This document shows, piece by piece, positions 1-64,000 of a DNA stretch of 64,000 bases (position 1 is the stretch's first letter; each line of letters opens with the position of its first letter). The DNA is taken from the NCBI GenBank assembly GCA_028554795.2, contig CM068838.1:128499428-128563427 (forward strand), read 5' to 3'. The notes under the pieces are model-generated. The model was not told the DNA's origin. It did no database searches and was given only the letters and a program-made list of their open reading frames with translations. Source of the DNA: Sinohyriopsis cumingii. Its lineage: Eukaryota; Mollusca; Bivalvia; Unionida; Unionidae. The position numbers were made by a program, and so were the translations under genes.

Positions 1-147
1 TTCGGTTTTGCCTGAACCGCTAGGTCCAGCAATGAGCATGTTAAAGGGATGGCGAAGATACAAAGCCTCCCAACTGGCACGATCTAAGTGTTCGTCGATG
101 ACTTTGACAGTAGAGGAAGAGGGAGCAGAGACAGCAGAGGTAGCCAT
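1..147 (-). CDS. Packaging ATPase (FtsK/HerA, A32-like), N-terminal part cut by the window edge
   Basis: The minus-strand frame starts at the ATG at 145-147 and runs off the left edge after about 49 residues. It shows a Ser/Ala-rich leader, then a stretch ending in NMLIAGPSGSGKT. This is a textbook Walker A P-loop (GPSGSGKT) preceded by a hydrophobic beta strand. In Polintons and adintoviruses this ATPase is the genome-packaging motor of the virion. A TATA box lies about 50 bases upstream. Only the P-loop part is visible, so the family rests on this motif plus the neighbouring polymerase. Other P-loop ATPases are possible but less likely here. Confidence 0.72.
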   Translation of the reverse strand, partial: MATSAVSAPSSSTVKVIDEHLDRASWEALYLRHPFNMLIAGPSGSGKTE

Positions 148-193
148 GGTGTGAGAAATGTCACTTGTGACACGAAAACAAACAAGACAAGAG

Positions 194-202
194 TTTATAT
201 AC
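194..202 (-). promoter_or_regulatory. TATA box for the ATPase gene
   Basis: On the minus strand the sequence reads GTATATAAACTC about 50 bases before the ATPase start codon. It lies within about 40 bases of the neighbour's last codon, showing how tightly the element is packed. Confidence 0.55.
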
Positions 203-218
203 TTTTTTTCAGAACACG

Positions 219-224
219 TTTATT
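219..224 (-). terminator. Poly(A) signal AATAAA after the small membrane protein gene
   Basis: AATAAA on the minus strand lies 13 bases past the stop of the 237-608 gene and just upstream of the ATPase TATA box. Confidence 0.5.
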
Positions 225-236
225 GAATGTTTTTTT

Positions 237-608
237 TCAAACATGAATACGAAAGACAAAAATACATAAAAGCCAAAGGCTTAAGTACAAGGATAAAAGG
301 CACATGATAACGATGAACGTGGAATAAACACAAGTGTCTGTACAACAATCACATCTTTTGGGTAATGTTCTAACCAGTTCAACAGGGGGTAAGGTCACAC
401 AAGTGTCCTCCCGAAAGGGTCTTTCAGGTCTGTCCACGACAGTCCTGTCCTGGGTGACGGGTTCTTCTGGCACCGTCACTAACACGGGTTGAAAAGTAAC
501 TTTTTTCCTTGAACAACTCTCGTGCATACTGGGCCACTTCTTGGGTCCAAGCCTCAAAATCCCATTCTTTCCAGGCACGGACATCTGTCCAATGGGGATG
601 TAAGTCAC
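237..608 (-). CDS. Small predicted tail-anchored membrane protein of the virus-like element
   Basis: This is a 123-residue frame. The N-terminal two thirds are polar, with several basic and proline-rich patches and a short Cys cluster (CDCCTDTC). The C-terminal 25 or so residues are strongly hydrophobic (FIVIMCLLSLYLSLWLLCIF), which fits a single tail-anchored membrane segment. A poly(A) signal follows directly. It overlaps the gene at 424-747 in another frame. I do not recognise a family. A virion or host-membrane protein is inferred only from the tail. Confidence 0.5.
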   Translation of the reverse strand: MTYIPIGQMSVPGKNGILRLGPKKWPSMHESCSRKKVTFQPVLVTVPEEPVTQDRTVVDRPERPFREDTCVTLPPVELVRTLPKRCDCCTDTCVYSTFIVIMCLLSLYLSLWLLCIFVFRIHV

Positions 609-747
609 AAGCTACACACACATCGTCATACACGTCTTGGGTAGCTAAAAGTTGACGAATCTTTTTTTCCCGTAGAGGTCGAGAAGTATCCAGATGAAAA
701 CGCAAGGCTTTGAGCAAAAGGAGTTTTTCGTGACCATTTAAGGCCAT
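424..747 (-). CDS. Small hypothetical protein of the virus-like element
   Basis: The start is taken at the ATG at 745-747 (MALNGHEKLLLLKALRFH), which sits in a good CCATGG context and overlaps the stop region of the upstream gene. A further upstream in-frame ATG at 831 is less likely because it lies deep inside that neighbour. The product is about 107 residues, mostly charged and helical with several Trp residues, and has a basic C-terminus. No family is recognised. Confidence 0.4.
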   Translation of the reverse strand: MALNGHEKLLLLKALRFHLDTSRPLREKKIRQLLATQDVYDDVCVACDLHPHWTDVRAWKEWDFEAWTQEVAQYARELFKEKSYFSTRVSDGARRTRHPGQDCRGQT

Positions 748-962
748 GGAGGTGGTAAGTACTGATCGTAAAGAGTCCACAAAGAATCGGCTGGTAAACG
801 AAATCCCAAAAAACAAGTCACTAAGACACACACCACTTGTCGTCCCAAATTGAATGGATACAGTTCTTGTAATAATCGATGGTAATGATCCACGGTTTGA
901 ATATGGTCATTGAGTTCCTTCCACGGAATCTGTTGGATGACATACGACATAAGTCGTGGCAT
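738..962 (-). CDS. Small hypothetical protein of the virus-like element
   Basis: This 74-residue frame (starts MPRLMSYVIQQ) contains one hydrophobic stretch (VVCVLVTCFLGF) and a Pro-Trp-rich end. Its end overlaps the next gene's start by a few bases, a stop-start arrangement typical of compact viral genomes. No family is recognised. Confidence 0.35.
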   Translation of the reverse strand: MPRLMSYVIQQIPWKELNDHIQTVDHYHRLLQELYPFNLGRQVVCVLVTCFLGFRLPADSLWTLYDQYLPPPWP

Positions 963-1425
963 AACAGCCTGTTTTTATAGTCTCTTTGTTACGAAAAGAA
1001 TACACGTACTTTCTAGCCAGTGATGTTCGTTTTCCAGTTGGGAATGTAAATCTTGCATACTGTAACCGAAACGTCAGAGTTCGTTTAGGTGTTTCCTCTT
1101 CCGCTAAGTAGATTCCACGTAACAAATGTTGGTAATCCTTTACCTTGTCTTCCTCAATGGGTTGCTCTAGGTGAATCTCGAAGTAACCAAAATGATCAAC
1201 ACGTGAATCATCGGGGGCCTGGAAGTATTGAACAAGGTCTGACCACTGAAACAATTTCTGACGAATCAGTTCTCTTATACCATTCAGGTACCAGTGGTTA
1301 AAAATCTGGTGACGTAACGGATGCAATTGTTCTTTACGTTTCACTTGTATTTTCACCAGCTCTCGGTAAATGCGTTCTCTCAACTCCACAGGCAAGCCCA
1401 AAATGTACTCTTGTAAAGTATCCAT
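907..1425 (-). CDS. F-box-like protein, copy 1 of 3
   Basis: The start is set at the ATG at 1423-1425 (MDTLQEYI), because all three paralogues begin with MDTLQE. The N-terminus reads LPVELRERIYRELVKIQ. It matches the LPxELxxxIyxxL pattern that opens F-box domains, which recruit Skp1 and hence an SCF ubiquitin ligase. The rest (about 140 residues) is an unrecognised, charged, aromatic-rich region that would be the substrate-binding part by analogy. F-box assignment from such a short motif is tentative. The reading frame also extends upstream to 1503, but that extension is not shared with the other copies. Confidence 0.5.
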   Translation of the reverse strand: MDTLQEYILGLPVELRERIYRELVKIQVKRKEQLHPLRHQIFNHWYLNGIRELIRQKLFQWSDLVQYFQAPDDSRVDHFGYFEIHLEQPIEEDKVKDYQHLLRGIYLAEEETPKRTLTFRLQYARFTFPTGKRTSLARKYVYSFRNKETIKTGCYATTYVVCHPTDSVEGTQ

Positions 1426-1660
1426 AAGTATATACACTGTTTTTGGAATCGTTGGGTGGTAGCCAATAGCCTCGTTTAACTTTGTGCCTAATGTAATATC
1501 CACTCATAATCAGTCTTCTTGTACTTTGGAACAGAGCATAATTTAAAAACGGATGAATCACTTTGAGTTTGCGTTTCACTTGTATTTTGATCAGTTCTCG
1601 GTAAATGCGTTCTCTCAACTCCACAGGCAAAGCACGAATGTTCTCTTGTAAAGTATCCAT
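1334..1660 (-). pseudogene. F-box-like protein, copy 2 of 3, probably partial
   Basis: The first 31 residues (MDTLQENIRALPVELRERIY...) are nearly identical to the other two copies. The remainder diverges and overlaps copy 1 in a different frame, so this copy looks partial. The shared N-termini show that the family arose by tandem duplication inside the element. Confidence 0.45.
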
Positions 1661-1672
1661 GAATAGGTCATA

Positions 1673-2128
1673 CTAAATCCTCTTTGGTCTGACACAAGAA
1701 ATGTACTCTTTGCACAAACATGGTTTTACTTCAGTGTCGAATTTAAATCGTTGAGTCACTAATCTACACATTACAATTCGTTCAGAAGTTTCCTCTTTCA
1801 CCAAGTTGACATTGTGTGAAAGATGTTGGTAATTCGTTAACTCTTCCTCTGGAATTCGATGCAGTACGTTTACAATGATGTAACTACAATCGTCCATACC
1901 AAACCAATCCTTTTTAAAACTAGAGGATCGTTGATCAATGTCTGTCCAATGGAACACTTTCAATTGAATCAGTCCTTGTATAGCCTTCAGGTACCAGTGG
2001 TTCAAACACCGGTGACGTATCGGATGCAATTGTTCTTTACGTTTCACTTGTATTTTGACCAGTTCTCGATAAATGCGTTCTCTCAACTCCACAGGCAAAG
2101 CACGAATGTTCTCTTGTAAAGTATCCAT
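1673..2128 (-). CDS. F-box-like protein, copy 3 of 3
   Basis: A 151-residue frame beginning MDTLQENIRALPVELRERIY, then QLHPIRHRCLNHWYLKAIQG, which is closely alignable with copy 1 (QLHPLRHQIFNHWYLNGIRE). The two copies stay alignable through the region that reads TNYQHL here and KDYQHL in copy 1, so they are full-length paralogues. Predicted role: a substrate adaptor steering host SCF ubiquitin ligase (inference). It lies next to the BIR genes, forming a block of likely host-interaction genes between the capsid/packaging side and the polymerase. Confidence 0.52.
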   Translation of the reverse strand: MDTLQENIRALPVELRERIYRELVKIQVKRKEQLHPIRHRCLNHWYLKAIQGLIQLKVFHWTDIDQRSSSFKKDWFGMDDCSYIIVNVLHRIPEEELTNYQHLSHNVNLVKEETSERIVMCRLVTQRFKFDTEVKPCLCKEYISCVRPKRI

Positions 2129-2156
2129 GAACAGATTATTATGGTAAAAAGTTACT

Positions 2157-2882
2157 TCAATGTCTCGGTCCCACTAAAGGTAAGTAATGACAATTCGGTG
2201 ACCATCGAGCATGTTCTACGTAGGCCGAATCTTGCGGTTCCCAGTGGTGAAGTGACACACCGCAACTGAAGCACTTGACTTTATCTCCTTCGCCCAAGTA
2301 GAAAAATCCGGCTCTGGCTAATTCTTCGGGGGTCGGTCCTCCCAGATACTTTGGCCATTTTTCTTTGAACGATTGAAGACGATTTTCAAAGTCGCAGTAT
2401 TCCGACAAACGCACAGGAAACGAATATTCGTTTTTCACAGGTTCGTTTCGATGAGGGTTGGGTGACAGGAACAGGAGTTTGCTCAGGGCTGGATGACATC
2501 CGTAGGGCGGTAGACGTGAAGGTCGACATTCCCCTTTAAACCCGGTAAAATGTCTAAGAGGACGAGCGGCATCGCTTTCGCATCCCTCAGGTTTGACACG
2601 CACAGCATCACTTTCCATGACAGGGGCAGTGAGGCAATGCTTTACGGCATCGCTCAGGTCACAACGTACAGCATCGGTCCCATCGCAAGGCTCACAATCG
2701 CACTCGTCTGCAAACTCCGTTACGCAATTACAATGGTAACCACATGGACAATCGCAGTTTCCTTCCGGACATTTTCCGTCGCAATGCCTGGGTCTTATCC
2801 ATCCAATATTAGTCACACTAGAGGAAGATACAACTTTTTTACAATCCCCAAACTGGAACGATGTCTCTTTCAAAGTATTCAT
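2157..2882 (-). CDS. BIR-domain (IAP-like) protein with Cys-rich N-terminus
   Basis: This 241-residue protein has a single C-terminal BIR zinc domain (about residues 150-238). The ligands read C-x2-C-x16-H-x6-C, within CFSCGVSLHHW and VEHARWSPNC, preceded by the usual RLxSF and ARAGFFYLG elements. The N-terminal third is extremely Cys-rich (CDGKCPEGNCDCPCGYHCNC), followed by repeats of a DAV motif. No RING follows, so it resembles baculovirus and entomopoxvirus single-BIR inhibitors or survivin-like proteins. Likely role: blocking caspases or apoptosis of the infected cell (family knowledge plus inference). A minus-strand TATA box lies about 57 bases upstream. Confidence 0.78.
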   Translation of the reverse strand: MNTLKETSFQFGDCKKVVSSSSVTNIGWIRPRHCDGKCPEGNCDCPCGYHCNCVTEFADECDCEPCDGTDAVRCDLSDAVKHCLTAPVMESDAVRVKPEGCESDAARPLRHFTGFKGECRPSRLPPYGCHPALSKLLFLSPNPHRNEPVKNEYSFPVRLSEYCDFENRLQSFKEKWPKYLGGPTPEELARAGFFYLGEGDKVKCFSCGVSLHHWEPQDSAYVEHARWSPNCHYLPLVGPRH

Positions 2883-2938
2883 CTTGTTCGCTCGGTCTTG
2901 GTAGTCACAATGAACTATCGATCTTGACCATAGCCCCC

Positions 2939-2946
2939 TTTTTATA
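2939..2946 (-). promoter_or_regulatory. TATA box upstream of the Cys-rich BIR gene
   Basis: The minus strand reads TATAAAAA, about 57 bases before the ATG at 2882, and overlaps the end of the neighbouring BIR gene. Confidence 0.45.
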
Positions 2947-3400
2947 CTAGTCGCAATGCAGTCTCCAGCTTGTACATCTTTCCTTTTCTACGTTTTTTAT
3001 GTCTTGTTTCGGAAGGTACCGTCTCTAAGGTACCGTCAACATTGTACCGTAGTGTGATGGGTGGAAAGGCCATAGAAAGGTAAGGGCAGTGCGGAGACCA
3101 TCGAGTATGTTCCAGAATAGCTGAATCTTTATAGATACATAGATCCATTCGTAACTTCAGTCCGCAAGCGAAACACTGTACCTCGTATCCCAATCCTGAC
3201 TCAGGTCCCAAGTAGACAAATCCTGTTCTAGCTAAAACATGCGAAGAAGGTAATCCTTCCCTATCCGTAGGCCATTTCTGAAACGTGTCCAATCGACGGG
3301 CACAATCACAATAGTCAGGTAAGAAAACTGGAAAATGGTAGGGTTTGAACTTGGAGTTTTCATCGGGTTTCTCACTCGATTCATGCTGTGGCGAAGTCAT
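2942..3400 (-). CDS. Second BIR-domain (IAP-like) protein
   Basis: A 152-residue protein that is mostly one BIR domain (about residues 20-115). It has RLDTFQKWP, LARTGFVYLGP, then zinc ligands C-x2-C-x18-H-x6-C within CFACGLKL and LEHTRWSPHC. The loop between the second Cys and the His is two residues longer than in its neighbour. A Lys/Arg-rich tail (RHKKRRKGKMYK) follows and could be a nuclear signal. No RING domain is present. It is a divergent paralogue of the 2157-2882 BIR, and both face the same way next to the polymerase gene. Confidence 0.75.
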   Translation of the reverse strand: MTSPQHESSEKPDENSKFKPYHFPVFLPDYCDCARRLDTFQKWPTDREGLPSSHVLARTGFVYLGPESGLGYEVQCFACGLKLRMDLCIYKDSAILEHTRWSPHCPYLSMAFPPITLRYNVDGTLETVPSETRHKKRRKGKMYKLETALRLV

Positions 3401-3424
3401 CTTTCTGGTGGGGTAACTATCCTC

Positions 3425-6400
3425 TTACAACCAATGTTTTATACCAACGTGTCCATACGGTAAGGTGAAATGATTGGGAAGTCGAACTCGCTTCTGGTAC
3501 ACGATTTGATAAACTTTTTCCAAAGGTCGACTGACGATGTGGTGAGTGGGTAAACGTACAATCTTGTTCGGTTGGTAAGTGGTCACTTTAAAGTTTCCAT
3601 CCTCTCCCGATTGCAAGGCTTCTTTCAATACCCCAAAGTTGACCACTCGACTGGTACGATAATTCAGAGTCAGTCCTTTCACTTTGCACGTCGTGTGCAC
3701 TTCTCCTTGTTTGTCCCGGTATTCGTAGCCGTAATTTTTGGGACCGCCACTGACGAAACTTAGAATCTTGTCGTCGGGATGCTCGTCTGTCCAGGCTCCT
3801 AAACGGTCTCCTTCGATGTTAGGGTGATGTTGAATCGGGTGATGGATGTAAATGCAACTGTCCGTGTCAAAGTACAGGACGCGTTCTTCTAACAGTTCTA
3901 AAGCTTCGTACAATTTTAAGCGAGCATGGGCTGTCACGTAAGCCGCAATGATGACATTTCCAAAAGGGTCGTCTTGTACAAAGTCCAGATCTTCTTCGTA
4001 ATTGACCAAGATTAAATTCTCTCGAACGACGTCCACGTGTTTCATGTATTTGGTTTTGTCGTGAATCATCTGGAAGTAGCGGGAAGGTTCTGTCAAATAT
4101 TCCGTCTTGGGTAAACACGGTCGTTGTGCCATTTTACCCCACAAGCAATTTAACATCACTTTGGCAAACGATCGCCTGCCTTCGTTTTTCTCGATGTGGT
4201 CTAAAGTGATGCCTTCTTGTTCGTAGTATTTCTCTTTGAATTGTATTTGGTCTTCGGGAGTGTGACACCAGGAAGGATAGCCGCTGGCTTCTTGCTTCAG
4301 TTTCAAAAAGGCATCCACGTAGTCGGCGAAAATGCCTTTCTGACTGGGATCACCCTTGTGGTATTGTTGTGTCTTGGGAAAGTGGCAAATTTCGTACACT
4401 TCTAACAGTTGGTATCCCATGTCCAGAGCTTTGAACAATTCTACGCTGACCCAGGTTCCCGTCAAGGCCCGTTCTTCCTGGCTGTGCTGACAAGCTTGGT
4501 CTTGGTTGCACGTTTCGGCACAAGTACGGCACAAGGGAAACATCAGTTTGCCTTGGCAGTGGTGAGGTAAGACGGGATGGTATAGGTTCGTGGGAGGCAA
4601 AACTTTGCACTTGATCAAGCCTTCGTATTGTCGAATGTTTTTCAGGTCGATGTGTTCCGTTAACAATTGCGGGTGCCCTACAGGAAAGCGACAATATTTG
4701 CACACGTAGGGATACAGCGAACACACGTCCAAGTATTTGATTTCTTCTCCTTTCTCTTCGTCGGCTTGCTACAGCAAACAGGTGGCATTGGTCCTTCCTC
4801 CGTACAAACTATCCCTCGGGTTCAGCGGGTCCATGAACTGGTAACTTTCCACGAGGCGTTTAAACTCGGGATCGGTTTTCATACGGTGATCGTACTCGTG
4901 TTCCCACATTTCCACCACTTGGTATCCTTCCTGTTCCAACTTTAGGCGTCGCTGACAAGTGTCCTGGTACAAGTCTTCCATGGTTCGTTGCAAAAACTGA
5001 TTTTTAGTGCCACGGTCAGCGTAACAGACGGGACATCCGTGAAATAAGCAACCGTTAAACTCGTACACGATCTTGGGGTTTTCTAAGTCCCAGCCATCGA
5101 CCGAATACGTTCCGATGGTCTTTTCGCCCCCTCCGTTGCGGGCATGCTGAATCCACTTGTCTTCCTTGTCGCACAAGTAATGTAACCAACGTAGGGCTTT
5201 GACCGAGTATTGACGTTTGACAAAGTGGGTCGTTTGAGGACTGATGACAGCCACGGTGTTTTCAGGCATGAATCGTTGTCGATACACTAAGGAACACGCT
5301 TTGGCAATGGTGCAAGCTTCTTTCAAAGGATCGACCCCTCCGTGTTCCATGAACAGTTCTCGAAATTTTCCACAGCAACGCCGTAAAATGTCCACGTCGG
5401 AACGACAATACTTTAGCATTTCTTCCTGAAAGTCGAAAGGGTCCGAGGCGTGAATCTGGTACCAAGCGTAGAAAGCTTCTCGTTGTTCGGTACGCATGTT
5501 GTCGGGGTCGTAATAGTGAGCCTCAGGTAAATGGGGTAGAACGGCGTGTTGATTGGCTTCCGTATTGAAAAAGTGTGGAAAGTACCCTTTAGCCATTTCT
5601 GTCATTCCAAACGTTTTAGGCATTCGACTCAACGGCATGGCCAAATAGCTCATCGAATCTTTAAACTGTACTTGTCCCACTTGCATGAAAATGATTTTGG
5701 CTCCGTTCAAAGTCACTTTAGGACGCTCGGTGCCTTGTTCCGTATAGTACCTCAAAAGAAACTGTCCATCGTATCCGAAGAAATTGTGAGCCATCACCGT
5801 GGCATGACGATGACAATCTCCGTAACGTTCGATGTCCTCTTGGCTCCACGTCTTGTCGACGGGGTCTAAGACCCATTGGGCAAAATCAGCTAACGTGTTT
5901 GGTCCCCGAAAGATTTTTTCACGCCCTCCGGGTATCTTGCTGCAGTGATGGCAATGACTGAAGATAGGTTCTTGAATGCACTTCTCGCACGCTCGATGAG
6001 CCACACAGAAATTAGGAATGTGAATGCCGGTTTCTTGCATGCATTCGAAATCGAAAAAGATGAAATTGCCTTTCTTCTTGTGACCGTCCTCTTTCTCTGG
6101 TGGGGGTTGGTATTTTTGCACGTAACATTGGTGTTCCAAGTCCACGATGTGGTGACAAATGTGACATTTTTTCTTTCCTGAACATACGTGTGCCTTGGTA
6201 TTATTGGTACGTATGACTTGTTCACACGTAGAGCACAATCTCAGCAGTTGACAAGCGCATTTCTTCTGTGAACCTTGCGTTTTCAGATGTTGTTGGTAAC
6301 AGGTAGGGCTGACAAACGTGCGCAGACAAGTTGAACAAGGCACTGGTTCTTCGCTCAGACAGGGTGAAGAGGCCAAACATCCTGTGCATTTCGATCCACA

Positions 6401-7465
6401 ATGCTTGTGTTGCTCTCGATTGTTATAACCATGGTCACATTTCTCACAGTAATAACTGTATTTCAGGAATCCGGTGATACTGGTAATGGTATCGAAATGT
6501 TCATCGTGATAATAGACATGAATGTATTTTCCGTCCTTAAAGTCTTGGCCTCGAAACAACAGAGGTCCGCGCACTTCTTGAGGGTGCACTTTCAAGGTGT
6601 AGCGTGGAGCTAGGGCATCTTGCAATTTTTGCATCTCAGGAATGCCACAGGGTGTGTCTTTGGACAGGCCAGCTTGTTGCAACAGGAGTTCTGCTTCGTT
6701 TCGTTGTTTGGCTCGATGGGAACGTTGAATAGTGTTCCAGGTTCTTTTCCATTCTACCGTGTCGTTCTTGTCGGCATAGGTTCGTCCCACCACGATGGCA
6801 CGGGCTAAACACATCTGGTCATGAGAGTTGTTAATTCGGACGAGACTCTTTTTGGTGTTGCGAAGGTCGTCCACCAGTAACATCTTTTTGCGTCCAGTTC
6901 CTTGAGGAGGAGAGACGTGGGTCATGTCCAATGTGGCTTTTCCATCGGTGATGTCAAACTGGTCATTAGATTGTTGCACGTGTTGAATCTTGTCCATGAC
7001 TTTGGAAGCGTTCAATTCTGCAGGGGTGCTAAACTCGATCCAAACAGGGGATTTCAAACCGTCGTGTTGTATGGAAAGTCTCAAGCGATCGTCTTCTTTG
7101 GGTTGACATTGCTGCTTGAGTGCAGTGAGCAAAGAATCCCACACCTCGGTGATGAACACTTCTGCTTTCTCTAACGGCACTTCAGCCTTGAAATCTTTAA
7201 ACTTCACTGTGTATTTGTAAGCCGTGGTTCTAAATTTTCTAGAGGAGCGCTTTTCCGTCTCTCGAATGGAATAGTACTTTTCAGGGTTGACTAAGGGTGG
7301 TGAACTTGGTTTAGAGGGTTCGGATTCTGGTTCACTCATGTCCTCTTCAAAATCACTGGCATGAATTTGTGCCAAGATTTCAGCCCTGGTACGAGGCGAT
7401 AGATCACGTTTCTGCCTCTTACTTTCTTCTTCTTCTTTCTTCTCGAATGAATTAGATCGTTTCAT
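3425..7465 (-). pseudogene. Protein-primed family B DNA polymerase of Polinton type
   Basis: This replicates the element. Visible parts, in order: a charged N-terminus, a Cys/His-rich zinc-binding stretch, the 3'-5' exonuclease motifs (FFDFEC; HNFFGYDGQF; YCRSDVDIL), and a TPR-like spacer ending in GGRTNA. The polymerase motifs follow: A (DVCSLYP), B (KVMLNCLWGK, with Trp in place of the usual Tyr) and C (YFDTDS). This order is diagnostic of protein-primed PolB in Polintons and adintoviruses. The combined length of about 1330 residues fits the family. The reading is interrupted about once, so the copy is listed as broken. It is transcribed from a TATA promoter shared head-to-head with the zinc-knuckle gene. 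Confidence 0.85.
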
Positions 7466-7512
7466 CTTGAAAGCAAAAAGTCAAATGACTCAAGTTCAAA
7501 CACCATAAACTA

Positions 7513-7545
7513 CTTTATAGTCATAGCAGACCAGCGTATATAAAA
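7513..7545. promoter_or_regulatory. Divergent promoter pair: polymerase (minus) and zinc-knuckle gene (plus)
   Basis: Two TATA boxes face away from each other about 20 bases apart. TATAAAG on the minus strand (7513-7519) lies about 50 bases before the polymerase ATG. TATATAAAA on the plus strand (7537-7545) lies 55 bases before the ATG at 7600. Confidence 0.6.
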
Positions 7546-7599
7546 GGGTGTGTGTCTTGTCCTTTCACTATTCATTTCACTCTCAAACCGAGCACAACG

Positions 7600-8070
7600 A
7601 TGGAAGAGACTAGACAGATCGAACACTTCATCAGAGCTTTGCGAGGGGTCATTAGAAAATTCTCTTCAGACCAGCCGACGGACTACTCTCCTTCCTTTCG
7701 AGATAAAAGTCAAGATACTTGCTATATCTGTCAGAAGAAAGGGCATTGGTCTTCAGAGTGTCCATACCGTCAAAAAAGAAAAAAAACAGGGGATAAAAAA
7801 GACAAAAGTCAAGATACCTGTTATTATTGTAAAGAAAAAGGACATTGGTCTCCAGATTGCCCAAAAAAGAAACAAGAGGAGTCAGAAGAAAAGAGGGATT
7901 CTTCAGAAGAAGAAAGGGATTCTTTGAAAGAAGAGAGGGATTATTCTGAGGAAGAAAGCAGACAGGTGAAGAAAAAGAAACAGGAGAAGAAAAGAAGAAG
8001 GGAAGAAAGTGAGGAGGAAGAAGAGGAAAAGAGTGTGACGGTGAAAAAATTCAAAAAACCGAGAGACTAA
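7600..8070 (+). CDS. Double CCHC zinc-knuckle protein with long acidic/lysine tail
   Basis: The start is taken at the ATG at 7600 (ACGATGG) because the TATA box at 7537 predicts transcription from about 7566; an in-frame ATG at 7552 would lie upstream of that. The 156-residue product has a short helical N-terminus and two CCHC knuckles (CYICQKKGHWSSEC and CYYCKEKGHWSPDC, each C-x2-C-x4-H-x4-C). A strongly charged Glu/Lys/Arg tail of about 75 residues follows. Zinc knuckles of this kind bind single-stranded nucleic acid. Retroviral Gag and CNBP-like proteins are the best-known carriers, and I know of no standard Polinton gene like it. It may be a core, packaging or replication accessory protein (inference). 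Confidence 0.68.
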   Translation: MEETRQIEHFIRALRGVIRKFSSDQPTDYSPSFRDKSQDTCYICQKKGHWSSECPYRQKRKKTGDKKDKSQDTCYYCKEKGHWSPDCPKKKQEESEEKRDSSEEERDSLKEERDYSEEESRQVKKKKQEKKRRREESEEEEEEKSVTVKKFKKPRD

Positions 8071-8155
8071 ACAAGGAGACAGAAGAAGTCAATGAACTTT
8101 TTATTAAAGTGTTGTGTTGTGAATTGTGAATTGGATTGTAAAAAATGGAGAAAAG

Positions 8156-8161
8156 AATAAA
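8156..8161 (+). terminator. Poly(A) signal AATAAA of the zinc-knuckle gene
   Basis: AATAAA lies 86 bases after the stop codon at 8070, within a short AT-rich 3' UTR. Confidence 0.5.
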
Positions 8162-8299
8162 TGAATGATATAAGGTAAGTGTCTTTGAGTTTTGATTTTA
8201 AAATAAGGACGTACACTCACGCACTCATACACAGACACGTACTATAAGGGTAAAATGGGTGGGGTTTATTTTTTGAGTTATTGGCAAATTGAAATTGTA

Positions 8300-8341
8300 T
8301 TTCTTTTCGAGAAATGTGGGTGGCCCTGAAAAGGGCCTTTT
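8300..8341 (-). terminator. Histone-type mRNA 3' stem-loop and downstream element, minus-strand gene
   Basis: On the minus strand, 28 bases past the stop of the 8365-8949 gene, the perfect 16-base stem-loop GGCCCTTTTCAGGGCC (8322-8337) occurs. It is preceded by AAA and followed by ACCCA. About 12 bases further lies a purine-rich CGAAAAGAAA, placed like the histone downstream element that pairs with U7 snRNA. This is the canonical 3' end of metazoan replication-dependent histone mRNAs, which are cleaved without polyadenylation. Confidence 0.78.
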
Positions 8342-8364
8342 TTCTTCATGGTGAAGGGGTGAGT

Positions 8365-8949
8365 TTAAGCAATCAATTTTAACTGCCTTAAGCCTTTGCC
8401 ACGGCCAAGGCCTACTTCTGGACTGCGTAATGTTGATGATGATGATAATGATTGGGTTGAAATCACTAAGGGTGGTACGGTAGGTTTAGTCACAGGGTTG
8501 ACGTGTTTGGCTCGGGAAGGTCGTATTCTCTTCGGTCGTGATAAAGAAGTCTGATACATTTGTTTCAGACTTCTTAACTCCGCTAAAATGTCCAACAGTA
8601 CCGTGACCGTTTGATTTTCACCCTCTTGTTTCTTTGCTGCTACTTCTTCTTGCTGTTGTCGCTGTTGTTTTTTTCTTACCTCTTCTTCTTGTTGCTGTTG
8701 CTGTAGGAGAAAATCCTGTTCCGCTTCCTTTTGTCGTTGTATAAATTTCTCCAATTCTTCTTTCTGTCTCTGTCTAAAATTCTCCACTTGCGGTAATGAA
8801 GAAGGTAACGAAGGTTCCGGAACAAATTCTTGCGAGGAGAGAAAATCCACAAAATCCCAATTCACCTCTTCTGAAAGTAAGTCCGAGTTCCCTTGGGCAG
8901 TCTCTCCTGCTGGTGCACCCCAATGGATCGTTTTCTGAGTTTCCGTCAT
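8365..8949 (-). CDS. Gln/Glu-rich coiled-coil protein with basic C-terminus
   Basis: This 194-residue protein has an acidic N-terminus (about 1-55) and a long predicted coiled coil (about 57-110) dominated by Gln, Glu, Lys and Arg, including a QQQQQ run. A Leu-rich segment (VTVLLDILAELRSL) comes next, followed by a basic patch (RPKRIRPSRAKH). A Ser/Pro-rich tail ends in GRGKGLRQLKLIA. No histone fold is apparent and I recognise no family. The gene has its own TATA box, is divergent from the 9169-9399 gene, and ends in a histone-type stem-loop, so S-phase-linked expression is likely (inference). A DNA-binding core or scaffold protein is possible. Confidence 0.62.
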   Translation of the reverse strand: MTETQKTIHWGAPAGETAQGNSDLLSEEVNWDFVDFLSSQEFVPEPSLPSSLPQVENFRQRQKEELEKFIQRQKEAEQDFLLQQQQQEEEVRKKQQRQQQEEVAAKKQEGENQTVTVLLDILAELRSLKQMYQTSLSRPKRIRPSRAKHVNPVTKPTVPPLVISTQSLSSSSTLRSPEVGLGRGKGLRQLKLIA

Positions 8950-8997
8950 GTTGAATCACTGTCGCATAGATTGACTGCACACAAGCGCTAGCGAATC

Positions 8998-9124
8998 TAT
9001 ATAGACTACGTGACGTCACAGACTGCACTCTTACGATTGGATGCGGGCTGACTGAATTCTGTAACGCGTGTTCGGATTGGTGAATGAACTCAATCCGTTT
9101 CAATCCTTCCTGTCCCTATAAATA
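8998..9124. promoter_or_regulatory. Bidirectional promoter with two TATA boxes, CRE and inverted CCAAT boxes
   Basis: A minus-strand TATA (CTATATA, 8998-9004) and a plus-strand TATA (TATAAATA, 9117-9124) bracket a CRE palindrome TGACGTCA (9011-9018) and two ATTGG (inverted CCAAT) boxes (9036-9040 and 9076-9080). The layout resembles divergent histone H2A/H2B promoters. Confidence 0.62.
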
Positions 9125-9168
9125 AGCGCCGTTCACTGCATTGATTCACCTATTCTCGGAGCCTCAAC

Positions 9169-9399
9169 ATGTGGACAGACGTTGAATCTTCAACCCTTGT
9201 GTCAACAATGATGTTCAGGACGGACATGCTCATGTATGTCCGATCCAAGTGGACCGTTGTCCACAGGACCAACAGCAGCCTGTGGATAAGAAGAGTCTAT
9301 ATAGAGAGACAAGGTTGCCTCAAGAGGACTCTGATGTATGGCCCTGCTGTAAGACGAAGTTTGAGGAAAAGAAGATGTCGCAAATGCCCTCTATGTTAA
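9169..9399 (+). CDS. Small basic protein with histone-type mRNA 3' end
   Basis: This 76-residue frame starts at the ATG at 9169, 45 bases after a good TATA box. The protein is rich in Arg and Met, with a C-terminus reading RRSLRKRRCRKCPLC, a basic Cys-containing tail that would suit DNA or RNA binding. No histone fold or known family is recognised; small basic core peptides such as adenovirus mu are only a loose analogy. A perfect histone-type stem-loop begins 22 bases after the stop codon. The combination of TATA box, frame and stem-loop supports a real gene despite its size. Confidence 0.55.
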   Translation: MWTDVESSTLVSTMMFRTDMLMYVRSKWTVVHRTNSSLWIRRVYIERQGCLKRTLMYGPAVRRSLRKRRCRKCPLC

Positions 9400-9417
9400 G
9401 GGCATATTAACATAAAC

Positions 9418-9460
9418 CAAAGGCCCTTTTCAGGGCCAGCCATATTTCTCGAAAAGAGAT
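9418..9460 (+). terminator. Histone-type mRNA 3' stem-loop and downstream element, plus-strand gene
   Basis: CCAAA, then GGCCCTTTTCAGGGCC (9422-9437), then AGCCA, and a purine-rich GAAAAGAGA (9451-9459) 13 bases on. The stem-loop core is identical to the one at 8322-8337 in inverted orientation. The similarity extends through the flanks (about 8285-8340 against 9418-9478), so the two ends share ancestry. Confidence 0.78.
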
Positions 9461-9520
9461 AGTCTTTGAATTGCCTACCCCTTTTTTAAAAATTTTTTTT
9501 TAAAAAAAAGAAAAAAAATC

Positions 9521-9787
9521 CCATGTTCCATTCCCCTTGTCCCTAAACAAGCCCAAACTCTATTCCCATGTTAAATTCCCCTTGTACGTAAAGTGACCCA
9601 CGATTTATCACCATGTTAATTCCCCTTGTACGTAGAGTGACCCACGATTTATCGCCATGTTAATTCCCCTTGTACGTAAAGTGCCCCACGATTTTTCGCC
9701 ATGTTAAATTTCCATTGTACGTAAAGTGCCCCAAGGGGGTCTGTAATGCTAATTTCCATTGTACGTAAAGTGCCCCCCTTCACTACT
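9521..9787. repeat. 44-bp tandem repeats at the inferred right terminus of the virus-like element
   Basis: About five to six units of roughly 44 bases, starting CCATGTTAATTCCCCTTG at 9566, 9611, 9655 and 9699, with more degenerate units on both sides. They sit between an A/T tract and the inferred terminus at 9787. They are best read as part of the terminal inverted repeat; the left copy is outside the window. Confidence 0.55.
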
Positions 9788-9817
9788 CATATCCGGTTTG
9801 TTTATTTTAAACTTCCG

Positions 9818-9818
<1 letters not shown>

Positions 9819-9915
<97 letters not shown>

Positions 9916-10543
9916 GTAAAGAATACAATTCATACAATTCATATAGCGAATAACAATCCTTTCAAGTGCACTAGATCCAGCAAGAGATCACGTGTGTCAG
10001 GGATTGATTAAGATAAATGCAATAAACTGACAACGAACAGTGCGAATCTAGTATCTAGCTAGCCTGAGTGCTTGTGACCCTTCAGTGAGTCTTTTCCAAA
10101 GGCAAATGCAAAACATAGACAAGACAAAGAAATAAAACAGAAAAACAGTTATGTTTGCGAAACTTTACATGGCTGTTTCTACAGGAATTTAACCTTTGAA
10201 CTATATTATGTGTCAACTAGTTTATTTCAGCTTGTTGCTGATACTGGAATATATTTGTACTGATCTAGAAATTGATGAGCCATAACGACAGCTATTATTT
10301 TATGTAAATTTATGTAAGCGCAGATTATATTCAGGATATTTCATTGTTATAGTAGTCATAGGCTATCAAGCAAAGTTTCGCAAACATAACCTTTTTTTTC
10401 TTTCTTATTTTTTGTTTGTTTGTTTCTTGTTTTATTTGTTTGTCTTGTGTATATTTTGTATTTGCCTTTGAAAAAGACTCATTAAAGGGTCGAAAGAACT
10501 CAGGCAAGCTAGATACTAGTTTTGCACTGTTCTTTGTCAGTTT

Positions 10544-10634
<91 letters not shown>
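9819..10634. mobile_element. Fold-back (inverted-repeat) element framed by (TA)n arrays
   Basis: Perfect (TA)n tracts at 9819-9910 and 10548-10634 enclose two inverted arms. The left arm, about 10018-10175, begins CAATAAACTGACAACGAACA. The right arm, about 10370-10547, reads nearly the same on the minus strand. The unique centre is about 200 bases. A second, one-armed copy of the left half lies at 49679-50072, also next to a (TA)n tract. It has no coding capacity and is probably a non-autonomous element with TA preference. Confidence 0.55.
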
Positions 10635-10637
<3 letters not shown>

Positions 10638-11380
10638 ATATAAATTAAGATCGACATATAGGATAAACGCTCGGTATGGACAGGATAAATACAGGATAAA
10701 CAAGCACACTTATTCACAAAATTCACACGGTTCAGAAATAAATGTCCAAGTGATATGCCACAGTGCTTATTGCTTAACTTACAGTAGTTACCGTGTGCAT
10801 TTTAAGTATTTCGTAGCCTTATTTTAGTGCAAACCTTACTGATTCGGAGTTCTTTAGAAGCTTATTTATGTGACTGTGGCGCTTGATTCAAGCATCTCTG
10901 ATATATTCCAATTGAATTTCTTACATTTCCTGTTTGCCTCAGTATTTACCTACTTCAAACATTTATTGTGACATGCAGCAAAAAATGTAAAATCAAACGT
11001 AGTGAAGCTGAGGCGAAAGGAGCAAGATTTTAAAAAATAATATACAGGCATAACATCATACCTGAAGTGTCGTACTGCAGTGAATTTCAGCGTTAGGTGC
11101 TCCACCCACATAAAGCCTTAAAGGTATCATCGACTCGATTATTGAGTCCTTGGTTTTGACACATTGAGCATCTAGTCCTACCTGTAAGACCCGACGCTGA
11201 TATTTATGTTTAACACCTTAACAAAATCAAAATGTGCTATGTCTTACATGTAGGACTAATTGAGCATCTACATTCACCTTTTCAGAAATATACAACTTTC
11301 AGTGTTGTACCTTTAATTTCTTTTCAATCATTAGTTAGTTTAGCGAAGCGTGATATAAGATGACAGCGATATATTCCCTC
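10635..11380. other. Non-coding stretch, nothing recognised
   Basis: AT-rich sequence without convincing reading frames, RNA genes or terminal repeats. Confidence 0.5.
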
Positions 11381-11385
11381 GTACT

Positions 11386-12236
11386 CTTGGGGTGGAATTG
11401 TCTAGAGACCTCACTTGGAAAAGGCACATAGACAAGATAGTAAAAAAAGGGAACAGTAACCTTGGTTTCCTGCGCCACAACCTCCAAATCAACAATAAAG
11501 AAGTAAAAAGTGAGGCATATTTCACTCTGGTTCGACCAGGTCTTGAGTATTCCTCGACTGTGTAGAACCCACATAGTAAAGATCTAACAAATAAGATAGA
11601 GATGGTTCAGAGGAGAGCGGCTAGGTTTACCACAAATAAATATCGTAACACTAGCAGTGTCAGTGCAGTGCTCAACCATCTCCAGTGGGAATCACTCAAA
11701 TCCAGGCGAACCAAGGCCCAGCTAACCATGATGCACAAGATTGCGAACAACCTAGTGGACATACCAGCAGACAAATACCTGACCCTGGCATATAGCCAAA
11801 CTAGGGCAAGCCACAGGAAAAAGTTCCAATTAAAGTCAGCATCGACAAATTGTTTCAAGTTCAGCTTCTTCCCATGTACAATAGGGACTTGGAACAAATT
11901 ACCATCAATAATTGCAGAAGCTCCTGAGTTGGTATCTCACAAGCAGGAGCTTTCCAAAATGACATTCTAATGAACTAGTCAGCTACAAGTAAGACCTAGT
12001 GATTCTCAGGGCTATGCCGGTTGAGGTTCCATATCTCATTGCCGCTACGGTAGTCGGATTGGTCTGAGTATGAAGGGACGAAAACATACACTGACACACT
12101 TTGACTTATTTCTGCCTTTCCTATCATTACTCTTCTGACTGTCCTATCACTTCCATCTTTACTTTATCTTTGACCACGTACCACCCGTTGCTTAATAGTC
12201 AAGTGTGACTGTGTCAACGTATTTATAGATAGATAG
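11386..12236 (+). pseudogene. CR1-like LINE, 3' end fragment of the reverse transcriptase ORF
   Basis: The frame from 11386 reads LGVELSRDLTWKRHIDKIV, then ARPGLEY-like LVRPGLEYSSTV, MVQRRAARFTTNKYRNTSSV and HLQWESLKSRR. It ends GTWNKLPSIIAEAPELVS with a stop at 11968. These are the hallmark C-terminal motifs of CR1/L2-type reverse transcriptase ORFs. A TAG at 11563-11565 replaces the usual Trp of the VWNPH motif. Everything upstream of the RT C-terminus is missing, so this is a 5'-truncated dead copy. About 265 bases of 3' UTR follow, ending in a short (TAGA)n tail near 12236. Confidence 0.75.
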
Positions 12237-14618
12237 AAGCAGATGACTCCTTAGCTACGATGTCATAGCCTCAACTTGATTTGTTATGGTTGAGGTAGGA
12301 ATAAGGGTACTAATATTAGTACTAATGGCTCCTGTGTCGCGTCACTTGGGGCTGCACGAAAACCCAGATTTCACAAACTACTGTGATGTTACCCACAAAG
12401 CAAAAACTTACGCTATATGTAAATCATGTGATTAATAGCACATGACACAATATCAGTGCAGTGAAACTTGTATAATCATATTGCATGTAGTTAGATCTAA
12501 TCTGTCAGATATGTCTTTTTGTCTTTAATTAACTTGTGTTAGTGATGGGTGGTTTGTGGTTTGATTGTCCATCATCAACAATATTTTAGCATCTTTTTTC
12601 TGGCATAGAGAGGTACCTGGGTAGAACTGCCAACCCTCCGTATGCTACTGGAAAGGTTTTTCACTTGCTAGTTATTATGACTACATGCCTGCAGGAAGAA
12701 TGGCAACCATGATGCAGGTGACAACAATAACAATGCAATATGGCAAATTTGTAAATTACACCTTGGCCTTGTTAACTGTGACTGTCAAAACCATATGTCA
12801 ACTAAGGATTTAAGAACCAGGTAATAACAGATTAATCACCAGTTTTGTTAATTGACCACTTTGTTGTAGGCTGACATTGATGATTAAGCGCAAGTTCATA
12901 GCACATTTTTTGGATGGGAACAATTTATCAATTACATTTGGATGCACATATTGCATTTCTTTAATTCTTTAATAGAAGAAGTTATCAACTGAGTAGAAAT
13001 CAGAATAAAAAAGTAATTTGGGAAGAAAGAAATATCAATTAGTGGCAAGTAGGCTATTCTTTACTATTCTTCTGAAGGAACAAAAAAGTTAATCTTGCTT
13101 TTAATTAATGCAAACAAATTGAAGTCGTTGGTACAACTCTGGAAGAGATTAAACATCTCCAACCACTGTTGTCTTTACTGAAAACAATACCAAATTCAAA
13201 AGATCATTAAATGGTAATAGCAGTGCATGATGTATGCATTAATTTGAGCAGAATGAGAAGTTTCAGTATTGTAAAAAGATGATATTTAAAGCTAAATTCT
13301 TTTTCAAGTTGTCTTGAACCTTTTGGATCTTGGTTATTTTTGATTGTGCATGTATGTGTTCTTGTTTATGTGTGTGTCATTGTAGAGTAACATCAATAGC
13401 ACATGGCAAATGCTAGCTTATGGCTAAAATGAGATAAAAAAGCAAATTATCATACGTAAAGTTTTTCTTATATTGATCATAAATCTAGTTTTGAACTAGC
13501 AGACCTGTTTACCACTCTAGATTCTCCAAACATTGTATGGATGAAGCAGGACAAATATTAACTATGGATCATTTAAGCAAGATTATGGAGAACTGCCAGA
13601 TCGGCAAATAATTACAAGTTTTAATGTTTCTTTCTACTTCTCTGTCCTCGTTCTGTATAGTGCAGTGTAGGACAGTGAGGAAAATGCACATTATTCATAC
13701 TGAATTGATGAAGAGTGAACTTTTGACTATGATCATTAAGCTTGGATTGAAAGAAAATGTTTCCAGGCAACAAAATCATAGCAGGGAAGGTAAACTATTT
13801 AAGAATGTAGGTAGAGAAGGTAGAGCAATCCTGGGTTTAGGAAAAGTTGGCTCTTTTCATGTTTGTTTTTAATTAAAAAATTTTTTATATGTTTCTACTC
13901 AAAATGCCCAGTTACAAATGAAGGTCAATGTTTTTCTCACTTCTGATTTTATAATGATCTTTCATCTAATCCTTCAACAAATGACATGCATTCTACAGTT
14001 GTTTACAGTATTGTTTGCTTGCTTACTTATTATCAGTCAGATCCATAAAGTTGACATAATCTTGAATAATTAACTAACTACTCAGTAAATAACATGTTTA
14101 TAATAATATTTATTGTTCAGTATCAACTATGTTACATAGACATACAAGATCATAGGTAAGACTCATACTTTGTTTTGAAAGTATGGGCAGACAGTAATAG
14201 ATCAATCTTGCCATGGATAGATTGACTCCACATTGTGCTGAATATGTTATGGACCAAGATGTCAAGTCACCAATTGGAAATGTGATTTTTTTTGGTGCAT
14301 TTTTAAATTTAGGGTGTATTGAGCTTCTTAGTGGTCAGAGTGCATTTCAAAGAACTCCTGTTTGTGGTTCTGGATGCTCAGGTTTTGGCTAACTGTTTTC
14401 TGTATATGTGAATGTCAGGTTTTGAGAAATGTAACCCAGGACTGTTTAGGAATCTTACAGAGAGCTCTGAGTGCATAGATATAAATAATTATCTGCATCA
14501 AATTTCAAATTCTGGTCTATTTCATGTGTGACTTTACAGGGAAAAAAAATTAATTTGAAGTTTTGATAATAATGTATACACTAGATTTTGCAGTGTAATA
14601 TTACAAATTTTATTCCAG
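12237..14618. other. Upstream flank or 5' intron of EXOC2, nothing recognised
   Basis: About 2.4 kb of AT-rich sequence with no convincing frame, transposon or RNA gene. Because the first coding exon of EXOC2 seems to begin at a splice acceptor (AG at 14617-14618), a 5' UTR exon and the promoter may lie here or further left, but I cannot place them. Confidence 0.45.
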
Positions 14619-14764
14619 ATCAGGGAAGAGTTATCCTTAGTCTAATGTGATATCAATGGGTCCACCACCAGTGGTTACAGGAGTCTCCCCTAGGGATGGA
14701 CCTCCTGGGACACGAATTATAATTAGAGGTGAAAACCTTGGAAATGATCCTAAAGATCTGATAG
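14619..14764 (+). CDS. EXOC2: EXOC2 exon 1 (first coding exon; start codon at 14656)
   Basis: The ATG at 14656 opens [20 protein letters not shown], aligning with human QPPLVTGISPNEGIPWTK. An in-frame TAG at 14638 prevents a longer start. Bases 14619-14655 are 5' UTR if the acceptor TTCCAG (to 14618) is used. The donor is G/GTAAGA after 14764, leaving phase 1. It encodes the first strands of the IPT/TIG fold, including RGENLG. Confidence 0.85.
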
Positions 14765-17718
14765 GTAAGAGTATGTCCTTACAATGAAATATACAGTAGT
14801 CCCCCTCTTATAAGGCCACCCCTAATGCAGCAGGGAAGTGGCCTTATAATGCGGGTGGCCTTTCTAGAGGGGGATGACAAATGCGAATAGTAAATACATA
14901 TGAAGAAAGTCACAAGTACACTTAATTTTATATATTTAATATTTTAATTAAAAAATCACATGCATGATGTGAAATAAATGTAAAACAAACTGTCATCATT
15001 TTCAAAAGAATATTATGAATAACCATTGATATAGTTTTAAAACTGTCTTTATAATCCTTTACCTCATACAAGCGTATTTGGACGCCTCTACTCCATTCGC
15101 ATGGAAGCGCCTTTTGAAGCCTCTACAAGATTCGCATGAAAGCGCCTTTTGACGTCTGCTGTAAACATCAGCCATTTTGAGCTAGTTTTCGTAGCACCAC
15201 CTTCGGGGAAACCCCCCATTTAGATACTACATTCATTTCTGCGAATGACAATTACGTCAGATCACGTGGTCGCTGTTCATGCACTGGTCAATATCTACTA
15301 TTTAAAGTAACTGGGTTGTAATCTCCATTTTCCAAAATGGCAGCCGCGGATTTCATTCAGTACGTACAAAGTTTTCACGATTAGAATAACAACCATGAAA
15401 TATTCAATAAATTAGGTGAAGTCTCTGATATTGATGTAGGCAGCAATTAGTTTTTATAAATTATCAAATTCAGATGACTTAGTGATGTAGACGCACACGA
15501 AAACCTTGTAAATTATGAGTATCAGAAATGGCAGCTATGGTTGGTCACGCAGCCTCACTGACATGACGGTGAACGAGTTCTCTCTCGATTTTGAAGCGCA
15601 TAAAAAAATTCTTCTGTGAAAAATAATTACACAGCTATAACAATCGGACTTTACTCTTAAATTTTTCCACATATAACATATGTGTACCAAAAATGTAAAA
15701 TGGTTAAAATTGCTGTTAAACGTAACATACACTACATTGCTTAACAGTTCACAGGCAGGATTTCATTCAGTACTTACGAAGTTTTCACGATTAGAATCAC
15801 AAGTACGAAAGATTCAATAACTTAGGTAAAGGCTCTGATATTTATGTAAGCAGCAGATAGTTTTTATTGATTATCAAATTCAAATTCAGATGACTTAGTG
15901 ATGTAGATGCAGACAAAAAACATATGAATTTTAAGTATGGGAAATGGCAGCTACGGTCGGTCATGCGGCCTCACTGACATGACGGTGAACGAGTTCTCTC
16001 TCGATTTTAAAGCACATAAAATATTCTTCCGTGAAAAATAATTACACAGCTATAACAATCGGACTTTACTCTTAAATTTTTCCACATATAATAGATGTGT
16101 ACCTAAAACGTAAAATGGTTAAAACTGCTGTTAAACGTAACACCACTACATTGCTTAACAATTCACAGGCAGGCCTATGCGTATGCGGTCGGCTAGGTAA
16201 CAGGTGTTCTATTTATAGCGTGCTGCACTTTGTCACTATGCTCTATGAGGTAAAGGGATAATTATGTTATAGTTCACATCATCTGTCACTTTGTTGGTAA
16301 CGGTCTAAAAAACAAACCAGTCTCATCACATTAAAAATATCCTTGCTGTCATATCCCCTGCATATATCATTTAGTCTTTTGTTCCAATCTTCGACAACTT
16401 CATTATTAACATCAGCTGATTCTCCACTAAGGACAGAACACTTGATATTGTGTCACACTTGAAATCTGTGCAACCATCCGTTACTTGCGGTAAAGTCGTC
16501 ATATCCCAATTCAACTGACAAAATTGTTGCTTTTTCTTGTCATTCAAATCAGGATACAAACATCTCCTGGCTCAAACAATCTTCCTTTCTCCATCCATTT
16601 CACCTTCCCACTTCTGCAGAATTGTTTCATTATCTTTCACGATATTGTTTATCTGAGTTTAGTTTTCTGCAAGGATCCTCGACGACCCCCCCCCCACCGT
16701 CAGTTGAATTACTTTCACGTTCTCCTCTAAACTGAGAATTTTTATTTTCCTCAATGACATGTTGATCTTTTTGCAGTAAGTTATTCATGTTGCCAACTAC
16801 TCTACTGATAAAACAATTTTGTATGCATCTAAACAAATTGCCGTGTGTTTTTAAAGGAAGTGATCTTGTCACTTGATTCATTAGTCGCAGTCTGGTACCC
16901 TAGTGTTTTTATACATTTCTTTACACTAAGTGAGAGAAGCCAAAACAGCTTCGATATGTACCATTAACATTACGCAGATTTGACCTCACAGCCGTTAGGG
17001 TTCGTAATTTTGACAATTATTGTCAGTAGTAATAGCCACTGATTATCAAAGTGAACAAGCTCAACATCTTACTAAGGGAAGTCATAAAGGCTACCAATCC
17101 ATTTTCCTGCTGTCTTGGGTATTGTACATCGATACTGCCACTTCTCAGCTGTTACTCCTGTTCCATAATTGTAATTTTAACAATTATCAGTGACTAAACC
17201 GGACATCTTATGATAACACAACAGTAAGGCTAATTGGATTACATGTACGTACCCTTTTGTATGGGTTAAAAGTTGAGTCTTTCTCGTTTTTTATGGCATA
17301 AATTTGGCTTCTCATGAGGCGTAAATGATGTAATATTAACCTTAGTGTTAAATGTACTTTACTCAACACTTCTTTCAGTAACGAAAACCTGACATCGGGG
17401 AAACAGAAATCGGATTACTTAACACACGTTATGAATAAAATACTGGTTCTGGATACATATTCAAATAAAATGCGGCTGCTTGTGAGGGGTAAATTTTATA
17501 TTATTGCACTAATATGCTGGCCGCTGGTCGCATTAGCAGGGTGGCCTTTCGCGAGGGGTACTTTTGAACACAAACTCGTCAGTGCCATTCTGGCCGTAAG
17601 GAGCGGGTGGCCGCTGGTCAGGGGGGCCGTTCAAAAGAGGGACTACTGTAATGAAAATTAGAAAAATCAGAATTATTTTTCAGACATGATAGACATTTGG
17701 CAAAGAAAGAAAGAATGA

Positions 17719-17784
<66 letters not shown>

Positions 17785-20700
17785 CATACACACACACATA
17801 CACAATCTAAATATATATTTATACACACACATATATACACACATACACACCCACACAATCTAAAGGAGTTTTAACCATTTTGGTGTCCTAGGTGGTTAGA
17901 GCATCCACCTAAGATGCAGGAGGTCATGGGTTCGAACCCTGGCTGAGTCATACCAAAGACATAAAAATGGTACTAACAGCTGCCTCCTTGGGCTGATTGA
18001 CCTGGTGTCTCGATAATGTAACTGGGTGGGACATAATGCTACATCACTATAAACTGCCACACTACAGACATCATAGCAATATAACTGATTTTTTTAAAAG
18101 CTGCATTAAAAATCCAAATCACACACACACCCTCCTAGAAGAGCTATTTCCACTGACAGTAACTTGGCTTTTTATTTTGGGGGTGTATTATCTCTCCCAT
18201 CATGGTCATGCTCAATAAATAAAACAGATGGAAGATTTCTTTGGTTGTGAGGAGTTGCCATAATGCATGGAATTATTCTCCAAGTGAGTTACATTGTTTT
18301 AGGTAGATTTAGGTATATTAGGATTGAGATATGCCTTTATAATGGTTATTTTCATGAAAGTTTTAGCAAGAATGCTTATTAAGTCATTTGTGGGTTTTAC
18401 ATCAGATATGGTCGATTTAATGAAGTTGCAACTGTGAGATCATCATTTAGTGGATTGGATGATCATGTATTCCTAGATCAGTTTTGATCTAGGCAGATTT
18501 TCTTTACTAGCACAAAGGAAGGTACTGTACTGCAAATTTTTTAAATTTTTTGATGACTGGTTAATTGTGAAAAATTAAGAAATGTGACACTGTAAAACCA
18601 TATAAAAAAAAAACAGTTTCATCATGAAGATTATTGATACCTGATATGTTTCACTAGAGTAAATTTTGTCATACAAAGATGAGAATGGATTTATGTTCAA
18701 CTGATATAACCATTGAAAAATGATGCCTGTCAAATTATTATATAATAAATTAGAAATTGGCAATATATTTGCATACAAAAGTTTCATGTGTGACCATAAA
18801 AGTCATTGGTCTTTATAAACCTTTAATTGCTTTTGACTGAACAGAAAATTAATAGCTTTCAGGGTTTGATTTTAAATCTTTAAGAATATGGTATATTAAT
18901 GCTAGAAAGACTGATACTATTTGGCAAAGAAAATAAAATCAGATCAAGAGATCTGTTTATCTACATTCTTTTATTTTCAGGCTTAAAGATATGTGGTGTG
19001 GACACACTTATGACAGCAGAATGGAAGTCAAGCAAGAAAATAATTGCTCGTACAGGACCTGGCAAAGGCAAGGGGGATATCATAGTTACAACAAGATCTG
19101 GTGGAGTGGGCAGCTGTACTGTTGGCTTCCGAGGTTTTTTTGTTCAGATAGGTATGTAGTTAATAATCAAGAGCTGTTGTATTATGATTTTAAAGGGGCT
19201 CTGTTAACATTGATGTTATCAACCTGTGATAAATTCACAGTTGACAGGAGTGAGTTTAATTTAACATAGGAATATACTGTCAGGACTCATAAAGCTGACT
19301 TACTTTCATCAGGCTATTATATTTAAAGCATGCAATATTGGAACAGTTTGTTAGAAGTCATTTAAAATCTTACCCACATATCCATCAGTTGGAGGGAGGC
19401 ATGGTAGCACAATCGGTAGAAAATTTTAATCATAATCTAAGTTAATGGCTTTGACACCCACCCAAGTCGGTCATGGTCAGTTGTCTCAGTGTGTTCATGG
19501 TAAGGCATTTAGCTCCTGTTTCCTGATTGTGATATAGCCAGTTACTTGATTGTCTAAATGCCTTTAGAATGGGTAAAATGATATCTTGAACTATGTATGC
19601 AAGCCATTAACCTTGGCTTAAAACTGAAGCCATATATTGGTTTTTCATGTATTTAGCATCCTTTCACATGTTAGAAAATCTATCATTAAAACTTAGGTCA
19701 GTTCCATGTTACTTGGTTGCGCATAAAATCTGGATAAGTGTTTTACATAGGAAATGTGACTCACATAATAATATCAGATTTATTATGTAACTTTTATTGA
19801 CTCACACTGCTTGAAAACAGTCAAGTGCAGTCATCCCACATAATGTGATGCCAGTATTTTTGTCTTGGAGAAATTTTGCATTCAACTGACTTAAGCAGCC
19901 ACAAAATATTTGGTGTACTAATTGAGTTACTTGGCATGCTAGTGTGAGTTACTTGGCATACTAGTATGAGTATAACAAGAGAACCGGGTTGGATTTCGGA
20001 TTTATAACAGAACAGTTTTGATGGTGATACAAATTATATGTTTATTGATGAATGACTTGAATGGAAAAAAGAATTATGATTAATAAGTGTGTGTATGAGA
20101 TCCAAGTATTGGACTAATTGACACAATCTGCATGAACCTAATAATATAACATAAATGTGAATACAAGTAAATGACTTTACACAGTACAAGGACGAAGGTT
20201 AATGATTCACTCTAATTTGACATGATGAAAAGAATGATGTGTTTTACTCAAATAGTAAAAATGATTCACAGTAATTTCACATGACAAAAAGAATGATGTG
20301 TTTTACTTAAATAGTAAAAATGTGGTACTTTACTCAGGTAGTAAAATGATGAAAACAATGAAACAGATATCATACAAAATATTTTTGCAGTCACAAATCA
20401 CTAGGTATAACAAACCCCAAAATTAACCCACAGCTGAAAGATTGCAGGTATGGAGTTACACAAAACAGTATGTCACTAAAATACTTGGCTACAAGTCACA
20501 GTGGTCAGTTAAGCAGTCAGCATTACAGGTAGTCACCGACCACCATACAATTCCCTGGTCAGTCAAGCATTCATCACCCACCAATCGGTCAGCAATGCCC
20601 CATCACCTGCTTCTCAACCAACAACACACTGTTCAATCAGCTTTACAGTTGCTATGGTCAACTTCTTTGTCAGCTATACAGCTGGTACCCTGTTGACTCT

Positions 20701-23700
20701 GATTAGCTGAAAAAAAATCTATTGCCATGTACCGTGAATGACACGGGTATATACGATTACACGAAATGACGTTATATATGGTAAGTTATACAAATTACAT
20801 TATCAGCACAACATTACAAAGCAAGAAACAGGTTCGGAAGTGAACCTACCTGTGTCTGATAAGAATCCTATGGTACTAAATGTTTCTTAATAAAATGCAA
20901 CTTTTTGCTAATATAGATCTCCCATTAAGTCACATGCAAGAATAGAAAATATTTGCATTATACTATGCAAGCCAGAGTTACATAGAAAATATACAAAAAT
21001 AAACGTGGTAATACAATAGTTACAACCTATAATATACCTAAGAAATTAATAAATAATTTGCATACCTCTACAGCCAAATATTTGCAAGTCCTTAAGTAGA
21101 CTGCTTACTGGCAAGACATTCCATAATTTAAAGATTTCATCATATGGTGAGGCATTTATACACAGACAATGTAGTCCTACATTATCTGTGTGCTTGATGA
21201 ATATTGGTTTTTCCCCTTGAAATCACTTTTTACATACGGGATACTATGAACTGAACTCACTGTTTCAAAATATTTGTACAATATGCATAAATCACCCTCA
21301 GATATCATTGTACACAGAAAACGAACCTGACTATATGGATATAATAAATAAAGGGATTTATAAAATTCCATGACATTGAGTTACTTGAAATACTAGTGTG
21401 AATTACTTGAAAAGCAAAAAAAAATTATAGGTAGGTAGATGAGATTGATATATATGTTTGTATATATGTGAAAGTAGAATGGCCAACATGCTGAGAAACA
21501 AAGAAAGAAAAATGAATGAAAGGAAAACTGAAAGAAAGAACTCTGTTAGATTTGGGCAGATTTTGTGTTCAGTTTTGACATTCATTTCTGAGACCAGAAG
21601 TAACATGGACATACCAAACATTCATTGTTTGTGGAGATAATTTAAAGATGTCATTATAAAAAAAATCAGTTGGAAGCATTATATGTAAGAGATAACTTAA
21701 TAAATTTCTGTAACATTTCTGAACTTATTTTGATTGTTATAGTAATGCCGCCTTTGATATTATTGGCAAAGAATGCAACAATCCATGAAGATGGATAGCT
21801 TTTGATTTCAAAACTATATAATGAAAGGAAAATTTATGCATGTTTAATAGAAATATGAAAATATTTCACTTGTAATGTGGAAAAAATATTTTGCAACTTT
21901 TTCATTTAAAAACATACTATGTAAATAATTTTTTGCTTTGAAATGACATTTAGGGCTGTTCCATTAAAACATATATGGAACTCAGGGAAGGCACTTTAAA
22001 GTGGGGTACTCACCCATAGATGCCATTTATAATTTTTTTATCATTTTAATATGAACTCTATGAAATCAGAGTACCAGGCAAACATTTTTTTTTAAAACTG
22101 CCTTCGCTGGGTACCATGGATATTTAAATGGAACAGCCCTTAGTTTCTTTTGTATTTTCATGAATTTATTTTTATCTTCAGGAGATGTACCAAAATATTT
22201 TATAGGTATACATTATACTTGTTTAATACATTTCAGATTGTTTATTCTTTTCAACTTGTCTATTTGTTGAATGTTTGATGTTGATATTGATGATATTATA
22301 CTTTACATGCACTCAGTTAACACAGAAATCGATACAGGTTTGATTGCTGTATAGTAACAATACCCAATTTGCCTTAACAGCTTTTTCTTAAGCACTGACT
22401 TCTTGTTCCTTTATACATTCATTGGTCTTATTGTGATTTATTAATGTCAGCCTGTACCCATCCAGGCTTACAACTTTATCTCACTACTGAAGAGTTACCA
22501 GTATGCAGAAAGTAATCATTACCTCACATAAAATGATAAAATTATGGAATAGTGTATATAATCATTTTACAAGGAAAATCTGAACGTCATGATAAATTTC
22601 ATCATACTTTACAATTATCTTCATAAACTTAATTTTATTTTTTTGCCTTTACAAAATAGTGCCAACAAATACAGAATAGTTACACTGTCATCATAGTAGT
22701 TTTTTCTTGATATTTAAATTAGTTATGACTACAGTGACAAAGTCTGACAGAGGAATTCTTCTGCTGATATAAACAATGTAAGAAATTTTACCAAGGCTGG
22801 AAAAGAAAAGGCATAGCACTGTTGTTTGTTTTTCTGCTGTTATTTTCAATATAACTGTGAATAAAGGGAGGCAATCCTATTTTGTAGTTTGTTCCTTGGT
22901 CTCTTGTCAACCTTTGTAAAATGTAAAGATAAGTACAGCAAAGTTCTGATAACCAAACCGTCGGTCCCTCAAATAGTTGACATTAATTGTGCCTTATGTA
23001 ATGTTTCCATAGGTCAGCAACTTTCAAAACTCAAAAGAACTGAAAGCAGGGACAGAAATGTTTGACACAGTACTTTTGAACTTTTGAAGTCTTATTGTAT
23101 GTAATCAAAGAGAGAAATATTTCCAAGCATTCATTCTATTTTTAACTGTGTGCTTGACAAAATTTACAAGTAATGATAGGTGCAGAGATAGATTTTTTAT
23201 TATATAAGAGTAATAATTAACTAGTCAGAGATTACTGGGAATTTACTATTATATGTGGGATATTCATTTTCTTAAAATAGATTTTGTGGTTGCTTCAAAA
23301 CACCACAAAAGATACAACTTATTTTTGAAGTCTCCAATTCACAAATTGAAGTACCAACAAAATTAATTTATTTTATATTCTTGTAAATTTCTTCATACAA
23401 ATTTTCTTTCCTCATTGATGCTCTGAAACATTTTGCATCGAGGCAAAGATGAATTTTATAGTACTGTGTCATTTGCTAAGACTGAAATGTAATTTTTGTT
23501 TCCTGTTTAATCTTAATATCATCAGTGTCAAGAATTTGTCTTTGATTATTGATTTTCTTTGATTTATTTGTTTCTTTCAAAGTTGCATAAGGGACTATTC
23601 CATTTACCTTTAGCTAAGAGATATATGACAGGGTTAAATTTATATCCCATTTTAGATACATTTTGGATACAGATATAAGCAAAAGAATCAGCTGGATATG

Positions 23701-26700
23701 TACTTTATTTACCGTATATATACATAAAATAATTTTAAAAAATTCTGTCCCAGAACTTATGGTGAAAGTTTTTTTCACCTCTGTGATATGTACCAAAACT
23801 TAAGAAACAAAATAAAGACAAAGGTTATTTTTATCACAAAGCAAGCCAACGTCTTAACCCTTTACCTCATAGAGCATAGTTACAAAGTGCAGCGCACTAT
23901 AAATAGAACACCTGTTACCTGTTTGACTCCATACGCAAAGGCCTGCCTGTTAACTGTTAAGCAGTGTAGTGTATATTACGTTTAACAGTAATTTGCACCA
24001 TTTTACATTTTTGGTACACGTGTATTATGTGTGGAGAAATTTAAGAGTAAAGTCCGATTGTTGTAGCTGTGTAATTATTTTTCACGGAAGAATTTTTTAT
24101 GTGCTTTAAAATCTTGAGAGAACTCGTTCACCGTCATGTCAGTGAGGCCGCATGACCAGCTGTAGCTGCCATTTCTCATGCTTGAAAGTTTTTTGTCTGC
24201 GTCTACATCACTAAGTCATCTGAATTTGATAATTTATAAAAACTAATTGCTGCCTACATCAATATCAGAGCCTTTACCTAAGTTATTGAATCTTTCATAG
24301 TTATGATTCTAATTGTGAAAACTTTGTAAGTAATGAATGAAATCTGCGACCTTCATTTTGGAGAGTGGAGATTACGACCCAGTTACTTTAAATAGCAGAT
24401 ATCGACCAGAATGTAAACAGTGACCACGTGATTTGACATAATTTTCATTCGCAGAAATGAAAGTAGTATCTAATATGGGGTTTTCCCTGAAGGTGGCACT
24501 ACAAAAACCGGTTTAAAATGGCTGATGTTTACAGCAGGCATCAAAAGGCACTTCCATGTGACTGGAGTAAAGGCGTCAAAAGGCGCTTCCATGCGAATGG
24601 AGTAGAGGCGTCCAGGGTCGCTTGCATGAGGAAAAGGGTTAAGCCAACTTTGAATACTTTTAAGCTGTTTTTTTTTTTATATATAAAAGGATATCAATAC
24701 AAAGTGTTTTATTACAGAGCAATCTGACCATGGATGCAAACTTTGAATTCTTTTAAGTGTGATGATTTTTTTTTAATGTACAAAGTCGGCTGAGATATGG
24801 AAGCTAACTTTGGTTCTTTCATGGGAATTTTGAAAATATATTGAAACAATGGAACAATTTTAAAGTGACACAATATATTGCTTCGTGCACAAACATAGAT
24901 GACCCAGCATCGTACAGAAGATTTGGAGAAAATAAAATCATTTGATAAATTCGTGAATTCCAAAAGAGAAGATGATTTCTTGTACAATATGTTCATTAAC
25001 ATGGATGAAATTTTAGTGTACTTTGATCTCATTCCTGGATGGGCTGATGATTAGATGGGGGTTGAAAGTGTGAGAATTAGCACAGAAGGTGCAGATTAAA
25101 AAAATATGACTTTAAATTAGTCCTTGCAGTTTCCACTTCAGGAGATGTATTGCCTGTAATGATATTTTTTTATGGGATGAGAGAGCTAAACAAATACTCA
25201 TGCACTGAAAGAATGGATTGTATGTGTGCAGGAGAAGGGTTGTGTTGATGAGATGCTGCTGCAGTGGATTAAAGAATTTTATCGTAAGTACATGGTTTTA
25301 CATCTTTTTAAAATAAAATTTCAGCTGGAGTGCATTTTCCAACATGTAATTTTCTAATGATCTAAAAGGTGCCCTACAACTTATGACTCATAAAATGATG
25401 TGTCCCAGAACATACAGTGCAAAAAAATATTACTTGAAAAATTAATTTATGGTGCACCAACAAATACAGTGTACCAACATATATGGTAAATACGGTATGT
25501 AGTGTCAGATACGGTTGAGATGGGGATGCATCGGTTGGATATACATGTAGTGTCAGATATGGTTGAGGTGGGTAAGGCATCAGCTGGATATATATGAAGT
25601 GGCAGATAAGGTTGGGATGGAGGAGATATCAGCTGGGATGTAGTGGCAGATAAGTTTGAGGTGGGAGGAAGAAATCAGCTGGATATGTGTAGTGGCATAT
25701 AAGACTTGAAGTGGAGGAGGCATCAGCTGGATATGTATGAAGTGACAGATAAAGCTGGGATGGTGGAGATACCAGCTAGTATATTGTCGCAGATAAGTTT
25801 GAGGTGGGGAGGCTGTCCAACTCTTGAAGTGAAGGTGGCATAAGCTGGATATGTATGAAGTGGCAGATAAGGTTGGGATGGTGGAGATATCAACTGGGAT
25901 GTAGTGGCAGATAAGTTTGAGGCGGGGAGGCTATCCAACTCTTGAAGTGGAGGAGGCATCAGCTGGATATGTATTAAGTGGCAGATAAGGTTGGGATGGT
26001 GGAGATATCAACTGGTATGTAGTGGCAGATAAGTTTGAGGTGGGGAGGCTATCCAACTCTTGAAGTGGAGGAGGCATCAGCTGGATATGTATGAAGTGGC
26101 AGACAAGGTTGGGATGGTGGAGATATCAACTGGTATGTAGTGGCAGATAAGTTTGAGGTGGGGCGAGGCATGAGCTGGATATGTATGAAGTGGCAGATAA
26201 GGTTGGGATGGTGGAGATATCAACTGGTATGTAGTGGTAGTATGACTTGGTATAGGCGAGGCATCAGCTGGATATCTTTGAAGTGGCAGGTAAAACTTGG
26301 GTTAGTGGAAGCATCAGTTGGAGAGATATATATATATATATATAGTGTCAGATAGAATTGGAATGAGGAAGACATCAGCAGGATATGTATATAGTGGTAT
26401 ATAACGTTTAGTTATGGGGGTATGCAGTGGATTGAAGGTGACTGTGAGAGTGACTGTCTGAGGAGCCACCTATATCTCCAAAGGAAGGCAGGGGACAGAG
26501 TTCAGGTGGGAGCCCAAAACCCATACTTGGACAAATTTTACAAAGGGCATAACCCATATCTCCCCTGTTTTTATCTGCCATTGATATGGATTTATTCAAA
26601 TATTAGCATTTTCTTTTGAAGGAGTAACATACCACTTCTCACACCAAATTGCTGGTAAATGGAATAGTTTCTTGTTGAAATTATTCCCATTTAGTGATTT

Positions 26701-29700
26701 TATTTTATTGAAAATTTTTTTATTATACTTCTGCTTATAATTTTATCCACTGTTACATATGTAAAGTAATTTCTGAATCTTATGCAATTATTATACTTGT
26801 TGGTCAAGTCAAAAAGAAGCTTGCATTTTCATTCAAGAACTCACTCAAACTTATCCCAATAATGCTGTGGTTTTAAGCTGAGTGCACAAGATTGTGTTTC
26901 ATTTAAGTTATTACAAAAGGGATGAAATACACAATATCTATTCCCAGGTTTCAACTCTGACTCTTGAAAAAATAGTTTTTCATATTTCATAAAAATGAAA
27001 TTCACTCCATCTGACACAAGATAAAATAAAATTGAGTTCTGTACATTCAGTATCAAAAGACATACACTGTTAAACCTGTTTCAGGCAGTTTACTTTATTC
27101 CTACGTCATTTTCTTGGCAACAATTTTTGTCAAGGAGACATTGGAAACCAAGTGTTTAACGCATGTGATGACCTACAAGATGACCCACGCTGTTATCCAG
27201 TGCAATAGTATTAATGTTTTTGGTGAATTTAATTTCATGGACATTCATCAACCACAGAAAGGTTAAAGAATATTTCTGATTTTACAGTATTTTTCAGATT
27301 GGTAAAGAAGAAGAATGCACTGTCAATGAAAACATGTCTCATTATTTGACATGAAAAATTAGTATCTTACATGGCGATGCAGAAATCGTTTAATAATCAA
27401 CTTTAGCTTCCATCCATCTGTGCATTAGTCCATATGATCATATTTCTCTGTAACCCTTGCACATAACTGAATACTATTTTGATAACCAGGGACCAGTCAG
27501 TATATTCTGCAGTTTGGTGTTTTCATTGTCTTATGGTCCTGGATGTGCCATGCACGCATTTTGTCTCAGCAACTTTATCTTGAGGGTTGCGGCCCTTGGC
27601 AATTTCGTATCTTCAACCCTTATCCATAATTGGATGACATTTGGGAAATAAATTGCTATTAGATGTAGCTGTGCCTTTTAAAGGTTACTTCTTCCAGGTC
27701 CAATATTGATTGTGTTACTTGACTTTTTCCATCAGAGGTCACTGTAAGCAGTAGGTCAGGAAATATTCAACATATTCTGATGCAGTTTGATGTGTTCATT
27801 GCCTCAAGACCAATTCTGTTTTGGATATAATTATAACATTTGGCAGCATCACCAAACCTTCACATGAGATGTTGCTTCAGCAGGCATATCTCAAGAACCA
27901 TTCAATATATTCTAGTGCAGTATGGTATGAATATTGTCTCAGACTTGTTTATAAATATAGTTTCAGTCTTCAGATTTCTGCAAGATAACTTAACAGATTT
28001 GTTGGATTTTAGCCAGATATGGCATGTGGCTTCAAATTGAGCATAAGTTTCCTAAGGGATATTAAATTTCAACCAGCACCTTAATATTAATGAGTCCTTG
28101 AATGAGTTGGATTTCCATTATTCCATGTCATCATTAAAGAAAGTTGTGGCCCTGAATACCATTTTTCTTTTAAACTTTGCTTTTCTAATAAAAGTTCTTT
28201 TGTTGTTGTGGTTTTTTTTACCTCTGAAACAAATGGTAGGGATTGGGGCCCTTTGTATTGCACTCAGCCCTACTAACTCTAGTTTAAAGTTAATGGAAAT
28301 ACTTAGTATTGGATTTGTTTTATAATTTTTATGTGCAGTGTCAAATATATGTTCTTGTAACATCTTAATTCATAACTTAATAACTCAAACATTTGCAATC
28401 AAACATGATTAGTAAAAACATGGATACAATGAATAATTATATGGTTTAAATACTAAATGGATTTGGATACCTGATGTACATTATAATGGAGACGTAATGA
28501 ATTACAGGTATGGCAAAGTAAATTTGGGTTTCCTAGGAGGAAATATTATGGCAAGACACACTGGGTTAAAACGTCTAAGAATGTAACATTGCAAAAAATA
28601 AAAATAATCATTATCACATTGCGATATTATTTATCTAGCAAAGTCTATGTAGTTCAGTGTGGAAGCTAATGCCACCAGAAAAATTTTATCTTATATCATA
28701 AGTAGCAATTAGTTTCATATTGTATAATACATTATGCCTGATAGTGCAGGCAGCTTGCAGCATGTTCTTTTATACAGTATGTCTGATACTGCAAGCAGCC
28801 TGTAGCATGTTATAAAATACAGTATGCATGACTGCAAGAAGCCTGTGGCGTGTTATACAGCATGCCTGATACTCCATGCAACCTTTGGAATGTTATATAG
28901 TAAGCCTAACACTGCAAGCGGCCTGTGGCATGTTATATAATACAGAACCTGATATTGTAAGCAACCTGTGGCATGTTATATAGTATATTTAATACTGCAA
29001 GCATACTGTTGCATGTTATATTATACAGTATACCTGATAATGCATGCATCCTTTGACATGTTATATCATCCAGCATGTTTCCCATGAACACTGATGTAAC
29101 ATACTCTGTTTATGCTTATGTCATAGGACCTTTACAACACTGATGTAACATACTCTGGTTATGCTTATGTAATAGGACCATTACAAGACTCTGCAGTTTG
29201 GATAGATGAGACCCAGACAGTGCTTGCCAACCTTGGCAGAGGCAGACCCTCCTCTCCCATGATATCTAAAGAGGATGAAGACCCTCTTGGAATATCTAAC
29301 GAAGGAAACAGGTGATTAATGCAAGTTATGTCATTTTAAATCTGACAAAATTGGCTCTTTTTCATGAATTGGCTTATTTATAGCAGTGAAATTGTTATAT
29401 TTTCCTAACATGAAATAATTTAATGACAAACACAAAAGCTTAAAGCCCAGAACTGCAGCAAACTTATAATTGTGAAAGATTAGGAAGTGACATTTCTTAG
29501 TTGTAGCTAAGTGATATGCTAAATGCAAATATGAAATAATCACAATTTTAAGTTGCATGTATGTATGTATGTATGTACGTATGTATGTATGTATGTATGT
29601 ATGTATGTGAAGAAAAATAAATTCTGTTTTTGAATGCACATGTTTTGGTCATAAGGCTGCAAACATGATGTTGTGTTAGCTGGTAGGAATTTCAGAATCA

Positions 29701-32700
29701 GACATAACTTTAATGCATATATGTAATGATATCTCTCAGTTTAACATAACAAAAAGACATGGGGCCCCGAGTGGCCAAGTGGTCTAAAGCGCTCACCGTT
29801 ACGGATCACTGCCATCTCACCTCTGTCTGCATGGGTTCAAGTTGCAGGTTCGGCCTATGTTGGTATGTGAGAAAGCTTGCCAGTAGCTTCTTGTGGGTCA
29901 GTGGTTCTTTCCGGGGTTTTCCAGGGTTCTTCCTCCACCATTAATACTGGCCGCCATGTATAGCCTATCTTGTGCTGACAAATGGCGTTAAACCCTACAA
30001 CAACAACAACAACTCTCAGTTTAATGAATCTAACTTTGTCATTCTGCATCAGCAAGGCATCAAAAGAAAAGTCACATGCCTGGTTAATAACAAGCAAACA
30101 GTGTTCTCTTAATCATGTATGCAAATGAATAGCATCAATCACAATTAGATAATCAGCAGATAGTCTTTCTTAAATGGCTTACCTACAAGCATTTTTTTAT
30201 TAATACATGTAATTAGCCTTAAAAGCTGGCCCTTTTGTATCGTACATGTGGTAAGTATTGTTTTAACCTCACGTACCTTTGGAACATTTCCAGGTCCTTG
30301 TATCACATATCAGTTCACTGTAGTACTTGCTAGTTGTATTTAATCTGTTTTTGTGTCAGGAATTAGCAGCTAAAACAGATTTGTAAGTTTATTGAGTTTC
30401 AGCTTTAGGTGAGAAGGTAAGCGTTTAACTGAAATTTGGGATCAAAATTTCTTTTGGTAGTTTGAGTTGAGGGTTTTTGGTATAATCTGGGGAAAATGAT
30501 GATATCATAAAAGGAAATATTTGGGACAAAAACGAAAATTCAGTGTTGAGGGGCTTTCAATATACTGAGGTTTTGATTCTGAGGAGTTTCACTGTATGTA
30601 TATAGCTTGAACCTACATTTGACCAAAGATAATAGCATTGTTTGGATCTTTTCTGCTTTTTTGTAGGGCAAAATCTGAGGAAGAGATGCTTGAACATTTT
30701 CCAGATGGTGAGTTAATCATGGGTTATAAACAGTAAAGGATTCATTGAAATTTGTTATAAGGTAGAAACCTTCCAAATTTCTTGTATGGATTTTGCAAGG
30801 CCTCTATGTCTGTATAGAGTGTGCTAATCTGTATGAACATAACTTGTTACTAACTCTGATGACAACATTTCTGATCCAGTTTTGATCAGAAATGATAGAT
30901 AGGTGTATATCATCAGAATTATTTTGTTATGAGTACAATTCGTGCATATTAATGTGATTTTGCATCTGATTGACTGCGCTTATCACCACATTAGTGACTT
31001 TACTCCTGATCATGTTTTTATCAGACTTAGTAAATAATGTATATCAAGATATATAATGTGTTTTATTATGCATATTAATGAGGTGATTTTGCAGCTGAGC
31101 TTCATACCATTTAAAGGACTGTTTCTCTGACTTTATTTTAATCAGGCTTGGTAAATTGGCTAATATTGCCTGAGGATTGGATGATTTTGTTATAAGTGAA
31201 ACTTTGGCATATTTAGATGTTGATCTTACATCAGATTTTCACACACACACAAGTGAAACTCATGCATATTAATGATGTGACCTTGCATCTGATTGGCTGA
31301 GGTTGTCAGAACTCTTGCAATTATATTTTCAATTAGATTTTGATCAAACATGTTAAAATAGTCTCATATTATCAAGATATTGGATGAGTTGGATTGAATA
31401 CATTAAAGAGGTAATCTTGTATCTGATTACCACAATGGAGACCAAGTTTCAAATGGATGTTGCTTCACCTTGGGAAACTAGCTTTTATTATCATTTTCAT
31501 AGGCCGGTTCTATAATAAGTGAGGTGGGTGTGTATTAATGAGATACTTGCGTATGTTATCCCTCAAGACTTAGAAACTATATTTCTCATCCAATTTCTAT
31601 CAGACTTGGTATATGGGTTGACGGCATCAAGATTTTGGATACTAGATACTATTCATATTAATTATGCTTTTACCTTTAGAAAGAATATTTTATCTGATAT
31701 AGGTCAAATCAGTGTGATATAAACTTTGGAACGAAGTTTTCATAGAATCTGTTCTTATAATAATATATATTCATGCATGATGAAATTGGCAACTGTAAAT
31801 TTATGTAAGCCATGTGAGTGATATCAGGCCCAGGGATCTCCTGTTGCCATGGTAATACTTCTGTTGTTAAGATGATGACAAAAATATGTAGCAGTTATCT
31901 CCCTTGTATTATTGGAAACTAGTGTGGTGAAAGAACTCAGAAATAAAAATGTATGCATCATATTCAGTATAATCCAGTGAATATTTTCCTTAAGTAAAAT
32001 TCTATTTTTCTAGAAGTAAAATGATTACATTATAAGAATTGATGCTTTGAACTGTTCTGTTCTAAAATCAGTATATTCATGTATGTCACCAGGAAGAATG
32101 CTGTCAGAGTTTAAGCTGAGAATGCTATTGTAAAGATCAGAATCCCCATAATTTTACTATGAGAAGCAGTATTTTCCATTGTAATGTATGCATTTGTAAT
32201 GACAAATGATCTTATTATACTATGATATTGTCAAATACTCTTTCACTTAAAACATGTTGTCTCTTTGGTATTTTAAATTTTCTTTTTTACTCTTTCATTT
32301 AAAACAGCCTCTGGAAACCTTGCATTAGAAAACTTTTCACCAGCCTGGTACTTGCTGGAAAATCATCAGCAAGCAAGGTAATATCTCAGTAACAGTAATA
32401 GACTTTAACAGTTTTCATATGTAATATACATCTAGTTTAACAGCCGCAACCTAAATATGCTTCTTTGCTTAGTTCTCTACCATAGAATACATTGGCACCC
32501 TTGCCTGTTATGCCAGGGTTATATTTGGCATTTAGGTTAGTTTCTTGGATGTAGTAACTCCAGCATTCTATGTAGATGTATTTTGGTGATTATCATGCAT
32601 ATCAACCAAATATTGGTCACTGAGATATAACTTTCTCACTCCAGTGACCTTGGTTCAGTGAGTGTTTTAGGCACTGTTTGCAGCTTTGTATATAAATCTC

Positions 32701-35700
32701 TCAGTGAGTACAACATCGCCATACCAAAAATAGGTCAATGTTTTTTGTTTAGGTCAGTTTCTAAGGCAGTGCTTTCTGCAGAGACATACAACTTAGTATT
32801 GGTTGCATCTTGGTGAGTACAACATCACCCTTCCAATTTTTGGCTATTATGACCCATACTATGTGTTTTATTGATTTTAGTTAAGTTTTGCCATTTGGTT
32901 AGTTTCTTTTGGTCACATAGTCCTGCATAGTATGTAGAAGTATATTTAGTACAACATTGTCTTAACGAAAGGTAGGTAACTGTGATGTATATTATATGCT
33001 TCAGTGACTTTGGTTAAAATTTACATTTAGGTCAATATTTCTGAGGTATGCAACTTTATTGGTAGATGCATAGGCCTCACAAAATGTGGTCACTGTAATA
33101 TACATGTTTCATTTCATTGGCTTCATTCCTGTATGTCAGTGGTGCTTAATGTGGTTTATCTGGGTTATTCCTCCACCAGTTATACTAGCTACCATATGTA
33201 GCCTCTCTTGCACAGAGAAATGGTGTTAAACCCTGTAACAACAACATCAACAGGAACATCGTCAGTGACTTCAATTATGTTTTGTATTTATGCCAGTTTC
33301 TTAGGTATTATTTGCCACAGCCATGAAACTTGGTATGTAGGTACGTCTTGATGAGTACAACACTACCTTGCAAAAATGTTAGTTACATTTCATGCATCAG
33401 TGACTTTAGTTATGTTTTGCAAGCGAATTTCTCATGTAATGTTGGTCACAGAGACATGCAACTTTGTGTGTATGTGCATTATGGTGAGTAGAAAGCTATG
33501 TTCACATCATAGCAAGTCTGGTTAAGTTTTCCATCTGTTAGTTTCTCGTACACATTCACTTCAGGTTGTAAATAAGAGGGTAATGGCATGGTATGTTTAT
33601 TCTATGTACAAATTTATTGTTTATATATTTTTTATATTTAAAATGTATTTTTTCACTATCTTATGTCTGAAATTAATTTGACACTATTCTGTGCCATCTT
33701 TCATAAAAAGTATAAATTGAAACCATATATTTTAAAAGTACAGTTTCAAAAAGAATTACTGTATTCTTTGGAAAGTCCAGTTCAATAAGTATGAATTCTG
33801 TAAATTTTAATTCTAAACTAGTACATTACTTTTTATTCCTGGTTGTAGCAGAGTATGGGATCATGCTATCAGCATTTCTCTCTGTTCATCCATCCATCCT
33901 TTTTTCTCCCGTTATCCATCCATCACACTGACATTCCATTCTTTCACCTAAAAGCCATTAAGATTAAAAATTCGGTATACTTATGTATCATGATCAGAAG
34001 TGTCTTGCATACCTCATTCGTAGTTCTATCTTCAAGAACAAGATACTTGCTGAATATTTTAAGTTCTCTGTGACACTTTCTCTTCTGCTGTATCACTTTC
34101 CAAGTAATTTGAGACTAAAGAATGAAACTTCATATATTTCTAAGTCATCATTAGATGGTGAGTCATGTGCCATTTTGGGGAAACCTATCTTCATGGTCAA
34201 AATCATGGCTCAGTATTTTACATTTTTCTTCATACATTCATTTCTGCTCTGTAACTTTCAAAACATTTAAAAATACAGGATGAAACCACACTGCTATACT
34301 GTCTTCTACTTCAGAGTGGCAACTCATTATTTTGAGTTTTCCTTTTAGCTTTTCATTCCATTCTATAGCCGTCTAATGGATGTGTCACAATAGATATTGG
34401 GAATCCTGTTTTCAAGATCAGTGGCTAATTATTTTATGTTTTCCATCACACTTTACATTTCACATTATAACATTAGATTTGTTTGAGGTTAAGGGATGAT
34501 GCCGGATATACTTGTACATTAGTTTTGGAATTTGTGTCACCCACCACTTTGGGGATCATATAATCAAGGTCAGTGTCATCTAATGTTTGTTTTCATCACT
34601 TTTCTTTCAAGTCTACAAGTTTACAACTGTCTGAAATTAAGGGTTGAAATTTTCTATACTTATATATGTCATCCTTAATAGCTTTTCATCCTGCATTCTT
34701 CAGTTTAATTTAAAAGCTGTTTTTGATTAAGAAATGAAACTGAAACTTGGTGTTGTGATACATTGTCATTAGCATGTGGATCATGTGCCACATTAGGTTT
34801 CCTGTCTTCAAGGTTATCATACACCTCAAGGTTATCATATGCCTCATTGCAGTTCCTGTCTTCAAGATTATCATACACCTCACTAAGGTTCCTGTCTTCA
34901 GCGTTATTGTACACTTCATTGGGGTTCCTGTCTTCAAGATTATCATACACCTCATTGCGGTTCCTGTCTTCAGGGTTATCATACACCTCATTAGGGTTCC
35001 TGTCTTCAAGGGTATCATACACCTCATTGGGGTTCCTGTCTAAAGTGTTATCTTACACCTAATTGGGGTTCCTGTCTTCAAGGCTATCATATGCCTCATT
35101 GAGGTTCCTGTCTTCAAGGTTATTGTATGCCTCATTGGGTTTCCTGTCGTCAAGGTTATGGTCATTTGTTATTGTTTTCAATTTCCTTCATGCTTTCCTT
35201 TCCATTCTTTGACATTAGGAACCTTGCAAAATTAAGGAATGATACTTGTTATATTTGTCATTTACCATATTGGGGGTCCTATCTCTGAGGTTAAGGTAAC
35301 AGACGAATATTATAAATTTGTGGATCGTTTTTCCTTCCACTCCATGACTTCTTAGATGTTTAATGAAATGTGATACACTTGTGGATTGTCACTACATGTG
35401 TTGGATTTCATATGTAGGATCATATCAAGGTGACAGGCTTTTCATATTTCATGGTTGCTTTTGTTTCTGTTTTATATCTTGAAAGCTGTTTGAGGTTCAG
35501 GGATGAACCATAATACATTTGTGTTTCTATGTTTGATGGAATCTCATTTGTCGCAAAGATTTATTTTCAAGGCCAAATCACTGATAAGTTTTCTTCCCCA
35601 TTGACTCTAATGGCAATTGATATAGCAGCATGAAACTTGATTACTTTCCCAGACCACCTTGTAACTCTACAGCTTTTACGCAAGAGACATACAGCTTTCA

Positions 35701-38700
35701 TTATTTTATACATAGTGACCTCACCGTGGTAGGCAGGTGAACAAAATGTATTGAATTTGTTTGTTATTATTGTTTTCAAAGCTTTGATGATCTGAAAATG
35801 GGACTGAACTACATGAAGAGAAGGTCTTCCCATCAATCAGAAGGACCTATTACATTTGCAAAGGCCAATCTGTCAGGCATTTTGGACTGTCTGGACAGCT
35901 TAACAGGTGAAATGAATTGTAGCATATTTTCTCATCGGCAAAGTGGACCTCAGTGTGTAGAGCAGAGACCTGGATCTACACATATAACACACCAGTATAT
36001 TAGGGCCTATGCTGTTTTATGTCCAAGTAACACACCAACATATATTAGGCCCATTGCCATTTTATGTCCAAATAATACCCACATATTAGGGCCTATGCCA
36101 TTTTATGTACGTGTAGCACACCAACATATTAGGGCCAATGCCATTTTATGCACATGTAACACACCAACATATTAGGGCCTGTGCCATTTTATGTACATGT
36201 AACACAGCAACATATTAGGGCCTATGCCATTTTATGTTCATGTAACACAGCAACATATTAGGGCCTATTTCATTTTATGTGCATTTAACACTCCAAGATA
36301 TTAGGACCTATGTCATTTTATGTGCATGTAACACAGCAACATATTAGGACCTATGCCATTTTATGCACATGTAACACAAAAACATATTAGGGCCTATGCC
36401 ATTTTATGTACTTGTAACACAGCAGCATATTATGGTCTATGCCATTTTATGTTCATGTAACACAGCAACATATTAGGGCCTATGCCATATTATGTACATG
36501 TAACACAGCAACATATTAGGGCCTATTTCATTTTATGTGCATTTAACACTCCAAGATATTGGGGCCTATGTCATTTTGTGTGCATGTAACACAGCAACAT
36601 ATTAGGGCCTATGCCATTTTATGTACATGTAACACAGCAACATATTAGGGCCTATGCCATTTTATGTACATGTAACACAGCAACATATTAGGGCCTATGC
36701 CATATTATGTACATGTAACACAGCAACATATTAGGGCCTATTTCATTTTATGTGCATTTAAACTCCAAGATATTAGGGCCTATGTCATTTTATGTGCGTG
36801 TAACACAGCAACATATTAGGGCCTATGCCATTTTATGTACATGTAACACACAAACATATTAGGGCCTATGCCATTTTATGTACATGTAACGCAGCAACAT
36901 ATTAGGGCCTATTTCATTTTATGTGCATTTAACACTCCAAGATATTAGGGCCTATGCCATTTTATGCACATGTAACACACCAACATATTAGGGCTTATAT
37001 CATTTTATGTGCATTTAACACTCCAAGATATTTTGGCCTATGTCATTTTGTGTACATGTAGCACACCAAGATATTAGGGCCTATGTCATTTTATGTACAT
37101 GTAGCAAACCAACATATTAGGGCCTGTGCCATTTTATGTACATACAACAAACCAACATATTTGGGCCTGTGCCATTTTATTCAGCATCAATAGTTGAATG
37201 CATATTGTTCATTCTGTGAGGTTGACACAATATGAGATGGGGGATATTGGTTGATATTGGCAGCAGTTGGGTACACATAATTGATGAAATCAGGTATATA
37301 CATTGTTTGCTGCTAATTATAATCATTTTTATTGTTATCATACATGATTATATATTGAAAATAATTTAAGTCTGTACTAAACATGAATTTTGTGTTAACT
37401 CGTATTTTAGATCATTTTAATATCGGTGTTATGTACTTAAGCTTGTTACCAGGTCAGTGATTGAAATATTTGTTTGAGTTTTAAATGAGTCAACATAGAT
37501 TCTTAACTGTAAATCGATGTTGGAAACAATAAATGTATGTATCTCTGAGTAGGTACTGAAACAAGGAAGTCCAAGTTGAAGGATTATTTAATTTGTTTTA
37601 TGTGAGGGAATGCTGGGTTGAAGACTGATAACATAACCCCTAGACTAGAATTTCTTGTTTTGATGCTGAGCACTAAATTGATTTGTTTTCACAGTCTCAC
37701 TTTAAATAGAATATCTTAAAATTATTAAACACTTTTTCTGTACTTCAAATTATTGTACTGGAAACGTAAAAGTGATGCAGTATTTACAGAAATTGACATC
37801 CTTATTATGCGACCAAAAAAGCATGACAGTGACATTGATCATCTTACTAAAAGCCTTTCATATATCCTTCTCACAAAGAGACTTAGACGAATAGACAGTG
37901 ACAAAAAGACCAAGATAAGCACATCATGATGACAAGACTAAGACAAATAGACCACAACAACAACATTAAGATAAACCGATCATGACAAAAAGACTAAGAG
38001 TAACAAGAAATAACAAGACTACAAGACTAAGAGAAACAGACTATGACAACAAAAGCAAGACAGACACTGTGACAACAAGACCAACATGAACAAGCCATGA
38101 TAAAAATAAAACCAAGTAAATGAGACCATGACAACAAGAAAAAGACAAAGAGACCATGACAACAACACCTGACAAACATACAAAGACATACAGATCAAGA
38201 CAAAAAAAATAATGATTAATAATTATCTAACTTTTGCCAATCACTTTGGTGGAAATAATATAATTTATATGAAAATTGTTACAAATCAGATCTTAAATTT
38301 ATGTAACAAAAGAAAGTGAAACCAACAGTTTTTAGTAAAATCAAGAAACAAATTTATATGTCTACAATACAAAGTGAAAATTCAAGAGACATTATTGTGA
38401 ATTAAATCCCAAATAATCCTAAATGTTTTATCACAAGTTCAAAAATATAGAATGTTCCAAATGATTTTCAGTGGTCTTGAATGTCCTGATGTAACACAGT
38501 GATTCAATCCAGAATATCTTTGAATGATAATAATCCAAATTAGCATGTATAAATCCCAAAGTAAATGAACACTTAAGTAATTCCAATGAATGTTTGTAAA
38601 AAGTAAATGAACACTTAACTGATTCCAATGAAAGTTTGTAAAAAGTAGTGAACACTCAAGTAATTCGAATGAATGTTTATAAAAAGTAAATGAACACTTA

Positions 38701-39180
38701 AGTAATTCTAATGAATGTAAAAAGTAAATGAACCCTTAAGTATTTCCAATGAATGTTTGTAAAAAGAAAATGAACACTTAACTAATTCCAATGAAAGTTT
38801 GTAAAAGTAGTGAACACTCAAGTAATTCGAATGAATGTTTATAAAAAGTAAATGAACACTTAAGTAATTCTAATGAATGTAAAAAGTAAATGAACACCTA
38901 AGTATTTCCAATGAATGTTTGTAAAAAGAAAATGAACACTTAGCTAATTCCAGTGAAAGTTTGTAAAAAGTAGTGAACACTCAAGTAATTCGAATGAATG
39001 TTTATAAAAAGTAAATGAACACTTAAGTAATTCCAGTGAATGTAAAAAGTAAGTGAACACTTAAGTAATTCCAATGAATGTTTGTAAAACGTCCTGTTGA
39101 ATTATACCTGACAGAGTGAACTAAACAGAAATGAATTATTTCTTAAATACATACATATATATACATACATACATATATAT

Positions 39181-39248
<68 letters not shown>

Positions 39249-42200
39249 CAGTTGACCTAGATGTGAATCAATTCAATGGAAATTTCAGTCTTCTTGTAAT
39301 GTAAACAAAACAGGGCCTGGAATGTTCCAAAATAATATGCTCTCTAAAAATTCTATTCACATCTTACAATTATGGTGGACAAATTTTACCCATGCAAACA
39401 TTGTTTATTTTATCAAAAGTACAACTTACAATTATGGACAAAAGTTAAGCTCACAATTAATATACATGACACTATCATCAGTCGAGAACTTATCAATAAT
39501 CCATTATTCAGGCATGGGATGTATCTGTATTCACATTGAATAACTACCTTTATTGCATCTTTGATGAATTCTTAATGGGAAAACTAAAAAATTTCTTATA
39601 TTGTGGTGTAAGAGAACAAGTCAGTGAAAGCATGCTTTCAGATATTTTGTATATTTTATAAACAAACATTTCTTTTCATTTCAGTCAAAGCAGGCATGTT
39701 CTCAAAGATTGTGTGTACTTATAGATAAACTCCACCCTTTCATTTCAGAAATGTATGAAAAGTTTGCTAAGGATGATATTCAGAGAGAATGCATAAATTC
39801 CTATGCAGTGTCCTTGATGCGTAAGTAGTAACAAGAAAGGACAATCATTAAAAAGTATCAAACAGCATATATTTGACACCTTTCACAGGGCTGTGATTAA
39901 AAGATCAAGTCATTTAGCAAAGCAATGTATATTTATAATAATATGAAAAGGTATAAATTCTTATTTCCAGGTATAGTACAATTTACAAAACAAAGAGCTT
40001 TTTCAGAATTAAATTCATGTATGGGGAATTATATGATTTTTTATGCACACCAACATAAAGTTTATCAGTTTGTAATATACTTTTGATGGCAGACTGGTGC
40101 ATAGACCTACATTTATGAGTACATTATGCATTATCTTGGCTTGAAGTCATGAAAACAAATGAAAAACATATTCCCTGGTCTGTAATAGTACATTATGAGA
40201 TAGCATATCTGGGTCTGTAATAGTACATTATGTGATAGCATATCTGGGTCTGTAATAGTAGTACATTATGTCATAGCATATCTGGGTTTGTAATAATCCA
40301 TTATGTCATAGCATATCTGTAGTAGTACATTATGTGATAGCATATCTGGGTCTGTAGTAGTACATTATGTGATAGCATATCTGGGTCTGTAGTAGTTCAT
40401 TATGTGATAGCGTATCTGGGTCTGTAGTAGTACATTATGTGATAGCACATCTGGGTCTGTAATAGTACATTATGTGATAGCATATCTGGGTCTGTAATAG
40501 TACATTATGTGATAGCATATCTGGGTCTGTAGTAGTACATTATGTGATAGCATATCTGGGTCTGTAGTAGTACATTATGTGATAGCATATCTGGGTCTGT
40601 AATAGTACATTATGTGATAGCATATCTGGGTCTGTAATAGTACATTATGTGATAGCATATCTGGGTCTGTAGTAGTACATTATGTGATAGCATATCTGGG
40701 TTTGTAATAACCCATTATGTGATAGCATATCTGTAGTAGTACATTATATGATAGCATATCTGGGTCTGTAGTAGTACATTATGTGATAACATATCTGGGT
40801 CTGTAGTAGTACATTATGTGATAGCATATCTGGGTCTGTAATAGTACATTATGTGATAGCATATTTGGGTCTGTAGTAGTACATTATGTGATAGCATATC
40901 TGGGTCTGTAGTAGTACATTATGTGATAGCATATTTGGGTCTGTGTTCTTGGCAGTGGGATATATGAAAAATCAAATATAACATGCAAGACTTGTCTCTG
41001 AAAGTTTCATATTGGGGCAAAATATTTTGAAGTTTGATTGACCCTTGAACCAGTTATGAAAAGACACATATTGATTGCCTTGAATTGCAATGATACATTT
41101 TTTTCTCATGTCATTCAGTCATTACAACAAATGTTAAAATATTTAACATTACTGTATTTAAAGTTCTAGGTCAGTATTTCAGACACGGTCTTTCATTGGG
41201 CTACCAGATAATTGATAAAAATCAGATCTGTATATATATATATTGCTCCTTTCACTGTTGCTGTTCCATAGAGCTGTGCAAGACTGCATTATTTTGGCCC
41301 ACTAAGAGAGTGGTTGAAACTTATAGTGTTATGCTTGTCTGTCCATCTGTCTATCTGTCTCACCATCACATATTTGTTAAAGTGACTGTTTAGGAGGTTA
41401 ATGTCAGCAGTATGAATACATTTGTAGTTTTTTATTTGTTTCAGTAATCATTTTTGACCTAAAGTATGAACTTAAAGTTTTAATAAACTGGATTGAGATG
41501 TATTTGTATTTAAATAAAATGTGCATAAATGGTCAAACAAATTTAGGACATTATTTCCGATATTGATCTGAGTTTGAAAACAGTCTTGATACCTTGAAAG
41601 TTTTAGATTTGTAAAAGTTGCAATTTACTTTGATATTTTAAGGATCCATAGATACTATGACAAAATTATAACTGAAATTTAGAAAGCTGAAATTTAAGTT
41701 TGAGAGACACTACATAATTTATATTTTGCTTTATTTACAAGTATAAAGATGCATTGTTGTACTTTTACTTTTAGAGGCCAAATCATGTGCTGATGGTTTA
41801 TTTCAAGAAGTTCTGGGAAGGAAGGATAAAGCTGATGCTACAAGGAATGCTCTTGGTGTTCTACAGCGCTTCAAGTTTCTTTTCTATCTGCCATTAAATA
41901 TTGAAAGAAATATTCAGAAGGTATGTATCATAAAGTTGTTTGCTTGCAAAAAGAAAATGTTTTTTACTTGTGGAGTCCATCTTGGTGGAAAATCAATAAA
42001 GCAATCACTTAAATATCTGTGTGCATGTCCACCCATGTGTACTTCAGTTTACACCCTATATTAACCCCATTGTTAAAGTTTTTTATTTTCTGTAATGTGA
42101 TCAGTTTCCATAGTACAGTTGGCAACAGAAATGTGTAACTTGATATCTGGCTACGTCATCATGTGTACACCATTTAACAGAAGCTTAAGGATTTTATATG

Positions 42201-45200
42201 GTTTATCTTTTATCTTTTATTTTATATACCTTTTAACTTTTATCATTTAGTATTTCAATGTTTATAATTTTTGGAAGGATTTATCTTTATACGCTTTGTT
42301 GCAGTTATGTATATTTACATTTTTGTAGTTATATTGTTAATTGGCATCATATAGCCAGTATTGTGCTGACATGCCATTAAACCCTACAACTACTACTACC
42401 TCCATCAAAAGCTTTGAGGGTAGGCTCAACATGCAGATCATGGCCAGCTTCTTGTTCTTATTAGGTTAAGAGATTTCTCCTGAACATGCCCAGTAAGGAA
42501 ATTGACTGGTTATTGAAAAGAATATTTTGCTGAAGTCAGTGTTCTGCCTTGACATGGTTATGATTCTGCTTATGCTAGATTAGCAGACTACAGACTTCAT
42601 AAACAACTTGTGAAATGAGAAATATTCTAGAGTATCGAAAACAGCTTTGAAGGGTGGTTGGGTGAAATTGGTGTTCTAATGCAGGCCAGACATGACATGC
42701 TAAGCTAAAACTTTTCTTACATTGTTGATCATTCTTTCCTATTCATAATGTCCTTCAGGTATGGTACATCAGATTTGATTGAAGAAGCACCATCTTTATT
42801 AGTCAGTTTAAAATCTTTGTTTTATTCCCTCTAAATAATCCCTAATCTGAAAACTAAAAGAAAACAATTGAAAAATTGAACTTTTTAAAAAAACTTTTCT
42901 GTTATGTGACATGCTATTAAACTTGTCTATACAGGTAACATGTTATAAAACTTTTCTATTCTGTAATATGTTATTAAACCTTTCTATCCTGCAACATGCT
43001 ATTAAACTTTTCTGTATCTGTAACATGTTATTAAACTTTTCTATTTTTGTAGTATGTTATTAAACTTTGCTGTTTCTGTAACATGTTGCTCATTTTTTGT
43101 TTTTGCAGGAAGATTACAATTTAGTCATCAATGAATACATTCGAGCAAAGTCTCTGTTTGAAGATTCACCAATACAAGTATTTCAAAGAGGTAAGAACAA
43201 AGGGATATTGTTCTTAAATTTGATATCTGAATTGTCGAAGATATTGAAAACTATTCAATTTAGTCTATACTTAAAATGCCTGGTTACAAGATTTTTATTT
43301 CCTACTTTATTAATTGGAAGGGATAATTACTGTAAAATCTAGCCTTAAATCAATCTACCTAACTTGGCAGCAGTAATCATGTCATGCTCCTAATTGTTTT
43401 AGATTGGTTTGGTGTCAGATTGAATACACAGACTATTGTCAATATGTATTTCAATTTAACTTTTTAATTTTTAATATTTGACAGTTTATGCTTTTGTTAG
43501 AATGATGTAATGAAAGATTAGGTTTTCTATTTTGCATAATTAATCCAACACAGAATTGAATCTTCATACAAATTCAATTTAGGAGTATTGTGAATCTTGT
43601 CGTTTTTAATTATGACATTTCTGTCAAATACGTTACCCAATAAAATTAATGTTAAGAATTAGCTTCTGTCACCACCTAAATCCAGCCCCGTCAGAAAGAT
43701 GAAAAAATTTGTTTTTTCCATATGTATATATTATAGACAATTAAAATAGTATCTATGGGAAGTAACTCTTCCAACATACCATTATACTTACCTCTCCTTG
43801 TCACCTCTAAGTGGCCCATTGTAAACCAGATGTCAGTTTAAGCTTTCACTCAGTATAGGTGGCATAATACTAGCATACCTCTGGAAATCTGTAAGATTTT
43901 TTTGGATCTTTCGTAGTCATTCATCAATAACAGCGGTTCCCAACCCTTGTGTTATGACCCACATCAGGGTTGTGACAATGTTCTGGAGGTTTGCCAGGAT
44001 TTTTGTAGAGTGTGGCAAAATTTATCAAAATGTGGAAACAGGATCATGAGGCTCAGAAAAATATTTCTTAGGGTTGTGGCCCTAAAAGTTGGGAACACTG
44101 ATCAACATAGTATTATTTTGTTGTATTATCTTTGCTTCAGGTAGATTACCTTTAAAACACCACACCACGTCAGTGAAGCGATGAGTACTCAATTTTCACA
44201 AAGAATACTGATTGATGTGATTTAAGATTAGAAATAAAGAAGCAAGGCTGTTTTGAAAAGTAAATAAATTGCAAAATTATCTAGATAATGAATGCATTGT
44301 GTTAAGTATATTTAATTTATATTGCACGATTGACCTTTGTCTGTAATTGAGTGTAGAGTTTTGGACTACCTGAAATTTGTCATGTTTTTGGGGATTTCTA
44401 ATAAACTCTAAGTTTAAGGCCTGGGGTTTTCCCTAGGAAATTCTGTTATGTCTTTAGTCAAGTGAAATTACTAGATATAGGTTTCGCAAATAAAGTCTTC
44501 ATTCCTGTTTCATATCATTTTTTGGGAATCTATGATCAGAGGTTTTAGTTGTGTTCATATAATTTGAGAGGAATTAGTTATTTAGATTATTTATTGGAAT
44601 TACAAAGTATTCTTTGACTTTTGGAATAAAACACTACTTTGGTATTATTCTGAATTCATTCAGAGACATTCTGGATATCATTATGATACATCAAAATATT
44701 TGTATATCAGAGCCTTTAAGACTATCGGTACATATGCAGATTCATTGATGGAATTCATTCAGAACATTCTATACTTTTGGACTTGTGATAGATTGTTTAG
44801 GATTATTTGGGATATATTTACAATACTATAAGTGTTTTGAATTTTCACTTTATATTCTAGGGAAATAAAGGATTTGTTGATTTTACTAAAAGCTTTTGTT
44901 TCACTATCTTTCTGTTACTTAGTTTAAGACCTAGAGTCATAACAGTTGCTCATATGTCAAGCTTTTGTTAGCATTGGTTACCTTGAAACACCATTCTGAA
45001 TCAATACTCAGATTTAAATGGAGAAATAAACAAGTATATTTTCCTAGTTAAAGTAATTAAGTGACAAATTTACACAGTTGATACATTAAACTTGTGCATA
45101 TCACATCAAAAAATCTTTAGCTGGCATTCATTACCTTGGTAAATCAGCCTGAATCATGCAGTATGACCACCACAGTGGCCATCATGTAAATATTGTTATC

Positions 45201-48200
45201 ACTACTCTTCCTGAATTGATAGTCTTATCAGCTTGGGGTTTTCACCTGAAAACTCAAGGAGTCTCATTGGGCTTAAGAAAAGAATTGCACCATTCACATT
45301 CTAAACATGGTTGCAACAGCAGCCATCTTGAAAATCTGATTGCTCTTCTTCCTAGGTAGAAAGTTATATTAAGACTGGGTTTTCACCAGAAGACTTCTTA
45401 AGATGTCATTGATCCAGTTATTGTAATTACAGTGTATTCAACAGAGATAAGCAATTTTTATTTATAATCAATGTATCCCTCAGAATATTCTTTACCCAGT
45501 CACATTGCATTTAAACCCACCATACCTCCCAAAAAGTGCAAATATTTTCAATAATGTATTGTTCAAGCTGAATCTGAAGAACAGCTGATATACAGATAAC
45601 ACCCTAGCACTGACAAGAGGAGATAATTATAATAGCATTTTGGAAGAGTTACTTCTCATATAGACTATTTTTAGCATCTATATTGTACAGACAGGAAGGA
45701 CAACTTTGTTCATCTTTGCAGGAGGGCTTGATTTGTGAGCATGTGGAAGTTAATTACTAATGTTAATTATGGTCAGGTTAAAGTATGTAGTACTTTTTAG
45801 AGAAACATAACTGTGACAAACATTTCCTTTTCCAGCTGTGTTTTACAGGTGTATACTACCTACTGTTTATTTTATCACTGCAAGACATTTATATTCACTG
45901 TATTTAAATATGAGTTGATTATATTCTTTTGTTTTTGAAACATCCTTTAATAATAATAATTAATTTTTGAAAGCTATAGTTTTCAAACTTTTCTACCCAG
46001 GGTTGTTCCATTAAACATACTTCAGGCTCATGGAAGACAGTTTTAATATGGAGTACTCACCTTTATATGCAATTTTTAATTTTGTATTATTTTCATATGA
46101 ACACTCTGAGTAATCTGAGTACCCTGGCATATACTTTTAAAAAATTGCCTTCCCTGGGTACCATATAAGTTTAAATGGAACAGCCCCATCAAATCAGAAT
46201 TGTTTTAAAAGAAGTTGAATGATGTAACTTTTCTGTCCTCAAATAATTATGTGTCATGCAGATTATTGGTCATTTTCCAGGACAGTACACCAGCAGTGTC
46301 AGAACAAGCATTGGTTTCTTTCTTTTTTTTTCTTTAAAATTTCTCACTTCTAATCCATGACCCAAAGTACAATCTAGAGCCTGGTTTCAGGTAGAAGACA
46401 ATCTGGTTACAGGTCCTATCATGTTTCCATCAAAAACAAAACACCTCAGTCTGTAGATATATATACAAAACACCTCAGTCTGTAGATATATATACAAAAC
46501 ACCTCAGTCTGTAGATATATATACAAAACACCTCAGTCTGTAAATATATATAAGCAGTCAAACAACCTACAGGGATAGACACAGAGCACATCAGGCTGTA
46601 GATATATATAGGCAGTCAAACAACCTACAGGGATAGTCACAGAGCACGTCAGGCTGTAGATATATATAGGCAGTCAAACAACCTACAGGGATAGACACAG
46701 AGCACTTCAGGCTGTCGATATATATAAGCAGTCAAATAACCTACAGGGATAGACACAGAGCACTTCAGGCTGTAGATATATATAAGCAGTCAAACAATCT
46801 GCAGGGATAGACACAGAGCACTTCAGGCTGTAGATATATATAAGCAGTCAAGCAGTCTACAGGGATAGACACAGAGCACTTCAGGCTGTAGATATATATA
46901 AGCAGTCAAACAACCTACAGGGACAGACACAGAGCACTTCAGGCTGTAGATATATATAAGCAGTCAAACAACCTACAGGGATAGACACAGAGCACTTCAG
47001 GCTGTAGATATATATAAGCAGTCAAACAAACCTACAGGGATAGACACAGAGCACTTCAGGCTGTAGATATATATAAGCAGTCAAACAATCTGCAGGGATA
47101 GACACAGAGCACTTCAGGCTGTAGATATATATAAGCAGTCAAGCAGTCTACAGGGATAGACACAGAGCACTTCAGGCTGTAGATATATATAAGCAGTCAA
47201 ACAACCTACAGGGACAGACACAGAGCACGTAAGGCTGTAGATATATATAAGCAGTCAAACAACCTACAGGGATAGACACAGAGCACGTAAGGCTGTAGAT
47301 ATATATAAGCAGTCAAACAAACCTACAGGGATAGACACAGAGCACTTCAGGCTGTAGATATATATAAGCAGTCAAACAATCTACAGGGATAGACACAGAG
47401 CACTTCAGGCTGTAGATATATATAAGCAGTCAAACAACCTACAGGGATAGACACAGAGCACTTCAGGCTGTCGATATATATAAGCAGTCAAACAACCTAC
47501 AGGGATAGACACAGAGCACTTCAGGCTGTAGATATATTACATAAGCAGTCAAACAACCTACAGGGACAGACACAGAGCACTTCAGGCTGTCGATATATAT
47601 AAGCAGTCAAACAACCTGCAGGGATAGACACAGAGCACTTCAGGCTGTCGATATATATAAGCAGTCAAACAACCTACAGGGATAGACACAGAGCACTTAA
47701 GGCTGTCGATATATATAAGCAGTCAAACAACCTACAGGGATAGACACAGAGCACTTCAGGCTGTAAATATATATAAGCAGTCAAACAACCTACAGGGATA
47801 GACACAGAGCACTTCAGGCTGTCAATATATATAAGCAGTCAAACAATCTACAGGGATAGACACAGAGCACTTCAGGCTGTAGATATATATAAGCAGTCAA
47901 ACAACCTACAGGGATAGACAACAGAGCACTTCAGGCTGTAGATATATATAAGCAGTCAAACAATCTACAGGGATAGACACAGAGCACTTCAGGCTGTCGA
48001 TATACATAAGCAGTCAAACAACCTACAGGGATAGACACAGAGCACTTCAGGCTGTCGATATATATAAGCAGTCAAACAACCTACAGGGATAGACACAGAG
48101 CACTTCAGGCTGTCGATATATATAAGCAGTCAAACAACCTACAGGGATAGACACATAGCACTTCAGGCTGTCAATATATATAAGCAGTCAAACAATCTAC

Positions 48201-49372
48201 AGGGATAGACACAGAGCACTTCAGGCTGTAGATATACATAAGCAGTCAAACAACCTACAGGGATAGACACAGAGCACTTCAGGCTGTAGATATACATAAG
48301 CAGTCAAACAACCTACAGGGATAGACACAGAGCACTTCAGGCTGTAGATATATATAAGCAGTCAAATAACCTACAGGAATAGCTACAAAACACCTTAGAC
48401 TGCAGATATAGATTAGCAATCAAAGAACCTGTAGTTGACAAATGCAGAGCAGATCACACCCATCTGCAGATCAAAGAACTTTTAGCGATAAATGCAGAGC
48501 AGATCACACCCATCTGCATATGAAAGAACTTTAGCAATAAATGCAGAGCAGATCACACCCATCTGCTGATCAAAGAACTTTAGCAATAAATGCAGAGCAG
48601 ATCACACCCATCTGCAGATCAAAGAACTTTTAGCAATAAATGCAGAGCAGATCACACCTGTCTGCAGATCAAAGAACTTTAGCGATAAATGCAGAGCAGA
48701 TCACACCAGTTTGCAGATCAAAGAACTTCTAACGATAAATGCAGAGCAGATCACACCCATCTGTACATCAGAGAACTTTAAGTGATAAATGCAGAGCAGA
48801 TCACATCTGTCTGCAGATCAAAGAACTAGTAGCGATAAATACAGAGCAGATCACACCCATCTGCAGATCTAGATAAGCAGTCAAAGAACTTAAGGGGCTA
48901 AACACAGCAAATGACCTCAGTTCTGCTGTTCTAGATAATGAGTCACATCTAATTGGTTGAATGCCCTGCATGACATTGTGGTAAAATTATGAACTGTTCT
49001 ATCCCACACAAGGGAAATATTGGTTTGCATTATTTCTTGCAGTTTATAAGGAGGTGGAGAGTCAGGTCGTGAAGTTCAAGGACATGTTGCAAGAAAAACT
49101 AAGACAGCCCAATTCACTGGAAGAACAGAAGAAACTTATAAAGTAAGGAAGACACTAATTTACTTGTTTTTAATTATATTGCACATGTATGTACAATGAT
49201 TCCTCTATAAATAGATAGTATTACCTACACCTCAGTATAGCCCAATATAGCTGTTGTAGTTAACAATGAACTTTATGTTTGTACCTTTGGATGTTTTTGG
49301 CTTGAATCTACAAAGTAGAGGGGAGCAGTTAATTGCACTACCCCTGGCATCAGTGTTGGTGTCAGCATACAT

Positions 49373-49406
<34 letters not shown>

Positions 49407-49608
49407 GGATCACTGCCATCTCACCTCTGTTTGCGTGGGTTCGAGTATAGGATTCGACCAGTGTGGGTATGTGAGAAAGCTTGCAGTAGCTTCTCGTGGG
49501 TCGGTGGTTCTTCCCGTGGTTTTTCCGGGTTCTTCCTCCACCATTAATACTGGCCACCATACATAGCCTATCATGTGCTGAAAAATGGCATTAAACCCTA
49601 CAACAACA

Positions 49609-49681
<73 letters not shown>

Positions 49682-52600
49682 GAATACAATTAATATCTGA
49701 ATAATAGTCCTTTCAAGTACACTGGATCCAGCAAGGGATCACATGTGTCAGGGAAGATAAATGCAATAAACTGACAACAAACAGTGCAAAACTAGTGTCT
49801 AACAAGCCTGAGCGCTTTTGACTCTTAATGAGTTTTTTCAAAGGCAAATACAAAACATACACAAAACAAACAACTAAAACAGAAAAACCATTGTTTACAA
49901 AACTTTACATGACTGTTTCTACAGGAATTAAACCTTTAAATTTATTATGTTTCAACTAGTTTATTTCAACTTGTGGATGCTGGAAAATATTTATATTGAC
50001 CTAGAAATCAATGTGCCATAACGACATCTGTTTTTATGTGAAAATTTATGTAAGTGCAAATTATATCCTGCTGGGTGATTAACAATGCAGAATGCACTGC
50101 TCTGTTTTTACTTTACAATGATTGCATTAAATACAAAGAAATCTCTTGTCTGCTGGGTGATTAACAATGCAGAATCCGTTGCTCTGTTTGTACTTTACAA
50201 TGATTGCATTAAATACATAGAAATCTCATGTTTGCTGTGTGATTAACAATGCGGAATCCACTGCTTTGGGTGGACTTGACAATGATTTACTTTAGATTTC
50301 TATATACTGTCTGCTGGGTGATTAATAATGCAGAATCCAGTACTCTTTGTGTACTTGACAATGAGTGCATTAAATACATAGAAATCTACTGTCAGCTACA
50401 TGATTAACAATGCAGAATTTAGGTGTCTTGTGTCAATAAACTTTCAGGGACTGTATATATTGTGTCATATAAAAGATTCAGGTTTTGTATATATTGTGTC
50501 ATATAAAAGATTCAGGGTCTGTATATTTTGTGTCATATAAAAGTTTCAGGGACTGTATATCTTGTGTCATATAAAAGATTCAGGGTCTGTATATATTGTG
50601 TCATATAAAAAGATTCAGGGTATGTATATATTGTGTCATATAAAAGATTCAGGGTATGTATATATTGTGTCATATGAAAGATTCAGGGTCTGTATATATT
50701 GTGTCATATAAAAGATTCAGGGACTGTATATATTGTGTCATATAAAAGATTCAGGAACTGTATATTGTGTCATATAAAAGTTTCAGGGACTGTATATTGT
50801 GTCATATAAAAGATTCAGGAACTGTATATTGTGTCATATAAAAGTTTCAGGTATATATTGTGTCATATAAAAGTTTCAGGGACTATGTATCTTGTGTCAT
50901 GTAAAAATTTCAGGGACTGTATATTTTCTGTCATATAAAAGTTTCAGGGACTGTATATTGTGTCATGTAAAAGTTTCAGGGACTGTATATTTTCTGTCAT
51001 ATAAAAGTTTCAGGGTCTGTACATGTTGTGTCATATAAAAGTTTCAGGGACTCTATATCTTGTGTCATATAAAGGTTTCAGAGTCTGTACATATTGTGTC
51101 ATATAAAAGTTTCAGGGTCTGTACATATTGTGTCATATAAAAGCTACATGGTCTATATATATTGTGTCATATAAAAGCTTCAGGGTTATATATTGTGTCA
51201 TATAAAAGCTTCAGAATCTGTATGTCTTGTGTCACATAAAAGTTTCAGGGTCTGTATTGTATCATTTAAAGTTTCATGGTCTGTATGTCTTGTATCATAT
51301 AAAAGTTTCATGGTCTGTATGTCTTGTATCATATAAAAGTTTCAGGGTCTGTATGTCTTGTGTCATACAAAACAAAATTTATTCAAGTTAAGGATTAACA
51401 ACCTTATATTCAAGGATTTGAAGTTATTAATGGTGGTCTTTCTTGGTTAGAAAGAGATGTTTTCTTGTGTTGCCTTAGGAGAACCAGTATAATGTGTGTT
51501 TTAACATTTATATCCCACAGCATAAAGTATGTTGCATTAAATTATGAAATTATGATATTACAAAACCATCTTTATCTTTAGGATGATTTCAAGCCAGATT
51601 AAACCTGTATTTTTATTTTTTTATTTGCTAGGTACCTGACAAGCTTGGATAGTGATAATGACCCAGGCTGGGGTTGTCTTATGAGTCAGGAAAAATGGCT
51701 CACCAAGTTGTTCATGGACTGTAAAGAATCAAATACTCAAGGTTGGAAATTTAAAGTTCTTTGTGAAAATTTTAGAATCACATTACTGTTAAGAAGTACT
51801 TTAAAACTGCATGCACAGTTCTTTTAAAGTACAACCCAGAGTTGGCGCTGGGTTTCAAACAGCTGATGCCAAAAAAATTGGCAACCTCAATATTTTGTTG
51901 CCAATTTTCAATAAATACCACCATTTTCATAAAATAGTTCTATCTTTTTTTCTCAACTTCCACAGGACCAAGGTCAACATAAGTGTATGTTTAGATAAGT
52001 AATGGGGGGGGGCTGAAAATAAATTGAAATTAATCAGTTGAGTGAAATTTTTAAGAAGTAGCCTGTCGTCTGTGACTATAGTACAAGTCACATGGGTCAT
52101 GTAGGCATTCAACACAGATTTTTTCTGTAATGGGTGTCCTTTTTTAGAATTTGATTCTACATATCTTTATGTGGCAAGTATTTACTTCATTTGGATTCAA
52201 TATACATCCATATTCCTTTGGAAGGTCATTATTTAGATGCCCCTAGAGGTGCATACAGCAGAGTCAGTGTTAAAGTATGTAGACGTTTTTGGAGAAAATG
52301 AACCTATAAAGGTGTGATCCAGTGCAATCCGGATTGAATGTTGTGCACTTTGATGTCACAATGAAAGTTAAACATGTTGATAAACAGATTTGTACTACCC
52401 TCGATTGTGACGATTCCACTCTATGCACTCTTATTTTGACCCAAGTAAAGTACATGGCCACCATTGTAAAAGTCAGTAACAGTAGATAATTTTTGTCTGG
52501 ATGTTTCGTGATGAAAGCTAAGGTGCAGGACATTCAATAATCAGTATTGAATAGATTTTGGTTAAAGAAAACTACTTTTAAAGTTTGAAAGAACAATTTG

Positions 52601-55600
52601 TATTTAATATAAATGAATAAATGCGCATACATGACCCATGTGACCTTTACTATAGGATTTGCATAGAGAGAAAAAAAACTAATGGAAGTTTTGATTAAAT
52701 GAAGACAAGTAGTCTGAAATATACTTGTATATTGACAACTTACATTTGTGTAGTACACTCCACAATGTGTAAATAATGTACATGTATATGAAAAATCTAT
52801 GAATTTGAGTATTAGATCATATGATAGAAATTTCATGTGTCAGTCAAATCCCATTAGAAAACAATTAATGTATATATAAAATAATGGTATTCCTATTTTG
52901 ATCTATATCCCATTGTCCAGAAACATGTTTCATGAAACAGTTCACTCTGATATTCATTATCCTAGTAGCACATGGCTGTAGAGTTGTTTATATGCTACGT
53001 GTACATGTACTTAAATTGGGCTAGATTTTGGTCAGCCAGAGACAACTACCATGATGCCGAGGCTACCGAGGGGATGAGGCTATTCATAGGGAAATGAAAA
53101 CGTGAACAAATGAAAATGTTTAGCAAACATTTTTGCGAGATGTCCCAACTTCATTTAACTTGACAGCCTGATATCTGTTGTTTCAAAATATTGAAACTTT
53201 AATTTGGAGGTTTTACAATGCCACTGGTAGTGATCACAGGCATTAAATGTTTTGTTACAAACAGGAAACTTTCATGGCATAATAAATATGTTGCAGTCAC
53301 TATTAAAAATGAGGTAATGCTTTCATTTAAGTTTGATGATGATGTCTTGTGATCAGAGGTCTTAAGATTGCTTTGATGAAGGTGCATGTGTTATTGAAGG
53401 CGCTGCTAAAGGCCTTTTTTGAAGGACCAAACAAATGCCTGTTTATTATTGCTGTGGCAACATCAAATAATTGTAGAACATTGATTGAAATGTAAAACAA
53501 ATTCTCCTTTTCTTAGTATATACAGTGGAACCCCGCTATAACGCGCCCCGCCATAACGCGAATTCGGATATAACGCGGTCATAGCATGGCTCTCGAAATT
53601 TCGTATATTCATTCACACATGGAGAAAAAAAATTTGGAGAAAAGTAAAAAAAACAAAACAAGAAATTAACTTCATTTTGGGCATAAGATTAGTTGTGACT
53701 TTTAAAATAATATGATCGTGGCATGGTTCCTGAAATTTGAAATTCATTTACGTGTATTTTTATCGGACCGTGAAAATATTTGTTTAACGTACGAGAAATA
53801 GTGTGTAAAACGTTTATTATAATTTGGTGGAAGAATTCGCGTATGACTTTTAATAATAAACGATCGGAACTTAACAATTTATCCAGGTTCTTTAAGTGAT
53901 TTTGGAGAAGTGATCGTGTATGAATTCTAAAATAATACGATATATATAACGTACGAGAAATAGTGTGTACAACGCTTGGCTTCTGAAATTTATCAATTTG
54001 AACAGGTTGTGGTGAAGCTCCGTATTCTACTCTAGAAGAGAAAACTGGTTTCATTAGGTTTTTGAATTGTTAAGCCGAAGTAAACATTATCGGAAGTGAT
54101 ACTTATTACGGATCCATGAGTAAAGCCAGTAAATCGTCTTTGTGATTGTCTTCCATGAAATCTGTATACAGTCGTTGCTCAAACAATAGCCGACATGGGC
54201 TTCTTATTTAACTGCAATCACAGCCAAGCAGCAGACAAAGCTGTGGTTGATATAAGAGTCGCACAATTTAATAAACATCAAAGGACGAAAGCCGCCAACA
54301 TGCATGCTATGCTTGGCGGTGTGATCAAACAACAAACAGTTGAAAGTAAATAATATCCACTTTATTATCTGTAAATTAAAAGGGTATGAAATTGTACATC
54401 CGTTCAGCTTAATTTTGTTTTATATAAAAAGTGATTCGTAACCATTGCAGGCCTTCATTACTTAGTTATCGAGCTTTATCTGTGTACGTTGTTTGCTTAT
54501 ATAAAAAAATATTTTACTGTTATGGAAAAGCAAGTTCAAAAACGCACGTCGTTTTCTGCTAAAGAGAAACTGTATGCCCTAGATCAACTAAAGAAGGGCA
54601 AACAACAAACTCAGCTTGCCAGAGATCTAGGAATCAGCGAGTCCACTTTGCGAGGGTGGAAAACAGATGAAGGAAAGCTCCGTAGTCTACCCAACATTCT
54701 TGAAGAGGAAACTGGTTTACAGCGTAAAAGGGTTAAGTTAGCTAATGACAATGTCCTAGATTCAGCTTTGTACCAATGGTTTGTACAAGCTCGCTCAGAA
54801 GGTGTTCCAATTTTTGGCCCAATTCTGAAAGCCCAAGCAGAGAAATTTGATCGCCGTATCAATGGAGATGATTCCAAATTTAAGGCGAGTAAGTTCGCGG
54901 CAAAGAAGCAAACGTCATTGGATATATTTTTCAAGAAATGACGAAATTTAAATTTGGAACCACACTGACTTTGCACTTTGCGCAACGATTAATTTAGCAG
55001 TTTTCACATGTTTCTTTTGATGTTCACAAAATCTGAAATAAAAGTTATTTGCACGCTGAAATCATGCGTTGATTGTTAATTATTCTTGCAGTTGTCGCAT
55101 ATGATAAAATTTTAGCGGTATGAAATTTGTGCAGACACCGTATGTAGACCCGGGAATAGCTGCATGCAATGACCGTACGATATCAGACGGCAAGTAAATG
55201 GTTTCAATATTTTGTTCATCCTATATTTTACACGACGAATTCAGACTATTACAAAATTATTGAATATTTTAAATCTGTACGATTTTCAATTAAATTACAT
55301 CCATTATGGATGAACTGCATGCCACGACGGCACGGTAGCATACGGTGTTGATACACTTTTCATGATATAGCGATAGTCTGGTATTATCGGTCAATCTGTC
55401 AATCTGTATTATCGTTCAAACAAATAAAAATTAGTAAATGTTTTTAATGCACAGTAATAACCTATAAATATATTAGCCATCGATTATTTTGAATATATCT
55501 TAATTAATGCATTCCAGTTAATATTCATCTGATGATAAGCCGACTTTTGATCATTGTACATGTATACACGTATATGTTCTCGGAAAAAAGTTAAATATTG

Positions 55601-58600
55601 TGAAACCCCGCATTAACGCGACCCCGCTTTTAACGCGATCCGATTTTATGGACCCCGATCATCGCGTTATAGCGGGGTTCCACTGTATACAGAACAATTG
55701 GTGCATTAAAGGTAATCAATTTTCTTTTTTAAAGTTTCAGCAAAACTATTTTTTCTGGTACATTTGTCAAAAAGATAAAAATATTGCCGTTGTCTGGTCG
55801 ATTGTAGCCAATCATTCAGAGGTGGTGGATTGTAGCTAGTCAGGTGGCATGACTATTTTGTTATAATACGGCATACAGCAGTACTAAGGACAGACATCAG
55901 CATAAGCAGATTATGATATAACAATGCTGTGTTAGGGTGGTTTGTCAATGTGAACAAGGGATTTGTGTATGTAGCAATAGATTCCAGTGCAATTTTATAT
56001 CCAAATTTACAGCTTCCAGTCATGGTACTGTTTAGTTTCTCCACTCAAAACCCAAGACTGTATATACAGTTTTTAACAGCCAAAAATGTTGAAAAAAGAT
56101 CACCAGATAGAATATTTTGTCACCAGTAAGGGAAAGAAATCGCAATCTGTGACATTGGCAAAGCCCAGCATGATCCCTGACAACTTAAGCATGTGTATTA
56201 GACTGGAATTCAAACCTATCTGTTTGGGTAGGGACTTGGAATTTTAGTTTGGCAGAGATAAAAATAAACTTCAAGAAAATACAACTCTTTGATCTGGTAC
56301 GTCATCAAAGAATGCCATATTGTGAAAGAATTCAAACAATATCTTATTGCATCATGAGACAAAGATATTGAATAAATTCAAGCTGGAACAATTTGATACC
56401 TTTTTCGAATACATAAAACACATAAGAGCTATCTGTACAGTTTTTTCTTATGTAAATATTCTGACTTACAGCTTGATGCAATGTTTGGCACAATCCTGTT
56501 ATTGCAAGCCATCTTGCATATTTTTTTTACAGAAAAAAGCAGTACATATTATTTTTTGTGATCTGGTGATGATCATATTGAGTTAATTTCTGAGTTGTTG
56601 CCTTTCTTGAATTACAGCCAAGATATTTTATGACATAATCGGGTAACGATTAGTAGTCATGCAGTTCTTAATTGGTTGCTATGAAACCTGGTACATACTA
56701 TGATTATCAACAGAATAGAGATTTCCACCCAATAACCATACAGTAACATGACAATTTTTAATGGGTTGCTATGAAACCTGATACATTCTATGATTATCAG
56801 CAGAATAGGGATTCCCACCCAATAACCATACAGTAACATGACAATTCTTAATGGGTTGCTGTAAAACTTGGTACATACTATGATTATCAGCAGAATAGGG
56901 ATTCCCACCCAATAACATGACAATTTTTAATTCAGATATGCAGCTGAATGTGTTTATATCCCTTTGGAATTAGTCCCAGGGGCACATGAATTTTGGGTGG
57001 GTTGTATGGGGAAGTGTGGGTATGTCTTTTTTTCCAACTCTGGTTTTGATTGAAAATATAAAAAGTTGAAGCTACTTTTAAGTGTTTTTTTTTAATTGCT
57101 ATTTTCTCTTGCAATGCTTAATTTAGGGATTTAAATTAGAGCTATAGAGATTCAGATAAATATGCTATCTCAGGAAGCAGGATATAACTTTCAATATATA
57201 CCAAATATGATTCATTTTTTAGAATTTCAAGAGGAAGTTCCCATTGCTCCTCCCCGCCACAAGGCTTCGGGCGGGTCATTAGGTCTCTCTCTTCAGGCAG
57301 AATCACGCAGAGGTAGGTAATGTTTTATCATTTGATGTAATTGTTTTTTAATTTTAAAGAATCATTCAGTATTTCATGGTATTACATTTTTGTTTTTTAA
57401 CAGATACTAGCATAGCAAAATCAGACATAAGTTACACTGCCTTATTATAAATAGGGCCACTGTTCACAGCAGATGCATTAATTACAGATCTACCAACCCA
57501 TGTAATTCTACCTTTAGGCTTACTGACATGACCCGTAAAGGACAGATTTATGGAACAACAACTAACAGGATGAAAGTACAATCATTGCTGCCAAATCTAC
57601 ATATTAGCTTATCCTGGTTTATCCAGATCTGGGTTTTCATATTAGACACGGTGGAGTTGTTTAACTTACTTTACAAGGGACAACTCATATGATTTAATGT
57701 ACCCATGCTGTTCATGTAAAATGTCTGTCTGATCTAGCTTTTGGTTTTTACATTATGGCATCATCTGGGAATGTCTTCCAACAAATAAAAACATTTTCAA
57801 AGTAAAGGGAACATTCAGCCTCTAAATTGTCCAAAGAGTCAACATTAAATTGTAAAAGATAATATTGAATTCTGGCTGACATACCAAGTGTCTAGTGAGT
57901 ATAATTAGTCTTGTAGTTTTTGAAGGATTGCTATAAAACTTGGTACGTAGAATGATAATCAGCGGAATGTGTGTATAGTGACAAATAACTGTACCAGCAT
58001 CAGCTGAACATGTATATAATGACAAATCACTCTATACCAGCATCAGTTTAACATGTGTATAGTGACAAATCAGTGTGTACCAGCATCAGCTGAACATGTG
58101 TATAGTGACAAATCTGTGTACCAGCATCAGTTTAACATGCTTATAGTGACAAATCATTGTAAAGCAGCATCAGTTTAACATGCGTATAGTGACAAATCAG
58201 TGTGTACTAGCATCAGCTGAACATGTATATAGTGACAAATCACTGTGTACCAGCATCAGTTTGTACCAGCATCAGTTTAACATGCATATAGTGACAAATC
58301 ATTGTGGACTGGCATCAGTTTAACATGCGTATAATGACAAATCACTGTGGTGCAGTATCAGTTTAACATGTGTATAGTGACAAATCACTGTGTACCAGCA
58401 TCAGCTGAACATGTATATAGTGACAAATCACTGTGTACCAGAATCAGTTTAACATGCGTATAGTGACAAATCAGTGTACCAGAATCAGTTTAACATGCAT
58501 ATAGTGACAAATCACTGTGTACCTGCATCAGCTGAACATGTGTATAGTGACAAATCACTGTGTACCAGCATCAGTTTAACATGCATATAGTGACAAATCA

Positions 58601-61600
58601 CTGTGTACCAGAATCAGTTTAACATGTGTATAGTGATAAATCACTGTATACCAGCATCATTTTAACATCCATGTTGTGAACTGGCATTAGTTGAATATGT
58701 GTATAGCAGCAAATTACTGTAGATCATCATCAGTTGAATATGAGTATAGTTACAAATCACTGTAGACAGGCAATTGTTACCAGCTATTGCTGATTTTGTC
58801 TTCAGATATGGATATAGAATATCACAAAATTTTGTGATGACAACTAAAGTTAAACTCAAGTGGGTCATGTAGGAAATCAACACCAACTATTTCAGTAATG
58901 GCTGTCATTTTTTAGAATTTGATTCTACATACCTTTAAGTGGCACATATTCACTTCATTTGGATTCTTATACATCCTTTGGAAGGTCATTAGCTGCCCCG
59001 AGAAGTGCATACAGCAAAAGCAGTATGAAAGAGCAAGGACATTTTTGGATGAAATGAACCAAAAGGTGTAACCCAGTACAATCTGGATTGAATGTTGCAT
59101 GCTGTGGTGTCACAAAGAATGCTACACATATTGATAAACAAATTCATACTATATTGTGATGATTCCACTCAAGTTGCTCCTTTCTTTACTCAAGTGTAAT
59201 ACATAGCCACCATTGTAAAAGACCATGAAGATTGATAATTTTCATCTAGAAGTTTCTTAATGACAGTTAAGGCCCAATGCATTCAGTAATCATGATTTGA
59301 ATAGACTTTGGTTAAAGAAAGTTAGAGTTAAATTTTAAGAAAACAATTTATATTTTAATTTAAAATGAGTAAATGTCCATACATGACCTGTGTGACTTTT
59401 ACTATAGTCTAGACTTGCAGATTTCTGTGAGACTTGGAACATAAATATATTATGATCTTTATCAGAAAATGTGCATGTTAACTTACATGATTAATAAGAG
59501 TTATTGCACCTTTTGAACATTTTTATTAAGCTTTTGAATTATGTTAATCTTGTAAGCTTACTAATGCATTTCAGTGATACATGGTACATGTTTTGTCATC
59601 TTATGAACATATACATCAGGGGTCTCAAACTCAAACCACCCTGAGTGCCACTTGAGGATATTTTTGATGGCCCAAGGGCTACACCACCTATGTTATTTCT
59701 CATGACACCTTGTGATGCCAGTCATTTTGGGGGCCACAAAATACGGCATGGTGGGCCGTGTGTTTGAGACCCCTGATATACATATTAACCAGTCATGGGT
59801 TTTCATGATTTATTTACAAGCTATTCCCCATTTAGCTACCAATCTCGCAGTTTTAGTCCATGTAGACAGCATTTTAGACTCATCTTCATCACAGACGTAG
59901 GTTTGGTATGTGGGAGAGGCTGGGGTATGTCTGTGTTAGCAATTTGCTCACCATTCCTCATTTTATTATCCACATGATTTCAAAGAAGCACAGGGATCAT
60001 GTGATAAAGCAGTGCTGGAATTTGTTCTGACACACATGTTGTCCGCTTATACTTACTGTAGATGGCACTTAAGTATATGTAAAGTATGTATAGCTTTAAT
60101 GTCCTTGAATTCCGCTTATGTCATTATTACTCGAGACATGAAATAAGGGTCATTGAGAGTACTGTCATTTTGGGTTGTAACAATGCATCAGAAATTTATA
60201 TTTTGCCCATGAAGGTGCTGCTTAAGGTTTACGAGTGATTTTAAATAAACTATATAAAACAATTCTGTGTTGTTTATATCACGTGTCTGAGAATTGTCAT
60301 TTGTGATCAGTGAACCAGGTGTCAACTCAAACTGCAACCCATGGATTATGCCCATGGGTCTATTCCTACCCTGTCATCTAAACTTGTCATACTGCAGAAA
60401 CTATTAAGATCGCTGTCCAATAACCACATATACACTTATTAAGCATGAAGAGACAGATTGATACATGCAACTGACGTAGACCCTTTATTCATCTCTTTCT
60501 TGCAGTGACTTATTGCTATGGTCATAACTTGGAGACTATAAAGATCCCAACTATTTAACCATATAATTATACACTTTTCAAGAAAATAGAAAATTCAGAT
60601 ATGCCCCCAAAAATTGGCATAGGACACCCCCTGGGTCTTTGAAATAGCGGTGCATGTTTTGGGTGCATGCTGTACAAAGCAGAGGAGTATGAATATGTGT
60701 TTCTTCAGATATGTTCCCTGATCTCTTTAATATTTGGGATTATAAGCCTACTACCTTCCGAATCCAACCCTACTAGAAAGATGAAAATTCATCTTTTCTA
60801 TCTCATATGGGTAGAGTGAAGTAACTCTTGCCTGTAATGGCAAAGGGTAATCTCCCTTTGCCACCACCAGGTGTCACTATTTTTTAAGCTTTACTTCCAT
60901 GCAACAAGACTGTATGAGACTCCTTGAATCCAAGGCCAAATTTGTGTTAAATTCAAACTATCCATTGAGGATGTTTGATTTATTTGGATTAATATTCATT
61001 CCTAAACATTTAGTAAATATTATTTTTGAATTTTGCAAATATAGTTTTTTAATTTTTGCACTTTCTTGGACATTTTTTTAGACCATATGGTACAAGATTC
61101 TATCATTGAGATATGTTATTCACAGTTTTGAAAATTCTGCTTATTGTTTGCTCATTCTGTTAGTAATGGGTGTTGTTTTAGTGACTTATTATCAGTATGA
61201 ATCATTACATTTTTGTGTTTTGTTTTATTTTGTTGTTTCAGTGAAAACTGTAGATGAAGTGTAATAAAAATGAATAACTTCAAGGCAAAGGAAGACGTGC
61301 ATGAGTTGTGCCTTACGTGTACAAATTGTACTTTGCCAGTACCATGCATTGTGTGTGTGCTATATTGTCTATTGAGAAACATAACTTAATAAAAAATTCG
61401 CTTTTTATGATTATTTGTCTTTTCCAAACGCTTTAGTTTTGGTTGAATATATACAAAATAGTACTCTTCATGATTCAGATTTTGGATTTTTTTCTCTAGC
61501 ACATGCTGAAACTAGAGATTGATATTAGATTTAAAGGGATTCGGATTAAGTCTGAAGCCTTTCTTTGGAAGTAGGAAACATTCTGATGTATGGAATATAA

Positions 61601-63994
61601 TTAATTTTTAGAACTTCAAGAGGAAGCTCCTGTCCCTCCTCCACGTCACAAGGCTGTGTCGTCGGGCCTCTCTCTTTCTGGGGAACTTGGCAAAGGTGGG
61701 TAGTGTTTTATAAGATAACGTACCATTTATGTTAACTTATGAGTCAGATCTAACTGCAAGCAACATAGAACCTCATCTGCCATAACATAATGCTCCTAAC
61801 AAACTGCATCATAGATATAGATCTGCCAGCTCATTATATGTTGGGAGATCTGGGTCTGTGTAGTGTGCAGTTGGACTTTATTTACAGGCAAGAATATATG
61901 GTATTCAGTTTAAGGAATATTTCTTGATGTTACATTTGTAAAATCTTAAAATATACCTGCATAAAAAAAATCTGGTGGCCTAAATCACAGTCCCTTGTGA
62001 TGAGTATTTGCTGCCTTGATTTTTTGATCTACCATTAGTAATGCAATTTCACATTAAGATTTACAGAAAATGATTACAGTTCATCCTACTTGCAGTTGGG
62101 CTTGGTGTGCTATTTTTGTATGATGCAGTTCAAAATATTCTTTTGTTGAAAAATGCATGTTATTTAATTTCATTTGCATTCATTCTACATTTAATTTGCA
62201 TTCCATTCATATTTGCATGTAAGCTATTATTTTGTCACATTTCATATATTGTCTCAGAAATGCATTCTGATTTTGCATTAATCAATTCCATTCATCATTT
62301 CCTTTCATTTTTGTTCATTTAGAATGCATTTACCAAAGTTGGAGTTTCCTATTTTGATGGTATTAAATGGCAGTTTATTATCATTTCTTATTAAAAGTGT
62401 GCTTTAATGAAATAGAAAATATATAAATTTCAAAATAAACCATTAAATTTGTCATAAAAATATATTACAGTAACTGCAGTAAATATAACAGTTGCAGAGT
62501 ATTTATCTTTGAATTTTTTCTCCTATTTCATTTAAATAAAAACTGTACAGACACAACTCAAGTGTGCATTTTAGTTGTATTTCACTGGTAAAATGGCCAG
62601 TTGCAGCATCTTTATACTTTCTTGACTATAACTGTATATTCTTAACCTGTTGTCATGTACTGTCAACATGTGTCTCCACTGTACTCCTCTGGTTATTTGT
62701 ATTAAACTGTACATTTTTTAATTGTCATTAAATGTGTACACCCATGACAGTTTGTATTAAACTGTGTACATTCTTGATCTCATGCCATATATTATGTACA
62801 TTAATTGCTATAAACTGTTTACAATACTGGCCACTTGTCATCACTTTGTCATAAAATGTGTACATTCATAATGTCTTATCATAAACTGTGTAAATTCATA
62901 GTGTCCTGCCATAAACTGTGTACACTTTTTACTACTTGTCATAAACTGTGTACACTTTTTACTACTTGTCATAAACTGTGTACACTTTTTACTACTTTGC
63001 CATAAACTGTGTACACTTTTTACAACTTGTCATAAAAGTTTTAAACTTCTCACTCGAAGCATAGTATGAACTATCACTGACAAATGATATTTTTCTTTTT
63101 CAGTAACTTCAAAGTCTTCTGACCAAATGAGTAAGTCAGTTTTATCTTAATTACCAGTAAATATAATTTTTAAGCAAGTTTGTGACATTTTCAATTGAGT
63201 TAAAGTAAGTAACAGTAAAAATTGAAATACAATTTCATGTTGTTTAAATTGTCTGTGTCAGCTATACAAATAAAGACTGTATAGAATTTATAAGCTTCAG
63301 TTGGATTTGCCTCCCTTGAATAAAGGTGCCTTTAATAAAGGTGTTCAGCATATTTACATCAAATTTATTTTGCATTATTATTGAGACAATTACTAATAAC
63401 TGGGTGGGTGGGTGGGTGGATGGATGGATGGAACTTCAATTTTGTTGTTTTAAGGGCACTTTTAACACATTATTGGCTATATCTTGTCATGAAAATTTGA
63501 GCTAAGTGCCTTTCACTAAATCATTTGACTGAGGGCTGGCCTGGGAATGTATCAAACCTTTGGTCTTGGATTACAAGTCCAATACTTTTCCAACAGAGAT
63601 ATTGCTTATTTTTCCAAGCTATGATGAATCCTCTTCATGCTTTTATATACTTGGCAGGAAAAATAACAATAATCATAATATATAAAATTTCATATTTTAT
63701 ATGTGCTTATCAGAATTAGTTTTTTTTCCTTCAAATACATTTCCCAATCACATTAACATTAGGAATCTAAGCGCTTCTACTTTCCAAGTCGAGCTGTATG
63801 AATGATGAGAAAATCAAAGTTTGAGGGTACTGAAGTATTGAGCATCCCCAAGACTAGTGGGTGTCTCACATTGTTAGCATTGTTCACTATTAGTATTATT
63901 ATTTAGTATTATTATTACTTTCTTTACTCCTATAACATTTCAGAACATAACAATGATGACTATGTGTACATTTATTACAAAAGGAGACAACAGA
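14656..63994 (+). CDS. EXOC2: EXOC2 (Sec5), exocyst complex component 2, N-terminal half over 14-15 exons; gene continues past the window
   Basis: Sec5 is a subunit of the octameric exocyst that tethers secretory vesicles to the plasma membrane, and it is an effector of RalA and RalB. Joined exons: 14656-14764, 18981-19151, 29176-29311, 30667-30707, 32308-32377, 35782-35906, 39749-39820, 41775-41920, 43109-43190, 49043-49142, 51632-51741, 57223-57312, 61612-61695, 63104-63130 and probably 63944-63994. All junctions keep phase. The N-terminal IPT/TIG Ral-binding domain (about residues 4-92) keeps Thr8 and Arg24, which align with human Thr11 and Arg27 that contact Ral. The block [20 protein letters not shown] followed by [11 protein letters not shown] is almost identical to human EXOC2. 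About 454-471 of roughly 900 residues are present. Confidence 0.9.
14794..17648. mobile_element. Pogo/Tigger-like (Tc1/mariner superfamily) non-autonomous element in EXOC2 intron 1
   Basis: Terminal inverted repeats begin CAGTAGTCCC(CC)TCTT at both ends and are flanked by TA target duplications (14792-14793 and 17649-17650). The subterminal regions are rich in GGCC-type motifs. No transposase frame is present. A piggyBac-like element is nested at 15055-16257. The insertion begins only 29 bases after the exon 1 donor. Confidence 0.68.
15055..16257 (-). mobile_element. piggyBac-like MITE (copy 1) with internal tandem duplication, nested in the pogo-like element
   Basis: Ends match TCCTTTACCTCAT...ATGAGGTAAAGGG and are flanked by ATAA on both sides (15051-15054 and 16258-16261), a variant of the TTAA target. 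An internal segment of about 410 bases occurs twice (about 15350-15757 and 15758-16175). It is homologous, in opposite orientation, to the copy at 23858-24638. Confidence 0.68.
17722..17860. repeat. (TA)n and (CA)n compound microsatellite
   Basis: Pure TA from 17722 to 17780, then CATA and CACA units. Confidence 0.9.
17882..18110 (+). mobile_element. tRNA-derived SINE (family 1)
   Basis: The first 72 bases resemble a tRNA, with an anticodon-like hairpin and a perfect B box GGTTCGAACCC (17929-17939). The acceptor ends do not pair, so it is not a working tRNA gene. About 150 bases of SINE body follow, and the right border is uncertain. Confidence 0.58.
18220..18980. other. Intron 1 remainder, nothing recognised
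   Basis: AT-rich intronic sequence leading to the exon 2 acceptor; no repeats or frames stand out. Confidence 0.5.
18981..19151 (+). CDS. EXOC2: EXOC2 exon 2 (rest of the Ral-binding IPT/TIG domain)
   Basis: Acceptor TTATTTTCAG, donor G/GTATGT. It reads [20 protein letters not shown], then [19 protein letters not shown], matching human GLTICGHNCLLTAEW and GDIIVTTKSGGRGTSTVSF. Phase 1 at both ends. Residues about 37-93. Confidence 0.88.
19385..19520 (+). mobile_element. Degenerate tRNA-derived SINE fragment
   Basis: GGCATGGTAGCACAATCGGT resembles a SINE tRNA head with an A box. The B box region is decayed. Low certainty. Confidence 0.3.
19921..21414. repeat. Unidentified insertion of about 1.4 kb between similar GAGTTACTTG repeats
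   Basis: Two units of GAGTTACTTGGCATNCTAGT lie at 19923-19972 and two related units at 21378-21414, in the same orientation. The sequence between them has no coding capacity I recognise. It may be an inserted element or a split satellite. Confidence 0.35.
21953..22139. mobile_element. Harbinger-like MITE with TTA target duplication
   Basis: Inverted ends GGGCTGTTCCATT...AATGGAACAGCCC, 187 bases, with TTA on both sides (21950-21952 and 22140-22142). A related copy lies at 46000-46186. Confidence 0.68.
22143..23853. other. Intron 2 sequence, nothing recognised
   Basis: AT-rich, non-coding, and without clear terminal repeats. Confidence 0.45.
23858..24638 (+). mobile_element. piggyBac-like MITE (copy 2) with TTAA target duplication
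   Basis: TTAA/CCCTTTACCTCAT at the left (TTAA 23854-23857) and ATGAGGAAAAGGG/TTAA at the right (24639-24642), 781 bases. TTAA targets and CCC...GGG termini are the piggyBac signature. No transposase is present. It is homologous to 15055-16257 but lacks that copy's internal duplication. Confidence 0.78.
24700..25480. other. Intron 2 sequence, nothing recognised
   Basis: Non-coding AT-rich DNA between the piggyBac-like MITE and the 118-bp array. Confidence 0.4.
25485..26420. repeat. Minisatellite of about 118-bp units, intron 2
   Basis: Units begin AGCTGGATATGTATGAAGTG (for example 25843, 25961 and 26079), with shorter subrepeats (GCAGATAAGGTTGGGATGG). Roughly eight partial or complete units are present, some shortened to 94 bases. 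Confidence 0.82.
26640..28730. other. Intron 2 sequence, nothing recognised
   Basis: About 2 kb of AT-rich intron. Weakly repeated CAGTNTNNTGTTTTCATTG-like phrases occur near 27500-27950 but no unit can be delimited. Confidence 0.4.
28735..29075. repeat. Degenerate minisatellite of about 50-60-bp units, intron 2
   Basis: Six to seven units built on CCTGATACTGCAAGCAGCCT followed by GTNGCATGTTATATAATACAG. Confidence 0.75.
29082..29186 (+). repeat. 49-bp tandem duplication of the exon 3 acceptor region
   Basis: The block ACTGATGTAACATACTCTG through TAGGACCNTTACAA occurs twice, 49 bases apart. This gives two AG acceptors (to 29126 and 29175). Only the second keeps the frame; the first leads to a stop after PLQH. 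Confidence 0.82.
29176..29311 (+). CDS. EXOC2: EXOC2 exon 3 (linker after the IPT/TIG domain)
   Basis: Acceptor TAATAG, donor AG/GTGATT. It reads [20 protein letters not shown] and ends [13 protein letters not shown], matching human DQSAVWVDE and ANPLGIEIEKS. The acceptor region is a tandem duplicate: an earlier AG at 29126 would add 49 bases and an early stop. Confidence 0.85.
29556..29607. repeat. (ATGT)n microsatellite
   Basis: About 13 ATGT units with one ACGT variant. Confidence 0.9.
29761..30013 (+). mobile_element. tRNA-derived SINE (family 2), near full length, (CAA)n tail
   Basis: A tRNA-like head with an A box (GTGGCCAAGTGGTCTAAAGC) and a B box-like GGGTTCAAGTT. The body reads CCTCCACCATTAATACTGGC and the 3' tail GTTAAACCCTACAACAACAA. 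Other copies: 49406-49618 (5' truncated), 33120-33252 (decayed) and 42355-42400 (tail only). It resembles SINEs described from bivalves, but I cannot assign a named family. Confidence 0.78.
30667..30707 (+). CDS. EXOC2: EXOC2 exon 4 (41-base exon)
   Basis: Acceptor TTTTGTAG, donor G/GTGAGT. It reads [14 protein letters not shown], the counterpart of human SQKDLEMLFHGMS. Phases 2 and 1 fit the neighbouring exons exactly. Confidence 0.8.
30840..31560. repeat. Degenerate repeat of about 180-bp units, intron 4
   Basis: Repeated phrases GCATATTAATGNNGTGATTTTGC and TTTTGATCAGACTTGGTAAA recur three to five times with much divergence. An old tandem array is the simplest reading. Confidence 0.5.
31730..32290. 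other. Intron 4 end, nothing recognised
   Basis: AT-rich sequence before the exon 5 acceptor. Confidence 0.4.
32308..32377 (+). CDS. EXOC2: EXOC2 exon 5
   Basis: Acceptor AAAACAG, donor AG/GTAATA. It reads [20 protein letters not shown], matching human [20 protein letters not shown]. Confidence 0.88.
32480..33540. repeat. Degenerate repeat of about 150-bp units, intron 5
   Basis: Phrases such as GTGAGTACAACATCNCC and CAGTGACTTTGGTTAAGTTT recur six to seven times. A decayed SINE tail (about 33120-33252) is embedded. Confidence 0.5.
33840..34790. other. Intron 5, weakly repetitive, no gene
   Basis: Loose recurrences of TTTCATCACACTTTNCATTTC-type phrases suggest a very old repeat, but units cannot be set. 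Short open frames here have no recognisable features. Confidence 0.35.
34795..35165. repeat. 36-bp minisatellite, intron 5
   Basis: About 10 units of GGTTCCTGTCTTCAAGRTTA followed by TCATACACCTCATTGG. The 36-base period keeps several frames open on both strands; the minus strand reads [12 protein letters not shown] repeats. Treated as non-coding. Confidence 0.85.
35782..35906 (+). CDS. EXOC2: EXOC2 exon 6
   Basis: Acceptor TTTTCAAAG, donor G/GTGAAA. It reads [20 protein letters not shown], aligning with human [20 protein letters not shown], and continues [14 protein letters not shown]. Confidence 0.85.
35970..37180. repeat. 43-bp minisatellite, about 28 units, intron 6
   Basis: Units of ACATGTAACACAGCAACATA followed by TTAGGGCCTATGCCATTTTATGT, with higher-order variation (a TTTCATTTTATGTGCATTTA variant recurs every few units). 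Confidence 0.92.
37200..37855. other. Intron 6 sequence, nothing recognised
   Basis: AT-rich and non-coding. Confidence 0.4.
37856..38200. repeat. Degenerate GACAACAAGACNAAGA repeat, intron 6
   Basis: Purine- and CA-rich units of about 30 bases, ten or so copies, strongly diverged. Confidence 0.6.
38555..39095. repeat. Minisatellite of about 42-bp units, intron 6
   Basis: Units of AAGTAAATGAACACTTAAGT followed by AATTCCAATGAATGTTTGTAAA, with about 12 copies and a shorter variant lacking TTTGT. Confidence 0.88.
39150..39244. repeat. (TACA)/(TA)n microsatellite
   Basis: CATA units, then pure TA. Confidence 0.9.
39749..39820 (+). CDS. EXOC2: EXOC2 exon 7
   Basis: Acceptor CATTTCAG, donor C/GTAAGT. 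It reads [20 protein letters not shown]; conservation with human is low here, but the phase and position fit. About residues 218-241. Confidence 0.78.
40172..40945. repeat. 35-bp minisatellite, about 22 units, intron 7
   Basis: Units of TCTGGGTCTGTAGTAGTACA followed by TTATGTGATAGCATA. Very homogeneous, with occasional shortened units. Confidence 0.93.
40950..41770. other. Intron 7 end, nothing recognised
   Basis: AT-rich intron with a short TA run near 41230. Confidence 0.4.
41775..41920 (+). CDS. EXOC2: EXOC2 exon 8 (most conserved exon)
   Basis: Acceptor TACTTTTAG, donor AAG/GTATGT. It reads [20 protein letters not shown], then [20 protein letters not shown], nearly identical to human EXOC2. 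This exon alone identifies the gene. Confidence 0.93.
42345..42400 (+). mobile_element. 3' tail fragment of the family 2 SINE
   Basis: GCCAGTATTGTGCTGACATG followed by CCATTAAACCCTACAAC matches the 3' end of the SINE at 29761, with an altered (TAC)n tail. Confidence 0.55.
42905..43095. repeat. Minisatellite of about 29-bp units, intron 8
   Basis: Six to seven units of AACATGTTATTAAACTTTTC plus TATTTCTGT, ending just before the exon 9 pyrimidine tract. Confidence 0.82.
43109..43190 (+). CDS. EXOC2: EXOC2 exon 9
   Basis: Acceptor TTTTTGCAG, donor G/GTAAGA. It reads [20 protein letters not shown], then PIQVFQR, matching human [27 protein letters not shown]. Confidence 0.9.
43931..44100. mobile_element. 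hAT-like MITE, intron 9
   Basis: Ends CAGCGGTTCCCAACCC...AGTTGGGAACACTG, 170 bases, flanked by ATCAATAA and ATCAACAT (6 of 8 identical), as expected for an old 8-bp target duplication. Confidence 0.68.
44110..45990. other. Intron 9 sequence, nothing recognised
   Basis: About 1.9 kb of AT-rich DNA without clear repeats or frames. Confidence 0.4.
46000..46186. mobile_element. Harbinger-like MITE, second copy
   Basis: GGGTTGTTCCATTAAAC...GTTTAAATGGAACAGCCC; same length (187 bases) and body as 21953-22139, but with diverged ends and no clear target duplication. Confidence 0.65.
46435..48400. repeat. 58-bp minisatellite, about 32 units, with a 29-bp lead-in array, intron 9
   Basis: Four 29-bp units (ACAAAACACCTCAGTCTGTA plus GATATATAT) from 46435. 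About 32 units of 58 bases follow from 46551 (GCAGTCAAACAACCTACAGG, GATAGACACAGAGCACTTCA, GGCTGTAGATATATATAA). The 58-bp unit is twice 29 and shares the CTGTAGATATATAT part, so it may be a diverged dimer. Confidence 0.93.
48420..48880. repeat. Minisatellite of about 48-50-bp units, intron 9
   Basis: Nine units of AAAGAACTTTTAGCGATAAA followed by TGCAGAGCAGATCACACCCATCTGCAGATC. Confidence 0.88.
49043..49142 (+). CDS. EXOC2: EXOC2 exon 10
   Basis: Acceptor TTTCTTGCAG, donor AA/GTAAGG. It reads [20 protein letters not shown], then [12 protein letters not shown], matching human YAEVETRIEALRELLLDKL and STLHDQKRYI. Confidence 0.88.
49373..49405. repeat. (TA)n microsatellite at the 5' break of a SINE
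   Basis: A TA run directly abutting the truncated SINE head. Confidence 0.85.
49406..49618 (+). mobile_element. Family 2 SINE, 5' truncated, (CAA)n tail
   Basis: Begins TACGGATCACTGCCATCTCA, matching the SINE at 29761 from about its base 48, and ends in (CAA)n. It is sandwiched between two (TA)n tracts, the right one leading into the fold-back element copy. Confidence 0.75.
49619..50072. mobile_element. One-armed copy of the (TA)n fold-back element
   Basis: (TA)n at 49619-49678, then the left-half sequence of the 9819 element (CCTTTCAAGTACACTGGATC and AATAAACTGACAACAAACAG) through to about 50072. The inverted right arm is missing. Confidence 0.6.
50075..50420. repeat. Minisatellite of about 78-bp units, intron 10
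   Basis: Four to five units of CTGCTGGGTGATTAACAATG, then CAGAATCC and ATTGCATTAAATACATAGAA. Confidence 0.82.
50440..51370. repeat. Minisatellite of about 35-bp units, about 26 units, intron 10
   Basis: Units of TTCAGGGTCTGTATATATTG followed by TGTCATATAAAAGAT, with length variants of 29-36 bases. Confidence 0.9.
51632..51741 (+). CDS. EXOC2: EXOC2 exon 11
   Basis: Acceptor TTTGCTAG. It reads [20 protein letters not shown], then [14 protein letters not shown], matching human [20 protein letters not shown] and KWILQLMHSCKEG. The donor AAG/GTTGGA is weak; another phase-1 donor (TTT/GTGAAA, 51760-51765 region) is poorer. A weak donor ahead of cassette exons fits regulated splicing. Confidence 0.82.
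52076..52655. mobile_element. MITE with 28-bp inverted ends (CTATAGTA...), intron 11
   Basis: Left CTATAGTACAAGTCACATGG and right CCATGTGACCTTTACTATAG are inverted repeats, 580 bases apart. TA dinucleotides at both ends would fit a Tc1/mariner-type target. A second copy is at 58841-59407. No coding capacity. Confidence 0.62.
53523..55685 (+). mobile_element. Pogo-like DNA transposon, internally deleted, intron 11
   Basis: Perfect-start inverted ends CAGTGGAACCCCGC(T)ATAACGCG, flanked by TA (53521-53522 and 55686-55687), 2163 bases. Subterminal repeats include ACGTACGAGAAATAGTGTGT (about 53789 and 53950). It carries one open frame (54522-54941) with the DNA-binding region but no DDE catalytic domain, so it is non-autonomous. 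A short stretch near 54013-54052 repeats part of that frame. The clean ends suggest a relatively recent insertion. Confidence 0.82.
54522..54941 (+). CDS. Pogo-derived mini-protein: CENP-B-type DNA-binding region plus C-terminal PIP box
   Basis: The start is the ATG at 54522 (TTATGG), just after a TATATAAAA-like tract. The 139-residue product begins [20 protein letters not shown] with an N-terminal psq-type helix-turn-helix ([19 protein letters not shown]). The first part of a CENP-B/Tc5-type DNA-binding domain follows ([20 protein letters not shown]). Right after FKAS, where full pogo transposases continue to the second HTH helix and the DDE domain, it jumps to [12 protein letters not shown] and stops. 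QTSLDIFF fits the PCNA-interacting PIP box (QxxLxxFF), known at the C-terminus of Drosophila pogo transposase. It looks like an in-frame internal deletion product that may bind transposon ends and PCNA but cannot cut. Confidence 0.75.
   Translation: MEKQVQKRTSFSAKEKLYALDQLKKGKQQTQLARDLGISESTLRGWKTDEGKLRSLPNILEEETGLQRKRVKLANDNVLDSALYQWFVQARSEGVPIFGPILKAQAEKFDRRINGDDSKFKASKFAAKKQTSLDIFFKK
55690..56640. other. Intron 11 sequence, nothing recognised
   Basis: AT-rich, non-coding. Confidence 0.4.
56645..56935. repeat. Three tandem units of about 90 bases, intron 11
   Basis: Units of GGGTTGCTATGAAACCTGGT, TATGATTATCAGCAGAATAG and ACCCAATAACCATACAGTAAC. Confidence 0.85.
57223..57312 (+). CDS. EXOC2: EXOC2 exon 12, SH3-ligand cassette A
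   Basis: Acceptor TTTTTTAG, donor G/GTAGGT, phase 1 on both sides, 90 bases. It reads [18 protein letters not shown], containing PIAPPR, a PxxPxR class II SH3-ligand pattern. I see no counterpart in human EXOC2 at this place. It is a paralogue of exon 13. Confidence 0.75.
57930..58670. repeat. Minisatellite of about 42-bp units, about 17 units, intron 12
   Basis: Units of ACCAGCATCAGTTTAACATG followed by TGTATAGTGACAAATCACTGTGT, alternating with a CAGCTGAACATGTATATAG variant. Confidence 0.9.
58841..59407. mobile_element. Second copy of the CTATAGTA MITE, intron 12
   Basis: The body is collinear with 52076-52655 (for example TAGAATTTGATTCTACATA and TTGGATTGAATGTTG-like blocks). The right end TGACTTTTACTATAG is intact, the left end decayed. 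Confidence 0.6.
59617..59775. mobile_element. hAT-like MITE with perfect 8-bp target duplication, intron 12
   Basis: CAGGGGTCTCAAACTCA...TGTTTGAGACCCCTG, 159 bases, flanked on both sides by ATATACAT (59609-59616 and 59776-59783). Confidence 0.82.
59790..61200. other. Intron 12 sequence, nothing recognised
   Basis: AT-rich; a phrase near 60765-60840 resembles part of 43680-43770 (AGAAAGATGAAAA and GAAGTAACTCTT) but no element can be delimited. Confidence 0.35.
61242..61410 (+). other. EXOC2: Possible alternative 3' terminal exon of EXOC2
   Basis: A strong pyrimidine tract and acceptor (TTTTGTTGTTTCAG, to 61241) leads in phase 1 to VKTVDEV and a stop at 61262-61264. AATAAA signals follow at 61263-61268 and 61388-61393. 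If spliced to exon 12, it would give a truncated Sec5 of about 424 residues with the Ral-binding domain but little of the exocyst body. It could also be a chance acceptor or an old 3' UTR insertion. Confidence 0.35.
61612..61695 (+). CDS. EXOC2: EXOC2 exon 13, SH3-ligand cassette B
   Basis: Acceptor TTTTTAG, donor G/GTGGGT, phase 1 on both sides, 84 bases. It reads [20 protein letters not shown], with PVPPPR as a PxxPxR motif. It is plainly homologous to exon 12, and short stretches of flanking intron are also alike, so a segment was duplicated. Both could be included, or used alternatively. Confidence 0.75.
61700..62620. other. Intron 13 sequence, nothing recognised
   Basis: AT-rich and non-coding. 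Confidence 0.4.
62630..63045. repeat. Minisatellite of about 30-bp units, intron 13
   Basis: Units of CATAAACTGTGTACACTTTT followed by TACTACTTGT; near-perfect on the right (62900-63030), decaying leftwards, and ending about 60 bases before the microexon. Confidence 0.85.
63104..63130 (+). CDS. EXOC2: EXOC2 exon 14, 27-base microexon
   Basis: Acceptor TTTCTTTTTCAG, donor A/GTAAGT (both strong). Nine codons: VTSKSSDQM plus one base. Phase 1 on both sides, so skipping keeps frame. Confidence 0.6.
63400..63432. repeat. (GGGT)n/(GGAT)n microsatellite
   Basis: Four TGGG units followed by three TGGA units. Confidence 0.9.
63944..63994 (+). CDS. EXOC2: EXOC2 exon 15, probable, at the window edge
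   Basis: Acceptor ATAACATTTCAG, then [18 protein letters not shown] donor A/GTTGAT after 63994 would keep phase 1; otherwise the frame meets TGA at 63997-63999. The donor is weak and the window ends six bases on, so the right border is unsure. DDYVYIYYK could correspond to human DDTWRYK. Confidence 0.42.
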
Positions 63995-64000
63995 GTTGAT

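Follow-up and report, generated by a model that had tools for sequence, protein, structure and literature searches.

Candidate histone-type mRNA 3' ends behind terminal, non-histone genes of a multicopy Polinton/adintovirus-like element in the bivalve Sinohyriopsis cumingii

The stretch of Sinohyriopsis cumingii DNA analysed here, 64 kb in length and called the window below, contains at its left the right-hand portion of a virus-like element (Table 1), and the same element copy continues past the left edge of the window into DNA designated L031. Two genes, A and B, are transcribed away from each other out of a shared region whose conserved boxes we take to be promoter boxes. Beyond gene B lie a CCHC zinc-knuckle ORF, a DNA polymerase gene that is split in this copy into two ORFs, each with a match to PF03175, and two BIR domain ORFs. 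L031 adds an integrase at L031:6061-7203 (rve, PF00665, E 2.4e-14; chromodomain, PF00385, E 1.8e-7), a weak match to the adenain-type protease family that falls below the cut-off (PF00770, E 0.0084), and several ORFs standing in the places of capsid and core genes. ORFs of 435 and 135 aa, neither with an informative Pfam or PHROG match and the former also without a PDB match, presumably occupy the places of the double jelly-roll capsid protein and the packaging ATPase, labels that come from position and recall.

Table 1. Features of the element copy inside the window, with positions counted from the first base of the window.
Feature	Position	Strand	Remarks
BIR (inhibitor-of-apoptosis) domain ORF	2157..2882	-	without stem-loop
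BIR (inhibitor-of-apoptosis) domain ORF	2942..3400	-	without stem-loop
DNA polymerase, C-terminal part	3425..4732	-	own ORF in this copy
DNA polymerase type B, N-terminal part (DNA_pol_B_2)	4769..7465	-	interrupted in this copy
CCHC zinc-knuckle ORF	7552..8070	+	without stem-loop; AATAAA 86 nt past stop
Purine block GAAAAGAAA, putative U7-pairing element (HDE) of gene B	8300..8308	-	13 nt past stem
Histone-type stem-loop of gene B	8322..8337	-	27 nt past stop
Gene B, 194 aa	8365..8949	-	predicted long helix 53-136; 20 relatives
Shared divergent region of A and B, presumed promoter	8950..9168	.	conserved blocks including TGACGTCA, two GATTGG, TATAAATA
Gene A, 76 aa	9169..9399	+	basic C-terminus; one relative in protein collection
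Right terminal repeat	9414..9787	+	matched to left end of copy L051; starts 8 nt before stem-loop; 44-bp tandem repeats inside
Histone-type stem-loop of gene A	9422..9437	+	6-bp stem, UUUC loop; 22 nt past stop; inner edge of right terminal repeat
Purine block GAAAAGAGA, putative U7-pairing element (HDE) of gene A	9451..9459	+	13 nt past stem

Terminal repeats were recognised by comparison among copies, with the right ends of four copies matching the left ends of five other loci over segments no longer than 408 nt, at 67-96% identity. Because it combines a type-B polymerase, an rve integrase with chromodomain, a weak adenain match and terminal repeats, all of them points of likeness to Polintons/Mavericks and adintoviruses, the element is, judged by its gene content, of the Polinton/adintovirus type, integrated and multicopy. 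Named relatives of its polymerase come from Saccostrea, Crassostrea virginica and Mercenaria, with weaker ones in the coral Paramuricea.

The 16-mer GGCCCTTTTCAGGGCC had been noted twice, once behind each of genes A and B, and it stands exactly there, with no third occurrence in the 64 kb. Both sites score above the gathering score of 34 bits of Rfam model RF00032 (Histone3), with 41.2 bits for the match behind gene B (8298-8342, minus strand) and 35.6 bits for the match behind gene A (9417-9462, plus strand). A looser histone pattern with one mismatch allowed matches the same two places in the window; because 14 of 100 shuffles also reach two matches, the loose pattern alone would be unconvincing. 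The remaining particulars agree as well: the hairpins lie 22 nt past the stop of the 76-aa ORF and 27 nt past that of the 194-aa ORF, within the 22-28 bases expected, their flanks are as described, and the purine-rich block expected downstream is present, GAAAAGA starting at the same distance from either stem.

A scan for the hairpin shape found four hairpins in L031 plus window positions 1-12000 and zero in window positions 12001-64000. Mononucleotide shuffles of L031 plus window positions 1-9600 gave a mean of 0.07 hairpins and a maximum of 2; together with dinucleotide shuffles of the window, 0 of 100 of which reached two exact matches to the 16-mer, this excludes a chance origin of the exact hairpins. 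The two further hairpins lie left of the window (AGCCCTTTTCAGGGCT, at L031:1175-1190 and L031:321-336, minus strand), behind a 129-aa ORF, p129, and a small ORF, E. Unlike typical metazoan histone 3' ends, both are closed by an A-U pair, and at 29.3 and 31.0 bits (E-values 9.9e-6 and 4.2e-5) they fall under the Rfam cut-off of 34. ORF E of this copy has an early stop, well upstream of its hairpin.

None of 18 other ORFs in this copy has the exact 16-mer within 300 nt (0/18). AATAAA or ATTAAA stands within 300 nt behind three of the 18, namely the protease-like ORF (116 nt), a 123-aa ORF (13 nt) and the CCHC ORF (33 and 86 nt), and the core genes would presumably use ordinary poly(A).

A search of the whole genome (2.9 Gb) with RF00032 gave at least 75 hits, 75 having been scored among 589,472 first-look candidates. 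In all 55 of the loci fetched from these matches, the hairpin adjoins an element gene (A, B, C or D), and across the fetched copies histone-type hairpins follow six gene types (A, B, C, D, p129 and E). None of the matches listed, at least 75, lies inside the listed histone repeats of the host, and the list therefore looks incomplete. The p129 hairpin is in place in 8 of 8 loci in which p129 was found, six of them exact, with a TTTA loop in L050 and two stem changes in L042. In five other loci (L032, L045, L051, L052 and L054) the stretch separating p129 from the terminal gene holds a second A-U hairpin, and the terminal gene itself, C or D, has a hairpin starting GGC. The hairpins of B, A and C lie inside 3 kb in L016, and L036 contains a second B gene, 55% identical, with a decayed hairpin at the same place.

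The host's own histone genes allow a direct comparison. A search of the host genome with PF00125 scored at least 150 histone matches among 662 candidates; almost all of these matches sit in repeats some 8.3 kb long. We compared one gene whose product ends in IRGERA, which we take to be H3, and one whose product ends in KAVTKYTSSK, which we take to be H2B, each 3' end being drawn from two loci. The H3 3' end, AAACGGCCCTTTTTAGGGCCACACAAATGTCTAGAAAAGAG, contains the hairpin GGCCCTTTTTAGGGCC and scores 35.9 bits; the H2B 3' end, AAACGGCCCTTTTCAGGGCCATACATATCTCTAGAAAAGAT, scores 38.2 bits, and its hairpin is the element's GGCCCTTTTCAGGGCC. Behind both host genes AGAAAAGA stands in the element's register, with 14 nt from stem to AAAAGA as in the element, and 11 of the 14 left-hand hairpins (alignment A4) carry CTCTAGAAAAGA, letter for letter as in host H2B. 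The possibility that the histone labels rest on Rfam alone is ruled out by these host H3 and H2B genes, which end in the same signal. The element's 3' ends thus resemble metazoan replication-dependent histone 3' ends (RF00032; SLBP, U7 snRNP) in their 6-bp stem, UUUC loop, A-rich 5' flank and ACCCA-type 3' flank, and their AAAAGA purine block shares the register of host H2B and H3; they differ in standing behind non-histone genes of a mobile viral element. In mouse the HDE core is AAAGAG, according to the available part of PMC7026596. A search for U7 snRNA with RF00066 gave no match, and its controls gave none either; a U7 pattern search returned 88 matches against 120 for the reversed control, with no convincing candidate among the 24 of the 88 that were inspected.

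Because the loci were found by way of a hairpin, the spacing and conservation of the signal were assessed on partners alone, that is, on the other hairpins of each locus and not the one by which it was found, a sampling that corrects for hairpin-based locus finding only in part. The hairpin is exact in 11 of 11 A partners, in the single C partner (1/1) and in 14 of 24 B partners, and altered in the other 10 of 24 B partners. From the end of the stem to AAAAGA the distance is 14 nt in all 36 of 36 partners (A 11, B 24, C 1), altered B hairpins included; from stem to AAAAG it is likewise 14 nt in 70 of 70 perfect hairpins counted. Stop-to-stem distances of perfect hairpins run from 13 to 31 nt. 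A spacing of 15 nt, as against 14, was seen in 4 of the 14 left-hand hairpins, and in L002, which stands outside these counts, the A hairpin is perfect but what follows it is an A-run and not the purine block.

Conservation is most pronounced behind gene A. Its 11 partners differ pairwise by 0.133 at first, 0.054 at second and 0.311 at third codon positions. Past the coding sequence the difference is 0.199 from stop to hairpin, 0.204 in the five bases that follow the stem, 0.130 in the spacer and 0.188 beyond the block, whereas the hairpin, the five bases that precede its stem and GAAAAGAGA show a difference of 0. When the window's own copy is added (12 A copies), all 23 of the 23 columns of hairpin plus GAAAAGA are invariant, versus 38 of the 69 other columns in the 3' region (hypergeometric P = 1.3e-5, for columns that are not independent across the tree). 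Over all 33 A copies, hairpin-found ones included, the difference is 0.008 in the hairpin and 0.055 in the purine block. A divergence profile of 23 copies, including hairpins that had served to find their loci, dips to 0.035 at 9418-9447, where the flanks stand at 0.178 and 0.142; no such dip occurs over the B hairpin (8308-8337, 0.090). No excess conservation was found for the B hairpin in 23 partners (0.057 versus 0.054-0.066 in the CDS) or for the p129 hairpin in 8 loci (0.047 versus 0.040-0.063 around it). The purine block is better kept than neighbouring coding DNA at both places, with a difference of 0.018 for B (23 partners) and 0 for p129 (8 loci).

Pairing in the stem was examined in 27 distinct hairpin regions, a non-random set picked to represent classes, two host genes among them. 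Of these regions, 14 close the stem with G-C and 13 with A-U, the pair being broken in 0, and 98.1% of stem cells pair across the 27. Two of five covariation measures, the count of pairs with changes on both strands of the stem and the count of additional pair types, fail to exceed their shuffles (384 and 500 of 500). The change at the closing pair is compensatory; it concerns one pair and probably one event.

That neither gene A nor gene B encodes a protein resembling a histone had been part of the original prediction, and comparisons with Pfam and PDB agree. No Pfam histone match was found for A, B, C, D or p129; gene A is without any Pfam or PDB sequence match, and the single match of gene B to PDB sequences is weak (E 0.024) and unrelated. 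The AlphaFold model of gene B, one long helix, is of low confidence (pLDDT 68, pTM 0.26), and that of gene A (pLDDT 49) is too poor for judging a fold. By sequence, none of the five element proteins tested looks like a histone.

Relatives of gene B number 20 in the protein collection, at 59-98% identity and on contigs of 925-2,286 nt, and the one relative of gene A is 65% identical. The contig of the A relative and that of the B relative P0053 are both 1455 nt long, which suggests that A and B are neighbours in that relative too. In another B relative, P0055, the usual stop is missing, and the codons of the resulting tail are compatible with GGCCCNTTTCAGGGCC followed by 14 nt and AAAAGA, though not with the 16-mer in its exact form; among 20,000 random peptides none was compatible with the pattern, one stem position of which had been freed after the tail was inspected. 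Searches of IMG/VR with gene B, the polymerase, the polymerase alignment A1 and the B alignment A2 found no relatives there, and two patterns did not find the exact hairpin.

The claim that the complete signature of a histone pre-mRNA 3' end is present finds support in the likeness to host H3 and H2B, the fixed spacing and the invariance behind gene A, with further support from the one covarying closing pair and, indirectly, from P0055. We consider it very likely that the terminal accessory genes of this Polinton/adintovirus-like virus end in functional copies of host histone pre-mRNA 3' ends. The genes concerned would be A and B at the right end and, at the left end, p129, E and either C or D. 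In this scheme the hairpin would be the binding site of host SLBP and the GAAAAGA block the pairing site of U7 snRNP, with cleavage by CPSF73 at a point between hairpin and block, and the sequence parts of the element fit each of these steps. The stability of histone mRNAs is limited to S phase. By extension from the known pathway, the resulting mRNAs of the element would carry a cap and no poly(A) tail, would be translated with the help of SLBP and would be gone when S phase ends. In histone mRNAs SLBP acts in both processing and translation, according to the available part of PMC1924863. The virus may gain in two ways, by expressing its terminal genes while the nucleus replicates DNA and by clean 3' ends that close the outermost genes before transcription leaves the element. 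Because the hairpins of A and of C or D lie at the inner edge of the terminal repeats, the outermost genes at both ends would be closed off.

Downstream cleavage and polyadenylation are known for some histone genes, and SLBP might likewise bind the element's hairpins while the transcripts are, in some tissues at least, cleaved and polyadenylated further on, the hairpin then serving translation or localisation. Gene B of this copy does have AATAAA 95 and 260 nt past its stop, and histone 3' UTRs of C. elegans bear both a hairpin and AATAAA, according to the available part of PMC1924863. Gene A of this copy, however, has no AATAAA or ATTAAA within 300 nt downstream of its stop, several other B copies have, by eye, an A-run at the place of the AATAAA of the window's copy, and the U7-type block and its spacing are kept, so that we regard downstream polyadenylation as unlikely.

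Less likely still is a palindrome acting at the DNA level, in replication, packaging or integration at the termini, with a merely secondary likeness to histone ends. The hairpins of A and of C or D do stand at the inner edge of terminal repeats, where repeat homogenisation could keep them alike, but those of B, p129 and E are internal. The hairpins also lie in the sense direction behind genes, in a register common to host H2B and H3, and behind gene A the stem is no more constant than the loop, the block downstream or the five bases that precede the stem, while the spacer varies. Least probable of all is that the signal is a passenger, a histone 3' end that was acquired in the distant past, was spread by duplication within the element and has no function today: the units look by eye like descendants of one cassette (stem-loop, spacer, block and a TTTCAATTTGCC-like stretch), many B partners are altered and the B and p129 hairpins show no excess conservation, but the A copies keep every position of hairpin and block despite a third-position difference of about 31%, and the spacing is equal in all partners, altered B hairpins included.

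Functional 3' ends of histone type thus remain the reading we prefer. Beyond it, we lean slightly towards a broader proposal, in which the 3' end defines a class of genes: small terminal accessory genes would belong to the host's S-phase histone-mRNA programme, with processing and translation that depend on SLBP and decay as S phase closes, and the core genes would be polyadenylated. The signal would go back to a single capture from a host histone gene, followed by duplication inside the element and divergence into G-C and A-U stem types that keep the host's U7 register.

Such hairpins had been thought new for Polintons, which holds in part. Six histone 3' UTR stem-loops are already listed by Rfam thresholds for 8,300 polinton-like virus and virophage genomes (0 stem-loops in the 1,107 cryptophyte genomes among them), so that the histone hairpin is on record in related viruses; the available portions of that source (PMC12220804) remark neither on their place nor on any downstream element, likeness to the host or function. 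We found no literature joining the histone stem-loop to Polintons, and the term "stem-loop" is absent from the available text of the Polinton/adintovirus papers PMC11071296 and PMC11071308. An Rfam Histone3 label has also been attached to a viral RNA in SARS-CoV-2 (available text of PMC7786107); that match, in an RNA virus, reaches 14.7 bits, falling far short of the gathering score of 34, and lies inside the nsp3 coding region, with no downstream element reported there. Adomaviruses, whose "Histoid" genes encode histone-like proteins (PMC11071296, in the part available), are likewise DNA viruses that appropriate a piece of the histone system, but they take a histone-like protein, whereas the element described here takes an RNA-processing signal without a recognisable histone protein. 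No description of viral genes that joins the hairpin to a downstream element and to a comparison with the host was found in literature that lacks most subscription journals, the available parts of PMC11071296, PMC11071308 and PMC6713331 included.

The pattern suggests, at the level of sequence, that a multicopy virus-like element makes use of its host's machinery for histone mRNAs. An mRNA 3' end of histone type is taken as the mark of a replication-dependent histone gene. If the proposal is true, the element would provide, for a single host, many natural variants of SLBP and U7 sites, the A-U closing pair included, and a natural test of what a histone 3' end alone gives to an mRNA in cell-cycle timing, SLBP-dependent translation and rapid decay; it would also represent a way for a virus to couple its expression to S phase without poly(A).

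Among 23 loci carrying both genes, divergence along the profile of window positions 8248-9860 rises from about 6% in the promoter region between genes A and B to 9-26% inside gene A, and is higher still in the terminal repeat. Across the same 23 elements, the difference at third codon positions is 0.317 in gene A versus 0.055 in gene B. By these sequence comparisons, the right arm appears far older than the remainder of the element, as if it had been swapped from one lineage to another. Within the terminal repeat, a set of 44-bp tandem repeats is followed by a long TA run.

Features of the element in the window
Feature	Positions	Description
Tandem gene, copy 1	907-1503	Common start MDTLQE(N/Y)I..LPVELRERIYREL
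Tandem gene, copy 2	1334-1660	Same common start
Tandem gene, copy 3	1673-2128	Same common start
BIR gene	2157-2882	Inhibitor-of-apoptosis domain
BIR gene	2942-3400	Inhibitor-of-apoptosis domain
44-bp tandem repeats	9524-9776	TTCCCCTTGTACGTAAAGTGACCC type, within terminal repeat

The three tandem genes may form a family of accessory genes belonging to the element; a Pfam scan of two of them gave no match. In L033, one other fetched locus of the element, a single open frame of 332 codons (L033 3026-4063) joins the protease ORF to that of gene D, a left-hand terminal gene, in that copy. The ORF at window positions 11602-11970 presumably resembles a LINE reverse transcriptase protein at its C-terminal end. 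The histone genes of the host lie in tandem units of approximately 8.27 and 8.29 kb, found at 13.10 Mb on C14 of the host genome (G000) and on many small contigs.

Differences at codon positions 1, 2 and 3 were 0.054, 0.054 and 0.066 for gene B (23 partners, hairpins other than those by which their loci were found), and 0.063, 0.040 and 0.063 for p129, a 129-residue ORF of the left-hand side (eight loci). Because the three positions differ nearly equally in both genes, their copies seem to have been drifting under little constraint since insertion.
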